Assembly (NCBI GenBank): GCA_009781635.1
Contig: WQXU01000005.1
Coordinates: 77,443-117,133, forward strand
Reading direction: 5' to 3'
Origin: Treponema sp.
GTDB taxonomy: Bacteria; Spirochaetota; Spirochaetia; Treponematales; Breznakiellaceae
DNA length: 39,691 nucleotides
A program made the translations under genes and the position numbers. Below are positions 1 to 39,691 of this stretch, in pieces; positions within the stretch are counted from its first letter, which is position 1, and each line of letters starts with the position of its first letter. The notes below the pieces were generated by a model. The model was not told the origin of the DNA. It saw only the letters and a program-made list of their open reading frames with translations, and ran no database searches.

Positions 1-1214
1 TCCTCAACGCGCGCATTTACTTTATACAAGTCGCCGTGGATTCTTACTTCTTTTTCGCGGTTGCGGATGCGGCGTCCAAGAGTATTCTCCGCCATAAAAC
101 CGACTATCATAATTGTTGTATTTGGATCCTGTATGTTGTGAATCAGGTGATGCTGTATGCGCCCTGCTTCGCACATTCCGTCTGCAGAAATAATGATAAG
201 AGGTCCGGGGTGATCGTTTAGCGCCTTTGATTCCTGAACGCTGGTTGTAAAATGCAGGCTGTTAAAACCAAAGGGATTTTTATGATGTTTTACAAACGCA
301 TCTTTTATTTCCTGATTATAGCATTCCGGATGCACCTGGAAAATTGTCGTTGCGTTAGTTGCCATCGGCGAATCTACGAATATCGGGACTTCAGGAATTA
401 TGCCCTCATCTACAAGCAGGTGGAAATAGTAAACAAGTTCCTGCGTACGCTCAATGGCAAACGCCGGGATCAGTATTTTTCCTTTTTTTTCTACGGTGTA
501 CCTTGCCATGTCAGCAAGTTTTTTAATTGCGTCATCGGTAGAATCGTGCCTTCTGTTGCCGTATGTGCTCTCAAGGATGATATAGTCCGGGGGTGTTGCA
601 GGAATTGCAGGGTTACGGATGATAGGCTTGCCTTTACGGCCGAGATCTCCTGTAGCAAAGATATTAAGTTCCTCGCCGCCTTTTTTAACTTTTATGTGAG
701 CTATTGCAGAGCCGAGAATATGCCCCGCATCGTGAAATTCAAGGTTTACTCCGTCTCCTATCATCATCGGTCTGTTATACGAAACTCCGATTGTCTGGCT
801 TACGGCTTTTATTGCGTCCTGTTCTGTATAAAGAGGAGTCCAGTCGAATTTCTGCCCTTTTTTCTGGGCCTGGCTCTTTAAGTACTTTGCATCCCGGGCC
901 TGAATGTTTGCAGAATCCATCATTATAAGGCTGGCTATATCTCTTGATGCGGGAGTTGCGTATACATTTCCTTCATAACCGCGTTTTGTTAACAGCGGTA
1001 AAAGACCGCAATGGTCAAGGTGCCCGTGAGTTAAAATGACGCCTTCTATGCGATCTTCTGCGATGCCGAAGTTTCTGTTTTTCTGCTCCGCTTCGGCCCT
1101 GGAACCCTGGAAAGCGCCGCAATCAATCAGATAACTTTGCCCGTCAATCTCAAGCACATGCTTGGAACCTGTGACCTCTTCGGCTGCGCCGAGGGAATAA
1201 AAATTTGCGTTCAT
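1..1214 (-). CDS. beta-CASP metallo-beta-lactamase-fold RNA hydrolase (partial, 3' end outside window)
   Basis: Reading the minus strand from ATG at 1214 gives an open frame of 404 codons that runs off the left edge without a stop. It starts MNANFYSLGAAEEVTGSKH and carries the metal-binding motif HGHLDH (about residues 63-68), then ILGSAIAH, FATGDLGR, DSPMATNAT, SADGMCEAGRIQHHL and VGFMAENTLGRRI. This order is that of the MBL fold followed by a beta-CASP domain and the start of the RNA-specificity (RMBL) motif, as in bacterial CPSF-like ribonucleases. Family members are usually 450-540 residues, so only the C-terminus is missing. The likely role is mRNA processing or decay in the cytoplasm; the exact substrate cannot be read. 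There is no Shine-Dalgarno, and an extended -10 sits 6 nt before the ATG, so the mRNA may be leaderless. Confidence 0.9.
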   Translation of the reverse strand, partial: MNANFYSLGAAEEVTGSKHVLEIDGQSYLIDCGAFQGSRAEAEQKNRNFGIAEDRIEGVILTHGHLDHCGLLPLLTKRGYEGNVYATPASRDIASLIMMDSANIQARDAKYLKSQAQKKGQKFDWTPLYTEQDAIKAVSQTIGVSYNRPMMIGDGVNLEFHDAGHILGSAIAHIKVKKGGEELNIFATGDLGRKGKPIIRNPAIPATPPDYIILESTYGNRRHDSTDDAIKKLADMARYTVEKKGKILIPAFAIERTQELVYYFHLLVDEGIIPEVPIFVDSPMATNATTIFQVHPECYNQEIKDAFVKHHKNPFGFNSLHFTTSVQESKALNDHPGPLIIISADGMCEAGRIQHHLIHNIQDPNTTIMIVGFMAENTLGRRIRNREKEVRIHGDLYKVNARVE

Positions 1215-1220
1215 AAAATA

Positions 1221-1229
1221 ATTATAGCA
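1221..1229 (-). promoter_or_regulatory. extended -10 promoter element (TGCTATAAT) for the beta-CASP gene
   Basis: On the minus strand TGCTATAAT is followed by 6 nt (TATTTT) and then the ATG at 1214. The expected transcription start therefore falls on the start codon. No convincing -35 is visible. The same arrangement precedes the genes at 7684 and 27067. Confidence 0.55.
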
Positions 1230-1352
1230 TCATGTTCCCAAAAAAAGAAATAGGTCAATTATTATTAATGTGTTAAATTAATATGAGGCATAGACATTAG
1301 ATGTAATTTATGATAAACAGGGGATAATTGTTTTTTTAGGAGTGTTCCGGAT

Positions 1353-3545
1353 ATGATAGAAAACTTGTATTGGATAGGTTATGTGGGCGCGGGCGCAGCG
1401 CTTCTTTTTGCATTAATACAAATAATTAAGGTAATTAAATATCCGGAAGGCAGCGAGGATATACAAAGGATTGCAGCTGCGATCCGCGAAGGCGCAAACG
1501 CTTTTATGAAACGTCAATACAGCACTGTTGCTGTATTTCTTGGCATCATGTTTGTAATTTTATCATCGCTTGCATACATACCGCTTCTTATGGGTTACGA
1601 GGAAGGGCTTTTAAATCCATTCACGCCGTTTGCTTTCATTACAGGCGGCACTATTACAGCCCTTTGCGGGGTTGTTGGCATGAAGATTTCTACGCTGGCA
1701 AATTCCCGCACCGCTCATGCCGCTGCAACGCAGGGACTTAACAGGGCGCTTCGGGTATCTTTTGCATCAGGCTCCGTTATGGGTTTTATTGTAAACGGAC
1801 TTGCGGTACTGGAACTTACGATTTGGTTTATGCTCCTAAGATATGTATTTAAGGTAGATGATGCGACAATTGCATATACCATGGTTACTTTCGGAATGGG
1901 CGTTGCTGTTGTGGCTGTTTTTGCCCGTGTCGGCGGCGGTATTTTTACCAAGGCAGCCGATGTCGGCGCAGACCTTGTAGGAAAAGTTGAAGCCGGTATA
2001 CCGGAAGATGATCCAAGGAATCCTGCTGTTATTGCCGATAACGTCGGCGACAATGTCGGGGATGTTGCCGGAATGGGCGCAGACCTTCACGAGTCAAATT
2101 CAAATGCTCTGGTGGCGACCATTGCCATCAGTTTCGGCGCAGGTTACGGCATTGCAGGGTTTATGCTGCCCATAATTGTATCTGTAGTCGGTATTCTTTC
2201 TTCCATTCTGGGTACATTTTTTGTGCGGACTAAGGAAAATCTGGATCAAAAATCGCTTCTTAACTCTCTGCGCGGAGGCGTTTATATCGCCGGAGGCATT
2301 GCGGCTGCCGCTACGCTGCCTCTTATATTGTTTGTAGCACGTAATGCAGGCCCTGAAATGTTTGCAAACCGCTGGGGTATCTACGGCGCAGTTATTATTG
2401 GCATTGTTGCCGGTTTTATAGTCAGTCTTTTTACAGAGTATTATACTTCAGATGCCAGCAAGCCAACGGTTGAACTTGCCGAATCGAGTAAATACGGAAC
2501 CGGGCCATTGATGATTGGCGGTTTGGCTCTTGGCATGAAATCCGCCGCAGGACCTATTGTAACCATATCCGGCGCTGCTTTGCTTAGCTTTATTGTTTCC
2601 GGAGGCTTCAGATATTTTGATGCCGGTCTTATATTGGATTACAATGCGGGGCTTTACGGTATAGGGCTTGCCGCTGTGGCGATGCTCGCTACAAATGCCA
2701 TTATTCTTGCCACCGACGCTTTCGGCCCTGTTGCGGATAACGCAGGCGGCATAGCGCAAATGGCGAATTTGCCGGAAGAAGTGCGCAATCGTACTGACGC
2801 TCTTGATTCACTTGGAAATACAACTGCCGCTACCGGAAAGGGCTTTGCGATTGCTTCCAATGCATTTACCGGCCTTGCGCTTTTAGTATCTTTTGTAAAT
2901 ATCGGGCTTGCGGAACTAAGAAAGGGCTGTAATATATGCACAGAATATTTAAACTGCGCAGAACACTCGCTCAATCTCTCCATTGTTAATCCGCCTGTTC
3001 TGGTTGGCTTTTTTGCAGGTTCGGCTGTGGTATTCCTCTTTGCGGCGCTTTGTATGTCTGCTGTACAGCGTGCAGCGCAGAGCATTGTAGGCGAAGTAAG
3101 GCGGCAGTTTAAGGAAATTGAAGGATTAATGGAAGGTACGGCAAAGGCCGATTATGCGTCATGCGTTGATATTTGTACGCGCGGCGCGTTAAAAGAAATG
3201 ATTGCTCCCGCAATGCTGGTTATTATCGGGCCTATCGCCGCCGGTATCCTGCTGGGTGTTGCAGGCGTAGTCGGTTATCTTGCAGGGATTATCGTTGTAG
3301 GTTTTACCCTTGCTGTATTTATGCTGAACTCCGGCGGAGCCTGGGACAATGCCAAAAAGTATATTGAAAAGGGAAATCTTGGCGGCAAGGGCAGCATTAA
3401 TCACAGGGCAGCGGTTATAGGAGATACAGTAGGCGATCCTCTTAAAGATACTGCAGGGCCCTCATTCAATAATGTTATTACAGTTTCCTGCACAGTCGCA
3501 ATTGTGTTTATTGGCGTAACTCTCGCATTTTCGTTATTTCATTAA
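1353..3545 (+). CDS. hppA: membrane-bound ion-translocating pyrophosphatase (K+-dependent type)
   Basis: A 730-residue polytopic membrane protein that couples pyrophosphate hydrolysis to H+ and/or Na+ export. The family's pyrophosphate/Mg2+ sites are all present: DVGADLVGKVE, DNVGDNVGD (Asp229 onward), DAFGPVADNAGG (around residue 454) and the C-terminal HRAAVIGDTVGDPLKDTAGP. The motif GNTTAATGKG has Ala at residue 492, where K+-independent enzymes carry Lys; in this family Ala marks K+-dependent enzymes, a group that includes Na+ pumps. Which ion is moved cannot be decided from motifs alone. AGGAG at 1338-1342 sits at good spacing before the ATG. It is monocistronic and convergent with the tRNA-Leu unit downstream. 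Length is normal for the family. Confidence 0.97.
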   Translation: MIENLYWIGYVGAGAALLFALIQIIKVIKYPEGSEDIQRIAAAIREGANAFMKRQYSTVAVFLGIMFVILSSLAYIPLLMGYEEGLLNPFTPFAFITGGTITALCGVVGMKISTLANSRTAHAAATQGLNRALRVSFASGSVMGFIVNGLAVLELTIWFMLLRYVFKVDDATIAYTMVTFGMGVAVVAVFARVGGGIFTKAADVGADLVGKVEAGIPEDDPRNPAVIADNVGDNVGDVAGMGADLHESNSNALVATIAISFGAGYGIAGFMLPIIVSVVGILSSILGTFFVRTKENLDQKSLLNSLRGGVYIAGGIAAAATLPLILFVARNAGPEMFANRWGIYGAVIIGIVAGFIVSLFTEYYTSDASKPTVELAESSKYGTGPLMIGGLALGMKSAAGPIVTISGAALLSFIVSGGFRYFDAGLILDYNAGLYGIGLAAVAMLATNAIILATDAFGPVADNAGGIAQMANLPEEVRNRTDALDSLGNTTAATGKGFAIASNAFTGLALLVSFVNIGLAELRKGCNICTEYLNCAEHSLNLSIVNPPVLVGFFAGSAVVFLFAALCMSAVQRAAQSIVGEVRRQFKEIEGLMEGTAKADYASCVDICTRGALKEMIAPAMLVIIGPIAAGILLGVAGVVGYLAGIIVVGFTLAVFMLNSGGAWDNAKKYIEKGNLGGKGSINHRAAVIGDTVGDPLKDTAGPSFNNVITVSCTVAIVFIGVTLAFSLFH

Positions 3546-3550
3546 TCTAA

Positions 3551-3591
3551 AAAAAAAGGTGCTGTCCAAGATTACTTCTCGGACAGCCCCC
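3551..3591 (-). terminator. probable rho-independent terminator ending the tRNA-Leu region (may also serve hppA)
   Basis: A stem of GCTGTCC (3561-3567) and GGACAGC (3581-3587) with a 13-nt loop. On the minus strand the hairpin is followed by ACC and a run of T (complement of the A-run at 3549-3558), which suits termination of minus-strand transcripts from tRNA-Leu. On the plus strand it lies just after hppA but the following T-run is weak. Confidence 0.6.
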
Positions 3592-3645
3592 TTGCTTTTA
3601 TATGAACTGCGGCATTTAATGGTGCTCCCAGCGTGCGGCAAGTAC

Positions 3646-3670
3646 AAAAAAAACACCGCTTGACGCGGTG
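3646..3670 (-). terminator. rho-independent terminator in repeat unit 1
   Basis: Minus strand: CACCGC-GTCAA-GCGGTG followed by eight T. It lies 14 nt beyond the T-arm copy of unit 1, so a transcript entering from tRNA-Leu would end here if it passed the identical terminator in unit 2. Confidence 0.8.
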
Positions 3671-3683
3671 CCTGTATTAGCTG

Positions 3684-3999
3684 TGCCCGGAAGAAGACTC
3701 GAACCCTCCACCCCTCAACATCCTGTCTCGGGGTTCCGGGCCCGCCTTCGGGTGCTGTCGGCGCCATCCATGGCGCCTATTCCTCCCATTCGGTCGGCGC
3801 ACCCTGCGGAAGTTCGAGTCTATTTGTGTAACTGATTGTTTTTTTGTTAGTGAAAATTTTTATTATTACTTAATCAATAACGCACTGTCGGACACCTAAA
3901 GGTGTCCTTGCTTTTATATGAACTGCGGCATTTAATGGTGCTCCCAGCGTGCGGCATGCATAAAAAAAACACCGCTTGACGCGGTGCCTGTATTAGCTG
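3684..3999 (-). mobile_element. tRNA-3'-end-nested element, Leu copy 1 (distal)
   Basis: This is the outer unit of the tandem pair. In minus-strand order it holds the terminator and trailer of the inner unit, an AT-rich spacer, the inverted T-arm copy at 3808-3821 (14 nt, matching the tRNA-Leu T-arm perfectly), a core with GGCGCCAT-GG-ATGGCGCC and an AACAGGATGTT-type hairpin closed by C:G pairs, and the 21-bp copy of the tRNA-Leu 3' end at 3684-3704. It has no coding potential for a recombinase, so it would be non-autonomous. Its duplication with a terminator could also be ordinary segmental duplication. Confidence 0.5.
3962..3986 (-). terminator. rho-independent terminator in repeat unit 2
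   Basis: Minus strand: CACCGC-GTCAA-GCGGTG then eight T. It is the first strong terminator after tRNA-Leu, which predicts a primary transcript of about 325 nt made of the tRNA plus the whole nested element. Confidence 0.8.
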
Positions 4000-4202
4000 T
4001 GCCCGGAAGAAGACTCGAACCCTCCACCCCTCAACATCCTGTTTCGGGGTTCCGGGTCCGCCTTCGGGTGCTGTCGGCGCCATCCATGGCGCCTATTCCT
4101 CCCATTCGGTCGGCGCACCCTACAGAAGTTCGAGTCTATTCGGGTAACTGATTGTTTTTTATTAGTGGAAATTTTTATTGTTATTTAATCAATATATTGA
4201 TC
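4000..4202 (-). mobile_element. tRNA-3'-end-nested element, Leu copy 2 (next to tRNA-Leu)
   Basis: It begins directly after tRNA-Leu. In minus-strand order it holds a 65-nt AT-rich spacer, an inverted copy of the tRNA-Leu T-arm at 4125-4137 (13 of 13), a 104-nt core, and a direct 21-bp copy of the tRNA-Leu 3' end at 4000-4020 (identical to 4203-4223). The core has an outer stem GGGTGC/GCACCC, an inner perfect hairpin GGCGCCAT/ATGGCGCC and a final hairpin with AAC-AGGAT-GTT at its tip. The plan and the final hairpin are shared with the elements after tRNA-Trp and tRNA-Ser(GGA). Confidence 0.6.
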
Positions 4203-4286
4203 TGCCCGGAAGAAGACTCGAACTTCCATACCCTTGCGAGCACTAGTACCTGAAACTAGCGTGTCTACCAATTCCACCATCCGGGC
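4203..4286 (-). tRNA. tRNA-Leu (anticodon CAG)
   Basis: Minus-strand cloverleaf of 84 nt with a 7-bp acceptor stem (GCCCGGA/TCCGGGC), discriminator A, the long variable arm of a class II tRNA, anticodon stem CTAGT/ACTAG with loop TTCAGGT (anticodon CAG), and T-arm loop TTCGAGT. CCA is not encoded. Its last 21 nt are repeated at 4000-4020 and 3684-3704. Confidence 0.97.
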
Positions 4287-4297
4287 TAATAATTGAC

Positions 4298-4326
4298 AGC
4301 TTACAGAAAAATCCAGAATTAATCAA
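4298..4326 (-). promoter_or_regulatory. sigma70-type promoter for tRNA-Leu
   Basis: Minus strand: -35 TTGATT, a 17-bp spacer, and -10 TAAGCT, with the tRNA 5' end 11 nt downstream of the -10. Spacing and distance are typical for a tRNA promoter. Confidence 0.6.
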
Positions 4327-4402
4327 CCGGTCTTTTATCCTAAAGACATCCCCATTTCGTTGCCTTGCTATCTTCAATATTTACCATTAAAATTAATATC
4401 AA

Positions 4403-7216
4403 ATGGTAAAAAAAATACTAATAATATCTCTAAGCGTCCTATTGGCTGTTTTTTTGATATTACTGACAGCCCCGTTTCTTTTTAAGAATCAGATAATGGA
4501 ATTGGCCAAAATAGAGCTGAACGAGATGTTAATGGCAAAGGTTGATTTCAGGGATTTGAAACTGTCTTTTATCCGCAGTTTTCCGAATGCCTATGTGTCT
4601 TTGGAAGGTTTGGAAATAACCGGAATAGGTGATTTTGAAGATGAACTGCTGGTAGCTTTTGAAAGATTCAGCGTGACAGCGGATATAATGAGCGTGATCA
4701 GAATGAAGAATATAGAAGTTAAATCTGTATTGCTTGATCGCGCGCGTATTAACGGGCATATCCTGGAAGACGGAAGAGCGAACTGGGAAATAGTTAAACT
4801 TGATGAGCCTTCAGCGGATCCGCAGGACGGAATTTCCGAAACAGATAAAGATATTCCAGCAGAAGAAACTCCGTTTGCGTTCAGCGCCAGATTGAATAAA
4901 TTTGAAATACGTAAAATGGAAATAACCTTTCGTGATGATGTAAATAAAATGAACGCAGGAATTCAGGAGCTTAACTATATTCTGCGCGGAGATATGACGC
5001 AGGATAATGCAAATTTAAAAATGGAACTTGGGATTGACGGTATAGACTTTTGGCTTGACGGTATCCGCTTGCTCAATAAGGCGAACGTGGGGTTTGTTTC
5101 AGAAATAGCGGCTGACTTGAAAAACATGGGTTTTGTTATCAAAGACAATGTATTCAATTTAAATGACATCGTGCTGAAATTCTTCGGCTCTGTAGAAATG
5201 CATGGCAATGATATTGATATGGATGTAACATTTGCTTCTGAAAAGACCGATTTCAAAAGCCTTCTGTCGCTTGTTCCGGTTATTTATATGAACGATTTTA
5301 AAGATCTTAAAACAACCGGAAGCCTCGCTCTGAACGGTGATGTAAAAGGAACGTTTAACGAAACTGATATACCAAATGTCAATTTAAATCTTATTGTTGA
5401 TAATGCGACATTCAGCTATCCTGATCTTCCCAAATCTGTTGAAAAAATTAACATTGCTGTAAAGGTACATTATGACGGAGTTGAATTTGATCGTACTACG
5501 GTGGATGTAAACAGATTTGACTTTGAAATGGCAGGCAATCCTTTTAATGCAGGGATTAACCTGAAAACACCAGAAAGCGACTTGCAGGTTTCTGCAAGAT
5601 TTGCTGGAAAAATAGATTTTGATTCAGTAGCTGATATCATTCCTCTGGATGATATAACTTTGAATGGTTTGTTGGAATGCGATATTTCACTTGCAGGAAA
5701 ACTTTCTTCACTTGAAAATGAAAGGTATGAGGATTTCCAGGCAGCGGGAAATTTAAAATTAAGCAGATTCAATTTTATAAGCCCTGACTTTCCGCAGGAT
5801 GTAAAAATCACAAGCACACAGCTTAATTTTACGCCGCAAAGGGTTGAGCTTGTTAATTTTGACGCTGTAATCGGCCGCTCGGATATTGCGATGAATGGCT
5901 CGCTTGAAAACTTTATTCCATTTATATTTAAAAACGAAACAGTGAAGGGAATGCTTACGCTAAGATCAAATACAATCGACATAAATGAATTTATGGACTC
6001 AGAGCCTGAAGAGGAAAAAATTGAAAAAACCGATGATGAAACTCAGCTAAGCGTTATTGAAGTTCCTAAAAATATCAATTTTACAATGAATGTAAATATC
6101 GGCAAAATTCTGTTTGATAATCTGGAGATAACAAATACAATTGGTTCGCTGTTGGTAAGAGACGGCAGACTAATAATGCAAAACTTAAGAATGAATCTTT
6201 TGGAAGGCAGCATGACGCTTAACGGTGAATATAACACTCAGGAAATAACGGTTCCGTTTATTGATTTTGATATGAATATAAACCAGTTTGACATAAGTTC
6301 TGCAATCTCATCATTTTCTTTGATTGAGCAAATATTACCGGAACCGCAGAACTATACCGGTAAGGTATCAGCAGCGCTGACTCTGCACAGTGTGCTTGAT
6401 GAGGAACTTTCACCTGTACTGGATACGGTAGCTTCTAAGGGCAGGCTGCAAACGTATAATTTGGAATTGCACAATTCAAAACTTTTTATAACGATGGCGG
6501 AGCTTTTAAGAAATGAAAGGTTGCGTACTCCTGCTCCAGGCAATTTGGATATTGGATATGAAATAAAAGACGGACGCTTGTGGATAGAAAACCCAATAGT
6601 GATGAACTTTCAATCAACCAGAATTGAAGTTAAAGGTGATCAGGGTCTTGATATGACGTTAAATTACAGAGTAGACGCAACCATGCCTGTTTCGGCTGTT
6701 GGAGCCGGCGCAACCAGTATTTTAAGCAGCATACCCGGAGGTTCGAGTGTAAATGAAATTAAACTGACAGGGTTTATACTTGGCGATGCGAAAGATCCGG
6801 ATATAAGTCTTAGCGTAGCCGACATGGCCGGTACAGTTGCCGGAGCAGTAAGAGATCAGGTGACAGAGACTGTAACTGAAAGGGTAAGTGAAGTAAGAAC
6901 TCAGGTTAGTGAAGAAGTAAACCGGCAGATAGATACAATAATGGCCGAAGCCCAAAGGCAATCAAATAATGTCCGCAACAGCGCAGCGCAATCCGCCGAC
7001 AGAGTACGAAGAGAAACAAATGAATCGGCGAATAAATTGATAAGCGATGCTGCAGGAAGAAATGCCATTGAAAGATTAGCCGCCCAGGCTGCAGCAGACA
7101 AACTTCGCAATGAAGGAAATGCAAGCGCTCAAAGACTGGAACAGGAAGGCGACAATCAGGCAAAGGCCATAATGGAAGCAGCTCAGACAAGAGCTGATGA
7201 ACTGCGAAGAAACTGA
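4403..7216 (+). CDS. AsmA-like envelope protein, 937 residues
   Basis: One N-terminal transmembrane helix (about residues 5-28) is followed by a long periplasmic region rich in beta-strand repeats, the pattern of AsmA/TamB-like proteins. The start, with FLFKNQIMELAKIELNEML and later RANWEIVKL, is typical of the AsmA family. These proteins are linked to outer-membrane biogenesis and phospholipid movement; a specific job cannot be assigned here. The last ~110 residues form an Ala/Gln/Arg/Glu-rich amphipathic stretch with spaced heptads, probably a coiled coil, which is unusual for AsmA. The start codon has no Shine-Dalgarno. The stop at 7214-7216 is directly followed by a DUF4160 remnant in another frame. 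Confidence 0.8.
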   Translation: MVKKILIISLSVLLAVFLILLTAPFLFKNQIMELAKIELNEMLMAKVDFRDLKLSFIRSFPNAYVSLEGLEITGIGDFEDELLVAFERFSVTADIMSVIRMKNIEVKSVLLDRARINGHILEDGRANWEIVKLDEPSADPQDGISETDKDIPAEETPFAFSARLNKFEIRKMEITFRDDVNKMNAGIQELNYILRGDMTQDNANLKMELGIDGIDFWLDGIRLLNKANVGFVSEIAADLKNMGFVIKDNVFNLNDIVLKFFGSVEMHGNDIDMDVTFASEKTDFKSLLSLVPVIYMNDFKDLKTTGSLALNGDVKGTFNETDIPNVNLNLIVDNATFSYPDLPKSVEKINIAVKVHYDGVEFDRTTVDVNRFDFEMAGNPFNAGINLKTPESDLQVSARFAGKIDFDSVADIIPLDDITLNGLLECDISLAGKLSSLENERYEDFQAAGNLKLSRFNFISPDFPQDVKITSTQLNFTPQRVELVNFDAVIGRSDIAMNGSLENFIPFIFKNETVKGMLTLRSNTIDINEFMDSEPEEEKIEKTDDETQLSVIEVPKNINFTMNVNIGKILFDNLEITNTIGSLLVRDGRLIMQNLRMNLLEGSMTLNGEYNTQEITVPFIDFDMNINQFDISSAISSFSLIEQILPEPQNYTGKVSAALTLHSVLDEELSPVLDTVASKGRLQTYNLELHNSKLFITMAELLRNERLRTPAPGNLDIGYEIKDGRLWIENPIVMNFQSTRIEVKGDQGLDMTLNYRVDATMPVSAVGAGATSILSSIPGGSSVNEIKLTGFILGDAKDPDISLSVADMAGTVAGAVRDQVTETVTERVSEVRTQVSEEVNRQIDTIMAEAQRQSNNVRNSAAQSADRVRRETNESANKLISDAAGRNAIERLAAQAAADKLRNEGNASAQRLEQEGDNQAKAIMEAAQTRADELRRN

Positions 7217-7363
7217 TTGTTATTTAGCAGCAGTGAATGTATGCCTTCTAAACAGTTCAAGTTAATACAAGCTTGGTTGGTTTTGCATGAAGAAGAATTG
7301 TATGCGGCATGGAATAAAGCTGTGCAAGGCGAACCATTCGATAAAATAGAACCATTAAGGTAG
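7217..7363 (+). pseudogene. truncated DUF4160 gene (C-terminal part only)
   Basis: A frame opens immediately after the asmA-like stop. From ATG at 7241 it encodes 40 residues including QFKLIQAWLVLHEEELYAAW and ending KIEPLR, which resembles the C-terminal end of DUF4160 proteins (usually 80-90 residues). The N-terminal half with the family's HFHA-type motif is absent; only TTG-initiated junk lies upstream. DUF4160 genes normally precede DUF2442 genes, which is the case here (8-bp gap). The simplest reading is a deletion that fused the gene's 5' part away against the asmA-like 3' end. A short expressed peptide cannot be excluded. Confidence 0.65.
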
Positions 7364-7371
7364 GTAAAACT

Positions 7372-7659
7372 ATGTACGAACAAAACGGTATTGTTTATGC
7401 CGATAATCCATCTCCATTAATTACGATCAAGCAAGTATACCCTCAGGATAATTACAAACTGCATTTACGTTTTTCTACTGGTGAAGAAAAGAAAGTAGAT
7501 TTATCTTCGTTTCTCGATGAGAAAGTATTTAAACCATTACAGGATATTAACTTGTTCAAGAGTGTTTATATAGATTATGGTACTGTTGTCTGGCGTAATG
7601 GAACAATAGATATTGCCCCAGAATATTTATATGATATAGGAGTTCCTGTAACAGTTTAA
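7372..7659 (+). CDS. DUF2442 domain protein
   Basis: A 95-residue small protein with the DUF2442 pattern: PLITIKQVYPQDNYKLHLRF, then FSTGEEKKVDLSSFL, and VYIDYGTVVWRNGTIDIAPE near the end. DUF2442 proteins are common partners of DUF4160 and the pair has been discussed as toxin-antitoxin-like or as a small DNA-associated module, without an agreed function. Start ATG at 7372 follows TAGGTAAAAC, a modest ribosome-binding site. It lies 8 bp after the truncated DUF4160 frame, so it is probably an orphaned partner. Confidence 0.85.
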   Translation: MYEQNGIVYADNPSPLITIKQVYPQDNYKLHLRFSTGEEKKVDLSSFLDEKVFKPLQDINLFKSVYIDYGTVVWRNGTIDIAPEYLYDIGVPVTV

Positions 7660-7668
7660 AATATCAAC

Positions 7669-7677
7669 TGTTATAAT
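7669..7677 (+). promoter_or_regulatory. extended -10 promoter element (TGTTATAAT) for the DUF1905 gene
   Basis: TGTTATAAT followed by AACCTC and the ATG at 7684, with no Shine-Dalgarno. The expected transcription start coincides with the start codon. The -35 region has no good match, as is common when the -10 is extended. Confidence 0.55.
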
Positions 7678-7683
7678 AACCTC

Positions 7684-7968
7684 ATGAACAAACCCTACAC
7701 CTTCGAAGCTATTATCCAAAAAGCCGGCGGCCAGGACGCTGCATACATAGCAGTTCCCATCGATATAAAAAAAGAATTTAACAAAGGAAGGCTTGCGGTT
7801 CATGCAAGCTTTGACGGTGAAAAATATGACGGCAGTGTTGTCAACATGGGTGTAAAAAATCCGGATGGTTCAATTTGTTATGTCATCGGTATCCGGAAAG
7901 ATATACGCGCAAAAATCGGCAAACAGCCTGGTGATAAAATAAAAGTTACAATACAGGAAAGGGTATAG
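7684..7968 (+). CDS. DUF1905 domain protein
   Basis: A 94-residue protein beginning NKPYTFEAIIQKAGG and containing AAYIAVPIDIKKEF, GRLAVHASFDG, NPDGSICYVIGIRKDIRAKI and GDKIKVTIQE. This matches the DUF1905 beta-barrel family, which is often found fused to or near YdeI/OmdA-like domains. The biochemical role is unknown. The gene is convergent with the radical SAM gene downstream (3 bp between the stops) and has its own predicted leaderless promoter. Confidence 0.85.
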   Translation: MNKPYTFEAIIQKAGGQDAAYIAVPIDIKKEFNKGRLAVHASFDGEKYDGSVVNMGVKNPDGSICYVIGIRKDIRAKIGKQPGDKIKVTIQERV

Positions 7969-7971
7969 TTT

Positions 7972-8802
7972 TTACCACATCTGAACCAAAGCATCCTTAA
8001 TCCCAAACTCCTTAAGCCATGAAAGAGACATATCATACTCATCCTTTGTTAGCCGGCGTTTTGGCATGTGTTTTGCGTATGGATTTTTGCCTGCAGGGTA
8101 ATATTGACTCATAAGAGAGAGGGTTGCGCGGTCTTTTACATTCTCGGATATCCATTGCAGAACAGCGCGGGTGGAATCCATGTATCCAGGTAAAATTAAG
8201 TGACGGATAATTATGCGATCACTCATGTCAGCCATTTTAAGAATTGCCGCTGCTGCTGTTTGCGGATAATCGGAAGCATTAAATAAATTATGGGCAATCG
8301 AACTGTCAAGTGTTTTTAAATCCGGCAGAAAGATATCGATATTGCCTTTTAATAATTCCAATGCTTCAAGAGTTTCGTATGCGGAAGAATTCCAGATAAG
8401 GGGAAGCTGTAAGCCGGATTTTTTTGCCTTTATAATTCCTTCGGCTATTGCAGGAACAGCATGACTGCCTGTTACAATATTGATATTCTCAGCGCCTCTA
8501 AGCTCAAGTTTCAGGCAAATATCCGAAAAATCCGAAGCGGAAATAACACTGCCAAAAGAGGGGTGCCCTTGAGAAATATCATGGTTTTGACAAAAGATAC
8601 ATCCAAGACTGCATCCGCTTATAAAAATTGTACCTGAGCCGCCTTTTCCTGTAATTGGTTTTTCTTCTCCAAAATGCAGATCAGCGGATGCAATACGCAG
8701 CTGCGCGCTTTCCTGACAATAGCCTTTTTTCCCCGACAGGCGATCGGCGCCGCAGGAACGGGGACAAAGACAGCAATTCTTGTAAAGATCATTAAGATTC
8801 AT
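7972..8802 (-). CDS. radical SAM protein, PflX/pyruvate-formate-lyase-activase-like
   Basis: A 276-residue radical SAM enzyme. The CxxxCxxC cluster motif is CSLGCIFC at Cys64, Cys68 and Cys71. The N-terminus carries additional cysteines (Cys10, 11, 13, 17, 29) in a pattern CCLCPRSCGADR seen in the PflX branch of glycyl-radical-activase-like proteins. It ends with ...FGIKDALVQMW. The family generates a 5'-deoxyadenosyl radical from SAM with a [4Fe-4S] cluster; the target protein is not known. No pyruvate formate-lyase gene is nearby. It lies downstream of deoD on the same strand, with a 45-bp gap and no clear Shine-Dalgarno. Confidence 0.85.
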   Translation of the reverse strand: MNLNDLYKNCCLCPRSCGADRLSGKKGYCQESAQLRIASADLHFGEEKPITGKGGSGTIFISGCSLGCIFCQNHDISQGHPSFGSVISASDFSDICLKLELRGAENINIVTGSHAVPAIAEGIIKAKKSGLQLPLIWNSSAYETLEALELLKGNIDIFLPDLKTLDSSIAHNLFNASDYPQTAAAAILKMADMSDRIIIRHLILPGYMDSTRAVLQWISENVKDRATLSLMSQYYPAGKNPYAKHMPKRRLTKDEYDMSLSWLKEFGIKDALVQMW

Positions 8803-8847
8803 AAAAATTTAAAAAAGAAAAACCTCAATATCACCTGACGGGAATCT

Positions 8848-9552
8848 CTAGCTGATTGCTGTTTCCAGTGCAGTTTCCATCATGCGGGTAAAAGTATTTT
8901 GACGCTCTTCGGCGCTGGTAGACTCATTTGTAACAAGGCTGTCGGAAATTGTCAGGATGCAAAGAGCTTCGCGTTTATACTTTGCCGCAAGTGTGTATAA
9001 TTCGGCGCATTCCATTTCTACGGCAAGGCAGCCGAACTTGGACCAGAGTTTCCAATCATCCGGGTTTTCACCGTAAAACATGTCCGAAGAAAGCACAGTT
9101 CCCACCTTTGGCTGCCATCCTTTTGAAACAGCAATATCCCATGCTGTCTTCAGAAGTGAAAATGTTGCTGTTGGAGCGAAATTTCTGTTGCCGAAACGGA
9201 CATTGTTGGCATTGGAATCTGTACAGGCGGACATGGCAAGCACAAGCTCGCGCAATTGCACGTTCTCATTCAAAGATCCGGCGGTTCCAATGCGGATTGC
9301 CCGTTTTACACCGTATTCCTGAAACAGCTCGTTTACGTAGATCGATATCGACGGTATTCCCATTCCCGTTCCCTGTACAGAGATCCTTTTTCCTTTATAG
9401 GTTCCTGTATAACCTAAAATGTTCCTGATACTTGTGTACTGAACCGGATTCTCTAAAAACTTCTCGGCGACAAACTTTGCGCGCAAGGGGTCTCCGGGCA
9501 GTAATATAGACTCTGCAATATCTCCTTCTCTTGCTCCAATATGTATCGACAT
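8848..9552 (-). CDS. deoD: purine-nucleoside phosphorylase, DeoD type
   Basis: A 234-residue enzyme, the usual DeoD length. It splits purine (deoxy)nucleosides with phosphate to the base and (deoxy)ribose-1-phosphate, for purine salvage in the cytoplasm. Family motifs are present: the start [20 protein letters not shown], the phosphate-binding RIGTAGSL, the nucleoside-binding [10 protein letters not shown], and the catalytic-Asp region ILTISDSL near the end. A strong AAGGAG lies 5 nt before ATG. It is divergent from the xylanase gene, and the 171-bp gap holds both promoters. Confidence 0.97.
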
Positions 9553-9569
9553 GTCATCTCCTTTGTTAT

Positions 9570-9633
9570 ATCCTTATTACTAACGGAGTTTTAAATAAAA
9601 TAAGCTTCATAATTAAAGATATAAAATAAGGAT
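9570..9633. promoter_or_regulatory. inverted repeat in the deoD/xylanase divergent promoter region
   Basis: ATCCTTATT at 9570-9578 and its inverted copy AATAAGGAT at 9625-9633 flank the AT-rich middle of the divergent region. A TATAAT at 9656-9661 could be the xylanase -10. The arrangement could be a two-site operator, but in AT-rich DNA it may be chance. Confidence 0.3.
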
Positions 9634-9723
9634 AATACAGAATAAAGGAAAATACTATAATATAAGCATTAATTTATATTACATGATTTGTTCTTTAATT
9701 CGGCGCTTTTTAAGGAGAGTAAT

Positions 9724-11121
9724 GTGAAAAAACTACAGTTCAGATTTTTGGTGTTATTGCCGTTTCTGTTGACCATGCTTGTTTTCTGCGTCAGTACGGG
9801 AACGCAGAAAAGCGGGCAAAGAACTCTGACAATAGGAGCCATGGATAAGCTTGCGTCTACACTGCCGGGTAATATTACATGGACATCCAGCGATGAAGAT
9901 ATTGTAAGTGTTAACGAAGAAGGATATATCACAGCTGCCGGGTTTACCGATTTTCAATCGGGAACAGGCAGCGCTGTAATAACGGCCACAGCCGAAAATG
10001 GCAGGACTCAAAGTTTTACCATTAACACAACCATGACAGCCCTGGTTGATATGCTGGAATTGCCGCCAATGAAGGATCAATTTAAGGATTATTTTCCCTT
10101 GTTCGGCAATATTGTTAATCCGCGCGATATTGGCTCATCGGGGGTTACAAATGAACGTCTTCTGCGGCATTATAACGTGCTTACAGCCGAAAATGACATG
10201 AAACCGGACAAGCTTAGTCCTTCCCGCGGTTCATACAATTTTTCAACAGCGGACAGGCTGGTGAACGCCGCAATTGAATCCGGTTTCCAGGTTATTGGGC
10301 ATACTCTTTTGTGGCACAGCCAGATTCCTCAGTGGCAGGCTTCTCTTCGTACCAATGATACATCGCCGGAACTGGCTCTTCAATACATGAAAGATTTTAT
10401 AACCAGTGTAGTAAGCCATTTTAGAGGCAGAATTCACACATGGGATGTAATAAACGAGGCCTTTCCTGACGGCGGGTACACTGCTTCCTCCAATTGGAGG
10501 GAAGTAATGCGGCAAGACCGCAACGGTAACCCCTGGTATATGAAAATAGGCGCAGATTTTGTATATGAGGCCTTTCTTGCCGCCCGTTTGGCTGATCCCG
10601 GCGCGATTCTGTATTACAACGACTTTAACCTTGACCAGAGGGCCAAGGCCAGAATGGTTCACGACATGGTTCGTGATGTAAATGCCCGGTACAGGCAAAC
10701 ACATCCTGCCGAAACCCGTCTTTTAATAGAAGGTATTGGCATGCAAAGTCATCATAATACCAATGTTTCACCGGCCAATGTCAGAAATACATTGAGTTTA
10801 TTCAGGGAATTGGGTGTAAGAATCTCCATCAGCGAGCTTGATGTGCTTTCTCAGACCTGGGGTCAATACAGTCCCCGCAGGGAAACCCCTGCAATCAGCG
10901 GTAAAATTCAGGCGGCAAATCTCTATGGTCAGTATTTTCGCATATTTTTGGAAAATGCCGATATTATCGAACGTGTGACTTTTTGGGGTATTTATGATGA
11001 GCATAGCTGGCGCCGTACCGGACTGCCTCTAATATTTGAGGGCGGCGCTGTGAGCAGGGCCAAACCCGCTTATTACAAGGTGATAGAAGCGCTTGAACAG
11101 CACAGGCAATCGTTAAATTAG
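9724..11121 (+). CDS. GH10 endo-1,4-beta-xylanase, lipoprotein with N-terminal Ig-like domain
   Basis: GTG at 9724 is chosen because AAGGAG lies 6 nt upstream and it leads straight into a lipoprotein signal (MKKLQFRFLVLLPF...MLVFC, lipobox Cys22). The product is 465 residues. Residues ~30-110 resemble a bacterial Ig-like (Big_2) fold (TWTSSDEDIVSVNEEGYITAA would be its core). The rest is a GH10 barrel: HTLLWHSQ, acid/base Glu245 in DVINEAF, and nucleophile Glu371 in ISELDVL, then WGIYDEHSWR. It should cleave xylan backbones at the cell surface. It stands alone with no visible transporter or sugar-kinase partners. This suits a fibre-degrading gut spirochaete. Confidence 0.95.
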   Translation: MKKLQFRFLVLLPFLLTMLVFCVSTGTQKSGQRTLTIGAMDKLASTLPGNITWTSSDEDIVSVNEEGYITAAGFTDFQSGTGSAVITATAENGRTQSFTINTTMTALVDMLELPPMKDQFKDYFPLFGNIVNPRDIGSSGVTNERLLRHYNVLTAENDMKPDKLSPSRGSYNFSTADRLVNAAIESGFQVIGHTLLWHSQIPQWQASLRTNDTSPELALQYMKDFITSVVSHFRGRIHTWDVINEAFPDGGYTASSNWREVMRQDRNGNPWYMKIGADFVYEAFLAARLADPGAILYYNDFNLDQRAKARMVHDMVRDVNARYRQTHPAETRLLIEGIGMQSHHNTNVSPANVRNTLSLFRELGVRISISELDVLSQTWGQYSPRRETPAISGKIQAANLYGQYFRIFLENADIIERVTFWGIYDEHSWRRTGLPLIFEGGAVSRAKPAYYKVIEALEQHRQSLN

Positions 11122-11162
11122 CCTTAAAAGGATGGGGCATGATGAAATTATTTCATGCCTAC

Positions 11163-11191
11163 TTGACCAAAAATTTCATTTTTGCTATTCT
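11163..11191 (+). promoter_or_regulatory. sigma70-type promoter upstream of tRNA-Thr and the rpmG-rpoC operon
   Basis: -35 TTGACC, 17-bp spacer, -10 TATTCT. It lies about 105 bp upstream of tRNA-Thr and is the best promoter between the xylanase stop and the operon. A hairpin GGCATGA/TCATGCC at 11136-11159 just before it may end the xylanase transcript. Confidence 0.6.
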
Positions 11192-11296
11192 TCCTAAAAT
11201 GGCGTAAAGTGCCCCGATAATTCCCGAAATTTTTGATTTTAGGATTGTCGTGCCCTCGAAACTTCCGGACCTGCGGTTCAAGGCTTTGGGATGCAT

Positions 11297-11369
11297 GCCC
11301 TTATAGCTCAGTTGGCAGAGCACATCCATGGTAAGGATGAGGTCATCAGTTCGATTCTGATTGAGGGCT
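11297..11369 (+). tRNA. tRNA-Thr (anticodon GGT)
   Basis: 73-nt cloverleaf: acceptor GCCCTTA/TGAGGGC with one G:T pair, anticodon stem CATCC/GGATG with loop ATGGTAA (anticodon GGT), T-arm ATCAG/CTGAT with loop TTCGATT. CCA is not encoded. It has no nested element downstream, unlike tRNA-Trp 341 bp further on. Confidence 0.97.
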
Positions 11370-11468
11370 CGTTTATAAGAACTGTGTTTTTTTATAAGCA
11401 GACTTTGGTTACCAAAGGTCATTCATGAAACTACGGGGTTTGGCCCCTGCATATTTAAGAGGTTTATT

Positions 11469-11642
11469 ATGGCGAGCAAAAAAACAGTAGTGGAATTGAT
11501 AGCTCTTCAGTGCAGTGAATGCAAAAGACGCAATTACACAACAAGCAAAAACAGGCGCAATATCCAGGAAAAACTGGAATTCAGAAAGTATTGCCCCTTT
11601 GATCGTAAACATACACTCCACAAGGAGACAAAAATAAAGTAA
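11469..11642 (+). CDS. rpmG: 50S ribosomal protein L33
   Basis: A 57-residue protein too short for many gene finders. It starts [18 protein letters not shown] and contains [21 protein letters not shown] and HTLHKETK, all L33 signatures. Cys15 and Cys18 form the first half of a zinc-ribbon pattern; the second half keeps only Cys42, with Asp three positions on, a common variation in L33. AAGAGG lies 8 nt before the ATG. The gene sits between tRNA-Thr and tRNA-Trp, the usual place in spirochaetes. Confidence 0.96.
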
Positions 11643-11709
11643 TTAAATACAGCGCTGTTTAAAACGGATCGCGTTAGCTGTCAATTTTAAAGCGGTGTAT
11701 TAAAATTAT

Positions 11710-11782
11710 AGGCGTATAGCTCAGCTGGTAGAGCTACGGTCTCCAAAACCGTGGGTCGAGGGTTCAAGTCCTTCTGCGCCTG
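11710..11782 (+). tRNA. tRNA-Trp (anticodon CCA)
   Basis: 73-nt cloverleaf: acceptor AGGCGTA/TGCGCCT, discriminator G, anticodon stem ACGGT/ACCGT with loop CTCCAAA (anticodon CCA), T-arm GAGGG/CCTTC with loop TTCAAGT. From C56 of the T-loop to 4 nt past the tRNA (11765-11786) the sequence is repeated exactly at 11974-11995. Confidence 0.97.
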
Positions 11783-11995
11783 AAGCGGTAAGTGCTACCG
11801 CCAAAGAAAAGTGCGGCAATAAGCCCATGTTGTTAACATGGATGAAAGAAGGACTTGAAACTTTTTTGCGGCCTGGAGGAGCCGAAAGGCTCCGTAAGGT
11901 AAACCGGCAAGGATGCCGGTTTAGCAAAAAAGACGGCCTGGAACGAGGCAACAGGAGGTTGCCGAGTGGAAGGCAAGTCCTTCTGCGCCTGAAGC
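11783..11995 (+). mobile_element. tRNA-3'-end-nested element, Trp copy
   Basis: After tRNA-Trp comes a 65-nt spacer, then an inverted copy of the tRNA-Trp T-arm (11848-11861, 13 of 14), a 112-nt core, and a 22-bp exact direct copy of 11765-11786 at 11974-11995 (period 209 bp). The core has three hairpins: GGAGCC-GAAA-GGCTCC, a 10-bp stem with loop AGGA (11900-11923), and GGCAAC-AGGAG-GTTGCC (11947-11963). It has no open frame worth reporting. It separates tRNA-Trp from secE and would be part of the operon transcript. The plan is shared with the Ser(GGA) and Leu copies. Confidence 0.65.
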
Positions 11996-12021
11996 TGAAC
12001 AGATAAGTGAAGGTAATGATT

Positions 12022-12201
12022 ATGAAGAAGATAATTCAGTTTTTTAAAGAATCCTATGCGGAACTTAAAAAAGTAGTTTGGCCAGGCAGGGACGATGTAA
12101 TCAGCTCGGTTAAGGTTGTTATTATTTCCACTGTCATCGTGGCTGCGATTCTTGGGGTTATTGACTTGCTGCTGTTCAGAGGTATAACAGCTTTATTCTA
12201 A
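12022..12201 (+). CDS. secE: protein translocase subunit SecE
   Basis: A 59-residue single-span SecE. An amphipathic start MKKIIQFFKESYAELKKVVW with the conserved WPGRDDV is followed by one transmembrane helix (VKVVIISTVIVAAILGVIDLL). It clamps the SecYEG protein-conducting channel in the inner membrane. ATG at 12022 is preferred over GTG 12007 and ATG 12016 because GAAGG at 12009-12013 then has good spacing. The gene follows the tRNA-nested element by 26 bp and precedes nusG by 20 bp. Confidence 0.96.
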   Translation: MKKIIQFFKESYAELKKVVWPGRDDVISSVKVVIISTVIVAAILGVIDLLLFRGITALF

Positions 12202-12221
12202 TTTAACAGTAAGGTAATTGA

Positions 12222-12785
12222 ATGGCTACGGGTTGGTATGTCCTGCATACATATTCAGGATACGAGAATAAAATAGAAAAAACCATCCGCATGATGCTCG
12301 ATGGCGGAGAGCTGGACAGGAACATCGTCCGTGATGTGAAAATTCCCTGCGAGGAAGTTGTCGAAGTAAAGGACGGCAAAAAACGCACTCAAACCAGAAA
12401 GTTCCTGCCTGGTTATATCCTTGTGGAAATGGATCTTCCCGATGCCGATATGGGGTGGAAGGTACCTTGTACTAAAATCAAAAAAATTCAGGGAGTTACC
12501 GGTTTTGTGGGAACTCCGGCGGATCGTAAGCCGCAGCCCCTGTCAGGCGATGAAGCCAGGGCTATTTTACAGAAATCAGGTGAGATTAAGGGAGAGCGCA
12601 CAGTACGCGCAAGACAGTCATTCACACCAGGCGAACAGGTTAAGATTATCGACGGGCCGTTTGAGTCATTTGTCGGTACCATCGAAGAAGTGAATCAGGA
12701 AAAAAACAAATTAAAAGTGATGGTTGGTATTTTTGGCAGAAATGCGCCTGTAGAGGTTGATCTTCTGCAGGTTGAAAAAGTGTAG
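12222..12785 (+). CDS. nusG: transcription termination/antitermination factor NusG
   Basis: A 187-residue NusG. The N-terminal NGN domain begins WYVLHTYSGYENKIEKTI and contains FLPGYILVEMDL and VTGFVG. The C-terminal KOW domain is GEQVKIIDGPFESFVGTIEE. It binds the RNA polymerase clamp, increases processivity and links to Rho or the ribosome. Length is normal; there is no extra domain II insertion, unlike some spirochaete and Thermotoga NusG proteins. It sits between secE and rplK in the standard order. Confidence 0.97.
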   Translation: MATGWYVLHTYSGYENKIEKTIRMMLDGGELDRNIVRDVKIPCEEVVEVKDGKKRTQTRKFLPGYILVEMDLPDADMGWKVPCTKIKKIQGVTGFVGTPADRKPQPLSGDEARAILQKSGEIKGERTVRARQSFTPGEQVKIIDGPFESFVGTIEEVNQEKNKLKVMVGIFGRNAPVEVDLLQVEKV

Positions 12786-12827
12786 TAAAGGGAGCAGAAG
12801 TCAGAATAAGTTATCTTTCGGATAACA

Positions 12828-12908
12828 GCGCTGACCCCTAATTTTATAAGTGGAAGCTTGGCTTCTTAATCCGGATTTTATCTGCAATATGTAAAATTGC
12901 CGGATTAA
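12828..12908 (+). promoter_or_regulatory. structured leader upstream of rplK
   Basis: The 180-nt nusG-rplK gap holds GTTATC-TTTCG-GATAAC (12810-12826) and a long imperfect hairpin in which TTAATCCGG (12866-12874) pairs with CCGGATTAA (12900-12908), with an inner ATTTTA/TAAAAT. An A-run follows, not a T-run, so it is not a classical terminator. In other bacteria the L11-L1 leader is the site for L1 autoregulation; this hairpin is a candidate, by analogy only. Confidence 0.4.
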
Positions 12909-12965
12909 AAAAAGGCAGGCGCTAGTTTACAAAGCCAATGTAAACATACCACTGAAGGAGTAAAA

Positions 12966-13397
12966 ATCGCAAAGAAAAAAGTAACAGCTTATGTCAAGCT
13001 GCAATGCCCGGCGGGAAAAGCTACTCCGGCTCCGCCTGTAGGACCGGCATTGGGACCTCACGGAGTCAGCGCGCCGCAGTTTGTCCAGCAGTTTAACGAC
13101 AGGACAAAAAGCATGGAGCCGGGCCTTATCATCCCGGTGGTTATCACAATTTATGCGGATAAAACATTTACTTTTATCCTCAAAACTCCGCCTGCATCAG
13201 TTTTAATTAAAAAGACAATCGGACTTGACAAGGGATCAAAAGAATCCCACAAGGTTAAGGTCGGCAAGATTACAAGGGCGCAGCTTGAAGAAATCGGCAA
13301 GACGAAAATGGCGGATCTTTCAGCTAACGATCTTGACGCAGCGGTAAAGATTATTGCCGGGACTGCGCGGTCTATGGGTGTTGAGGTGGAAAAATGA
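12966..13397 (+). CDS. rplK: 50S ribosomal protein L11, apparent ATC start codon
   Basis: Read from ATC at 12966 the product is 143 residues: (M)[19 protein letters not shown], then [14 protein letters not shown], and the C-terminal [13 protein letters not shown]. That is full-length L11 (usual 141-143). AAGGAG at 12955-12960 has a 5-nt gap to this codon. Upstream to the in-frame stop at 12906 there is no ATG, GTG or TTG, and the first internal TTG (13050) would remove 28 conserved residues, including the [10 protein letters not shown] region of the N-terminal domain that contacts L7/L12 and release factors. So either ATC initiates or ATG was changed to ATC by mutation or sequencing error. 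The stop overlaps rplA by 4 nt. Confidence 0.93.
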
Positions 13398-14074
13398 AAC
13401 GCGGAAAAAAATACAACGAAAGCGTAAAAAAATATAATTCAGCTGGCGTCTATGAACTCAATGAGGCTTTGACGCTCGTAAAATCAATGGCCTATGCGAA
13501 GTTTGATGAAACAGTGGATTTATCTGTAAAACTCAATCTTAAAAAGAGCCAGTCAGTGCGTGATACTGTCGTTCTTCCAAACCAGTTCCGGGGCGAGAAA
13601 AAAGTGCTTGTTTTCTGCAAGCCAGAAAAGGAAAAAGAAGCCCAGGAAGCGGGCGCTGCATTTATCGGCGCAGAAGAACTGATTGAAAAAGTAAAGGGCG
13701 GCTGGACGGACTTTGATGTTGCGGTTGCAACTCCCGATATGATGAAAGATGTCGGCAAGCTTGGTATGGTGCTTGGCCGTAAGGGTCTTATGCCGAATCC
13801 CAAGACAGGAACTGTAACCTTCGATCTGAAAGGCACGTTAGCTGAATTAAAAAAAGGCCGTGTTGAGTTCAGAGCGGATAAAACCGGTGTTATGCATCTT
13901 GCAGTCGGCAAGGCTTCGATGGAACCTGCCATGGTTGCGGAAAACGTCATTGCAGTTATAACAGAGGTTAAACGCAAGCGCCCTGTCGATGTAAAGGGTG
14001 AGTTTATCCAGAGTGTTTCTGTGTCATCTACCATGGGGCCCGGTGTTTGGGTAGCCATTAAGGATCAGGATTGA
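13394..14074 (+). CDS. rplA: 50S ribosomal protein L1
   Basis: A 226-residue L1. It starts [14 protein letters not shown] and has [13 protein letters not shown], the ribosome-binding [15 protein letters not shown] and a C-terminal [14 protein letters not shown]. It binds 23S rRNA at the L1 stalk and in many bacteria represses its own L11-L1 mRNA. ATG at 13394 overlaps the rplK stop (ATGA), so the two are translationally coupled. If rplK initiates poorly at ATC, L1 yield would be affected too. Confidence 0.97.
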
Positions 14075-14126
14075 GAACTTTCGGGTTTTCACTGATAAAT
14101 TGATATTTTTATTTGATGGAGGAATT

Positions 14127-14669
14127 ATGGCAATAATTGCTAAAAAAATACAGGAAATAAAGACAAAAGCCATTGGCGAACTTAAGGAATCGCTGAGCGC
14201 TGCCAATGATTTTATCTTTACAGATTACCGCGGACTTACTGTAGAGCAAATCTCCAGCCTAAGAAAGCAGCTGCGCGCAAAGGATGCTAAATATAAAGTT
14301 GTTAAAAATAATTTTGCAAGAATAGCGTTTGAGCAGTTGTCAACACCGGATGTATCTTCATATCTTGTAGGGCCTACTGCGGTTGCAATCACTCCGCGCG
14401 ATGCCAATGAAGTTGCAAAAATATTTTATGACTTTCTTAAAGAAGCTCCGGCGCTAAAAGTTAAAGGCGCATTAATCGGAGATTCTGTATACGATGCTGC
14501 TCAGATCGAAGCGTTCTCTAAGCTGCCAGGAAGGCTGGAGCTTATTTCCATGCTTATGTCTGTAATGAACGGGCCGGCGCGCAACCTTGCTGCGGCGCTT
14601 AATGATGTTCCGTCACGGGTCGTACGCACAATTAAGGCTATTGCGGATAAAAAAGAGGAAAGCGCATAA
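14127..14669 (+). CDS. rplJ: 50S ribosomal protein L10
   Basis: A 180-residue L10, base of the L7/L12 stalk. ATG at 14127 is chosen because GGAGG at 14118-14122 precedes it, and the protein then starts MAIIAKKIQEIKTKAIGELK like its relatives. It contains DYRGLTVEQISSLRKQLR, VVKNNFARIAF and the C-terminal helix that recruits L12 dimers (NLAAALNDVPSRVVRTIKAI). The 52-nt gap to rplA is short for an L10 autoregulatory leader. Confidence 0.96.
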   Translation: MAIIAKKIQEIKTKAIGELKESLSAANDFIFTDYRGLTVEQISSLRKQLRAKDAKYKVVKNNFARIAFEQLSTPDVSSYLVGPTAVAITPRDANEVAKIFYDFLKEAPALKVKGALIGDSVYDAAQIEAFSKLPGRLELISMLMSVMNGPARNLAAALNDVPSRVVRTIKAIADKKEESA

Positions 14670-14828
14670 GGGATTTAATCCGGTATTTATGCCGGAAAAA
14701 TACAAGCCTGTCAGACTTCTGCAAATGTGGTTCATGTTTGCGAGCTGCTGTTCTGTCAGGTGTAAAGATTCAGCATATTGTTCGTTGAATTAGGTGCTGG
14801 ACATGAAAACATTTCAGGAGAAGATAAT
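14670..14828 (+). promoter_or_regulatory. rplJ-rplL intergenic region
   Basis: 159 bp without a gene. A small hairpin CCGGTAT-TT-ATGCCGG lies at 14680-14695. The only other clear signal is AGGAG at 14816-14820 serving rplL. Its length exceeds the usual rplJ-rplL gap and may help adjust the higher L12 dosage; that is inference. Confidence 0.35.
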
Positions 14829-15209
14829 ATGGCAGTAACAAAAGAAGACATTTTAGAATCGATTGCATCAATGACAGTTCTGGAAGTATCCGAGCTTGTA
14901 AAAATGATGGAAGAAAAATTCGGCGTATCAGCCGCAGCGCCTGTTGCAATAGCAGCAGCCGGAGCCGGAGCAGCAGCTCCTGCAGTAGAAGAGAAGACAG
15001 AATTTAACGTCATTCTTAAAGCATTTGTAGAAGACAAGAAAATTGCCGTTATTAAAGAAGTCCGCGCAGTTTCAAACCTTGGTCTTAAAGAAGCAAAAGA
15101 CCTGGTAGAAGGCGCGCCCAAATTGATTAAGGAAGGCGTTTCCAAGGATGAGGCAAACAAGATCAAAGAAGCTATCACCGCAGCAGGTGGTACTGTTGAG
15201 ATTCAATAA
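14829..15209 (+). CDS. rplL: 50S ribosomal protein L7/L12
   Basis: A 126-residue L7/L12. The N-terminal dimerisation domain [15 protein letters not shown] is joined by an Ala/Gly-rich hinge to a C-terminal factor-binding domain with [26 protein letters not shown] and AGGTVEIQ at the end. ATG at 14829 is 8 nt after AGGAG; the frame extends upstream, but that part is not conserved. The protein recruits elongation and release factors to the ribosome. Confidence 0.97.
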
Positions 15210-15265
15210 TCCGGCTCTTATTAATTGGGAGCTGTTTGCTTTCTTAGTATGATTTTTTCCGCTCT

Positions 15266-15291
15266 GGCGCATAAAGGGTTCTTTATGCGCC
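15266..15291 (+). promoter_or_regulatory. strong hairpin between rplL and rpoB (attenuator candidate)
   Basis: An 11-bp perfect stem GGCGCATAAAG/CTTTATGCGCC with a GGTT loop, followed by only TTTGTGG. A 14-bp palindrome CCGCTTTAAAGCGG follows at 15306-15319. The position matches the attenuator/RNase III region known between rplL and rpoB in enterobacteria. The weak T-run argues for partial rather than full termination. Confidence 0.55.
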
Positions 15292-15391
15292 TTTGTGGTA
15301 TTTAACCGCTTTAAAGCGGGAGAAAAGACGGCATGGAAATGCCATATATATTTAAAAATAGTGTATAGTCAAAGACAGGAAGGGGAAAACG

Positions 15392-18300
15392 ATGACCAAA
15401 ATGAAGACAGCCGACAGGCGCACGTACATTGGAAGGGATATTCTTGATGTGATGGAACTGCCGGACTTAATCGATATACAGCTCAATTCCTACGAGCGTT
15501 TTTTACAAAGAGAAAAAGTTAACAAGGGTGAAAAATTAAACCTTCAGGGGCTTCAGGAAGTATTTGAAACCACCTTTCCAATAAAGAGCCCAAACGAAGA
15601 TATGAGGCTTGAATTTGAATATTACACCTTTGATGAAGATAACATAAAAGTTACAGAACTTGAATGCAAGCAAAAAGGACTTACTTACTCGGTTCCCCTC
15701 AAAGCGCGCGTCAACCTTGCGTTTCAGCAGACAGGCGAGATACGCCAGAAAGATATTTACATGGGCGATATTCCCCTGATGACAGAAAGGGGGACATTTA
15801 TTATTAACGGAGCGGAGAGGGTAGTTGTCTCTCAGATACACCGCTCGCCGGGCGTTATTTTCAGCCATGAAAAAGAAACATATTCATCCCGCATAATACC
15901 CTACAGGGGCAGCTGGCTTGAGTTTGAAATCGACAGAAAGCGTGAATTAATCTACGCCAAAATTGACAGAAAAAAAAGAATTCTTGGAACGATTTTTCTG
16001 CGCACTCTTGGTTTTTCAACCAGGGAAGAAATTATCAATGCGTTTTATACAGTAGAAACATTAAAAATAAAAGATGACCGCGAAACAAAAGAAAAAATTT
16101 CCGGCAAGGTTCTTGCGCAGTCAATTACCGGCAAGGATGAAAGCGGAAATGACAGGCTGATATACCGCGCCGGTGAAAAATTGCATCCGCATAATGTGGA
16201 TGAACTTGTAAAAAATGATATTAAGTCAATTAGCTATATCGATTTTGAAGCTGAAGGCTCTCTTAATTCAACTATGCTTCTTAATTGTTTTGAGCGGGAA
16301 GATATCAAGTTTGTAAAAGAAGCGGGAAGCGAACCTACAAAAGAGGAAGCCTTAATAGCTGTTTACTCGGTGCTGATGCCCGGCGAATCAATTACGGCAG
16401 AGCAGGCGGAAAAGGATCTTCTTGGAATGTTTTTCTCCGATCGCCGTTACGATCTTGGCAAGGTCGGCCGGTACAAGTTAAATAAAAAGTTCAGCCTTGA
16501 TGTTGACAGTAAAAAATTCACTCTGGTAAAAGACGATATAATTGCCACGATGAAACACCTTATAAAGGTATATGTCGGCGATGAAAATATCGACGATATT
16601 GATCATCTTGGAAACAGGCGCATACGTTCTGTCGGCGAGCTTATGGCAAATCAAATGAAGACTGCTTTCAGCCGCATGGAAAGAATTGCAAAAGAAAGAA
16701 TGAGCCTTAAAGAAACTGACACTATAAAACCGCAGGAGTTAATTTCCATTAAACCCATTGTTGCAGCTATCAAGGAATTCTTCGGTTCGAGCCAATTGTC
16801 GCAGTTTATGGATCAGGTAAATCCGCTTGCGGAGCTTACGCATAAAAGGCGTCTTAACGCTCTTGGCCCCGGAGGTCTTTCACGCGATCGCGCCGGTTTT
16901 GAAGTTCGCGAAATTCACTATACGCACTACGGAAGAATGTGCCCCATAGAAACGCCGGAAGGTCCGAATATCGGTTTGATTGTATCGCTTGCCAATTACA
17001 CGCGTGTTAATGAATACGGTTTTCTTGAGACGCCCTACCGCAGGGTAAACAAGGGTATTGCGACAAAAGATATTGAATATCTTTCCGCAATGGACGAGGA
17101 CAAACATTTTATCGCCCAGGCTTCGGCAAAGGTAAACAATAACGGCTCGTTTGCAGACTCGCAAATATCCTGCAGAAAACAGGGCGATTATATAAACCGT
17201 TCGCCGGAAGAAATTCAATACATGGACGTTTCACCCAAACAGATAATTTCGGTTTCCGCTTCGCTCATTCCGTTCCTTGAACATGACGATGCAAACCGCG
17301 CGCTTATGGGTTCCAACATGCAGCGCCAGGCTGTGCCTCTGGTTTTCCCGGAAGCGCCGCGCGTGGGTACCGGAATGGAAAGCAAGTGCGCATATGATTC
17401 CGGCGTTCTTGTGAAAGCGCGGAGGAACGGAACTGTTCTTCGCGTAACGTCACGTGAAGTTATTGTTAAGCCGGAAAGAGCAGGCAACGCAAAACCGGCG
17501 GCGCAGGTTACAATTGATGATAACGGAAATGATGTCTACCAGCTTGTAAAATACCAGAGAACGAATCAGGACACATGCTACAACCAGCGCCCAATTGTAA
17601 AACCCGGCGATAAATTATTATCCGGACAGGTTATTGCAGACGGCCCTGCTACGCAAAACGGCGAGCTTGCCCTTGGCCGTAATATCCTTGTCGGTTTTAT
17701 GCCGTGGAACGGATACAACTACGAAGATTCAATCCTTATCTCCCAAAAGGTTGTTAAGGATGACATGTTTACATCGATACATATTAAAGAGTTTATTGTC
17801 GAAGTAAGGGAAACAAAACTGGGACCTGAAAAGATAACAAGAGATATCCCCAATACTTCCGAGAAAAGCCTTGATAACCTTGACAGCGAGGGCATCATCC
17901 GTATTGGCGCGAAAGTGCGTTCCGGCGACATTCTGGTTGGTAAAGTTACGCCAAAGAGCGAAACTGAAACCACACCGGAATTCAAACTGCTTAACTCGAT
18001 TTTCGGCGAGAAGGCAAAGGAAGTGCGCGATACCTCCCTTAAAGTACCGCATGGAATTGACGGAACAATTATTGATATTCAGAGGCTTAAAAGAACAGAG
18101 CATGACAGCCTTAGCCCGGGCGTTGATGAAGTAGTAAAAGTTTTAATAGCAACCAAGCGCAAACTCCGCGAAGGGGACAAGATGGCAGGCCGCCACGGTA
18201 ACAAGGGCGTAGTTGCACGCATCCTCCCCGAGGAAGATATGCCGTTCATGGAAGACGGAACTCCTCTGGATATTTGCCTTACGCCTCTTGGCGTTCCGTC

Positions 18301-18919
18301 GCGTATGAATATCGGGCAGCTTTTGGAAACAGAACTTGGCTGGGCAGGCTCAACATTAAATGAATGGTATTCAGCTCCTGTATTCCAGTCGCCGTCAACA
18401 GATCAGATCGAAGAAAAATTAAAAGAAGCCGGATTGCCTGTTACGGGCAAGGCTGTTTTAAAAGACGGCAGAACAGGCGAAGAATTCGTTAACCCGATAT
18501 TCTGCGGAATTATTTACTTCCTTAAACTGCATCACCTTGTTGATGACAAGATGCATGCGCGCTCAACAGGGCCTTATTCGCTTGTTACCCAGCAGCCGCT
18601 GGGCGGAAAAGCGCAATTCGGCGGACAGAGGTTAGGTGAAATGGAAGTATGGGCGCTTGAAGCATACGGAGCGGCAAATACATTGCAGGAACTTTTAACA
18701 ATTAAATCAGACGATATGACAGGACGTTCAAAAATATACGAAGCAATTGTTAAGGGCGAACCTTCTACAACCGCAGGTATTCCTGAATCGTTTAACGTAC
18801 TTGTTCAGGAGTTAAGGGGTCTTGCGCTGGATCTTTCAATCTTTGATGTTAAGGGAAAACAAATACCGCTTACCGAAAAAGACGAGGAATTAATAACCAA
18901 GTCGGGAAGTAACTTCTAA
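15392..18919 (+). CDS. rpoB: DNA-directed RNA polymerase subunit beta
   Basis: A 1175-residue beta subunit. It contains the rifampicin region [18 protein letters not shown] and [20 protein letters not shown], then [17 protein letters not shown], the active-site support [17 protein letters not shown], and the C-terminal [13 protein letters not shown]. Codon 489 (AAC at 16856-16858) is Asn where E. coli has Ser531, the change linked to natural rifampicin resistance in treponemes. Asp516 and His526 equivalents are conserved. It follows rplL after a 182-bp gap with hairpins and precedes rpoC by 19 bp. Confidence 0.98.
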
Positions 18920-18938
18920 ATAAATCGAGGGGAATAGA

Positions 18939-21900
18939 ATGCGTGATATTCAGGATTTTGATTCTATAATGATACGGCTGGCCTCGCCTGACATGATTAG
19001 GTCGTGGTCATACGGCGAAGTAAAAAAGCCGGAAACGATTAATTACAGAACATTAAGACCGGAAAAAGAAGGTCTTTTCTGCGAACGTATCTTTGGCACC
19101 ACCAAGGAATGGGAATGTTACTGCGGAAAATTTAAATCGATAAGATACAAGGGCGTTATCTGCGATCGCTGCGGCGTTGAAGTTACACACTTTAAAGTCC
19201 GCCGTGAAAGAGTGGGCCATATTGAGCTTGCAGCCCCCGTATCGCATATCTGGTATTACCGCTCGGTTCCCAGCCGCATGGGTCTTCTTTTGGATCTTCC
19301 CACAAGCCAGTTAAGGTCTGTGCTTTACTATGAGAAATATATCGTAATAGATTCAGGCGATACCAACTTAAAGAAATGCCAGCTGCTTTCCGAAGAAGAG
19401 TTTTATGAAAACCAGGAACGTTACGGCGGCGGCTTTACTGCCGGAATGGGTGCCGAAGCTATCAGCGTTCTTTTGGAAAATTTGGATCTTGATCAGATGG
19501 CGCTGGAACTTCGCGCCAAGATGATTGACAAGGGCGCAAAGAGCGACAAGCGTCTATTAAAACGCATCGAAATAGTGGAGAATTTCCGCAACTCAAACAA
19601 CAAACCGCAGTGGATGATCCTCACCGTGATACCGGTGATACCGCCGGAACTCCGTCCTATGGTACAGCTTGACGGCGGACGTTTTGCAACAAGCGATCTT
19701 AATGATCTGTACCGCAGGGTGATAAACCGTAATAACCGTCTGAAGCGGCTCCAGGCTCTTAATGCGCCTGATATAATTATTCGCAACGAAAAGCGCATGC
19801 TGCAGGAAGCGGTAGATGCATTGTTCGATAATTCCAAGAAGAAAAAAGTTGTTAAGGGCTCATCGAACAGGCCGCTAAAATCGATCAGCGATATGCTCAA
19901 GGGAAAACAGGGGCGTTTTCGCCAGAACCTGCTTGGGAAACGCGTCGATTATTCGGGGCGCTCTGTTATTACAGTCGGGCCGGATCTCAGGATGTGGCAG
20001 TGCGGCATTCCTACGAAGATGGCGCTTGAATTGTTCAAACCATTTATAATGAAAAAGCTTGTTGACAAGGATGTTGTCTTTAATATTAAAAAGGCAAAGA
20101 TGCTTGTTGAACAGGAAACGCCTGAAGTTTTTGCGATACTTGACGAAGTTGTAAAAGAGCATCCGGTGCTTCTTAACCGCGCGCCTACTCTGCACAGGCT
20201 TGGTATCCAGGCATTTGAACCTGTGCTGGTGGAAGGAAAAGCGATTAAACTTCATCCGCTTGTATGTCATGCGTTCAATGCCGACTTTGACGGCGACCAG
20301 ATGGCAGTCCATGTCCCTCTGACGCAGGCTGCGCAGATGGAATGCTGGACATTAATGCTTTCGGCAAGAAATCTTCTAAACCCGGCCAACGGCAAGACGA
20401 TTGTATTCCCGTCTCAGGATATGGTTTTAGGTATAAACTTTCTTACAAGGATTAAGCCTCATGCAAAACGGCCTGGTTCTGATAAAGCGGAAACTAAAAA
20501 CAAGATTCCCTTCTATTCGTCTCCGGAAGAAGTGCTCATGGCAGTTGAAAGAAAGGCGCTGGACTGGGAAGCTGCTATCCGTTTAAGGCCGCCCAAGCTT
20601 CCGATATGGGACAAGGCCGGCAGCATAATAGAACCTGAAAAAAACGGTACTATAGTCACTTCTGCAGGAAGGCTTGTATTTAATGAAGAGCTTCCTGATG
20701 ACATTCCCTTTATCAATTATGAACTTAAAGACAAGGAGCTTCGCGCTCTTGTAGAATACGTGTTCAAGGATAAGGGTTCCTGGACTACGGTTCAGATGCT
20801 GGATGCAATCAAATCAACCGGCTACCGTTATGCGACAGTATTCGGCGCGACCATCGGCGTAGACGATATTATCATTCCAAAAGAAAAAGCGGAAATGATA
20901 GACAAGGCAAACAAGGATGTTGAATCCATTCAGAAGCAGTGGCGCCAGGGGCATATTACAAACGAAGAGCGTTATAACCAGGTTGTTCAGGTTTGGACAA
21001 AGACAAATGACGATCTTACCAATATAACAATGAGAACGCTTGAATCGGACAGGGACGGCTTTAACTCAATTTACATGATGGCAAACTCAGGCGCGCGCGG
21101 AAGCCGCAACCAGATTCGCCAGCTTGCCGGTATGCGCGGCCTTATGGCCAAGCCGTCAGGTGACATTATAGAACTTCCCATACGTTCAAACTTCAAAGAA
21201 GGCCTTTCTGTAATAGAGTTCTTTATTTCAACTAACGGTGCGCGCAAGGGTCTTGCCGATACGGCCTTAAAGACAGCGGAAGCCGGCTACCTTACACGCC
21301 GTCTTGTCGACATTGCACAGGACATGGTTGTAAATGAAGATGACTGCGGAACAATCAATGGTATTGCTTATTCTTCAATTAAACAGGGCGAAGAAATTGT
21401 TGAAGCTTTAAAAGACAGAATTATAGGACGCTTTACTCTTGAACGCGTCAAGCATCCCATTACAGGCGAATTGATTATCGATGTAAATGAAGAAATTACA
21501 GAAGATATTGCAAAAGTTATTGACGCTGCCGGGGTTGAAACCATACGGATTAGAACTGTTCTTACCTGTGAAGCCAAGTACGGCGTTTGCCGCAAGTGTT
21601 ACGGGCGCAATCTTGCGACAAACCGCGCAGTTGATATAGGAGAGGCGGTTGGCACGATTGCAGCTCAGTCCATCGGTCAGCCTGGTACACAGCTTACGAT
21701 GCGTACCTTCCATATCGGCGGCGTAGCAACAAAGCTCAGCGAAGAAAACCGCATAACGCTTAAATACCCTGTGTATATAAGGGATGTTGTCGGAACCAAT
21801 ATTGTGCTTGACAACGGACATCTGCTCTTTACAAGGAGAGGGTATGCGATTGTCAATAAAGTAATGAGAATGTATAAAATCGAACGCGGCGATAAATTAA

Positions 21901-23267
21901 TGGTAACGGACGGAAAGAGAATTAACCGCGGAGATATTATCATTAAACGCGGCAGTACAGATATTATATCGCCGGAAATTGCGTATGCCTTAATTATAAA
22001 GGGCAAGGAAACAGACAACTTGTACCTTATCGGACAGGATCAAAAAATCGAAATAAGGAACGGCTCTGATTTTGAAACGCAAAAAGGCTCTGTAGTTGAA
22101 GCTGACAAAACAATTGCGACCTTCGATCCCTTCTCCGACCCGATTATTGCAGAAGCAAGCGGCTTTGTTAAATATGAAGATATTATTCTTGGTTCTACCC
22201 TTAAGGAAGAAATTGATGAGGATACCGGCAATACGGAAAAGCGCATAACGGAGTTCCAGCACGAGAGCAAACAGCCGCGTATTTTTATTGTCGATGACAA
22301 TAATAATGAGGTTGCTTCCTACTTCCTGCCGGGCGGCGCTTATATTCAGGTTGATGAGGGCGAACGTATCCGCGCAGGCCGTACAATTGCAAAAACCCTG
22401 AAAGAATCCGCAAAAGCCATGGACATAACATCCGGCCTTCCGCGCGTAAGCGAATTATTCGAAGCGCGCAAACCCAAGAGCCCTGCTGTTCTTGCAGAAG
22501 TTTCCGGAACCGTTTATTTCCGCGGTATAGCGAAGAACAAACGCAAGGTCTCTGTAGTTGACGATTTTGGCAGGGAATCTGCGCATTTAATCCCAATGAG
22601 CAAGCGGCTTTTGGTGCGCGACGGGGATACTGTTGAAGCGGGAGAATTGCTCTGCATGGGCGCTATCAATCCGCATGATGTTCTTAGAATACAGGGTGAG
22701 GGAAAACTGCAGCGTTATCTTATGGATGAAATTCAGCATGTTTACCGCCTGCAGGGCGTATCAATTAATGACAAGCATATCGGCGTTATAATCAGGCAAA
22801 TGATGCGCAAGGTTGAAATCCGCAAAGTCGGGGATACCAAATTCATTTATGGTTCTTCTGTTGACAAATACAGGTTCCATGAAGAAAACGCGCGCGTTAT
22901 GGCAGAGGGCGGGCAGCCCGCTATTGCACAGCCTATGTTCCAGGGAATTACCAAGGCCTCGTTAAATATCGATTCCTTCCTGTCTGCGGCAAGTTTTCAG
23001 GAAACAACAAGGGTTCTTACAAATGCGGCAATTGCAGGTTCAACAGATTATCTGCGCGGCTTAAAAGAAAACATAATCATTGGTCATCCAATCCCGGCAG
23101 GAACCGGCATGAAGCGTTACCGCAATATAAAACTCTTCGATGATGAGAGTCAGGATTTGGACGAATACATGCAGGAGATACTTGAGAGGCGCAAGCAGGA
23201 AGCTGAAGTAGTTACCGGGGCAGAAAGCAGCCAGGGAGAAACGACAGTAGAAGAATTCGAGGATTGA
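18939..23267 (+). CDS. rpoC: DNA-directed RNA polymerase subunit beta'
   Basis: A 1442-residue beta' subunit. The catalytic magnesium motif [12 protein letters not shown] has Asp449, Asp451 and Asp453. The N-terminal zinc site uses Cys60, Cys62, Cys75 and Cys78; the second zinc site lies around residues 877-890 ([15 protein letters not shown]). The bridge-helix/trigger-loop region includes [20 protein letters not shown] and [23 protein letters not shown]-type ribosome-binding site precedes ATG. The last gene of the classical operon; rpsL, rpsG and fusA do not follow. The stop is directly followed by the TTG start of the next gene. Confidence 0.98.
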
Positions 23268-24533
23268 TTGCAATACCGAATTGACAAAAAAACGGGTAAT
23301 AAAATATCTGTCCTTAGTTTCGGATGCATGCGTTTTCCCTCAATGTTCGGTAAAACAGACATGCGCAAGACCGAGGAAATGATTGTACGCTCGATAGATG
23401 CGGGCGTAAATTATTTTGATACTGCTTGGATATATCCCGGTAATGAAGAGGCCTTAGGTTCTGTTCTGCACAAGAACAATCTGCGCTATAAGGTTAATAT
23501 TGCAACAAAGCTTCCGTTAATTTTACTTAAAGATGATTTTAATGCAAATGACTTTGACAGATACTTAAATCAGTCTCTTGAAAGGTTAAAAACAGATTAT
23601 ATCGATTATTATCTTTTGCATATGATAACCGATATGGATCAATGGAATAAGCTGAAAACCAGAGGTATTGTAAACTGGATCTCACAGAAAAAGAGCGCAG
23701 GCATTATAAAGCATATTGGTTTTTCTTTTCACGGACAGGCGCCGGAGTTTCTGAAAATAATTAATGATTACAACTGGGAATTAACGCAGATTCAATACAA
23801 TTATTTTGATGAAAATTTTCAGGCGGGTGTCAGCGGTCTTCGCGCTGCTGCAGCAAAAATGCCTGTAATTGTGATGGAACCGCTGCTTGGCGGAAAACTT
23901 GCAACAGGACTTCCTAAAGAAGCAGTTTCCATTTTTAATAATGCCGAAGCGCCGGCCGGTTTGGAAACAGATTTTTTAAATCCGCCGGTTGAAAAAAAAC
24001 GAAAAAAATTATCACCTGCAGGATGGGCTCTTGCCTGGCTTTGGAATCAGGCAGAGGTTACTTCAGTTCTTTCAGGCATGAGCACCATGGAACAGCTTGA
24101 TGAGAATCTCATGCTGGCGGAATCTGCAGCAGCGGATGTGTTAAATGAATCGCACATGGCTGTATATAAGTCGGTGCTCGAATTGTTAAACCGCTCCTGC
24201 AAGGTAAAATGTACAGGCTGCAATTACTGCATGCCCTGTCCTGAGGGAGTAAATATCCCCGGCGCTTTTTCCGCTTATAATGCAAGATACTCCATGGGTT
24301 ACATGGAAGGAATAAAACAATACGCCACAAGTACGGGAATGACACAGGTAAAAAGCGGCAGCCCGGATCAATGCAATAAATGCGGAAAATGTGAATTACG
24401 CTGCCCGCAGAAAATATCAATCATAAATGAGCTTGTTATAGTTCATAAAAAAATGGAACCGTGGTTTATAAAACTTGCAGGTACCGGCGCAAGAGCTTTT
24501 CTGGGAAAAAAACGCAAACAGAAGAGCTATTGA
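23268..24533 (+). CDS. aldo/keto reductase with C-terminal 4Fe-4S domain
   Basis: A 421-residue protein. TTG at 23268, with GAGG upstream inside the rpoC end, gives the typical start MQYRIDKKTGNKISVLSFG. The N-terminal AKR barrel has YFDTAWIYPG, NIATKLPL and HIGFSFHG, which carry the Asp, Tyr, Lys and His tetrad. The C-terminal part has a ferredoxin-like cluster set: CKVKCTGCNYC (Cys311, 315, 318, 321, plus Cys324) and CNKCGKCELRC (Cys369, 372, 375, 379). Such Fe-S AKRs are common in anaerobes; the substrate is unknown. The start touches the rpoC stop (TGATTG), suggesting translational coupling. Confidence 0.92.
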   Translation: MQYRIDKKTGNKISVLSFGCMRFPSMFGKTDMRKTEEMIVRSIDAGVNYFDTAWIYPGNEEALGSVLHKNNLRYKVNIATKLPLILLKDDFNANDFDRYLNQSLERLKTDYIDYYLLHMITDMDQWNKLKTRGIVNWISQKKSAGIIKHIGFSFHGQAPEFLKIINDYNWELTQIQYNYFDENFQAGVSGLRAAAAKMPVIVMEPLLGGKLATGLPKEAVSIFNNAEAPAGLETDFLNPPVEKKRKKLSPAGWALAWLWNQAEVTSVLSGMSTMEQLDENLMLAESAAADVLNESHMAVYKSVLELLNRSCKVKCTGCNYCMPCPEGVNIPGAFSAYNARYSMGYMEGIKQYATSTGMTQVKSGSPDQCNKCGKCELRCPQKISIINELVIVHKKMEPWFIKLAGTGARAFLGKKRKQKSY

Positions 24534-24537
24534 CTTA

Positions 24538-24555
24538 TTATTGATCAATCAATAA
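24538..24555. promoter_or_regulatory. perfect inverted repeat upstream of znuA (metal-regulator operator candidate)
   Basis: TTATTGA-TCAA-TCAATAA, 18 bp, ending 9 bp before the znuA ATG. Its position and dyad form suit a Zur/Fur- or TroR-type repressor site. The sequence is AT-rich and no regulator is encoded nearby. Confidence 0.4.
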
Positions 24556-24564
24556 CTTTTAATC

Positions 24565-25443
24565 ATGCGCTTGAAAAATGTTCTTTTAATCTTATTTTTT
24601 TCCATAATATTTTCATCATGTTTACGGCAGGAACAGCACGATGGAATTCTAATCGCTGTAAGCATTCCGCCGCAGGAGTGGTTTGTCTCTCAGATAGCAG
24701 GTGATAAGGCAAGCGTGCTAATACTCGTTCCGCCGGGGCAGAATCCGCATAACTACGAACCAACTCCAAGACAAATTCAAAGCCTTGCAAATGCAAGCGC
24801 GTGGATACTTTCCGGCACTGAATTTGAAATAGCTCTGCGCCCGAAAATAGAAGCGCTTTTTCCGGATTTGCTTATTATAGACGGAACTGAAGGCGTAAAT
24901 TTCAGAATGCTTCTGGATCATGAGCATCATGACTGCGATCATGATCACTCATCTCTGGAGATAGACAGGCATACATGGCTTGGAAGGATGCCTTCGATAA
25001 TACTTGCAAACCGCATTATGCAAACGCTTTATCATCTTGATCGCAGCAATGAAAATTATTATTTAGAAAGAATGGTAAATACAGTCCAGGACATTCAGGA
25101 TGTTTTTAATGAGCTGGAAATTATTCTTGCGCCCCTGAAGGGCAGGAGTGTGTTTGTATATCATCCAAGCTTTGGCTATTTTCTTGACGAGTTTGGAATT
25201 GAGCAGGAGGCGGTTGAAACAGGTGGCAAGGAACCAACTCCGCGCGAGCTTAATAATCTAATTTCAAAAATAACAAGCGAGCAGCCTGCCGCTATTTTTG
25301 TGCAGACTCAGTTTCCTGTCAATGCGGCAAGAACAATTGCCGGCGCTGTGGGAGCGGATGTGATAGAACTGGATCCTTTAGCGCAGAATTGGCTGGAGAA
25401 CATACGTTATATCGGCGAAGCGCTTAAAAGGACAGTGCGGTGA
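24565..25443 (+). CDS. znuA: zinc/manganese ABC transporter substrate-binding lipoprotein
   Basis: A 292-residue cluster 9 (ZnuA/TroA-type) binding protein. The signal MRLKNVLLILFFSIIFSSC ends in a lipobox Cys19. It has GQNPHNYEPTP, a His/Asp-rich loop (HEHHDCDHDH, around 118-127), DRHTWLG, VYHPSFGYF and KEPTP, together giving the metal ligands. The His-rich loop is typical of zinc-binding members, so zinc is favoured over manganese. No strong Shine-Dalgarno is seen. The stop overlaps the next start by 4 nt (GTGA). Confidence 0.92.
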   Translation: MRLKNVLLILFFSIIFSSCLRQEQHDGILIAVSIPPQEWFVSQIAGDKASVLILVPPGQNPHNYEPTPRQIQSLANASAWILSGTEFEIALRPKIEALFPDLLIIDGTEGVNFRMLLDHEHHDCDHDHSSLEIDRHTWLGRMPSIILANRIMQTLYHLDRSNENYYLERMVNTVQDIQDVFNELEIILAPLKGRSVFVYHPSFGYFLDEFGIEQEAVETGGKEPTPRELNNLISKITSEQPAAIFVQTQFPVNAARTIAGAVGADVIELDPLAQNWLENIRYIGEALKRTVR

Positions 25444-26168
25444 GCGGTATAGCGATTCATTTTGATTCTGTTTCTTTTTCATACGGGAAACATCAGGTTC
25501 TTGAAAATGCGTCATTTCATATTCACTGCGGCGAGTTTACAGCGATGGTTGGTCCTAACGGTTCAGGTAAAACCACGGTCTTAAAACTCCTCTTTGGCCT
25601 TGAATCGCCCTGTTCCGGGAGCATAAAAGTTTCAGGCGTAACTTCATATGTATCCCAGCATATGCCCTCTGATAATTTGTTTCCAATAACGGTGCGTGAT
25701 ATTGTCAGAATGGGTTTATTGAAGCCGGGTAAAAATGACAATGCCGGTTATGTACGCGCTGCTGTTTCCGGGGCGCTTGAAAAAACCGGCATTGCAAATC
25801 TTGCCGCAAGGCAATACAGTTCGCTTTCAGGCGGGGAGAAACGCAGAGCGCTTGTTGCGCGCGCATTGGTTTCAAACCCTCAGATTCTTGTGCTTGATGA
25901 GCCGACGGCTAATATGGATAAGGAAAGCGAAGCAATGCTTTATGAAACACTCGGCGCCTGCAAGGGAACAGCAACAATTCTTATTGTCACTCATGATACT
26001 GAATTTGTTACATCTCTTACAGACAGGGTTTTATGCCTTGGAGACGGACACAGGCTCGTCCAGCACAGGACTGAAGTTTGCCAAACTGCAAGGCATGGAA
26101 TTTCAAACCAGGAGGTGCGCGTGCTTCATGAAGAAAATATTGCCGATGATAACTGCTGCAAGGATTAA
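25440..26168 (+). CDS. znuC: zinc/manganese ABC transporter ATP-binding protein
   Basis: A 242-residue ABC ATPase starting at GTG 25440. Walker A is GPNGSGKTT (about residues 38-46), the signature is LSGGEKRRA, Walker B is QILVLDEPTANMD and the switch His is in VTHDTEF. The Q-loop is SYVSQHMP. It powers the importer formed with the adjacent binding and membrane proteins. It overlaps znuA by 4 nt and is 3 nt from znuB, so the three are one operon. Confidence 0.94.
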   Translation: MSGIAIHFDSVSFSYGKHQVLENASFHIHCGEFTAMVGPNGSGKTTVLKLLFGLESPCSGSIKVSGVTSYVSQHMPSDNLFPITVRDIVRMGLLKPGKNDNAGYVRAAVSGALEKTGIANLAARQYSSLSGGEKRRALVARALVSNPQILVLDEPTANMDKESEAMLYETLGACKGTATILIVTHDTEFVTSLTDRVLCLGDGHRLVQHRTEVCQTARHGISNQEVRVLHEENIADDNCCKD

Positions 26169-26171
26169 AAG

Positions 26172-27014
26172 ATGCAGGGATTTTTTGAAGCTTTGGTAAA
26201 TGTAAACTTCCCGTTTTTGCGTAACGCTTTGATAGCGGGCGTTTTGTCTTCAATTCTTTTTGGGGTGCTTGGCTCTATTGTAACAGTACGGCGCATAGGC
26301 AGCCTTGCAGGAGCTGTTTCACACGCTGTTCTGGGCGGAATAGGCATGGCGCTTTATTTGTCTGCAACTGTCATTCCGGGATTTCCCCCGATTGCAGGCG
26401 CGTTGATTTTTGCTGTGTTAAGCGCAATTATAATCGGTTTTGTGTCATTAAAGGCAAAGCAGCGCGAAGATACTGTAATCAACGCAATTTGGGTAATTGG
26501 CATGAGCATTGGTCTGCTCTTTATGGCAAAAACACCGGGGTACGCAGACCCTTCAACATGGCTCTTTGGAAATATACTGCTCATTTCCAGCATGGATTTA
26601 ATTTTACTGGCCGTACTTGATATAATCGTCATGACGCTTTCATGGCGTTTCTACGCCCAGATAGAAGCCTCATCTTTTGACGCAGAGTTTGCTCGTACAA
26701 AGGGAGTGCCTGTAAATTTAATTTTCCTTTTAATTTTGGGTTTAACCGCTGTTTCGATTGTGCTCCTGCAGACATTTGTCGGTATAGTGATGGTAATTGC
26801 AATGCTCACGCTTCCATCAGGCAGTGCTGCCTTTTTTTCGCGCAGTCTTGGCAGAATGATGCTGCTAAGCTGTCTGTTTGCCGCTTTCTTTTCTGTCTCA
26901 GGGCTTGTGTCAGGCTGGCTTTTTGATCTTCCTGTAGGAGCCATGACAGTTATAATTGCAGGAATTGTTTTTCTTGGTTTTTCCGCATTTCGCGCTATAA
27001 TACGCAATAATTGA
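26172..27014 (+). CDS. znuB: zinc/manganese ABC transporter permease
   Basis: A 280-residue ABC-3 family membrane protein with about 8 hydrophobic helices. GSIVTVRRIGSLAGAVSHAVLGG near residue 40 and LTAVSIVLLQTFVGIVMVIA with LTLPSGSA near residue 205 are typical of ZnuB/TroC proteins. It forms the metal channel of the importer. It closes the operon; the next gene has its own promoter. Confidence 0.94.
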   Translation: MQGFFEALVNVNFPFLRNALIAGVLSSILFGVLGSIVTVRRIGSLAGAVSHAVLGGIGMALYLSATVIPGFPPIAGALIFAVLSAIIIGFVSLKAKQREDTVINAIWVIGMSIGLLFMAKTPGYADPSTWLFGNILLISSMDLILLAVLDIIVMTLSWRFYAQIEASSFDAEFARTKGVPVNLIFLLILGLTAVSIVLLQTFVGIVMVIAMLTLPSGSAAFFSRSLGRMMLLSCLFAAFFSVSGLVSGWLFDLPVGAMTVIIAGIVFLGFSAFRAIIRNN

Positions 27015-27030
27015 AACGTATGCACAGAAG

Positions 27031-27060
27031 TTGCGCAATAATCAAATCAAATGCTATAAT
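27031..27060 (+). promoter_or_regulatory. promoter for the HIT gene with extended -10
   Basis: -35 TTGCGC (27031-27036), 18-bp spacer, extended -10 TGCTATAAT ending 27060, then 6 nt and the ATG. There is no Shine-Dalgarno, so the mRNA is predicted leaderless. Confidence 0.6.
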
Positions 27061-27066
27061 TAAAAA

Positions 27067-27438
27067 ATGAATAATTGTTTATTTTGCAGAATTGTTGCAG
27101 GAGAAATCCCCAGCAAAAAAATTTATGAAGATGATGAGATGCTCATTTTTTATGATATAAAACCAATGGCGCCTGTTCATTTTCTTGTCATTCCGAAAAA
27201 ACATATAGATAACCTTATGGAGCTGGAAAAGACTGACGCTGCGCTTGCAGGCAGATTATTTTTTAAAGCGCAGGAAACTGCAAAAGAACTGGGATGCGAA
27301 GATGGGGGAGGGCGTTTTGTAGTTAACGCAAAAAAAGACGGAAGGCAGACAGTTAACCATTTACACATTCACTTTTTGGGCGGGTGCAAACTTGGCGGGT
27401 TTGGAGCAGGAATAGGATGGCAGTTGAAAAACACATAA
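27067..27438 (+). CDS. HIT-family nucleotide-binding hydrolase (HinT-like)
   Basis: A 123-residue histidine triad protein. It begins NNCLFCRIVAGEIPSKKIYE, with DIKPMAPVHFLVIPKKHI in the middle and the catalytic triad in NHLHIHFLGG near the end. HinT-type enzymes hydrolyse purine phosphoramidates such as AMP-lysine. Length is typical. The gene overlaps the following Cys-rich gene by 22 nt in another frame. Confidence 0.95.
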   Translation: MNNCLFCRIVAGEIPSKKIYEDDEMLIFYDIKPMAPVHFLVIPKKHIDNLMELEKTDAALAGRLFFKAQETAKELGCEDGGGRFVVNAKKDGRQTVNHLHIHFLGGCKLGGFGAGIGWQLKNT

Positions 27439-28097
27439 ATTTTTTTGAAATGCAGAAAGCCTGCGATAAGCCGGGATGTCCTCTTTGTACTATCGTAAGA
27501 GAACGTGCATATAAATATATTGATAATACTTTATTTGAGAATATAACAAACAGGGGTTTCCGTGCGCTTTACCGTGCAGCAGGCGGGTTTTGCCCTTTTC
27601 ATTCACAGGGTTTAATTTCTTTTCGTGACGGCCTTGCCGTTGCAATTCTTGCTAAGGATATTCTGGAAGACAGAATAAACTGTTTTAAGAAAAAACAGCA
27701 ATGGCGTCCGAAAGGAAAATGCCCCGTTTGCATTGAACGGGAAAAAATTGAACAAGAATACCTTGATTTTCTGAGTAACTCCGGAGGCAATTCAAGTGAA
27801 GAGCAGGAACTGCGCATATTCTTTACAAAGTCAGACGGTTTATGCGCTCCTCATTATGCAGGACTTTTATTTACTCCAAAGGGCGCTAAAAGAAATGTGC
27901 CTGTATGGATAAAAAATTTCCAGGAGCATAAATTTAATGAGTTATACAGAAGGCTGGAAGTATTTACTGAACTTTCAGCGTACGGCAGGCAAAAAGAATT
28001 TGCACAGCTTAGTGAAAAAGATCAATTGGTGTGGAAAGAAGCCGCCGCCTGTTTGACTGAAAATATCGGACTTGCCCGGGAAACAGGCCAGGTTTAA
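27417..28097 (+). CDS. Cys-rich protein, DUF6062-like
   Basis: From ATG 27417 the protein has 226 residues (MAVEKHINFFEMQKACDKPG). GGAGCAGG before it acts as ribosome-binding site. It carries four paired metal-ligand-like motifs: CPLC, FCPFH, CPVC and LCAPH, each pair separated by helical stretches. This two-fold CxxC...CxxH layout resembles DUF6062 proteins, whose function is unknown; zinc binding is inferred from the motifs. It overlaps the HIT gene by 22 nt and is therefore probably co-translated with it. Confidence 0.7.
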   Translation: MAVEKHINFFEMQKACDKPGCPLCTIVRERAYKYIDNTLFENITNRGFRALYRAAGGFCPFHSQGLISFRDGLAVAILAKDILEDRINCFKKKQQWRPKGKCPVCIEREKIEQEYLDFLSNSGGNSSEEQELRIFFTKSDGLCAPHYAGLLFTPKGAKRNVPVWIKNFQEHKFNELYRRLEVFTELSAYGRQKEFAQLSEKDQLVWKEAAACLTENIGLARETGQV

Positions 28098-28103
28098 TCC
28101 GGT

Positions 28104-29210
28104 TTATCTATTCATTCTTTCTATTACAGGAACAAGAGCACGCAGGCGGACAACTCTGCCGCCGCCGTTTACACTGTGACGGTAGATTTCTCCGTCTCCA
28201 TGAAACGGAACCTCTTCTCCGGGAAAAGGAGGCGCCCTTCTTTGAGTCCAGTGAAGAGCGGGATCCTTTAATGAAACAGAAGGATTTGCCGGGTTAAAAT
28301 GAATAAATGAATCGTGAACACCGCGCTCATCAGACGGCGCTACATTTGTGCATTGCAGATAACGGATGACGCCCTCTGTTAAATTGATTGATTGAATAAT
28401 TGCTGAATGAACTATTACGCCGTTTTTATCCCTGAAAAGGATAATATCGGCAGGGCGCAGATTGCGGATTTCATCATCGACGGCGATTATTTGCGGGTTC
28501 CTTGAGCCAAAAAATGCTGTACCGGCATAACGGGCCGGATCAGCGCCGCGCGGAGCGCCAAGTGAAGGACTGATTATCATGCCAAGATCTACGCCAGCCT
28601 GTATTCCGATGTAAGAGAGTATATGCCAGACAAATCCGGAACAATCAAGACCAATCCGGCCAATGCAATAAAGGTAATTGTAAACATCGCTTTCAAGCGC
28701 GCCTTTTCCTGATGTCAGTACAAAGGGGCGGTGCGGAAGTCCTCTGTGGGTGTTTGATTTTATACGCGCAATTACAAACATGTCGCTTGTCTGGCTCCAC
28801 CTGGCTTCCGCCATGTCAAAGATAATTACTTTTTCCCGCCCGGAAGAAAGCGCGTTTATATACTCTGCAAAATCCTGAGAATCAAGAATTTTATCAATAA
28901 CAGGCCAGAGATCCTGAGGGTTTCCCTTGCCGTCAAGAAAAATATTCCATCCTGTTTCCAGCAGAGTATCGCGCTCATTGTGCATTGCAAACGGAAGTCT
29001 TATGTTCATTATTCTGCCGCCGATTATCCTGGTTCTGAAATATTGCCTGTAAGCTTCTTCGATAACCCTTTCTATTCTGTTTTCCCAAAAATTTGCAGGA
29101 TCGGAAAAAGAGGCAAGATAATCTGTTTGTGCAAAAGAACAAAGAGGACCAGCCAAAAAAATTAAAAGCGCCGCTGCAGGCAGCCTAAAAAGAGTCTGAG
29201 TAAAGCTCAA
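28104..29210 (-). CDS. secreted NlpC/P60-like cysteine hydrolase
   Basis: A 368-residue protein with an N-terminal signal (LPAAALLIFLAGPLCSFAQ). The middle has LDCSGFVWH with the probable catalytic Cys190, and GVIVHSAIIQ with His268, the order and spacing of NlpC/P60 peptidases that cut peptidoglycan stem peptides. The N-terminal ~170 residues do not match a domain I recognise. The Cys that could be a lipobox (LCSFA) is not in a convincing lipobox. The start overlaps the end of nagB by 26 nt, suggesting co-transcription; a role in cell-wall recycling with NagB is plausible but inferred. Confidence 0.75.
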   Translation of the reverse strand: MSFTQTLFRLPAAALLIFLAGPLCSFAQTDYLASFSDPANFWENRIERVIEEAYRQYFRTRIIGGRIMNIRLPFAMHNERDTLLETGWNIFLDGKGNPQDLWPVIDKILDSQDFAEYINALSSGREKVIIFDMAEARWSQTSDMFVIARIKSNTHRGLPHRPFVLTSGKGALESDVYNYLYCIGRIGLDCSGFVWHILSYIGIQAGVDLGMIISPSLGAPRGADPARYAGTAFFGSRNPQIIAVDDEIRNLRPADIILFRDKNGVIVHSAIIQSINLTEGVIRYLQCTNVAPSDERGVHDSFIHFNPANPSVSLKDPALHWTQRRAPPFPGEEVPFHGDGEIYRHSVNGGGRVVRLRALVPVIERMNR

Positions 29211-29991
29211 TATTTTTTCTCTCTGAATCTTTAAAATATTTTACCGTGCCGACTTTCAATTCTTCTGTTGCTTCATCATCGCAGACAATCATGGCCTTGG
29301 GATGCATTTGCATATATGACAATGTCCGCATTTGATTAATTCCCTCTTCTACAACTGCCTTAAGCGCATGCGCTTTATTCCGTCCGCTTACAATAATGAC
29401 AACTTCATTCGCGTCCATTATCGTTCCTACGCCGACAGTTAAAGCAGTTTTAGGCACTTTTTCCAAATCGTTGTCAAAGAAACGGGCATTGGAGGCAACT
29501 GATTCCGCTGTTAATGTCTTTACTCTTGTCCGCGAAACAAGCGAAGAGCCAGGTTCGTTAAATGCGATATGTCCGTCACTGCCCATACCGCCAAGGAAAA
29601 GATCTATTCCGCCTTCGGCTTTAATTTTTTCTTCATAGAGCCTGCACTCTTTTTCCGGATCTTCTGTCATGCCGTCCAGCAGGTGTACATGTTTATGTTC
29701 GATATCAATATGGTTAAACAGGTTTTCCATCATAAAATAGCGGTAACTTTGCGGATGGCTGGCGGCAAGGCCGATATATTCATCCATATTGAATGTCCGT
29801 ACATTTTTAAATGAAAGATTGCCTTCCTTGTGCATTTTTACAAACTCACGGTAGATTCCAAGCGGGCTGGAACCTGTCGGAAGACCAAGAACAAATGGTT
29901 TGTCCGTTTTATGGTTATTTATTTTATCAGCTATATATCTGGCTGCCCAGCAGCTTGCTTTTTCATAGTTGCTTTGTATTATTAAACGCAT
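29185..29991 (-). CDS. nagB: glucosamine-6-phosphate deaminase
   Basis: A 268-residue NagB. It converts glucosamine-6-phosphate to fructose-6-phosphate and ammonia, in amino-sugar catabolism. Motifs: LGLPTGSSPLGIYREFV, FNMDEYIGL (with the catalytic Asp) and FLGGMGSDGHIAFNEPGSS (with the Asp, His and Glu of the active site). AGGGGG precedes the ATG at proper spacing. No nagA is present in the window. The downstream hydrolase gene overlaps it. Confidence 0.97.
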   Translation of the reverse strand: MRLIIQSNYEKASCWAARYIADKINNHKTDKPFVLGLPTGSSPLGIYREFVKMHKEGNLSFKNVRTFNMDEYIGLAASHPQSYRYFMMENLFNHIDIEHKHVHLLDGMTEDPEKECRLYEEKIKAEGGIDLFLGGMGSDGHIAFNEPGSSLVSRTRVKTLTAESVASNARFFDNDLEKVPKTALTVGVGTIMDANEVVIIVSGRNKAHALKAVVEEGINQMRTLSYMQMHPKAMIVCDDEATEELKVGTVKYFKDSERKNIELYSDSF

Positions 29992-30077
29992 GATGTCCCC
30001 CTTGCAGCTTATTATACAAAAAATTATTTTTTTATTAAACAGGGAACGGATATAATTGTTAAAACTTAATCTGGGAA

Positions 30078-30096
30078 CCGGGAAGTTACTTCCCGG
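30078..30096. terminator. perfect hairpin downstream of the iron-type binding protein gene
   Basis: CCGGGAAG-TTA-CTTCCCGG followed on the plus strand by ACAGCC. It lies 15 nt after the stop at 30111 on the minus strand, where terminator position fits but the T-run is weak. The flank TTACTTCCCGGACAGCC nearly repeats a sequence at the hppA terminator (3574-3590). Confidence 0.45.
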
Positions 30097-30110
30097 ACAG
30101 CCTCTCTTTC

Positions 30111-31118
30111 TTACCTTCTGCTTTCAAATCTGGATAATATTTCATCCCTGTGTCTGATGTTATTGTCCCAGTTAACCGGAATGCTGTTTGCCCGTATCTC
30201 ATTTGTCGGCCTTGCTCCGTATGGAATCCTCGGGAAATCCTTTCTTACAGAATGCATCCAGCCGGATACAATTGCATTCTGTCCTTCTTCACTTAAAAAC
30301 CAGTCGACAACTTCCTCGGCTGCTTTTGCATTTCTGCCGGCGCTCCAGCGGTTATTAATAATCATAATGGTAGATGGAATCATTACAGTGCCGTCTGTTG
30401 GATATATAACTTCCAGATTTGAATTCTCCTGTTCGCGTTTTTGCAAAATGGTTTCTTCAAGAACCATAATAACTCTGTACTCGCCCGTTTCAAGTTTTCT
30501 GACAGCTTCGAAGGAGCCATATTCAATTTGAATATTCTGCCTTGCAAGGGCATCAATGTACTCGTAACCGTATCTGTCTCTGAGAGCCGTAAGGGTAGCC
30601 ATTGTAGTTCCTGATATATTGGGATTTCTCATGGAAAAAGCGCCTCTTACATTTGCATCGTTTACTAAATAATTAAATGAATTCGGAACAGCACTTCTGG
30701 AATATCTCTGGGGATTGAAAGCTAAAACCATATTATTAATTCTTACAGGATACCAGTATCCCTGCGGATCATAGTCAAACGCCAAATTAGAAGCTTCTCT
30801 TGAAATATAGGGATGCAGTAACCCCCTTTCTTTTAACTCCAGCGAATAAGCGGGTTCTGCCAGCATTACAATATCGCAGCCGAGCCTTCCCGATGCCTGT
30901 TCCGTTGCAATCCTGTGCTGAAGGCGTCCTGTTCCGCCGTATACAAATTCAATATTGTATCTTGGAAACTTTTTTTGCAGCTCATTATTAACGATTTCGA
31001 TAATTTCTTCATACATGGAAGTATAAATTACTATCTTATTTCTTTCTCCGCTGCCGCCTGCAAAAGCTAAAGGAATTGAAAAGGCAATAATCAATATTAA
31101 ACATATAAATTTTTTCAT
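30111..31118 (-). CDS. ABC transporter substrate-binding protein, Fe(III)-type (AfuA/FbpA-like)
   Basis: A 335-residue exported protein. The signal MKKFICLILIIAFSIPLAFA ends AFA/GG, without a lipobox. The mature part starts NKIVIYTSMYEEIIE and has GGTGRLQHRIATEQASG, then GCDIVMLAEP, an order typical of family 1 iron(III)-binding proteins, with DWFLSEEGQNAI near the end. The ligand is inferred; other small oxyanion or sugar-phosphate ligands are possible. No permease or ATPase gene lies beside it. The gap to the upstream ompA-like gene is 15 bp, so both may share a transcript. Confidence 0.85.
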   Translation of the reverse strand: MKKFICLILIIAFSIPLAFAGGSGERNKIVIYTSMYEEIIEIVNNELQKKFPRYNIEFVYGGTGRLQHRIATEQASGRLGCDIVMLAEPAYSLELKERGLLHPYISREASNLAFDYDPQGYWYPVRINNMVLAFNPQRYSRSAVPNSFNYLVNDANVRGAFSMRNPNISGTTMATLTALRDRYGYEYIDALARQNIQIEYGSFEAVRKLETGEYRVIMVLEETILQKREQENSNLEVIYPTDGTVMIPSTIMIINNRWSAGRNAKAAEEVVDWFLSEEGQNAIVSGWMHSVRKDFPRIPYGARPTNEIRANSIPVNWDNNIRHRDEILSRFESRR

Positions 31119-31133
31119 GGTTATACTCCTTTA

Positions 31134-32135
31134 TTAATTAGAATCGATTTGGGCAATCAGCAGTTCAACCCTGCGGTTTCTGTTTCTTACATCCCATTCG
31201 TTTGTGGCATTTCTTGTACCGCCGAATGAAATAACAACCATCTGATTTTCATCGACACCTCTTAAGCGAAGCTGTTCAGCTACCGTTTCCGCTCTCATGG
31301 CGCTAAGAGCCATAAGATCTTCAGCTTCGCTTGCGCTGATGGTATAAGGGTTTGCATGTCCTTCTATCCTGACCTGGTAATCAGGGTTATCTTTTAACAT
31401 TTGCGCTGTTGCATTTAAAACTAGTTCGTTAAGCTGCTGGGCATCGCGATCAATGCCAATATTGTATCTTCCGATATCCGGCCCGAACAGTATAAATTCA
31501 ATCGCGCTTATTTTAACAATCTTTATAAGCTCGTTTGGAGGAATGGTTTTTATGACATTAACATATTCAACCCGTGCATTCGGAAGCGGGAACTTATACC
31601 CGATTGTCACTGAAAAACCTGCGATATGCGGATAGCCGCCGCGGATTAAAGGTTCTACATGCCATCTTGGAGTCAGCGGTATTGTAACTCCCAGCGCAGC
31701 ATCGGCCAAAATGGAGCCGCGGGTTCTTGTTACATCATCAAAAGGCGAGTCCCATCCCCTGTATGCCGCAAGCAAGCCAATGCCGCCCTGAACAAAAATA
31801 TTTGTTTTTCTTTCGGGGATTCTGCCCAGGCTAAGAAAATTCCAGCGCAGATAAACCTGACCTTCAAGTGTGAGTATTTCATCTGTACTGTAATTAATGC
31901 CTGTTTTGCTTCCAGCCGTTAATGCGGGAGAAAGCCATATTTTAGGATCGATAATTGCCTGAAAAGATAATCCGTCAACAAGGATATCACTCATTCCAAA
32001 CCCGGCATTCAGCGACCAGAAATTTCCGGCCGGAAATTCATTTTGAGCGTACAGTCCATTCATCATGATTAAGAATAAAAAAAGAATTAAAACGCTTCTG
32101 ATTACTCTGCATGCATTCACTTTTAGTAATCTCAT
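31134..32135 (-). CDS. OmpA-family outer-membrane protein
   Basis: A 333-residue protein with an N-terminal signal (ILFLFLIMMNGLYAQ), a beta-strand-rich middle (FSLNAGFG-like, WNFLSLGRIP, FVQGGIGLLAAY) and a C-terminal OmpA/MotB domain. That domain has NELVLNATAQMLKDNP, YQVRIEGHAN and RNRNRRVELLI, including the Arg and Asp pattern used to hold peptidoglycan. It probably tethers the outer sheath to the wall. GGAGA at a 5-nt gap precedes ATG. It precedes the binding-protein gene by 15 bp. Confidence 0.88.
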   Translation of the reverse strand: MRLLKVNACRVIRSVLILFLFLIMMNGLYAQNEFPAGNFWSLNAGFGMSDILVDGLSFQAIIDPKIWLSPALTAGSKTGINYSTDEILTLEGQVYLRWNFLSLGRIPERKTNIFVQGGIGLLAAYRGWDSPFDDVTRTRGSILADAALGVTIPLTPRWHVEPLIRGGYPHIAGFSVTIGYKFPLPNARVEYVNVIKTIPPNELIKIVKISAIEFILFGPDIGRYNIGIDRDAQQLNELVLNATAQMLKDNPDYQVRIEGHANPYTISASEAEDLMALSAMRAETVAEQLRLRGVDENQMVVISFGGTRNATNEWDVRNRNRRVELLIAQIDSN

Positions 32136-32490
32136 TTTTCTCTCCGTATTAAATTGAAAATATTTTTTGCAGTGTAACCCATGTCAGTAATAATAATTAT
32201 TAGTTAAAAAACTTATAACTTAATAAATTATACTAGGAACCAAAAAATATTCAAGCAATTTTTAACTATAAAATTAGTTAAAAAACTTTTAATTTTATTT
32301 TGTTTAAAAAACTTATAATTAATGCCGGATCATACCATGAGTTTATAAATATTCAGGCAGCTTTTCACCATAAAGTAAAAGTAAAATCTTTAGATTTAAG
32401 CTGCGCTTTGAAAATGATTCTTTTTACATGAGAACAGCGAGGACGCGCCTCGCCTGAAAAATGAGATATTATTTATAAGGAATTAGATAT
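32136..32490. repeat. AT-rich region with three GTTAAAAAACTT direct repeats
   Basis: 355 bp without a gene. Three near-identical direct repeats with core TTAAAAAACTTWTAAYT start at 32201, 32275 and 32301. The region just before the ompA-like gene has CTGACA and TATTTT on the minus strand as a possible promoter. At 32437-32453 a hairpin GCGAGG-ACGCG-CCTCGC lies 37 bp beyond the stop of the response regulator gene and may end its transcript, though without a T-run. Confidence 0.6.
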
Positions 32491-32928
32491 CTACCGCTTA
32501 AGAACAGAAACAACTCTTTCAAGAACTTTCTTTCTATCCAGAGGTTTTACTATGTAGCTTTTGGCTCCCATTAAAAGGCATTTCTTTACGACATCTTCTT
32601 TACCCAGGGCGCTTACCATTATTACATTGGCATTTTTGTCAAATTCGAGAATTTTTTCCAATGCAGAAACACCATCCATAACGGGCATGGTAATATCCAT
32701 GGTGACCAGATCGATATTCGGATGTAAAGCCTTGTACTTCTCAAACCCTTGGGCTCCGTCAGCAGCAGTGTCAGCTACTTCGAAACCTTCAGAGGTGAAA
32801 ATCTGTCCAAGCTGCTTGGCAATGAACATCGAGTCGTCAACGACCAGAACACGGTATGGTACACCCTCCGGTTTTATTCCTTCAGCGGTTTTTTCATTGA
32901 TATTAGGCATATCAGACTTTGCTATCAT
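32491..32928 (-). CDS. single-domain response regulator (CheY-like)
   Basis: From ATG 32928 the product has 145 residues (MIAKSDMPNINEKTAEG), preferred over the upstream start because AGGAG lies 10 nt ahead and the extra 29 residues are not conserved. The receiver domain has acidic Asp31 and Asp32 (VLVVDDSMF), phospho-acceptor Asp78 (VTMDITMPVMDG), Ser106 (IMVSALG) and Lys128 (YIVKPLD). There is no output domain. It probably signals by protein binding, as in chemotaxis; no kinase gene is in view. The first ~25 residues are a flexible extension. Confidence 0.92.
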   Translation of the reverse strand: MIAKSDMPNINEKTAEGIKPEGVPYRVLVVDDSMFIAKQLGQIFTSEGFEVADTAADGAQGFEKYKALHPNIDLVTMDITMPVMDGVSALEKILEFDKNANVIMVSALGKEDVVKKCLLMGAKSYIVKPLDRKKVLERVVSVLKR

Positions 32929-33076
32929 CCTGTACGCTCTCCTCTGTATAACAATATATGATATAATTGAAAAATAGTCAAGAGTAGACCAGTATCTTAA
33001 ATTGAATAATTTCAAAATTTATATGGGGTTTTTTAAGCATTTTTTGACGGGATTTTAGGTAGAAAAGGGGCGGCCG

Positions 33077-34054
33077 ATGGGCACGGAAAACTTTTACCTG
33101 GCGCCGATGGCTGAATTAAGCCATAGGGCGCTTAGGGAGCTAATAGAGGATTTTGGAGGCTGCGACAGCTATTTTTCTGAAATGATCAGCGCTTCTGCGC
33201 TTTTGGCAGGCGGTCAATTCGAAAAATGGTATATTGATGCCGCTCCCCGCCCTGAAAAGTGTGTTTTTCAGCTTGTTGGAGCCGATTCTGAAGTTATTTC
33301 AAAAGCTGCTGCCTTTCTGGACAAATTGGAGTGCGGCGGGATTGATTTAAATATGGGCTGCAGCGCTCCATTAATTCGTAAAACCGGAAGCGGGGTTGCC
33401 TGGATGAACTCTATTGATCGTGCCGCAGAGTTGATTTCCCGGGTCAGACCGCAGGTAAAGCGCCGTCTTAGCGTTAAGCTGCGTGTAGGTTATAAAGATG
33501 ATTTTGAGTATTTGGTAAGGTTTTGCCGCATGCTGGAAGAGGGGGGAGTGCAGCTAATAACTCTTCATCCCCGCACCGCTATGGAAAAATTTAAACGGCT
33601 TGCGCGCTGGGAATATGTGGGTCAGCTTGGAAAGGAATTAAAAATACCCGTTGCCGGAAATGGGGATGTTGGCAGTGCAGATGAGCTTGTCCGCCGGGCA
33701 GCAGGCCCCTGCGATGCTGTCATGGTGGGGAGAGCGGCAGTAAGGCAGCCGTGGATTTTCGCACAGGCAAGAAAAAAAGAAAAGCAAATACATAGCGGTA
33801 AAGAAGAAAAAGAAAATTGTGAGGAAATTAAAAAAGAGGAACCTGATATCGAAGAGACAGGGCTTAGATTTATCGAACTTTTGGCAAAGTATCAGCCGCC
33901 GGAATTTTATATTTCCAGGGCAAGGCGTTTTTTTGGCTTTTTCTGCGATAACTTAAAATGGGGGAATTATCTTAAAAACCGGCTGAACCGGGAAGATACT
34001 CTAACAGGTGTTGAAAAGATATGGAAGGAGCATTTTATTGAGCATGAAGAATGA
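33077..34054 (+). CDS. tRNA-dihydrouridine synthase
   Basis: A 325-residue Dus flavoprotein that reduces uridines in tRNA D-loops. It starts with YLAPMAELSHRALREL, then VFQLVGAD, and IDLNMGCSAP with the catalytic Cys95 (the usual GCP is GCS here). Further FMN-binding parts are KLRVGYKDDFE, LITLHPRT, VAGNGDVGSADE and AVMVGRAAVRQPWIF. A Lys/Glu-rich insert (about 236-262) separates the barrel from the C-terminal helical tRNA-binding domain and is odd for the family. AAAAGGGGCGG precedes the ATG. Confidence 0.93.
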   Translation: MGTENFYLAPMAELSHRALRELIEDFGGCDSYFSEMISASALLAGGQFEKWYIDAAPRPEKCVFQLVGADSEVISKAAAFLDKLECGGIDLNMGCSAPLIRKTGSGVAWMNSIDRAAELISRVRPQVKRRLSVKLRVGYKDDFEYLVRFCRMLEEGGVQLITLHPRTAMEKFKRLARWEYVGQLGKELKIPVAGNGDVGSADELVRRAAGPCDAVMVGRAAVRQPWIFAQARKKEKQIHSGKEEKENCEEIKKEEPDIEETGLRFIELLAKYQPPEFYISRARRFFGFFCDNLKWGNYLKNRLNREDTLTGVEKIWKEHFIEHEE

Positions 34055-34060
34055 GCCTGT

Positions 34061-35827
34061 TTATCCGTTTATCATATTCTTTTGAGTGCGTCTTTCCTTG
34101 TCTTTTTTTGCAACATAAACCGGATTCATTGTTCTGGGATCCAAACCTGTGTAATACATAACCGCAGACATTGTTCCGGGAGTGGGATAAAACTCCTGGG
34201 TCTGCTCAGGTTTAAAGCCGGTTTTTTTCAGATATTGCGCAAGATCCGCCGCTTCTTTTATACCGGCGCCTGGATGAGCAGAAATAAAATACGGCAGCAG
34301 GTACTGCTTTAATCCAAGCTTTCTGTTTATATCTGTGAAATCTTTTCTGAATTGCTCATAACAGCTATGCGCGCATTTTCCCATTGCATTTAATACATCT
34401 GCGTTGACATGTTCAGGCGCAGCTTTTAACTGGCCGCTTACATGATGACGGCACAGGGTTTCCAGAAATTCACGGCCGTGTTTTTTATCGTTTTGAATAA
34501 AATCGAATCTGATGCCTGAACGGATAAATACTTTTTTTATGCCAGGAATTTTCCGTAAAGCATCCAGGGCTTGCAGGTATGGTTTATGATCTGCATTTAA
34601 TTTTGGGCATTGCTCAGGATACAGACATTCGCGCTCCGTGCAAAAACCGCCTTTTTTTTGCCTGCCGCATGCAGGACGGAAAAAGTTGGCTGTCGGGCCT
34701 CCAAGGTCGTGAATGTAGCCTTTAAAATCTTCATGCTCCGTAAGGTTTCGCGCTTCGCGCAGCAGGCTTTCTCTGCTGCGGCCTGTAACAGCGCGCCCCT
34801 GATGGCTTGTAATCGCGCAAAAGGAACAGCCGCCAAAACACCCGCGGCTTGAGACAAGCGAGAATGAAACTTCCTTAAGCGCATTGATGCCGCCTGCTTG
34901 TGAATACATCGGATGAGCTTTTCGTAGAAAGGGGAGTTCGTACAATTTATCCATTTCTTCGGAAGAAAGCGGCAAGGCAGGCGGATTTTGAATAACCCAG
35001 CGATCTCCGTCGTTTTCCTCCGCCAGTATTTTTGCAGTTAATGGATCTGAATGTTTTTTTTGAATCATAAAGTGTTCGGCATAGGCGCGTAATGATGCTT
35101 CGTCTTTATTTCTTGTATTTTCATAACCCGGAAGCATGATAATTGAGTCTTGAGAATACTGTTTCAGCAGCGAGTCTTTTGGGTGATGTACGCGGATGCA
35201 GGTTCCTCTCTCGTTATTTAAAGCTGTAATGCTTTCGCCTGAGGAAAGCCTGCGGGCAATTTGCAGAAGCGGTTTTTCCCCCATTCCGTAAATTAATATG
35301 TCCGCTTTGGAATCCAGCAGTATAGAGCGGCGTACTGTATCCGACCAGTAGTCGTAGTGCGCAAAACGCCGCAGGCTTGCTTCGATTCCGCCGATGATAA
35401 CAGTGACATCTTTATAAGCGCGGCGAATTCCTTCGGTATAAACAAGGGTTGCGCGATCGGGACGCATGCCGCTCATCCCGCCTGGTGAATATGCATCATC
35501 GGATCTTTTGCGCTTGGCGGCTGTGTAGTGCGCAACCATGGAATCCATGCTGCCTGCACCGGCCAAAAAACCAAGGCGGGGACGCCCAAGAGCAGTAAAA
35601 GATAAGGGATCTTTCCAGTCTGGCTGAGGGATAATACCTGCGCGAAAGCCATTGGCTTCCAGCATACGGCATAAAAGCGCCGCCGCAAAAGAAGGGTGAT
35701 CTACATAGGCATCGCCTGAAACAAAGATAAAATCGCATTCTTCCCAGCCGCGCTCATCCATATCACGGCGGCAGACAGGAAGAAATTTATTATGCAGTTT
35801 TTTTTGCCGGGTCTTAGACGCGGACAA
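34061..35827 (-). CDS. YgiQ-family radical SAM protein
   Basis: A 588-residue protein. The start region has FIFVSGDAYVDHPSFAAALL, typical of the N-terminal domain of YgiQ. The radical SAM cluster is SRGCFGGCSFCAIT (Cys330, Cys334, Cys337). A second Cys group, CTERECLYPEQCP, follows near residue 395. The C-terminal part has YFISAHPGAGIKEA and EFYPTPGTMS. Its reaction is unknown. The start overlaps the nfu gene by 14 nt, so the two are one transcript. Convergent with dus (6 bp between stops). Confidence 0.93.
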   Translation of the reverse strand: MSASKTRQKKLHNKFLPVCRRDMDERGWEECDFIFVSGDAYVDHPSFAAALLCRMLEANGFRAGIIPQPDWKDPLSFTALGRPRLGFLAGAGSMDSMVAHYTAAKRKRSDDAYSPGGMSGMRPDRATLVYTEGIRRAYKDVTVIIGGIEASLRRFAHYDYWSDTVRRSILLDSKADILIYGMGEKPLLQIARRLSSGESITALNNERGTCIRVHHPKDSLLKQYSQDSIIMLPGYENTRNKDEASLRAYAEHFMIQKKHSDPLTAKILAEENDGDRWVIQNPPALPLSSEEMDKLYELPFLRKAHPMYSQAGGINALKEVSFSLVSSRGCFGGCSFCAITSHQGRAVTGRSRESLLREARNLTEHEDFKGYIHDLGGPTANFFRPACGRQKKGGFCTERECLYPEQCPKLNADHKPYLQALDALRKIPGIKKVFIRSGIRFDFIQNDKKHGREFLETLCRHHVSGQLKAAPEHVNADVLNAMGKCAHSCYEQFRKDFTDINRKLGLKQYLLPYFISAHPGAGIKEAADLAQYLKKTGFKPEQTQEFYPTPGTMSAVMYYTGLDPRTMNPVYVAKKDKERRTQKNMING

Positions 35828-36035
35828 CTTCTTTAACTTGAGGGATTTCCTTTTTAAGATAATTCTCTATTCCCATTTTAAGAGTCATCTGTGACATTGG
35901 ACAATGGCCGCAGGCTCCTGTGAGCCGGACAGAAACTATCCCTTCTGAATCAACAGAAACAAATTCAACATCACCGCCGTCGGCCTGCAAAGAGGGGCGG
36001 ACATTTTCTAAAGCAGCTTTTACCTGTTCTTCCAT
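35814..36035 (-). CDS. NifU C-terminal domain (Nfu-type) Fe-S carrier
   Basis: From ATG 36035 the product is 73 residues (MEEQVKAALENVRPSLQADG), with GGAGA 11 nt upstream. The longer frame to 36164 only translates the tRNA-nested element and is not conserved. LTGACGHCPMSQMTL holds the CxxC pair, Cys42 and Cys45, which bind a transient [4Fe-4S] cluster between two subunits. It sits before a radical SAM gene, a sensible partner. It is transcribed from the tRNA-Ser side through the nested element. Confidence 0.93.
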   Translation of the reverse strand: MEEQVKAALENVRPSLQADGGDVEFVSVDSEGIVSVRLTGACGHCPMSQMTLKMGIENYLKKEIPQVKEVVRV

Positions 36036-36060
36036 AATGACTTTCTCCATCTCTATTAAT

Positions 36061-36277
36061 TTAACGGAGAGAGAGGGATTTGCCTTACATTCAGCAACAT
36101 CCTGTTGCCTCATTCCAAGCCGCCTGCGTGTTGCGCGGCGCATCCTGCGCCAACTTTCTTTCAAAGCAAGGCTTTCGCCTTGGATTTAGACAGCAACACT
36201 TCGGTTCAAATCCCTCAATTAACTCCTAATAATTAATTATTGTTAGTGATTAATTATAATCGCTAATAACAGCTTAA
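36061..36277 (-). mobile_element. tRNA-3'-end-nested element, Ser(GGA) copy
   Basis: In minus-strand order: a 61-nt AT-rich spacer after tRNA-Ser, a perfect 14-nt inverted copy of its T-arm (36203-36216), a 120-nt core, and a 22-bp exact direct copy of the tRNA 3' end (36061-36082, identical to 36274-36295; period 213 bp). The core has hairpins AAGGC-GAAA-GCCTT, GGCGC-AGGAT-GCGCC (36137-36151) and GCAAC-AGGAT-GTTGC (36094-36108). The last and its flanks (TGGAATGAG before it, GTAAGG after) closely match the Trp copy. No recombinase is encoded. The 3' end abuts the nfu leader. Confidence 0.65.
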
Positions 36278-36364
36278 CGGAGAGAGAGGGATTTGAACCC
36301 TCGGTACCCTTGCGGGCACACAGCACTTCCAATGCTGCACCTTCGGCCACTCGGACATCTCTCC
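36278..36364 (-). tRNA. tRNA-Ser (anticodon GGA)
   Basis: 87-nt class II tRNA on the minus strand: acceptor GGAGAGA/TCTCTCC, discriminator G, anticodon stem CAGCA/TGCTG with loop TTGGAAG (anticodon GGA), long variable arm, T-arm GAGGG/CCCTC with loop TTCAAAT. Its last 18 nt are duplicated at 36065-36082. Confidence 0.97.
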
Positions 36365-36377
36365 AGTAACAGGTACA

Positions 36378-36406
36378 ACCTTATCACAAACCTTTAATCA
36401 TTACAA
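36378..36406 (-). promoter_or_regulatory. sigma70-type promoter for tRNA-Ser(GGA)
   Basis: Minus strand: -35 TTGTAA, 17-bp spacer, -10 TAAGGT, 13 nt before the tRNA 5' end. It could also drive the nested element, nfu and the YgiQ gene as one transcript. Confidence 0.55.
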
Positions 36407-36426
36407 TAGCCGTGTAAAAAGGGCTG

Positions 36427-38286
36427 TTAACGCCAAAATTCCCAGGCAAGTATAATTACTGCTAAAATAAGTGAAAGCGACATAGAAAATATATTGAATA
36501 CCCAGCTTGCCTTTGCCGGTTCTTTCTTCCAGTTAGCTGCCATGAAACCAATACAGAGCGGTGTAAAAATCATATACGCAATATTGATGATAAAATGTAT
36601 TGATAGTGACGCATAAGTTGAAAAAGAAAATGCCCGGGCAGCAAGAACTAAATTATTAATAATTACTGCAGCCATTGATGAATAAAGAACGATGTTCAGT
36701 TTTTTTAACAGATTGGAGGGCACACCCTTTTTTTTGTTTCTGACTGCGCCGGTTATTGAAATAATTACAGCCGCCAGTATAAAAAGTACACATCCTGCAA
36801 AAAGTATTGCGCTGCCAAATGTAATGATAAGACTGCCGGCGCTTGTAGGCAGTAAATCGAAAAGTACAATTGAAATGCGGCTGACTTTATCGTCTTTTGT
36901 TTCAACAGCAGCCAGATTAATAATATCTAAAAATTCGAAGCCGCCTGTGTTTTTAAAAACATATGGGCTTACCTGAACAAATACTGCTCCGCCCAAATCC
37001 ATTGTGTTTTCATCAATAGCTTTTACAGGAAATACTGAAAGTGACATCGGCAGCCTTGCAAAACCGGTAAAAGGTTTTCTTGCCATGCTGTACAAGCCGG
37101 CGAACTTGCGGGCATCGGCAAAATTGCCTGTTTTTACAGACGGTTCATGCTCGCCAAAAAGCTCTTTTGTCAGCATGTAACACATAGCCGTTTCGGATGC
37201 CTGATTCGCAAGGACTACAGCGGCGAAGCGTTCTTCCGGAGAAAAGGTAAAAAGGCTGGAAAAAGCGGCAGTGTTCCCGCCGTGTCCAAAAGTTTTTACC
37301 GCGTAAAAATTTTCTATAAAACCATGCGCAATGCCGGGAAAACCTTCTATGAATGAATAACTGCTGGACAGCATTTTATTTAATGTTTTATTATCTTTGA
37401 ACAGAATGCCGCTCTCATCTTCTGCTGACGGCATGAGCGCTGCCAGAAATTTAACAGCATCCTGCGCTGTTCCTATTGCGCTGCCTGCAGGATATAACCC
37501 AATAAAAATCCTCTCATAAGCTGCTGGTACCGGTTTTCCATTTGCATTTATGTGTCCCCTTATCTGTCTGCGTCTTTCACCTACCAGCGGATTATCCGCC
37601 TGAAGCGGGTGAATTGCAGTATCTTTCATGCCAAGAGGTTCAAAAATATTTTTCCATACATATTCATGAAAAAACTGTCCCGATACAAGCTCAACTATGT
37701 AACCGGCAAGAGCGGTGCCGTAATTTGAATATGCAGTGATGGTTCCCGGCATGTAAACCTGTAAGGGTTCGTAAGAAAGTAAAGAATCTTTAAGTGCCGG
37801 AACAGTTTCTGCAGATGCGTAAAAAAGATCAACAACCCGGTCTTCCCACCCTGCATTGTGATTCATAAGGTTATACATTGTTACAGGCTTTTCAAATTTC
37901 AGCTTTTTTAAAAAGTTGTCCGGCAGGTATCCTCGTATATCGCTGTTTAGATCGATCCTTCCCTGTTCTGCCAGCTGCATAACGCTGGTCCATACAAGCA
38001 GCTTTGTTGCAGAGCCCCACTCAAATACTGAATCTGCTGTGATCCTGGTTTCATCCTGTATTGCGTATCCATAAACCTTGTTTAATACAAGTTCACCGTC
38101 TTTTAATATAGCAATAGCTGCTCCGGCAGTTTTAGTACCTATATATATTGAAGCATACTCGTCTACAAAGCGTTCAAGCTCTGATATAGGAATGCCTGAC
38201 GGAGTATAATCCAAAGCTGATGCAAATGGAGTAATCCATATTATCAGTAATGGAATAAGCGCCGGCAGTATTTTTTTTCTCATCAT
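36427..38286 (-). CDS. beta-lactamase-like serine hydrolase with C-terminal membrane domain
   Basis: From ATG 38286 (AAGGAG 8 nt ahead) the product has 619 residues. A signal sequence (LPALIPLLIIWITPFASA) leads a class C beta-lactamase/penicillin-binding-like domain: SATK with Ser92 and Lys95, YSNYG (Tyr186) and FGHGGNT (His335). The last ~160 residues carry about four transmembrane helices. Such fusions are found among secreted esterases and D-aminopeptidases; true beta-lactamase activity is not implied. It is monocistronic and upstream of tRNA-Ser(GGA) on the same strand. Confidence 0.88.
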   Translation of the reverse strand: MMRKKILPALIPLLIIWITPFASALDYTPSGIPISELERFVDEYASIYIGTKTAGAAIAILKDGELVLNKVYGYAIQDETRITADSVFEWGSATKLLVWTSVMQLAEQGRIDLNSDIRGYLPDNFLKKLKFEKPVTMYNLMNHNAGWEDRVVDLFYASAETVPALKDSLLSYEPLQVYMPGTITAYSNYGTALAGYIVELVSGQFFHEYVWKNIFEPLGMKDTAIHPLQADNPLVGERRRQIRGHINANGKPVPAAYERIFIGLYPAGSAIGTAQDAVKFLAALMPSAEDESGILFKDNKTLNKMLSSSYSFIEGFPGIAHGFIENFYAVKTFGHGGNTAAFSSLFTFSPEERFAAVVLANQASETAMCYMLTKELFGEHEPSVKTGNFADARKFAGLYSMARKPFTGFARLPMSLSVFPVKAIDENTMDLGGAVFVQVSPYVFKNTGGFEFLDIINLAAVETKDDKVSRISIVLFDLLPTSAGSLIITFGSAILFAGCVLFILAAVIISITGAVRNKKKGVPSNLLKKLNIVLYSSMAAVIINNLVLAARAFSFSTYASLSIHFIINIAYMIFTPLCIGFMAANWKKEPAKASWVFNIFSMSLSLILAVIILAWEFWR

Positions 38287-38372
38287 AATTATTTCTCCTT
38301 GGCTGACATATATCTTAATACGTGAATGAACAATATAACTCATTTACTGATTTGCGTATACCAATTGCCTGT

Positions 38373-39395
38373 TCATATTGATTTTTCAGCAATCGCGTTT
38401 ATCAGATAACTTCTGAATGTTAAATCATATATTCTTCGTTCTCTTTTTGACCAGTTGTCTTCAAGGGCAAGCCCTGAATAGCCTGACCAGGAATCGTATC
38501 CGCGTTTATTATATTTCTCGATAAACAATCCGTTGTTTTTTCTGAGGTATTCATTTAACGCATGCAGGTGTTTGTAAAACGGGCTGTTTCTTCCAAGCAT
38601 GCCCATGCGTGCGGATAATTCATAAAAGAAGAACCACCACAATCCTATGGATTCACTTATATTCTGATTGAAAGGTCCTGCGATATTTCCTGCCGGAGCT
38701 ACAAGCTGATACTTTGCTTTTATGTATGTAGGCGGAAAAGGCAGCCATTCATAAAGATTACGGTACGCTCTTGTTACCATGGCAATGTTTTCCTGAGTTC
38801 TCCATTTATCCGTAAACGCAAGGACTCTCAGCAGATACATTGTAGGTAAATATTTTTTTTCTGCAAAAATATATTTATTCTTATATGGTACTGCAATGTC
38901 ATTATAGTCCGAGGCTTCGGCAATGTTCCGGAAACTCTGAAGGGCAATATCTATCCATTCATGCATAAAATCATATTTATGCAGCCCGGCCTGGGCAAAC
39001 AACCCTGCTCTGATCATGCCGTAGCCGAAAATGGCAGGAGCCTTGTTCTTTACTTCCTCGCATTCTTTTCCCCACCCGGGAACAAGCAGAATATCAAGCG
39101 CTTTTTTTAAGGGTGCAAAATCCAAGTTCAGCCCCATTTCAAGAAGATAACGCACGCATCCTTCGTGCGTCCATATGTTGCTTTTTGAAGGCGCCGTATG
39201 AAAACGGTTTCCAAAATAACCGTCAGCAGTCTGCCAGTTTAAAATTTGATTAATTCTTTCACCCGAAGTTATTTTTATTATATATTCCTTTTTTTCTTTG
39301 GCTGGAATTTGTTTTTTGATAATTTCTTCCTGCGTTCTTAAAGATATTGAAGGGCAGGCATTCTTTATTAATAAATCCAATACATCAATAGCCAT
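38373..39395 (-). CDS. uncharacterised 340-residue protein, possible alpha/alpha-toroid fold
   Basis: I do not recognise this protein with certainty. It has no signal peptide or membrane helix. Aromatic-rich helical repeats (LNWQTADGYFGNRFH, GYGMIRAGLFAQAG, YNKRGYDSWSGYSG) resemble the repeats of alpha/alpha-toroid proteins such as terpenoid-cyclase or glycosidase-like folds. QTADGYFG and WTHEGCVRYLLEMG recall the start of such repeats. No catalytic motif (for example DxDD) is seen. The ATG at 39395 is 22 bp after tRNA-Ser(CGA) on the same strand and has no good Shine-Dalgarno, so it may be expressed from the tRNA promoter. Confidence 0.7.
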   Translation of the reverse strand: MAIDVLDLLIKNACPSISLRTQEEIIKKQIPAKEKKEYIIKITSGERINQILNWQTADGYFGNRFHTAPSKSNIWTHEGCVRYLLEMGLNLDFAPLKKALDILLVPGWGKECEEVKNKAPAIFGYGMIRAGLFAQAGLHKYDFMHEWIDIALQSFRNIAEASDYNDIAVPYKNKYIFAEKKYLPTMYLLRVLAFTDKWRTQENIAMVTRAYRNLYEWLPFPPTYIKAKYQLVAPAGNIAGPFNQNISESIGLWWFFFYELSARMGMLGRNSPFYKHLHALNEYLRKNNGLFIEKYNKRGYDSWSGYSGLALEDNWSKRERRIYDLTFRSYLINAIAEKSI

Positions 39396-39417
39396 GTTTA
39401 ATTCAGTTATTTAAAAT

Positions 39418-39504
39418 CGGAGAGAGAGGGATTCGAACCCTCGGAGCCCTTGCGGGCTCAACGGTTTTCGAGACCGCCCGATTCAACCGCTCTCGCATCT
39501 CTCC
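39418..39504 (-). tRNA. tRNA-Ser (anticodon CGA)
   Basis: 87-nt class II tRNA on the minus strand: acceptor GGAGAGA/TCTCTCC, discriminator G, anticodon stem GCGGT/ACCGT with loop CTCGAAA (anticodon CGA), long variable arm, T-arm GAGGG/CCCTC with loop TTCGAAT. It has no nested element downstream, although its acceptor and T-stem equal those of tRNA-Ser(GGA). Confidence 0.97.
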
Positions 39505-39560
39505 CTGGACATTTTACGCAGCAAACCTTTTTTATACGCTTGTTGGATATAATGTAATAA

Positions 39561-39680
39561 ATGAAAAGACTTATGTCAATAAAACGTGCTACCAGAGCAA
39601 GTGGGGGCTGGGGTTTAGGGAATAGGGGTTGGGGACTCGCGTGGTTGTTGAAAAACCGGCAGCTGCTACCAAATCGCTAA
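39561..39680 (+). CDS. short Gly/Trp-rich open frame, doubtful
   Basis: A 39-codon frame starting MKRLMSIKRATRASGGWGLG and ending with TAA at 39678-39680. A perfect TATAAT lies at 39548-39553, 7 nt before the ATG, and no Shine-Dalgarno is seen. The Gly/Trp bias comes from a G-run-rich stretch of DNA (39600-39636). It could be a small peptide, but chance is at least as likely. Confidence 0.2.
   Translation: MKRLMSIKRATRASGGWGLGNRGWGLAWLLKNRQLLPNR
39600..39636 (+). other. G-quadruplex-forming motif
   Basis: Five runs of at least three G separated by 2-5 nt (GGGGG CT GGGG TTTA GGG AATA GGGG TT GGGG). This meets the usual sequence rule for an intramolecular four-stranded fold. It lies just downstream of a TATAAT and inside the doubtful small frame. 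Confidence 0.6.
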
Positions 39681-39691
39681 AAATATACGAC

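Follow-up and report, generated by a model that had tools for sequence, protein, structure and literature searches.

Hairpin elements laid out like Escherichia coli RtT are inserted behind tRNA and tmRNA genes in spirochaetes

RtT (RF00391, rttR) has so far been treated as an orphan curiosity of Escherichia coli and as a side product of tRNA processing. Its layout can be read at tyrV of strain K-12, where ∼59 nt of spacer separate the tRNA-Tyr gene from an inverted T-arm (GGGGAAGGAT), which is succeeded by a hairpin core and by the segment AATCCTTCCCCCACCACCA, which repeats the tRNA from position 58 to CCA, the whole occurring three times with a period of 178. The structure of RtT in Rfam is closed by the inverted T-arm and the tRNA copy. 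A further K-12 locus, proK (tRNA-Pro; L317, NC_000913 3707900-3709300), carries an unannotated RtT-type unit whose arms are partly matched to tRNA-Pro, and a second, truncated unit that runs into BIME-like sequence. Only a remnant is present at proK of E. coli strain M24, and in 2659 of 5426 E. coli genomes there is a site at which most of the Pro unit is covered. According to published work, Actinobacillus has RtT close to genes for tRNA-Asn and tRNA-Lys (PMC4986893), RtT-like sequences have been placed with or within BIMEs (PMC2965389), and Salmonella has a 175-bp VNTR at the rtT RNA and a 220-bp VNTR at a tRNA-Gly (PMC2658671). In the openly readable literature, we found no treatment of RtT as a mobile class.

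In the stretch of DNA from a termite-gut-type Treponema analysed here (39.7 kb in all, referred to as the window), an element with this layout follows the tRNA-Trp gene (Table 1). The initial annotation of the locus knew of no named class with such a plan, which has to be corrected, because E. coli RtT (RF00391) at tyrT/tyrV, and also the unit at K-12 proK, are laid out in the same way. As in RtT, the element lies directly 3' of a co-oriented tRNA and consists of spacer, inverted T-arm, and hairpin core, tandem units include the flank, and the closing stem is formed by the inverted T-arm and a second copy of the tRNA 3' end that starts in the T-loop (at position 58 in RtT). On the other hand, the spirochaete core is unrelated. 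There is no RF00391 match in the window, either at the gathering threshold or at E up to 10, and the covariance model of the spirochaete 3' module (R1, see below) scores 6.7 bits on the E. coli locus. The spirochaete family also differs in its range of hosts, at least 16 kinds of tRNA plus tmRNA. Since R1 does not match RtT, the likeness shown is that of layout and T-loop junction, and common descent is no more than a possibility.

Table 1. Features of the tRNA-Trp, tRNA-Ser(GGA), and tRNA-Leu(CAG) elements in the window
Feature	Position	Strand	Remarks
tRNA-Trp (CCA), host gene	11709..11783	+	ARAGORN and Rfam
Left direct-repeat copy, from tRNA-Trp T-loop position 56/57 to 3' end plus 4 nt	11765..11786	+	
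Spacer, original downstream flank of tRNA-Trp	11787..11846	+	
Inverted host T-arm (complement of positions 54 to ~66), left arm of Trp element	11847..11859	+	
Core of Trp element	11860..11931	+	
Conserved 3' module (model R1) of Trp element	11932..11974	+	covariation
Right copy of tRNA-Trp 3' end	11974..11995	+	exact repeat of 11765-11786
secE	12022..12201	+	distance from tRNA-Trp widened by element
R1 module, first tRNA-Leu(CAG) element	4012..4061	-	
Inverted T-arm, first tRNA-Leu(CAG) element	~4125-4137		
tRNA copy, first tRNA-Leu(CAG) element	4000-4020		
R1 module, second (tandem) tRNA-Leu element	3696..3745	-	period 316
Inverted T-arm, second tRNA-Leu element	~3808-3821		
R1 module, tRNA-Ser(GGA) element	36076..36124	-	
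Inverted T-arm, tRNA-Ser(GGA) element	~36202-36215		
Direct repeats, tRNA-Ser(GGA) element	36274-36295 and 36061-36082		

The 22-bp direct repeat and the three strong hairpins first noticed at tRNA-Trp are both present, the repeat being exact, with a spacing of 209. The inverted T-arm is present as well and 100% complementary to 11763-11775, but it spans 13 nt (11847-11859) and not 11848-11861. Within the core, a stem CTTTTTTGC/GCAAAAAAG is formed around both a GAAA hairpin (11878-11893) and an AAGGA-loop hairpin (11901-11922). The R1 module is a CCTGGAA..CAGGAGG..TGGAAGGC hairpin joined straight to tRNA position 57, so that T-loop 56|57 of tRNA-Trp is the right-hand fusion point of the element. 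When compared with shuffled sequences, the element strand folded as RNA gives z scores of -7.0 with the tRNA and -6.1 without it, and folded as DNA it gives -8.2.

The same plan had been noted at two further tRNAs, and it is indeed found there: tRNA-Ser(GGA) has one such unit, and tRNA-Leu(CAG) has two in tandem. Across the whole window, exact repeats that are 18 bp or longer and recur within 450 bp were found in three places only, all at tRNA genes: Leu(CAG) at 3500-4286, Trp, and Ser(GGA) at 36061-36295. The element is absent at the window's tRNA-Thr (11297) and tRNA-Ser (CGA, 39418). Rfam identifies only tRNAs in the window and has no match for the element.

The core sequence is repeated within the host genome. 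The covariance model R1, which represents the 3' module, was built from 12 copies and has the consensus GGCCTGGAA-N-GA-stem-CAGGATG-stem-GA-N-TGGAAGGC (in short form CCTGGAA..CAGGATG..TGGAAGGC). Searches with R1 gave 16 matches in the host genome, matches in 29 of 40 relatives (1-17 copies each), and matches in 44 of the 296 Spirochaetota genomes, distributed patchily over nine families. These many spirochaete matches, none of which leads to a known Rfam family, bear out the earlier view of a family rather than a local accident. A pattern scan of ∼85,000 named species genomes returned termite-gut Treponema and other Spirochaetales, and eleven pattern matches in other phyla, none of them at tRNA genes, look like chance. 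No account of the spirochaete family was found in the openly readable literature. Across 111 distinct R1 copies, two-sided changes occur at all 14 pairs (348 cells versus 105 in shuffles), and this covariation signal is lost when the partner is slid.

The order of parts is tRNA, spacer, inverted host T-arm, hairpin core, R1 ending in GGC, and the tRNA again from position 57. The inverted arm ends with GAA, the complement of U54-C56, at the start of the core. In a few copies (the window's Leu units and some at tRNA-Gln), the tRNA copy begins at about position 53. In f1, the family of the window, the core starts at a median of 73 nt past the tRNA (middle half 70-76, with a few at 24-38), whereas in f2-f5 it starts ∼61 nt past the tRNA and the inverted arm is longer, with a median of 17 nt. 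A terminator T-run lies close before the left junction in 13 of 19 f2-f5 copies versus 9 of 59 f1 copies. A rule by which the left junction always lies right behind the tRNA terminator was therefore rejected, since it fails in f1. The distance from the tRNA to the start of the core seems to fall preferentially near 24, 49, and 74 nt, which is possibly a spacing rule. In one complete genome (L252, G225), five tandem units with a period of 185 are found behind tRNA-Asn.

Of the ∼114 copies in the relatives and 57 in the wider phylum, nearly all follow a co-oriented tRNA or tmRNA gene immediately on its 3' side. The host genes are of at least 16 kinds (Trp, Arg, His, Ser, Leu, Asp, Asn, Lys, Gly, Thr, Pro, Met, Gln, Ala, Cys, Glu, Tyr, and tmRNA). 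Where an intact tRNA is missing, the copy lies at a contig end, an IS break, or an N-run, behind a prophage that occupies tRNA-Met (L190), or behind a tRNA split by an island (L255, L282, L160, and L170), with the 3' part of that tRNA still preceding the element. We rejected larger, autonomous versions of the element, because the apparent tRNA-less copies are contig ends, IS hits, the tRNA-Met prophage, and island-split tRNAs. Some of these disrupted loci have features of their own. At L190 (G009:C14), the prophage, with integrase and terminase-like ORFs, sits in tRNA-Met directly before the element. Several contigs of the host genome (L003, L005, L007, L010, L014, and L015) break off in the core hairpin or next to it, where an IS with termini AGAGTCTGTAG.. 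and ..CTACAAGCTCT ends; the hairpin loop seems to be the target of this IS. At tRNA-Trp of G014 (L212/L136) and in the host genome (L010, C14), the second tRNA copy is split by a further tiny insert, a small palindrome (e.g. GCGTCATGCGCAGCATGACG).

Could such structures arise without a dedicated element, by ordinary tandem duplication combined with palindrome-making replication errors at tRNA genes? Tandem arrays are common, and quasi-palindrome errors can make inverted copies. However, a module with 14 covarying pairs and fixed motifs, found at many kinds of tRNA and in nine families, already refutes this explanation for the core. We consider it very improbable as a full account, although array growth and part of the arm-making may still be explained by it.

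Next, we consider the evidence from sites with and without the element. Among 29 genomes compared at tRNA-Trp/secE, the element is present in 4, whereas the R1 module is missing in 25, which indicates that the element is an insertion. In keeping with the earlier statement that it splits tRNA-Trp from secE, the two genes are ∼240 nt apart in the window versus mostly 35-75 nt in relatives without the element. The spacer of the Trp element opens with the hairpin GCGGTAAGTGCTACCGC, and a similar hairpin is found in the empty-site flanks of G005 and G024. Indeed, the short Trp-secE spacer of close relatives opens with a hairpin like that after the first tRNA copy here.

The freshest copies have a direct repeat that runs past the tRNA end for a total of 62-79 bp, up to or a few bases before the inverted arm. 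At tRNA-Trp of G013 (L111), a 79-bp repeat is free of mismatches, the 77-bp repeat at tRNA-Thr of G018 (L161) has a single one, and the others measure 62-75 bp. Therefore, filler, inverted arm, core, and R1 sit, in this order, between two copies of the target stretch. The duplicated stretch extends from T-loop position 57 to about +45 to +62 past the tRNA, and the host tRNA is kept intact. The right junction is constant, and the left junction is variable, with short filler. As to the window's 22-bp duplication of the tRNA 3' end, the repeat exists, but it is best read as the kept part of a 62-79-bp target duplication and not as a repeat owned by the element. The right tRNA-Trp copy is accordingly read as a remnant of target duplication, which looks decayed in comparison with the fresh insertions elsewhere. 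Between near-identical strains, no insertion event was seen. For the spirochaete element, insertion is shown, as are the landing place, the junctions, the duplication, and the host-matched arms described below.

Both ends of the element follow the tRNA at which it lies. The 12-nt inverted arm has a mean of 0.62 mismatches with its own tRNA versus 3.59 with other isotypes, and for the 16-nt direct tRNA copy these values are 0.62 and 8.14, respectively. Cores that are at least 86% identical occur at different tRNAs, each with locally matched arms, and the local match of both arms holds even for cores with an identity of 88-95%. In G016, for example, the tRNA-Arg and tRNA-His cores are 95% identical and their arms are different, each matched locally. 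Because near-identical cores have locally matched arms, the arms must be made from the target. Cores at the same tRNA type are more similar across genomes than in permutations (0.684 versus 0.624, 0 of 2000), whereas cores within one genome are not clearly more alike (0.619 versus 0.604). Movement between tRNA kinds is therefore supported, but as a rare process relative to inheritance or same-tRNA transfer. The grouping by tRNA type and not by genome speaks against elements that often jump from one tRNA to another and is more easily reconciled with slow spread, homing, or vertical descent.

Integrases are known to cross over in the T-loop. The elements might be attachment-site remnants or satellites of tRNA-integrating islands that are moved by a tyrosine recombinase with its crossover there, and prophages or islands do lie in tRNA genes beside some copies (the L190 prophage and truncated tRNA-Met genes). 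However, an integrase would bring its own tRNA end, whereas here the tRNA, its copy, and the 60-bp flank are all local and not element-borne, and a flank like that of the empty site follows the first tRNA copy. Moreover, neighbouring islands have separate junctions of their own, and the inverted T-arm is left unexplained by this account, for which we see hardly any likelihood.

The main rival reading is that the element specifies a functional small RNA cut from a read-through tRNA transcript, either a CsrA sponge or an RtT-like stringent-response RNA, with arms selected for closure and for cutting by tRNA enzymes. CsrB has hairpins with NNGGAN-type loops, and likeness to RNAs of the CsrB/RsmY type is found in the several spirochaete hairpins with (A)NGGA loops. 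The module loop is C-AGGA-N-G in ∼108 of 120 modules, and a perfect hairpin with an NNGGAN loop is present in 77 of 89 cores versus 1.8 in shuffles. The csrA gene was present in all 13 good-quality carriers tested. Because only carriers were tested and csrA is expected in non-carriers too, its presence is uninformative as to a partner and does not discriminate. RtT itself has been reported to be processed from tRNA operons and seen on Northern blots (PMC4986893).

On the other hand, no CsrB/RsmY-type family of Rfam matches above threshold (RsmY scores 12.1 bits versus the 57 needed), and position and arms are dictated by tRNA genes. G-U pairs are avoided, unlike in usual RNA: they account for 2.0% of pairs in the module and 1.1% in its main stem pairs, versus 7.0-7.6% in the T and acceptor stems of the tRNAs at the same loci (p ∼1e-9, kinship among copies being ignored). 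This scarcity favours, though indirectly, an object with Watson-Crick pairs only, e.g. single-stranded or cruciform DNA. GNA-triloop DNA hairpins were rejected as a feature, because they occur in RtT but at about shuffle frequency in spirochaete cores. Furthermore, f2-f5 elements mostly lie behind the tRNA's own terminator, presence is patchy with copy numbers of 0-17, and the 62-79-bp duplication is not explained by a small RNA alone. Weighing these points, we regard the small-RNA reading as unlikely.

Instead, we are inclined to believe, if only slightly, that these are mobile, protein-free hairpin elements of the RtT kind that land next to tRNA and tmRNA genes and take their ends from the target. 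In the scheme that we propose, worked back from the end products, the antisense strand of the tRNA gene would be nicked in the T-loop, at 56|57. Copying of the folded element, be it RNA or single-stranded DNA, would then start at its constant 3' end and extend the 3' end exposed by the nick. At the far end of the element, the new strand would snap back and copy 9-22 nt of the attached target, giving the host-matched inverted arm, before being linked near +60 to the upstream side. Tandem arrays would later form by homologous recombination, the duplication would decay outside its tRNA part, and the mobilising enzyme would act in trans or be a household enzyme. This single scheme would explain why the right end is constant and the left end variable and provided with filler, why the duplication is long, and why the arms match the host.

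A target-primed reaction has a precedent in R2-type non-LTR retroelements and their non-autonomous forms, which share with the spirochaete elements a constant 3' and variable 5' junction, a target duplication, and a fixed site in a conserved RNA gene. They differ in that no linked or correlated reverse transcriptase is found in spirochaete carriers, and we know of no counterpart among them for an inverted target copy at the 5' end. Alternatively, insertion could be RNA-guided, in the manner of a natural prime editor with nickase and reverse transcriptase, the inverted T-arm being a guide on the tRNA sense strand and the second tRNA copy a primer-binding site. The geometry would fit, as 3 nt separate the junction from the constant end of the arm, the junction being on the strand with which the arm would not pair, and 3' ends are constant and 5' ends variable. 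However, a carried guide cannot explain the different, matching arms on 95%-identical Arg and His cores, many carriers (e.g. G008, G031, G033, G036, and G039) are without RVT_1, and proteins of the IscB type (RRXRR) are absent, in contrast to IscB/OMEGA guide RNA systems. An RNA-guided reaction is thus quite doubtful, more so than a small RNA.

No mobilising gene was found for the trans-acting scheme. The presence of RVT_1, Y1_Tnp, and RRXRR does not track copy number, and all three are missing from G008, a genome with 17 copies. For lack of this correlation, we rejected reverse transcriptase, Y1 transposase, and IscB/IsrB as partners; Y1 transposase is absent in G008, G021, G022, G031, and G039, which have 7-17 copies. 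A phage or plasmid vehicle was rejected as well, since phage and plasmid collections contain no match to the core and the one pattern match on a viral contig is without a tRNA. Reverse transcriptases are encoded at L240 (G000:C3) and L237 (G013:C1); by eye they resemble those of diversity-generating retroelements, and their presence is unlinked to the tRNA elements. In being non-coding, hairpin-based, dispersed, and without a gene of their own, the spirochaete elements are like REP/BIME sequences and REPINs. However, REPs scatter in intergenic DNA, whereas the spirochaete elements are confined to tRNA T-loops, have host-matched ends, and come with a 62-79-bp duplication, and, in contrast to REP/REPIN with RAYT, Y1 transposase does not track them.

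Taken together, the same anatomy at at least 16 kinds of tRNA, the empty sites, and the long target duplications identify this as the anatomy of an insertion reaction. The spirochaete family is a multi-tRNA variant of the RtT kind, and the RtT kind as a whole now looks mobile, by a mechanism that we infer. More tentatively, and with somewhat less than even confidence, we suggest that gammaproteobacterial RtT and the spirochaete family may be two branches, or two inventions, of one unrecognised mobile class, i.e. protein-free hairpins that would use the T-loop of any tRNA gene and have both ends rebuilt from the target by primed copying and snap-back. This poses the puzzle of an element without its own gene that takes its ends from the target, which can be tested in E. 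coli K-12, and the E. coli RtT set may make a new kind of mobile element testable. If true, such a mobile class would explain oddly long tRNA-distal spacers and the strain-typing repeats at tRNA loci.
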